Below, piece by piece: positions 1 to 9,168 of a DNA stretch of 9,168 nucleotides. Below the pieces are notes generated by a model. It was not told the DNA's origin and searched no databases. It saw nothing but the letters and a program-made list of their open reading frames with translations. The DNA comes from Candidatus Mcinerneyibacteriota bacterium (GTDB lineage: Bacteria > AUK180 > JAQVHJ01): contig DAOVMD010000093.1 of assembly GCA_030630935.1 (NCBI GenBank), forward strand, positions 1 to 9,168, written 5' to 3'. A program made the position numbers and the translations under genes. Position 1 is the first letter of the stretch, and every line of letters starts with the position of its first letter.

Positions 1-2
1 AG

Positions 3-173
3 CACCTGTTTCAATATTTCGAGAATGATTACATTAATCGGAGTCTCTGCATTGATTCAGAAACTGGTAAATTAAGTAAAATATACCAGAAAATCTTTGA
101 CTTAACAAAGATCTTTGAATATATTCATCATAAATCATGGTTTTGTTCTTTTTATTTAACTAACAAAAATTAA
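3..173 (+). CDS. Possible C-terminal tail of an upstream gene (doubtful)
   Basis: An open frame enters from the left edge and ends at TAA 171-173. The 56 residues include plausible amphipathic stretches (for example IYQKIFDLTKIFEYIHH) but no motif that I recognise. In such AT-rich DNA an open run of this size can occur by chance. A promoter-like pair (97-125) lies inside it, which argues against coding. I keep it only as a candidate partial gene. Confidence 0.2.
   Translation, partial: HLFQYFENDYINRSLCIDSETGKLSKIYQKIFDLTKIFEYIHHKSWFCSFYLTNKN
97..125 (+). promoter_or_regulatory. Possible sigma70-type promoter
   Basis: TTGACT at 97-102 is followed after exactly 17 bp by TATATT at 120-125, each one mismatch from the consensus hexamers. 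A start near 132 would give a long leader to the PASTA gene or a separate small RNA across the inverted repeats at 203-262. The spacing is ideal, but the DNA is AT-rich and chance matches are likely. Confidence 0.3.
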
Positions 174-202
174 AATCATTAAATTTTATGAAAAAAAATC
201 AT

Positions 203-229
203 GATTACGGAAAAACCATCTTCGTAATC
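203..229. repeat. Inverted repeat GATTACG / CGTAATC
   Basis: Seven perfectly paired bases (203-209 with 223-229) enclose a 13-base spacer. Two more inner pairs (one G-T) are possible. No T-run follows, so it is not a standard terminator. It could be an operator or an RNA hairpin; no function can be assigned. Confidence 0.4.
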
Positions 230-341
230 TTAGTTATGACACAGTCTCAATGACAAATTGAGTGCCATAGTACAACTACCAAGATGCTATTCATTTACTA
301 TAAAATATTACTTAGTATTATTACGTAATTAACATAAAGGC

Positions 342-370
342 TTGACAATATTTTTTAAATATGTTAAAAT
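342..370 (+). promoter_or_regulatory. Strong sigma70-type promoter of the PASTA-PBP1A genes
   Basis: TTGACA at 342-347 matches the -35 consensus perfectly. After 17 bp comes TAAAAT at 365-370, one mismatch from TATAAT, preceded by TG at 362-363, which forms an extended -10 element. Transcription would start about 6-8 bases after the -10 box, at 376-378, on or beside the ATG at 377. The resulting mRNA would be leaderless or nearly so, which agrees with the absence of a Shine-Dalgarno sequence in front of that ATG. Confidence 0.75.
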
Positions 371-376
371 TCACGT

Positions 377-1363
377 ATGAAGAGAATCTTAAAGTTATTC
401 AAGTACATGCTTCTATTAGGTTTCATGGGCTTTATCATTTTAATAGGGTTGATGAATGGATTCAAGTTATTTTTAAAGAAGCCTGAGGTCAAGGTTCCGG
501 ATGTAAATGGTTTACCAAAGAAGGCAGCGATTAAGACACTTAAGGGTAGTGGTTTAAAGTTTCAAATAACATATCAGGATGACCTTAATCTTCCGATTGA
601 CACAGTAATTATTCAGAAGCCTTCTCCCGGTGCGATTGTAAAGAAGGGCAGAAATATTCAGCTTTATTTATCCCGTGGTTTTGGAAATATTGAAGTTCCG
701 GATTTAACCAGTCAGGATCTTTTTAATGCCGAGCTAGTTCTTGAGGAGAGTAATCTTAAGATGGGCAATCGAATCAAGATCAGAACCAACTACGTTGCCA
801 AGGGTTTAATTGTTGCTCAAAATCCTGAACCGAAATCTATAGTTTCAAAGGGTGCATCAATTGATTTGATTATCAATGAAGGTTCGAAAGACAGAAATAT
901 CTATGTTAATAATTTTGTTGGTCAGCGAATTGAATTTGTTAGTGATTTCCGAAATAATATTCCCCTTTTAATTGAGAATGAAATTGACACAATGACATTT
1001 GGAATAATTACTGATCAATCTTTACCTTTAGGAACGATTGTCAATATTAATTCACCTATTAGTTTTGATTTTAACCCTGAATATATTGACCCGAATGATA
1101 CAGAAGCTGTTCCAATAATCACACATATTGATGATCCTGAACCTATGAGAGATCACAGGTATATATATTTTTTAGTGCCACCGGGATTTGCTGAAAGAAC
1201 TCTTGATGTATTTTTAATAACTGAAAGTACAAGGGAAAAGATTTTTCATGGTAAGGTGAAACCCGGAAGTAAATTTGAGAAGATAATTTATTTCCCCGGC
1301 AGCCAAACCGGATTAATTTATTTTTACTTAGACGGGAAATTAGAGGATTACAAAAGGTTATGA
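377..1363 (+). CDS. Membrane-anchored PASTA-domain protein
   Basis: PASTA domains bind peptidoglycan stem peptides or muropeptides and usually sit on Ser/Thr kinases or penicillin-binding proteins. This 328-residue protein has neither enzyme domain. It has a short basic N-terminus, one membrane helix at about 11-29, then a PASTA repeat at about 36-100 (VPDVNG, then IIQKPSPGAIVKKG) and a second at about 104-168 (VPDLTS, then VAQNPEPKSIVSKG). A degenerate third PASTA-like unit spans about 173-232. The C-terminal part (about 258-322) looks like a beta domain resembling the tails of some PASTA kinases. Topology predicts the repeats in the periplasm. No Shine-Dalgarno precedes the ATG, and the promoter position implies a leaderless mRNA. 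Its TGA overlaps the PBP1A ATG (ATGA), so the two are probably translationally coupled and may act together. All 15 lysines in the first 100 residues use AAG. Confidence 0.88.
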   Translation: MKRILKLFKYMLLLGFMGFIILIGLMNGFKLFLKKPEVKVPDVNGLPKKAAIKTLKGSGLKFQITYQDDLNLPIDTVIIQKPSPGAIVKKGRNIQLYLSRGFGNIEVPDLTSQDLFNAELVLEESNLKMGNRIKIRTNYVAKGLIVAQNPEPKSIVSKGASIDLIINEGSKDRNIYVNNFVGQRIEFVSDFRNNIPLLIENEIDTMTFGIITDQSLPLGTIVNINSPISFDFNPEYIDPNDTEAVPIITHIDDPEPMRDHRYIYFLVPPGFAERTLDVFLITESTREKIFHGKVKPGSKFEKIIYFPGSQTGLIYFYLDGKLEDYKRL

Positions 1364-3534
1364 AAAAGGTACTGAAATTTTTTAAGAGATTATCGTTGTT
1401 TATTATGGTTAGTTTTTTCCTTGGAATAGTATTAGCGTTTGCTTTGATTCAGATTTCAAAGGGTATGAAATTTGATGTAGAGCTTGATACATTTGCTCCT
1501 AATGTTCTTACCAGAATTTATGACAGGAACGGAGTATTATTAGCAGAATTAGTTGCGGAGAAACGTGATATTGTTCCAATTGACGATATCCCTGACAATA
1601 TGATCTATGCAATTGTTGCAGCTGAGGATAAACATTTCTTTGAGCATAACGGTTTTGATATAATTGCCATGGGCAGGGCGACCTTACGTAATATTAAGGC
1701 AATGAAATTTAAAGAGGGCGGGAGTACAATTTCCCAGCAGCTTGCTAAGAACATGACTTTAAAGGCACAGAAGCATATGTCCCGAAAGGTTAAAGAGGCT
1801 TTTTTCACATTAAAAATAGAGAAGAAGTATTCAAAGCGTGAGATCATTGAGTTATACTTAAACCAGGTATATTTTGGTCGTGTTTATGGAGTTCAGGAGG
1901 CTGCATGTTATTATTTTGGTAAAGATGCAAAGGAACTTAACTTAGCTGAATGTTCTTTAATTGCCGGTATCACCCGGCTTCCCGGTTATTATAATCCTTA
2001 TAAACATTTTGATAATGCAAAGTTCCGTCAAAAATATGTACTCAAGAGAATGGTTGAGGATGGTTATATCACTTTCAATGAAGCGGAAGCCGCATTTAAT
2101 CAGCCGCTTGAGATTAAGAGGAAGGATAAGGTTGAGACAAAAGCCCCGTATTTCATCGATTATGTTAAGCGCTACTTAATTGGGAAATATGGAGTTGCAA
2201 AGACTTTTAATGGTGGTTTAATCGTTAAGACTACCCTTGACATCCGGATTCAGGAAAAGGCTGAAGATGCATTAAAAATTGCAAATGAGAGAAGGTTAGA
2301 AGAAGAGCTTGACGAGATTCAGGGTGGTATCATTGTGATGGATCCGAATAATGGTCAGATTTTAGCCATGGTTGGGGGAACAGACTTTAAATTATCACAA
2401 TGGAATCGAGCAGTTCAAGCCCCCCGTCAGCCTGGGTCATTATTTAAGGTTTTTTTATATACAGCATATCTTGATAATGGCATGGGAACACTTTCTGATC
2501 TTTGGTATGACACTCCGATTGCATTCCCGGATATAAAAGTTAAGAGACCGGAAAAGGAAGATGATAATGATACTGAAACCGGAACAATTACCCCGGATGA
2601 CCTGAAGAATTTAACTCCTGCTGAAATCAAGGACCTTGATCTTTCCGAAACTCTTACCAGCTCAATTGTCGGGGATACTGAATCAGATGAGATTGAAGAT
2701 GAGATTGATTTCTATATCCCGACCAATTATCAACATTTTTCAGGCGTTGTAAATATTCGAAGAGCCATTCAATCATCTATTAATTTAGTTGCAATTAAAG
2801 TCACATATAGTATTGGTCCTGGGACTGTTGTTTCATATGCTCATAGGATGGGGATTAAATCCCCCTTAAAACCTGTTATTACAGTTGCATTAGGTGCGAA
2901 TGAAGTGAACCTTCTCGAAATAGTCAGTGCGGTATCCTGTTTACCCACAGGCGGAATAAGGAATGAACCAACTGCAATCCTCCAGGTTCGGGATTTCAAA
3001 GGAAATATCCATGAAAAATATATCCCGCATAAGAAGAGAGTACTTGATGAGAAGACAGCTTTCCTAATGAATTTTGTTTTGATGGGTGTTGTGAAACGTG
3101 GATCAGGTTGGCGTGCTAATATCGCAGGACATGAGATTGCTGGGAAAACAGGAACAACAAATAATTTCACAGATGCTTGGTTTGTTGGTTATACCCCGGA
3201 TTATATCTGCGGAATCTATATAGGTAATGATGACCCGTCAGTTTCTTTAGGTGATAAGCAAGCCGGGGGTAGAATTGCAGCTCCTATCTGGAAAGATGTG
3301 ATGAAAGATTTTCTTGCAGAGATTGAAGAACCGAAAAAATTTAATGTTCCTGATGGAATAGTATTTAAAGTAATTGATCCGAAAACCGGATTACTTGCTG
3401 TTCCTGAGCTTGAAAAGAAATATACAGAAGCCTATATAAAAGGTACAGAGCCAAGTAAATACTCTGACCCAAGGAAAAAACCCGAGCTAAATACTCTGGA
3501 TAAAAAGATTGAGTTTTTTAGATTGAAACCGTAA
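1360..3534 (+). CDS. Class A penicillin-binding protein (PBP1A family)
   Basis: Bifunctional peptidoglycan synthase: an N-terminal GT51 transglycosylase polymerises lipid II and a C-terminal transpeptidase cross-links stem peptides in the periplasm. A basic start and membrane helix (about 11-32) anchor it. GT51 motifs are clear: EDKHFFEHNGFD at 89-100, EGGSTISQQLAKN at 119-131 and the IELYLNQVYFG region at 163-173. The transpeptidase carries the SxxK motif at S360-K363 (within QPGSLFK), SIN at 473-475 and KTGT at 596-599, so both active sites look intact. The length, 724 residues, is normal to slightly long. The segment 400-450, between SxxK and SxN, is strongly acidic (19 Asp/Glu in 51 residues) and looks like an insertion. 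The start overlaps the PASTA stop by ATGA; AAAGG lies very close to the ATG, so reinitiation is likely. The protein has no PASTA domain of its own, which makes the adjacent PASTA protein a natural partner by inference. Confidence 0.96.
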   Translation: MKKVLKFFKRLSLFIMVSFFLGIVLAFALIQISKGMKFDVELDTFAPNVLTRIYDRNGVLLAELVAEKRDIVPIDDIPDNMIYAIVAAEDKHFFEHNGFDIIAMGRATLRNIKAMKFKEGGSTISQQLAKNMTLKAQKHMSRKVKEAFFTLKIEKKYSKREIIELYLNQVYFGRVYGVQEAACYYFGKDAKELNLAECSLIAGITRLPGYYNPYKHFDNAKFRQKYVLKRMVEDGYITFNEAEAAFNQPLEIKRKDKVETKAPYFIDYVKRYLIGKYGVAKTFNGGLIVKTTLDIRIQEKAEDALKIANERRLEEELDEIQGGIIVMDPNNGQILAMVGGTDFKLSQWNRAVQAPRQPGSLFKVFLYTAYLDNGMGTLSDLWYDTPIAFPDIKVKRPEKEDDNDTETGTITPDDLKNLTPAEIKDLDLSETLTSSIVGDTESDEIEDEIDFYIPTNYQHFSGVVNIRRAIQSSINLVAIKVTYSIGPGTVVSYAHRMGIKSPLKPVITVALGANEVNLLEIVSAVSCLPTGGIRNEPTAILQVRDFKGNIHEKYIPHKKRVLDEKTAFLMNFVLMGVVKRGSGWRANIAGHEIAGKTGTTNNFTDAWFVGYTPDYICGIYIGNDDPSVSLGDKQAGGRIAAPIWKDVMKDFLAEIEEPKKFNVPDGIVFKVIDPKTGLLAVPELEKKYTEAYIKGTEPSKYSDPRKKPELNTLDKKIEFFRLKP

Positions 3535-3580
3535 GCTTCATTAAAAATTGAAGTGAACGATTTATTTAAATAGGAGACAA

Positions 3581-5536
3581 ATGAGAAGAGCATATTATTT
3601 AATTTTTCTACTTGTATTTGGTATTTTGTTCTTGAGTTCTTGCGGTAAGGATGAACCTGATCTTTCCAACCTAACTCCAAAGCAGAAGAGGTTACTGGAA
3701 AAGGAATTAAAAGATATCAATGAGAAATTACAGACCCCGCCTGAAGAACCTTTAGATAAGCTTGAAAAGATTTCACAGAAGATTAAGTTAAATATTAGGA
3801 AGAGTGAAGTTCTATATAAATTAGGACAGACCAGGGCTTCAGAAGATTTAGTCAAGGACTTATTATCGAAGCATCCGCATCATCCCGAAATCTTAATGAA
3901 AAAAGTTTTTAAGCAATTTGAAGATGGAAAGAAAGACTCAGCAATTAAAATTTTAAAGGAATTGATTAATAGTTTCCCTGAATATTATCCTTCCTATGCC
4001 GTTTATGGTATAATCCTGTACCAGGAGAATAAACCTAAAGAGGCATATACAATTCTGCGTAAGGCAGATGAACTTGAGGGTATTACAATTAATATAAGTG
4101 AGTATAAGACCAGCGATTCAGAACTCGAATTCACATCTGTAAAATTACGAAGAAGGTTTTATTTTCATAAAAGAAAAGTTAAGAGAATGAATAATATGGA
4201 TCTGTATGGAAATTTTAATTATAACCTTTTTCATTATACTCTTGCGAAGTTATATTTTAATAAGAAATGGTATAAATCATCGAGGGTTCAGTGTAGAAAG
4301 ATTCTGATATTTGATAATCAGGATATTGAGACTCTCCTTTTAATATCGGAAGATTACCAGAGATTAGGTGAGCCCGAACGCGCGATTGCAATTCTTGAAT
4401 ATACGACTAATTTGCATGACACAAAGGAAAATGCCTATTTCTCTTTATGTAAAATGTCATACCGAGTCAAGGACTATATAAAAGCAAAGAGATTTTTAGA
4501 GATTTATATTGAGAAATTTCCTGAATCAGAGAATATTAACCAGGTAAAAGAAATGCTTGCAGATATTTATAATGAATTTTCAATATTTGAAAAAGCAGAA
4601 ACTATCTATACCGATTTAATCAAAAAGACTAATAAGGATGAGACAATTTTATGTCTTGCAAAATTATACATTAAATGGGGAAAGCGGGATAAGGCCGTGA
4701 GACTTTTAAAGAAATTATCAAAGAAGAAAATTTCAGGATATAAAGCTCAACTGATTTTAGCTGAGCTTGCGGTTGAATCAGATGATTATAAAAGCAGTTG
4801 GAAGATTCTGAAAAATTTAAAGAAGATTGATTTAGAGGAGCCGGAAGCTTATCATCTTTTAGCTCAATTTTATTATAGATTATTTAAGGAGGAGAAGCAT
4901 GAATCTTTCTTTAGTATTTCAAGGAAAGAGATCAAGGATTATTATTTTGTAAAGACAACAGAACAATTACCTAAGCCTGTTGATTCTAAACCCAACACAC
5001 TACCTGATAAAATTGAAGAAGAACCCAGTCCATTTAGAGATCATCCGCCAAAGAATGAGAAGGAGATCGAAGACGAAAAAATAAAATCCGAATCTTACGA
5101 TCAAATTATTTTTGATGATAATTTAATCCTTGACCTTGCAATTATTGAAGAGAGGAATGCTGTGGAGCGGGACAAGAACAATTCATTATTCATATTTACT
5201 TTAGGGATTTATTTATATGAAAAGGGTCGGATTAAATCTGAAGATTTTAACAGGGAATTTTTTTCATACAGGAAAACGAGTCCATATAATAACCCGCACC
5301 TTCGTCTTGGAAAAGAAGAGGGGGATGAACTTTTGGATGAGTCAATTAAACATTTAAAGTTTGCCCTGAAATCAGACCCTAAAAATATTGAATACATAAA
5401 AGCACTTGCCTGGGCATATTACCTGAGGAGAAAATTATCAAGTGCTTATGATAGTTTCCAAAAAGTTTTGAAGTATGACCCGTTTGATATTGAAGTTATC
5501 TTCGCATTAAAAGATTTAAAAGAAAGATTAAAATAA
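3581..5536 (+). CDS. TPR-repeat lipoprotein
   Basis: Predicted exported lipoprotein of 651 residues built mostly from helical TPR-type hairpins, a scaffold for protein-protein contacts. The signal peptide has arginines at 2-3, a hydrophobic core and a lipobox LSSC with the acylated cysteine at 21. TPR-like pairs can be seen at about 74-165, 215-350 and 352-440. The best-formed ones are near the C-terminus (about 584-640, with spacing typical of ALKSDPKNIEYIKALAWAYY). A charged, proline-rich linker at about 462-505 splits the protein into a long N-terminal and a short C-terminal superhelix. A good Shine-Dalgarno, AGGAG at 3572-3576, lies 4 bases before the ATG. The gap to the PBP1A gene is 46 bp with no terminator, so co-transcription is likely. 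Partner and exact role are unknown; a scaffold for envelope synthesis is only inferred from the neighbours. Confidence 0.88.
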   Translation: MRRAYYLIFLLVFGILFLSSCGKDEPDLSNLTPKQKRLLEKELKDINEKLQTPPEEPLDKLEKISQKIKLNIRKSEVLYKLGQTRASEDLVKDLLSKHPHHPEILMKKVFKQFEDGKKDSAIKILKELINSFPEYYPSYAVYGIILYQENKPKEAYTILRKADELEGITINISEYKTSDSELEFTSVKLRRRFYFHKRKVKRMNNMDLYGNFNYNLFHYTLAKLYFNKKWYKSSRVQCRKILIFDNQDIETLLLISEDYQRLGEPERAIAILEYTTNLHDTKENAYFSLCKMSYRVKDYIKAKRFLEIYIEKFPESENINQVKEMLADIYNEFSIFEKAETIYTDLIKKTNKDETILCLAKLYIKWGKRDKAVRLLKKLSKKKISGYKAQLILAELAVESDDYKSSWKILKNLKKIDLEEPEAYHLLAQFYYRLFKEEKHESFFSISRKEIKDYYFVKTTEQLPKPVDSKPNTLPDKIEEEPSPFRDHPPKNEKEIEDEKIKSESYDQIIFDDNLILDLAIIEERNAVERDKNNSLFIFTLGIYLYEKGRIKSEDFNREFFSYRKTSPYNNPHLRLGKEEGDELLDESIKHLKFALKSDPKNIEYIKALAWAYYLRRKLSSAYDSFQKVLKYDPFDIEVIFALKDLKERLK

Positions 5537-5837
5537 GTGGTGATGATTAAATATAATTCAGTTCTTAAATGTATTTCATTTTAATATGAAGTTATATGGA
5601 GATTCATCCTTATTTATCAAGTGTGTCCCATTAATCACTCGTTACGAAATTCAATTCAAGTATAAAGACAATCGCAACCATATCAATGACTGAAAGTCCT
5701 GACAAAATGAAGGAAACTTACCCATCTGAAGTAAACATAATACTGAAACAAAATGTAAATTCCGTCTCCCTAAAATCAAGAGAAAAAGCTCTTGACATTA
5801 AGTTAAGAAAGTTGTATAATTTAATTAAGGAGAAATA
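5537..5837. other. Gap between the TPR gene and the restriction block
   Basis: About 300 bases without a convincing gene. No strong terminator follows the TPR gene; the best candidate, TTCAT/ATGAA around 5577-5590, is weak and lacks a T-run. The right end carries a perfect consensus promoter (5792-5820). A 50-codon open frame (5686-5838) covers that promoter. I see no trace of methyltransferase motifs that would represent the missing front of the next gene. Confidence 0.6.
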
Positions 5838-5838
5838 A
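5686..5838 (+). CDS. Small ORF, 50 residues, probably not a gene
   Basis: The ATG at 5686 opens a lysine-rich 50-codon frame whose TAA shares its last base with the next ATG (TAATG). That overlap would suit translational coupling, but no Shine-Dalgarno precedes the ATG, the frame is open further upstream without another start, and the consensus promoter of the next gene lies inside it. I recognise no family. It may be a decayed fragment or chance. Confidence 0.18.
   Translation: MTESPDKMKETYPSEVNIILKQNVNSVSLKSREKALDIKLRKLYNLIKEK
5792..5820 (+). promoter_or_regulatory. Perfect consensus sigma70-type promoter of the restriction block
   Basis: TTGACA at 5792-5797 and TATAAT at 5815-5820 are both exact consensus hexamers with the ideal 17-bp spacing. 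The predicted start near 5827 coincides with the AAGGAG Shine-Dalgarno at 5827-5832, 5 bases before the ATG at 5838, giving an mRNA leader of only about 11 bases. No operator-like palindrome overlaps it, so expression would appear constitutive. Confidence 0.85.
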
Positions 5839-6512
5839 TGAAGCAACTTGGAAAATGTTCATTCACAAGCATTCATAACGGCAAATCAAATAATTCACTG
5901 AGACATCTTGATGAATTTCCTATTTTAATTAGATACAATAATGCTCTAGATATTATTCATAAAATCAGAAATAAAAGTAATAGTTTCTTATCAGAAATGG
6001 TTTCATCTATTAACTTATTTGGTTTTGAAAGTTCATACAGGGGAAGTTCTAAAAAAGGTGATAATTCTATTGCCTTATTAAGTAGTAAAGGCAAAGGTTT
6101 TATGGATTTCAATATAAGTTCAGCTCAAGAATTAATAGGTAAGTATAAAGTTGTTATAAGTAGAACTATTTCTGAGCATGCTGGTGAGCATGGAAAGGAT
6201 GGAAAATTTAAAGTATTAGCCAAAACTATGATTCTTTCTAAAAATGAAATTTGTTCACATTCATATTTAGTAATAGGTACCTTTGATAATAAAAAAGAGG
6301 CTTTATTTTTAGAAAATTATTTACGAACAAAATTTGTAAGATTTTTAATTTTACAAACGATTTCAGGGATTGATTTAAGTAAAGAAAGATTTATGTTCGT
6401 TCCACTCCAGGACTTTTCCCAACCCTGGACAGATGAAAAACTGTACAAAAAATACGATTTGACCATAGAAGAGAAAGATTACATAGAATCAATGATTAGA
6501 TCGATGGAATAG
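5838..6512 (+). CDS. C-terminal (target-recognition) fragment of an Eco57I-like restriction-modification enzyme
   Basis: From memory of the family, the sequence matches the tail of large Eco57I-type methyltransferase/restriction proteins. Markers are FTSIHNGKS at 9-17, HLDEFPILIRYNNALDIIHKI at 23-43, ISEHAGE at 111-117, SYLVIGTFD at 142-150 and the end motif FVPLQDFSQPWTDEKLYKKY at 187-206 followed by YIESMIR. This portion is thought to recognise the DNA target. The catalytic methyltransferase core, including the SAM-binding and NPPY motifs, should lie N-terminal to it and is absent. Only 224 residues remain, and an in-frame TAA stands at 5826-5828, three codons before the ATG. The fragment nevertheless has a strong AAGGAG site, a perfect promoter and no internal stop. 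It could be an expressed remnant or a repurposed specificity subunit. Lysine codons are 21 AAA to 3 AAG, unlike the PASTA gene. The next gene follows after 3 bases. Confidence 0.75.
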   Translation: MKQLGKCSFTSIHNGKSNNSLRHLDEFPILIRYNNALDIIHKIRNKSNSFLSEMVSSINLFGFESSYRGSSKKGDNSIALLSSKGKGFMDFNISSAQELIGKYKVVISRTISEHAGEHGKDGKFKVLAKTMILSKNEICSHSYLVIGTFDNKKEALFLENYLRTKFVRFLILQTISGIDLSKERFMFVPLQDFSQPWTDEKLYKKYDLTIEEKDYIESMIRSME

Positions 6513-6515
6513 AGT

Positions 6516-7565
6516 ATGAATAAAAAAGAGATACAAAAAGACGGCCTGATACTTAACGATATTAAAACGCTTATAGAGGAGAGCCGGCAACAGCTTGCTG
6601 TTTTGGTGAACTCAACTATGACAATGCTCTACTGGAATATAGGTAAACGAATCAAAGAAGAAATTTTAGGTAACAAAAGGGCAGAATACGGCAAAAAGAT
6701 AATTGTTGAATTAAGTAAACAATTATCCCTGGAATACGGCAAAGGCTGGAGCGAAAAGAACCTACGACACATGATGAGATTTGCAGAGGTTTTCCCTGAA
6801 AAAGAGATTGTCTTATCACTGATTAGACAATTGAGTTGGACACATATTTTAGCAATTATTCCCATTGAAGACCCACTTAAAAGAGAATTTTACATCGAAA
6901 TGTGCAAAATGGAAAAGTGGAGTGTTCGTACATTTAGAGAGCGTATCAACTCCATGCTTTACGAAAGAACAGCCATTAGTAAAAAACCGGAAAAAACTAT
7001 TAAAGTCGATTTAGACTTACTTAAAAACGAAGAGCAGTTAAGTCCCGATTTGGTATTCAGAGACCCCTATTTTTTAAATTTTTTAGGATTACACGACAGC
7101 TATTCCGAAAGGGATTTGGAAAATGCGATTTTAGCAGAATTGCAACAGTTTATTATTGAATTAGGAACTGACTTTGCCTTTTTGGCTCGTCAGAAACGAA
7201 TTACAATAGATAGCGAAGACTACTATATCGATTTATTGTTTTACCACCGTAAGCTAAAAAGTCTCATTGCCATAGATTTAAAATTAGGTAAATTTAAAGC
7301 TTCCGATAAAGGACAGATGGAACTCTATCTGGCCTGGTTAGAAAAACATGAAATGGTGGAAGGAGAAAGCAGTCCTTTGGGATTAATTCTTTGTGCTACG
7401 AAAAATGAAGAGCATATAGAACTAATGCAACTTGATAAAAGCAATATCAAAATTGCAGAATACCTTACTAAATTACCCGACATGAAATTATTGGCAAACA
7501 AACTGCATCAATCGATTGAACGAGCTAAAAACAGATTAGCACAAAAAGAGGCAAACAATGAGTAA
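6516..7565 (+). CDS. DUF1016/YhcG-family PD-(D/E)XK nuclease
   Basis: Complete member of the DUF1016 family (349 residues, usual family length), predicted to be a DNA endonuclease often found beside restriction-modification genes. The helical N-terminal domain (about 10-150) contains the characteristic MTMLYWNIGKRI (35-46), YGKGWSEKNLRHMMRFAEVFP (74-94) and RQLSWTHI (104-111). The C-terminal nuclease domain (about 175-335) has the expected acidic residue in LENAILAEL (201-209), D239 in YYIDLLFYH, D254-L-K256 in IDLKLGKF, and GQMELYL (266-272) with Q267. The catalytic set therefore looks intact. Only 3 bases separate it from the preceding stop and no good Shine-Dalgarno is visible, so translational coupling is likely. 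Its own end overlaps the next start by 8 bases. Lysine codons are 33 AAA to 4 AAG, which with the truncated flanking genes supports acquisition by horizontal transfer. Confidence 0.92.
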   Translation: MNKKEIQKDGLILNDIKTLIEESRQQLAVLVNSTMTMLYWNIGKRIKEEILGNKRAEYGKKIIVELSKQLSLEYGKGWSEKNLRHMMRFAEVFPEKEIVLSLIRQLSWTHILAIIPIEDPLKREFYIEMCKMEKWSVRTFRERINSMLYERTAISKKPEKTIKVDLDLLKNEEQLSPDLVFRDPYFLNFLGLHDSYSERDLENAILAELQQFIIELGTDFAFLARQKRITIDSEDYYIDLLFYHRKLKSLIAIDLKLGKFKASDKGQMELYLAWLEKHEMVEGESSPLGLILCATKNEEHIELMQLDKSNIKIAEYLTKLPDMKLLANKLHQSIERAKNRLAQKEANNE

Positions 7566-7677
7566 AGATTTCTTCCCTAAACGTCCGAAGGTTAATCCAA
7601 CTATTTATGCTTATAAAATACCAAACACACCAAACCGTAAGGGTTTATTAAAAATTGGTTTTACCAATAGAAAATAG
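7558..7677 (+). pseudogene. Truncated start of a GIY-YIG/helicase restriction protein
   Basis: Thirty-nine codons beginning MSKDFFPKRPKVNPTIYAY and ending GLLKIGFTNRK before TAG 7675-7677. This is the opening of a GIY-YIG nuclease domain: the TIYAY and LLKIGFT strands correspond to the GIY and YIG positions as I know them from GIY-YIG/DEAD-helicase restriction proteins, which normally continue for many hundreds of residues. The rest of the nuclease domain and the whole helicase are absent. A good Shine-Dalgarno, AGAGG at 7547-7551, lies 6 bases before the ATG, and the 8-base overlap with the DUF1016 gene shows the original operon arrangement. The coding match ends directly against a 12-bp palindrome, which suggests a deletion or insertion junction. 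Confidence 0.72.
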
Positions 7678-7689
7678 GGTGCCGGCACC
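7678..7689. repeat. Perfect 12-bp palindrome at the break of the truncated gene
   Basis: GGTGCC at 7678-7683 is mirrored by GGCACC at 7684-7689. With one G-T pair (7677/7690) the symmetry extends outward through 7673-7694. It is far more GC-rich than its surroundings and begins immediately after the TAG of the truncated restriction gene. It has no loop, so it is a better candidate for a protein-binding site, an element end or a recombination scar than for a hairpin terminator. Confidence 0.7.
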
Positions 7690-7715
7690 TTATTCTAAAT
7701 TTAGCCATGAAAACG

Positions 7716-7734
7716 CCCCGAAGAAAAAACGGGG
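7716..7734. terminator. GC-rich stem-loop, terminator-like mainly on the - strand
   Basis: CCCCG at 7716-7720 pairs with CGGGG at 7730-7734 around a 9-base purine loop; a G-T pair (7715/7735) may extend it. On the + strand no T-run follows. On the - strand the stem is followed by GTTTTC, a weak T-rich tail, although no - strand gene is nearby. It may be a degenerate bidirectional terminator or part of a short repeated element with the palindrome upstream. Confidence 0.4.
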
Positions 7735-7756
7735 TAAACTCCAAGCATGAAATAGT

Positions 7757-7786
7757 TTTGCTTTGCTTTGCAAGATCTAATGACAA
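7757..7786. repeat. TTTGC triplication and possible dispersed intergenic repeat
   Basis: TTTGC occurs three times in a row at 7757-7771, followed by AAGATCTAATGACA. Read on the - strand this gives TGTCATT, then GCAAAGCAAAGCAAAA. It resembles an AT-rich version of the common bacterial intergenic repeat beginning GTCATTGCGAGCGAAGCG. The resemblance is from memory and the copy would be degenerate. Confidence 0.35.
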
Positions 7787-7821
7787 ATAGTGTTGCTACA
7801 ATTTCCTATACAAATTTTTTA

Positions 7822-7850
7822 TTGACTTTAATTTGATAATAGTATATAAT
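7822..7850 (+). promoter_or_regulatory. Sigma70-type promoter of the NHL-M23 lipoprotein genes
   Basis: TTGACT at 7822-7827 (one mismatch) and a perfect TATAAT at 7845-7850 are separated by 17 bp. The predicted start near 7857 gives a leader of about 114 bases before the ATG at 7971. That leader contains a small ORF and two hairpins. The promoter separates the NHL-M23 pair from the restriction block. Confidence 0.75.
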
Positions 7851-7865
7851 TAAGATATTAAAGAT

Positions 7866-7887
7866 AAGGATTACATGAAAAGTCCTT
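7866..7887 (+). promoter_or_regulatory. Leader hairpin followed by a U-rich run (possible attenuator)
   Basis: AAGGATT at 7866-7872 can pair with AGTCCTT at 7881-7887 (seven pairs, one G-T) around an 8-base loop. Bases 7886-7895 downstream are T-rich, giving an intrinsic-terminator-like shape close to the predicted transcription start. The left arm contains the AAGGA Shine-Dalgarno of the small ORF at 7875, so ribosome binding and stem formation would compete. The stem is short and AT-rich, so this is only suggestive. Confidence 0.33.
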
Positions 7888-7907
7888 TTTATTATTGTAT
7901 TTATTGA
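7875..7907 (+). CDS. Possible 10-residue leader peptide (MKSPFYYCIY)
   Basis: A complete ATG-to-TGA frame sits in the leader of the NHL gene. AAGGA at 7866-7870, 4 bases before the ATG, is a good ribosome site. Three of ten residues are tyrosine, two of them adjacent. The frame overlaps the right arm of the hairpin at 7866-7887, so its translation could change the leader fold. Chance occurrence cannot be excluded. Confidence 0.3.
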   Translation: MKSPFYYCIY

Positions 7908-7916
7908 TAAAAATCA

Positions 7917-7946
7917 GGTTTCTGTGAATAAATATTTCACAGTACC
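7917..7946 (+). promoter_or_regulatory. Hairpin just upstream of the NHL gene ribosome site
   Basis: CTGTGAA at 7922-7928 pairs perfectly with TTCACAG at 7936-7942 around a 7-base loop. GGT at 7917-7919 can add three pairs with ACC at 7944-7946 after a small internal loop. The Shine-Dalgarno TGAGGT (7959-7964) remains free about 12 bases downstream. It may be an mRNA-stabilising or regulatory stem, or a DNA operator. Confidence 0.45.
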
Positions 7947-7970
7947 CCAAATAAATATTGAGGTATCTTT

Positions 7971-8978
7971 ATGATTAAAAAAATGATTTCAATAGCTCTG
8001 TTGTCATTATCAATTTTATTTATTCTTAATGGTTGTACACCACATCAACCGGTAAAGGATATAGATAAATTTGCCCTTCAAAAAAAGGAGATTGAAAAGA
8101 GATTTAAGCATGTGAAAGTAGTCAGGTTAGCGGATATAAATAATAGACCCTTATCGGAACCTAAGGGTTTAACCTTTACACCTGATAATTACCTTTTAAT
8201 TGTTGAGAGTGAAAACAATAAAATCCATAGACATGATACAGAAGGAAATTATCTGACTGAGTTCACTATCAAGTTTGACCAGGAGGATTTCCTCTCTTTT
8301 CCTGAGAGCATTGCATACTCACCTGATAAAACTTTTTTCATCTCAGACAGCTCCAATTCGCGCGTCTTAAAAGTCAATAGATACGGTAAGGTTCTTAAAG
8401 AGATAAAGTCAGATGACCCTACCGGTTTATTTATGGAGTCCAAATTAAAAGACGGAGCCGGTATAAATTTAAATCTTCCTTCAGGCATTACGATTTCACC
8501 AAAGGGAGAGATATTTATTGCTGATACATATAATAACAGAATTGTTCAAGTTTCATTATCAGGCGAATTAATGTGGACTTTTGGTGATACAAAGAATTCA
8601 CAAGGGAAGCTTTTTCATCCGCGAGATATTGCAGTGGATCTAAAAGGATTACTATATGTAACAGATGATGAGAATCAGGTAAAGATTATAAAAAAGAAAA
8701 AAGGGATTATCGGAATGTTCGGTGGAGAGGGTTCAGGACCCGGGAAATTTAAAAGACCAAAAGGGTTAACAATCTGGCATGATAAATATATAGTTGTATG
8801 TGACCCTTTGAATCAAAGGATTCAATTCTTTACCAAGGAAGGAATTTTTATAAAGTCGATCTCAAAAATAGGGAGAGTAAATTTAAAATTTCCTTATGCA
8901 GTTAAGACTGATGTTTTCCAAAATTTATATATAATTGATAAAGAACTTGCAATTCTATTTAAGGTATATGAATTTTAA
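7971..8978 (+). CDS. NHL-repeat beta-propeller lipoprotein
   Basis: Exported lipoprotein of 335 residues. A lysine-containing start, hydrophobic core and lipobox LNGC place the acylated cysteine at 22. The remainder is a chain of NHL repeats, each with a P-x-G/S-I/L-x-phi-x-P/D opening and a phi-x-V/I-x-D/E-x-x-N-x-R/K centre: about 63-97 (VESENNKIHRHD), 109-143 (FISDSSNSRVLKVN), 168-205 (FIADTYNNRIVQVS), 215-250, 261-296 (VVCDPLNQRIQFF) and 307-335. Six units fit a closed six-bladed propeller, a fold used for binding proteins or ligands; no enzyme signature is visible. The ATG has a good Shine-Dalgarno (GAGG at 7960-7963, 7 bases away). Its end overlaps the M23 start by 11 bases, so the two products are probably made together. 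Ligand and pathway are unknown. Confidence 0.9.
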   Translation: MIKKMISIALLSLSILFILNGCTPHQPVKDIDKFALQKKEIEKRFKHVKVVRLADINNRPLSEPKGLTFTPDNYLLIVESENNKIHRHDTEGNYLTEFTIKFDQEDFLSFPESIAYSPDKTFFISDSSNSRVLKVNRYGKVLKEIKSDDPTGLFMESKLKDGAGINLNLPSGITISPKGEIFIADTYNNRIVQVSLSGELMWTFGDTKNSQGKLFHPRDIAVDLKGLLYVTDDENQVKIIKKKKGIIGMFGGEGSGPGKFKRPKGLTIWHDKYIVVCDPLNQRIQFFTKEGIFIKSISKIGRVNLKFPYAVKTDVFQNLYIIDKELAILFKVYEF

Positions 8979-9168
8979 TTCATTAAAAAAAACTTTATTA
9001 TTAATATTCTTAATCTGTATATTTTTTCTTGGCGCTTGTAAGCCCGAGCCAGTCCTAACGAGTAAGAAAAAGACAATTCTACCATTAAAAAAAACACCAG
9101 GGATAACTTCATCTTTTGGTGAATTTAGAATGAATTCATTTCATATGGGAATTGATTTTTCAAGAAAT
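8968..9168 (+). CDS. M23 (LytM-like) peptidase lipoprotein, N-terminal part only
   Basis: The first 67 codons are present and the frame is open to the window edge. A signal peptide with KK at 7-8, hydrophobic core 9-21 and lipobox LGAC puts the lipidated cysteine at 24. After a basic linker comes ITSSFGEFRMNSFHMGIDFS (47-66), the opening of an M23 domain: H59 and D63 match the HxxxD metal-ligand motif of this zinc-peptidase family. Such proteins cut peptidoglycan cross-bridges or, when degenerate, activate amidases; the second metal motif (HxH) lies outside the window, so activity cannot be judged. AAGG at 8961-8964 lies 3 bases before the ATG. The 11-base overlap with the NHL gene indicates coupling. 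Confidence 0.85.
   Translation, partial: MNFNSLKKTLLLIFLICIFFLGACKPEPVLTSKKKTILPLKKTPGITSSFGEFRMNSFHMGIDFSRN

What the first reader, a model, noticed from the sequence alone, without database searches (positions are those of the whole stretch)
5838..7677. Restriction island reduced to recognition domain + DUF1016 nuclease + nuclease stub
Three consecutive frames keep the order and tight spacing of a restriction operon, but the first lacks its whole methyltransferase core (only the C-terminal recognition part remains), the last stops after 39 codons, and the central DUF1016 nuclease is intact with all catalytic-looking residues. The surviving frames have no internal stops. Either this is a very recent double deletion, or a methylase-free recognition-plus-nuclease pair is being kept as a reduced defence or regulatory module. 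The first has clear precedents; the second would be new.
Basis: partly seen in the sequence, partly recalled or inferred. Interest (0 to 1): 0.7.

Follow-up and report, generated by a model that had tools for sequence, protein, structure and literature searches.

The report
Decayed DrdVI-type restriction island with passenger nuclease
This is the leftover of a three-gene bacterial restriction system that lost its methylase core and almost all of its cutting enzyme, leaving one self-contained DNA-recognition domain and an intact, independently mobile nuclease gene; it is ordinary gene decay, with a published precedent, rather than a new kind of defence.

Summary
Frame 5838-6512 is exactly the C-terminal DNA-recognition domain of an Eco57I-type N6-adenine methyltransferase. 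Frame 6516-7565 is an intact DUF1016/YhcG nuclease. The 39-codon frame 7558-7677 is the start of a GIY-YIG/helicase restriction gene. Together they are the middle of an M1-M2-(accessory)-R operon of the DrdVI type. Operons with DUF1016 in the same slot and the methylase core present exist in a Saprospiraceae and an Ignavibacteria genome, with the same 8-nt overlap (ATGAGTAA) between DUF1016 and R. The nearest relative lacks the island; only 22 bp separate its flanking genes. Of 102 oriented loci with this recognition domain, 99 have the methylase core and 3 are cut by a contig end, so the truncated form is seen only here. The 3' break abuts an interspersed repeat, and a second DUF1016-bearing restriction operon in this genome is broken at the same repeat. 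The 5' break fused the recognition domain in frame to a consensus promoter, ribosome site and ATG, so domain and nuclease are probably still expressed. Best reading: a fairly recent relic with DUF1016 as self-sufficient passenger. A kept 'recognition + nuclease' module is not supported but not excluded.

The parts
5537..7970 (.). Whole island: 2,434 bp between the TPR gene (stop 5536) and the NHL-repeat lipoprotein gene (start 7971); absent in the nearest relative, where 22 bp separate the two genes
5612..5778 (.). Interspersed host repeats (pieces 5612-5649 and 5725-5778, many copies in the genome); they cover part of the 50-aa ORF 5686-5838, which is therefore probably not a gene
5792..5820 (+). 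Perfect sigma-70-type promoter (TTGACA-17-TATAAT), followed by AGGAG and ATG at 5838
   Evidence: about 0.03 such sites expected per window
5838..6512 (+). Complete target-recognition domain of an M2.DrdVI-like (Eco57I-type) N6-adenine methyltransferase, without the catalytic core
6516..7565 (+). Intact DUF1016/YhcG PD-(D/E)XK nuclease gene in the accessory slot between M2 and R
7558..7677 (+). 5' stub (39 codons) of the DrdVI-like GIY-YIG/helicase restriction gene; overlaps DUF1016 by 8 nt (ATGAGTAA) exactly as in L123 and L129
7675..7692 (.). TAGGGTGCCGGCACC(TTA) palindromic interspersed repeat at the 3' break; its TAG supplies the stop codon of the stub
7687..7950 (.). Further interspersed repeats (7687-7752, about 7812-7902, 7879-7950) between the break and the NHL gene

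Best explanation
A DrdVI-type restriction-modification operon (M1, M2 with C-terminal recognition domain, accessory DUF1016, GIY-YIG/helicase R) entered this lineage between two housekeeping genes and has since been cut down at both ends. One deletion removed M1 and the catalytic core of M2 and left the recognition domain fused in frame behind a promoter, ribosome site and ATG. The other removed about 95% of R, ending at an interspersed repeat. The remnant can neither methylate nor cut as a restriction system. DUF1016 is a passenger gene that also lives alone and in other restriction operons, and is probably still expressed and possibly active by itself; the recognition domain is most likely a leftover that has not yet had time to decay. 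Shown: homology, operon layout, empty site, absence of the missing parts from the assembly, uniqueness of the truncation. Inferred: order and mechanism of the deletions, expression, and lack of function of the recognition fragment.
For: DUF1016 in the same slot of operons that keep the methylase core: L123 Saprospiraceae (M2 7164-8657, DUF1016 8664-9680, R 9673-12168) and L129 Ignavibacteria (DUF1016 6087-7106, R from 7099, split into two frames), both with the same 8-nt ATGAGTAA overlap as the window. Of 102 loci with the recognition domain, 99 have the methylase core upstream and the 3 others are cut by the contig end. NPPY/NPPF lies in the same frame even in the shortest intact forms. Empty site in G001: TPR stop 3408, NHL start 3431. 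No other copy of the methylase core or R in the genome. The 3' break coincides with an interspersed repeat (29 sites against 3 of the control pattern), and a type III mod next to another DUF1016 in the same genome is broken at the same repeat (only profile positions 133-214 of 221 of N6_N4_Mtase remain). A decayed DrdVI-like system with a truncated GIY-YIG gene is published for Bibersteinia trehalosi (PMC4996451). Close DUF1016 relatives (56-59%) stand without restriction genes on Singulisphaera, Spirosoma, Rufibacter and Sulfurimonas plasmids.
Against: The recognition frame shows little decay: it misses 1 of 28 positions conserved at 90% and 7 of 48 at 80% (17th worst of 91). The fusion left a complete domain behind a perfect promoter, ribosome site and start codon, which is tidy for random decay. 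The genome is a draft MAG in 471 contigs (80% complete), so the missing genes could be elsewhere or lost by misassembly at repeats.
Confidence: 0.85

Rival explanations
1. A reduced module under selection: the free recognition domain binds its DNA target and tethers or regulates the DUF1016 nuclease, giving a methylase-free defence or regulatory pair.
For: Both frames are open and undecayed; the recognition fragment is a complete confident fold; a 12/12 promoter and ribosome site stand right before it; the two genes are 3 nt apart.
Against: No other genome shows it (0 of 102 loci). DUF1016 occurs without any recognition domain, and the same slot in relatives holds many unrelated genes, so the neighbourhood is inherited rather than chosen. 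Self-DNA would be unprotected without a methylase, if the nuclease were aimed at the same site.
Confidence: 0.05
2. Assembly artefact: the sample holds an intact operon, and the assembler skipped parts of it through the repeats that flank the island.
For: Draft MAG with 471 contigs; both flanks are made of repeats with tens of copies; the 3' break lies on a repeat.
Against: The contig runs through from a syntenic gene on one side to a syntenic gene on the other. The 5' break lies at a gene start rather than on a repeat. The missing pieces are on no other contig.
Confidence: 0.08
3. Natural split system: methylase core and recognition domain are encoded on separate polypeptides in this subfamily, and the core lies elsewhere.
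For: Some relatives carry a short M2 frame with only about 110 aa before the recognition domain (L009, L076, L147).
Against: Even those frames contain the catalytic NPPY/NPPF motif; the window's does not, no core is found in the genome, and the R gene is also broken.
Confidence: 0.02

Closest known systems
DrdVI restriction-modification system (M1.DrdVI, M2.DrdVI, GIY-YIG/translocase DrdVI; Deinococcus wulumuqiensis 479, pDrdVI; GCAGCC; PMC6430315)
   Same: Recognition domain of M2 (29% identity to L014) and, by its place in the layout, the start of the R gene; same gene order
   Different: Window lacks M1, the M2 catalytic core and about 95% of R; carries DUF1016 between M2 and R
Decayed DrdVI-like system of Bibersteinia trehalosi (Btr188ORF1790 / Btr188ORF1760; PMC4996451)
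   Same: Fragmented M genes, GIY-YIG gene cut to its N-terminal fragment, small frames in between
   Different: There a piece similar to both M1 and M2 remains; no DUF1016 is mentioned in the passage read
DUF1016 / YhcG family (PF17761 + PF06250; PADLOC candidate PDC-S02)
   Same: Full-length, 1e-132 to a PDC-S02 model
   Different: Nothing; ordinary member. The function of the family is not established in the sources read here
M1-M2-DUF1016-R operons L123 (Saprospiraceae) and L129 (Ignavibacteria)
   Same: Same slot for DUF1016 and same 8-nt overlap with R
   Different: Methylase core present; L123's R is a full-length frame, L129's is split into two frames; DUF1016 only 33-38% identical, so probably a separate acquisition

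Membership tests
DrdVI-type three-gene restriction-modification system | M1 (small N6-adenine methylase) upstream | tested here: not met
   Nothing but repeats and a promoter between the TPR gene and 5838
DrdVI-type three-gene restriction-modification system | M2 catalytic core with NPPY motif | tested here: not met
   Absent from 5838-6512; absent elsewhere in the 80% complete assembly
DrdVI-type three-gene restriction-modification system | M2 C-terminal recognition domain | tested here: met
   About 29-57% identity over residues 5-224; fold like the recognition parts of M.BseCI, BrxX, BpuSI, CamA (Z about 8)
DrdVI-type three-gene restriction-modification system | Full-length GIY-YIG + helicase R gene | tested here: not met
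   Only the first 39 codons, against about 830-850 in relatives
DrdVI-type three-gene restriction-modification system | Gene order M2 - (accessory) - R with tight spacing | tested here: met
   3 nt and -8 nt; the same -8 nt as L123 and L129
DrdVI-type three-gene restriction-modification system | Methylation and cleavage activity | not testable with these tools
   Needs methylome data or an assay; expected absent
DUF1016 / YhcG nuclease | DUF1016_N and YhcG_C domains over full length | tested here: met
   PF17761 1-137/137 and PF06250 3-156/157
DUF1016 / YhcG nuclease | PD-(D/E)XK residues (motif described in PMC1189080) | tested here: met
   YIDLLFYH...IDLKLGK read from the sequence; same D-L-K form in the C348 paralogue and in L123
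DUF1016 / YhcG nuclease | Nuclease activity | not testable with these tools
   Only predicted for the family (PMC1189080)

The most novel reading that the evidence does not exclude
The truncation created a stable two-gene module in which a free, expressed recognition domain aims or restrains the DUF1016 nuclease, a methylase-free derivative of a restriction operon.
Probability: 0.05. Interest if true: 0.6.

Novelty: new member of a known kind. Interest (0 to 1): 0.17.

Why it matters
It is one more clear case of restriction-modification decay in which the mobile accessory nuclease outlives the system that carried it, with the empty site and less damaged counterparts to compare. A more useful by-product is that the slot between methylase and restriction gene in DrdVI-type operons holds a changing set of passenger genes (BRO, RhuM, Fic, Schlafen/AlbA_2, HEPN, HicB, DUF1016 and others), which could be surveyed for defence add-ons.

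Tried and rejected
A genome-collection scan with the single protein found nothing; an alignment of distant relatives had no searchable stretch; an alignment of closer relatives gave 264 encoded relatives, of which the best 80 were kept. Pfam and NCBIfam do not recognise the recognition fragment; PADLOC type IIG models and the fold do. No PDB sequence matches it. The 50-aa ORF 5686-5838 was considered as a possible extra operon gene and rejected: part of it is an interspersed repeat and the promoter lies inside it. dN/dS: no close relative exists for the recognition frame. For DUF1016 against its C348 paralogue NG86 gives dN 0.36 and dS 3.8, saturated, so it speaks only for long-term constraint before the truncation. 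Two literature searches for accessory genes inside type I operons (RhuM, DUF1016) found nothing on point.

Full report
WHAT IS THERE. The window is the whole contig C5 (9,168 bp) of a draft genome of 3.16 Mb in 471 contigs, 80% complete. A PASTA protein, a PBP1A-like protein and a TPR lipoprotein lie on the left; an NHL-repeat lipoprotein and the start of a peptidase-like lipoprotein lie on the right (the names of the PBP1A-like, TPR and peptidase-like genes are read from the sequences).

IDENTITY OF THE FRAMES. Frame 5838-6512 matches, over residues 5-224, the C-terminal part of proteins annotated 'Eco57I restriction-modification methylase domain-containing protein' (38% in Variovorax and Enterococcus plasmids; up to 57% in genome contigs). 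PADLOC places it at the end of a type IIG profile (1145-1359 of 1359). AlphaFold with 71 sequences gives a complete, confident domain (pLDDT 91.7, pTM 0.88). It aligns with the recognition regions of CamA (Foldseek E 7e-4), M.BseCI, BrxX and BpuSI (Z about 8, 3.8-6.0 A over 184-203 residues). Z values near 8 alone would be modest; that every leading row is an adenine methyltransferase or type IIG enzyme, together with the sequence match, makes the assignment safe. Frame 6516-7565 is a full-length DUF1016/YhcG protein and matches the PADLOC candidate family PDC-S02 at 1e-132. Frame 7558-7677 matches the first 38-39 residues of GIY-YIG/helicase proteins (56% to L004, 48% to L007), right up to its stop (alignment).

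THE PARENT SYSTEM. In relatives these parts belong to an operon M1 (about 220 aa) - M2 (about 500 aa, NPPY core plus recognition domain) - R (about 830-850 aa, T5orf172/GIY-YIG plus ResIII helicase). The one with published methylation data is DrdVI of Deinococcus wulumuqiensis (L014, pDrdVI, M1-2.DrdVI, GCAGCC; PMC6430315). In 30 of 79 loci with R downstream, more than 300 bp lie between M2 and R. That slot holds BRO, RhuM, a RhuM-Fic fusion, Schlafen/AlbA_2, AAA-DUF4143, HEPN, HicB, DUF488, DUF2971, a kinase, PDDEXK_3, S23-like and other proteins. DUF1016 is in the slot in L123 (Saprospiraceae) and L129 (Ignavibacteria), and both share the 8-nt overlap ATGAGTAA with R that the window has. So the window keeps the exact junctions M2/DUF1016 and DUF1016/R of a real operon. 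L123's R is a full-length frame; L129's is split into two.

HOW IT WAS CUT. In-frame codons before 5838 hit a stop at once. Homology starts at residue 4-5, just past the YFLW region of the methylase core. A 12/12 consensus promoter (5792-5820; about 0.03 expected per window), AGGAG and the ATG stand directly before it. The simplest reading, which is inference, is that the deletion joined the operon's own or a host promoter and start codon to the recognition domain. On the right, the stub ends in TAGGGTGCCGGCACC, whose TAG is the stop; the pattern AGGGTGCYGGNM occurs 29 times in the genome against 3 for the reversed control. Both flanks are built of repeats with tens of copies. GC3 is 0.21 in the recognition frame, 0.23 in the 39-codon stub and 0.35 in DUF1016, which fits a separate origin of DUF1016.

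EMPTY SITE AND MISSING PARTS. In G001, the only other genome of the family held, the TPR gene ends at 3408 and the NHL gene begins at 3431 of L067. No copy of the methylase core or of R is found elsewhere in G000; with 80% completeness this is suggestive only.

IS THE PAIR KEPT? Among 102 oriented loci with the recognition domain, 99 have the methylase core upstream; the remaining three (L125, L154, L160) begin at the contig end. Even the shortest intact frames hold NPPY/NPPF; L105 has the core in the same frame behind one stop codon, itself a likely broken gene. So the core-less form is seen only here, within the best 80 of 264 genome-collection matches plus the plasmid and viral loci examined. 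Conservation gives no strong sign of decay: 1 of 28 positions conserved at 90% and 7 of 48 at 80% are changed (17th worst of 91 sequences), so the truncation is recent or the fragment is constrained; one genome cannot tell. DUF1016 needs no partner: relatives at 56-59% identity stand without restriction genes on four plasmids and inside a type I operon in Nostoc, and the family is described as riding on mobile elements (PMC4316617).

A PARALLEL IN THE SAME GENOME. Contig C348 has a second DUF1016 (58-61% identical) between a type III mod and res. That mod too lacks its 5' half (profile positions 133-214 of 221) and breaks at the same AGGGTGCCGG repeat. Two DUF1016-bearing restriction operons with broken methylases and intact DUF1016 in one genome fit general decay of restriction systems with a surviving passenger.

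VERDICT. Observation confirmed; decay reading supported (0.85); kept-module reading unsupported but open (0.05). Published precedent: the fragmented DrdVI-like system of Bibersteinia trehalosi with a truncated GIY-YIG gene (PMC4996451).

Noticed in passing
G000 contigs, 29 pattern sites (L016-L044); window 7675-7692: A constant core (A/T)T-AGGGTGCCGG(C/T)C is often followed by a heptamer in imperfect tandem duplicate that differs between copies: (TCTGTCT)2, (TATGACT)2, (TCTTACT)2, (CTTTACT)2-like. Origin unknown; it resembles heptanucleotide STRR repeats (from memory) and sits at broken gene ends in two restriction islands.
   Followed up: partly
L062 (G000:C348) 573-5412: Type III restriction operon with DUF1016 between mod and res; mod has lost its 5' half at an AGGGTGCCGG repeat. 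A roughly 340-bp stretch there (5366-5709) has inverted AGGGTGC ends, MITE-like, and a near copy of one end lies on C343.
   Followed up: partly
L004, L075, L091, L096, L099, L109, L115, L123, L129, L131, L137, L144, L146, L147, L149, L150, L152, L157, L158, L162, L164: The space between M2 and R of DrdVI-type operons is an accessory slot with many interchangeable genes (BRO, RhuM, Fic, Schlafen/AlbA_2, HEPN, HicB, DUF488, kinase, PDDEXK_3, DUF1016), filled in 30 of 79 loci; from memory a similar set is seen inside type I operons.
   Followed up: partly
L105 about 7870-8000: In an unnamed bacterium the M2 gene carries an in-frame stop 41 codons before the recognition domain, a likely second decaying system of this type.
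   Followed up: no
L083 1015-2115: An M2-like methylase fragment (NPPY core plus recognition domain, no M1 and no R found) lies upstream of terminase-like genes in a viral contig.
   Followed up: no
window 7822-7850: An 11/12 sigma-70-type promoter (TTGACT-17-TATAAT) lies within the repeat-rich stretch before the NHL gene, so the island's flank may have renewed the promoter of its downstream neighbour.
   Followed up: no
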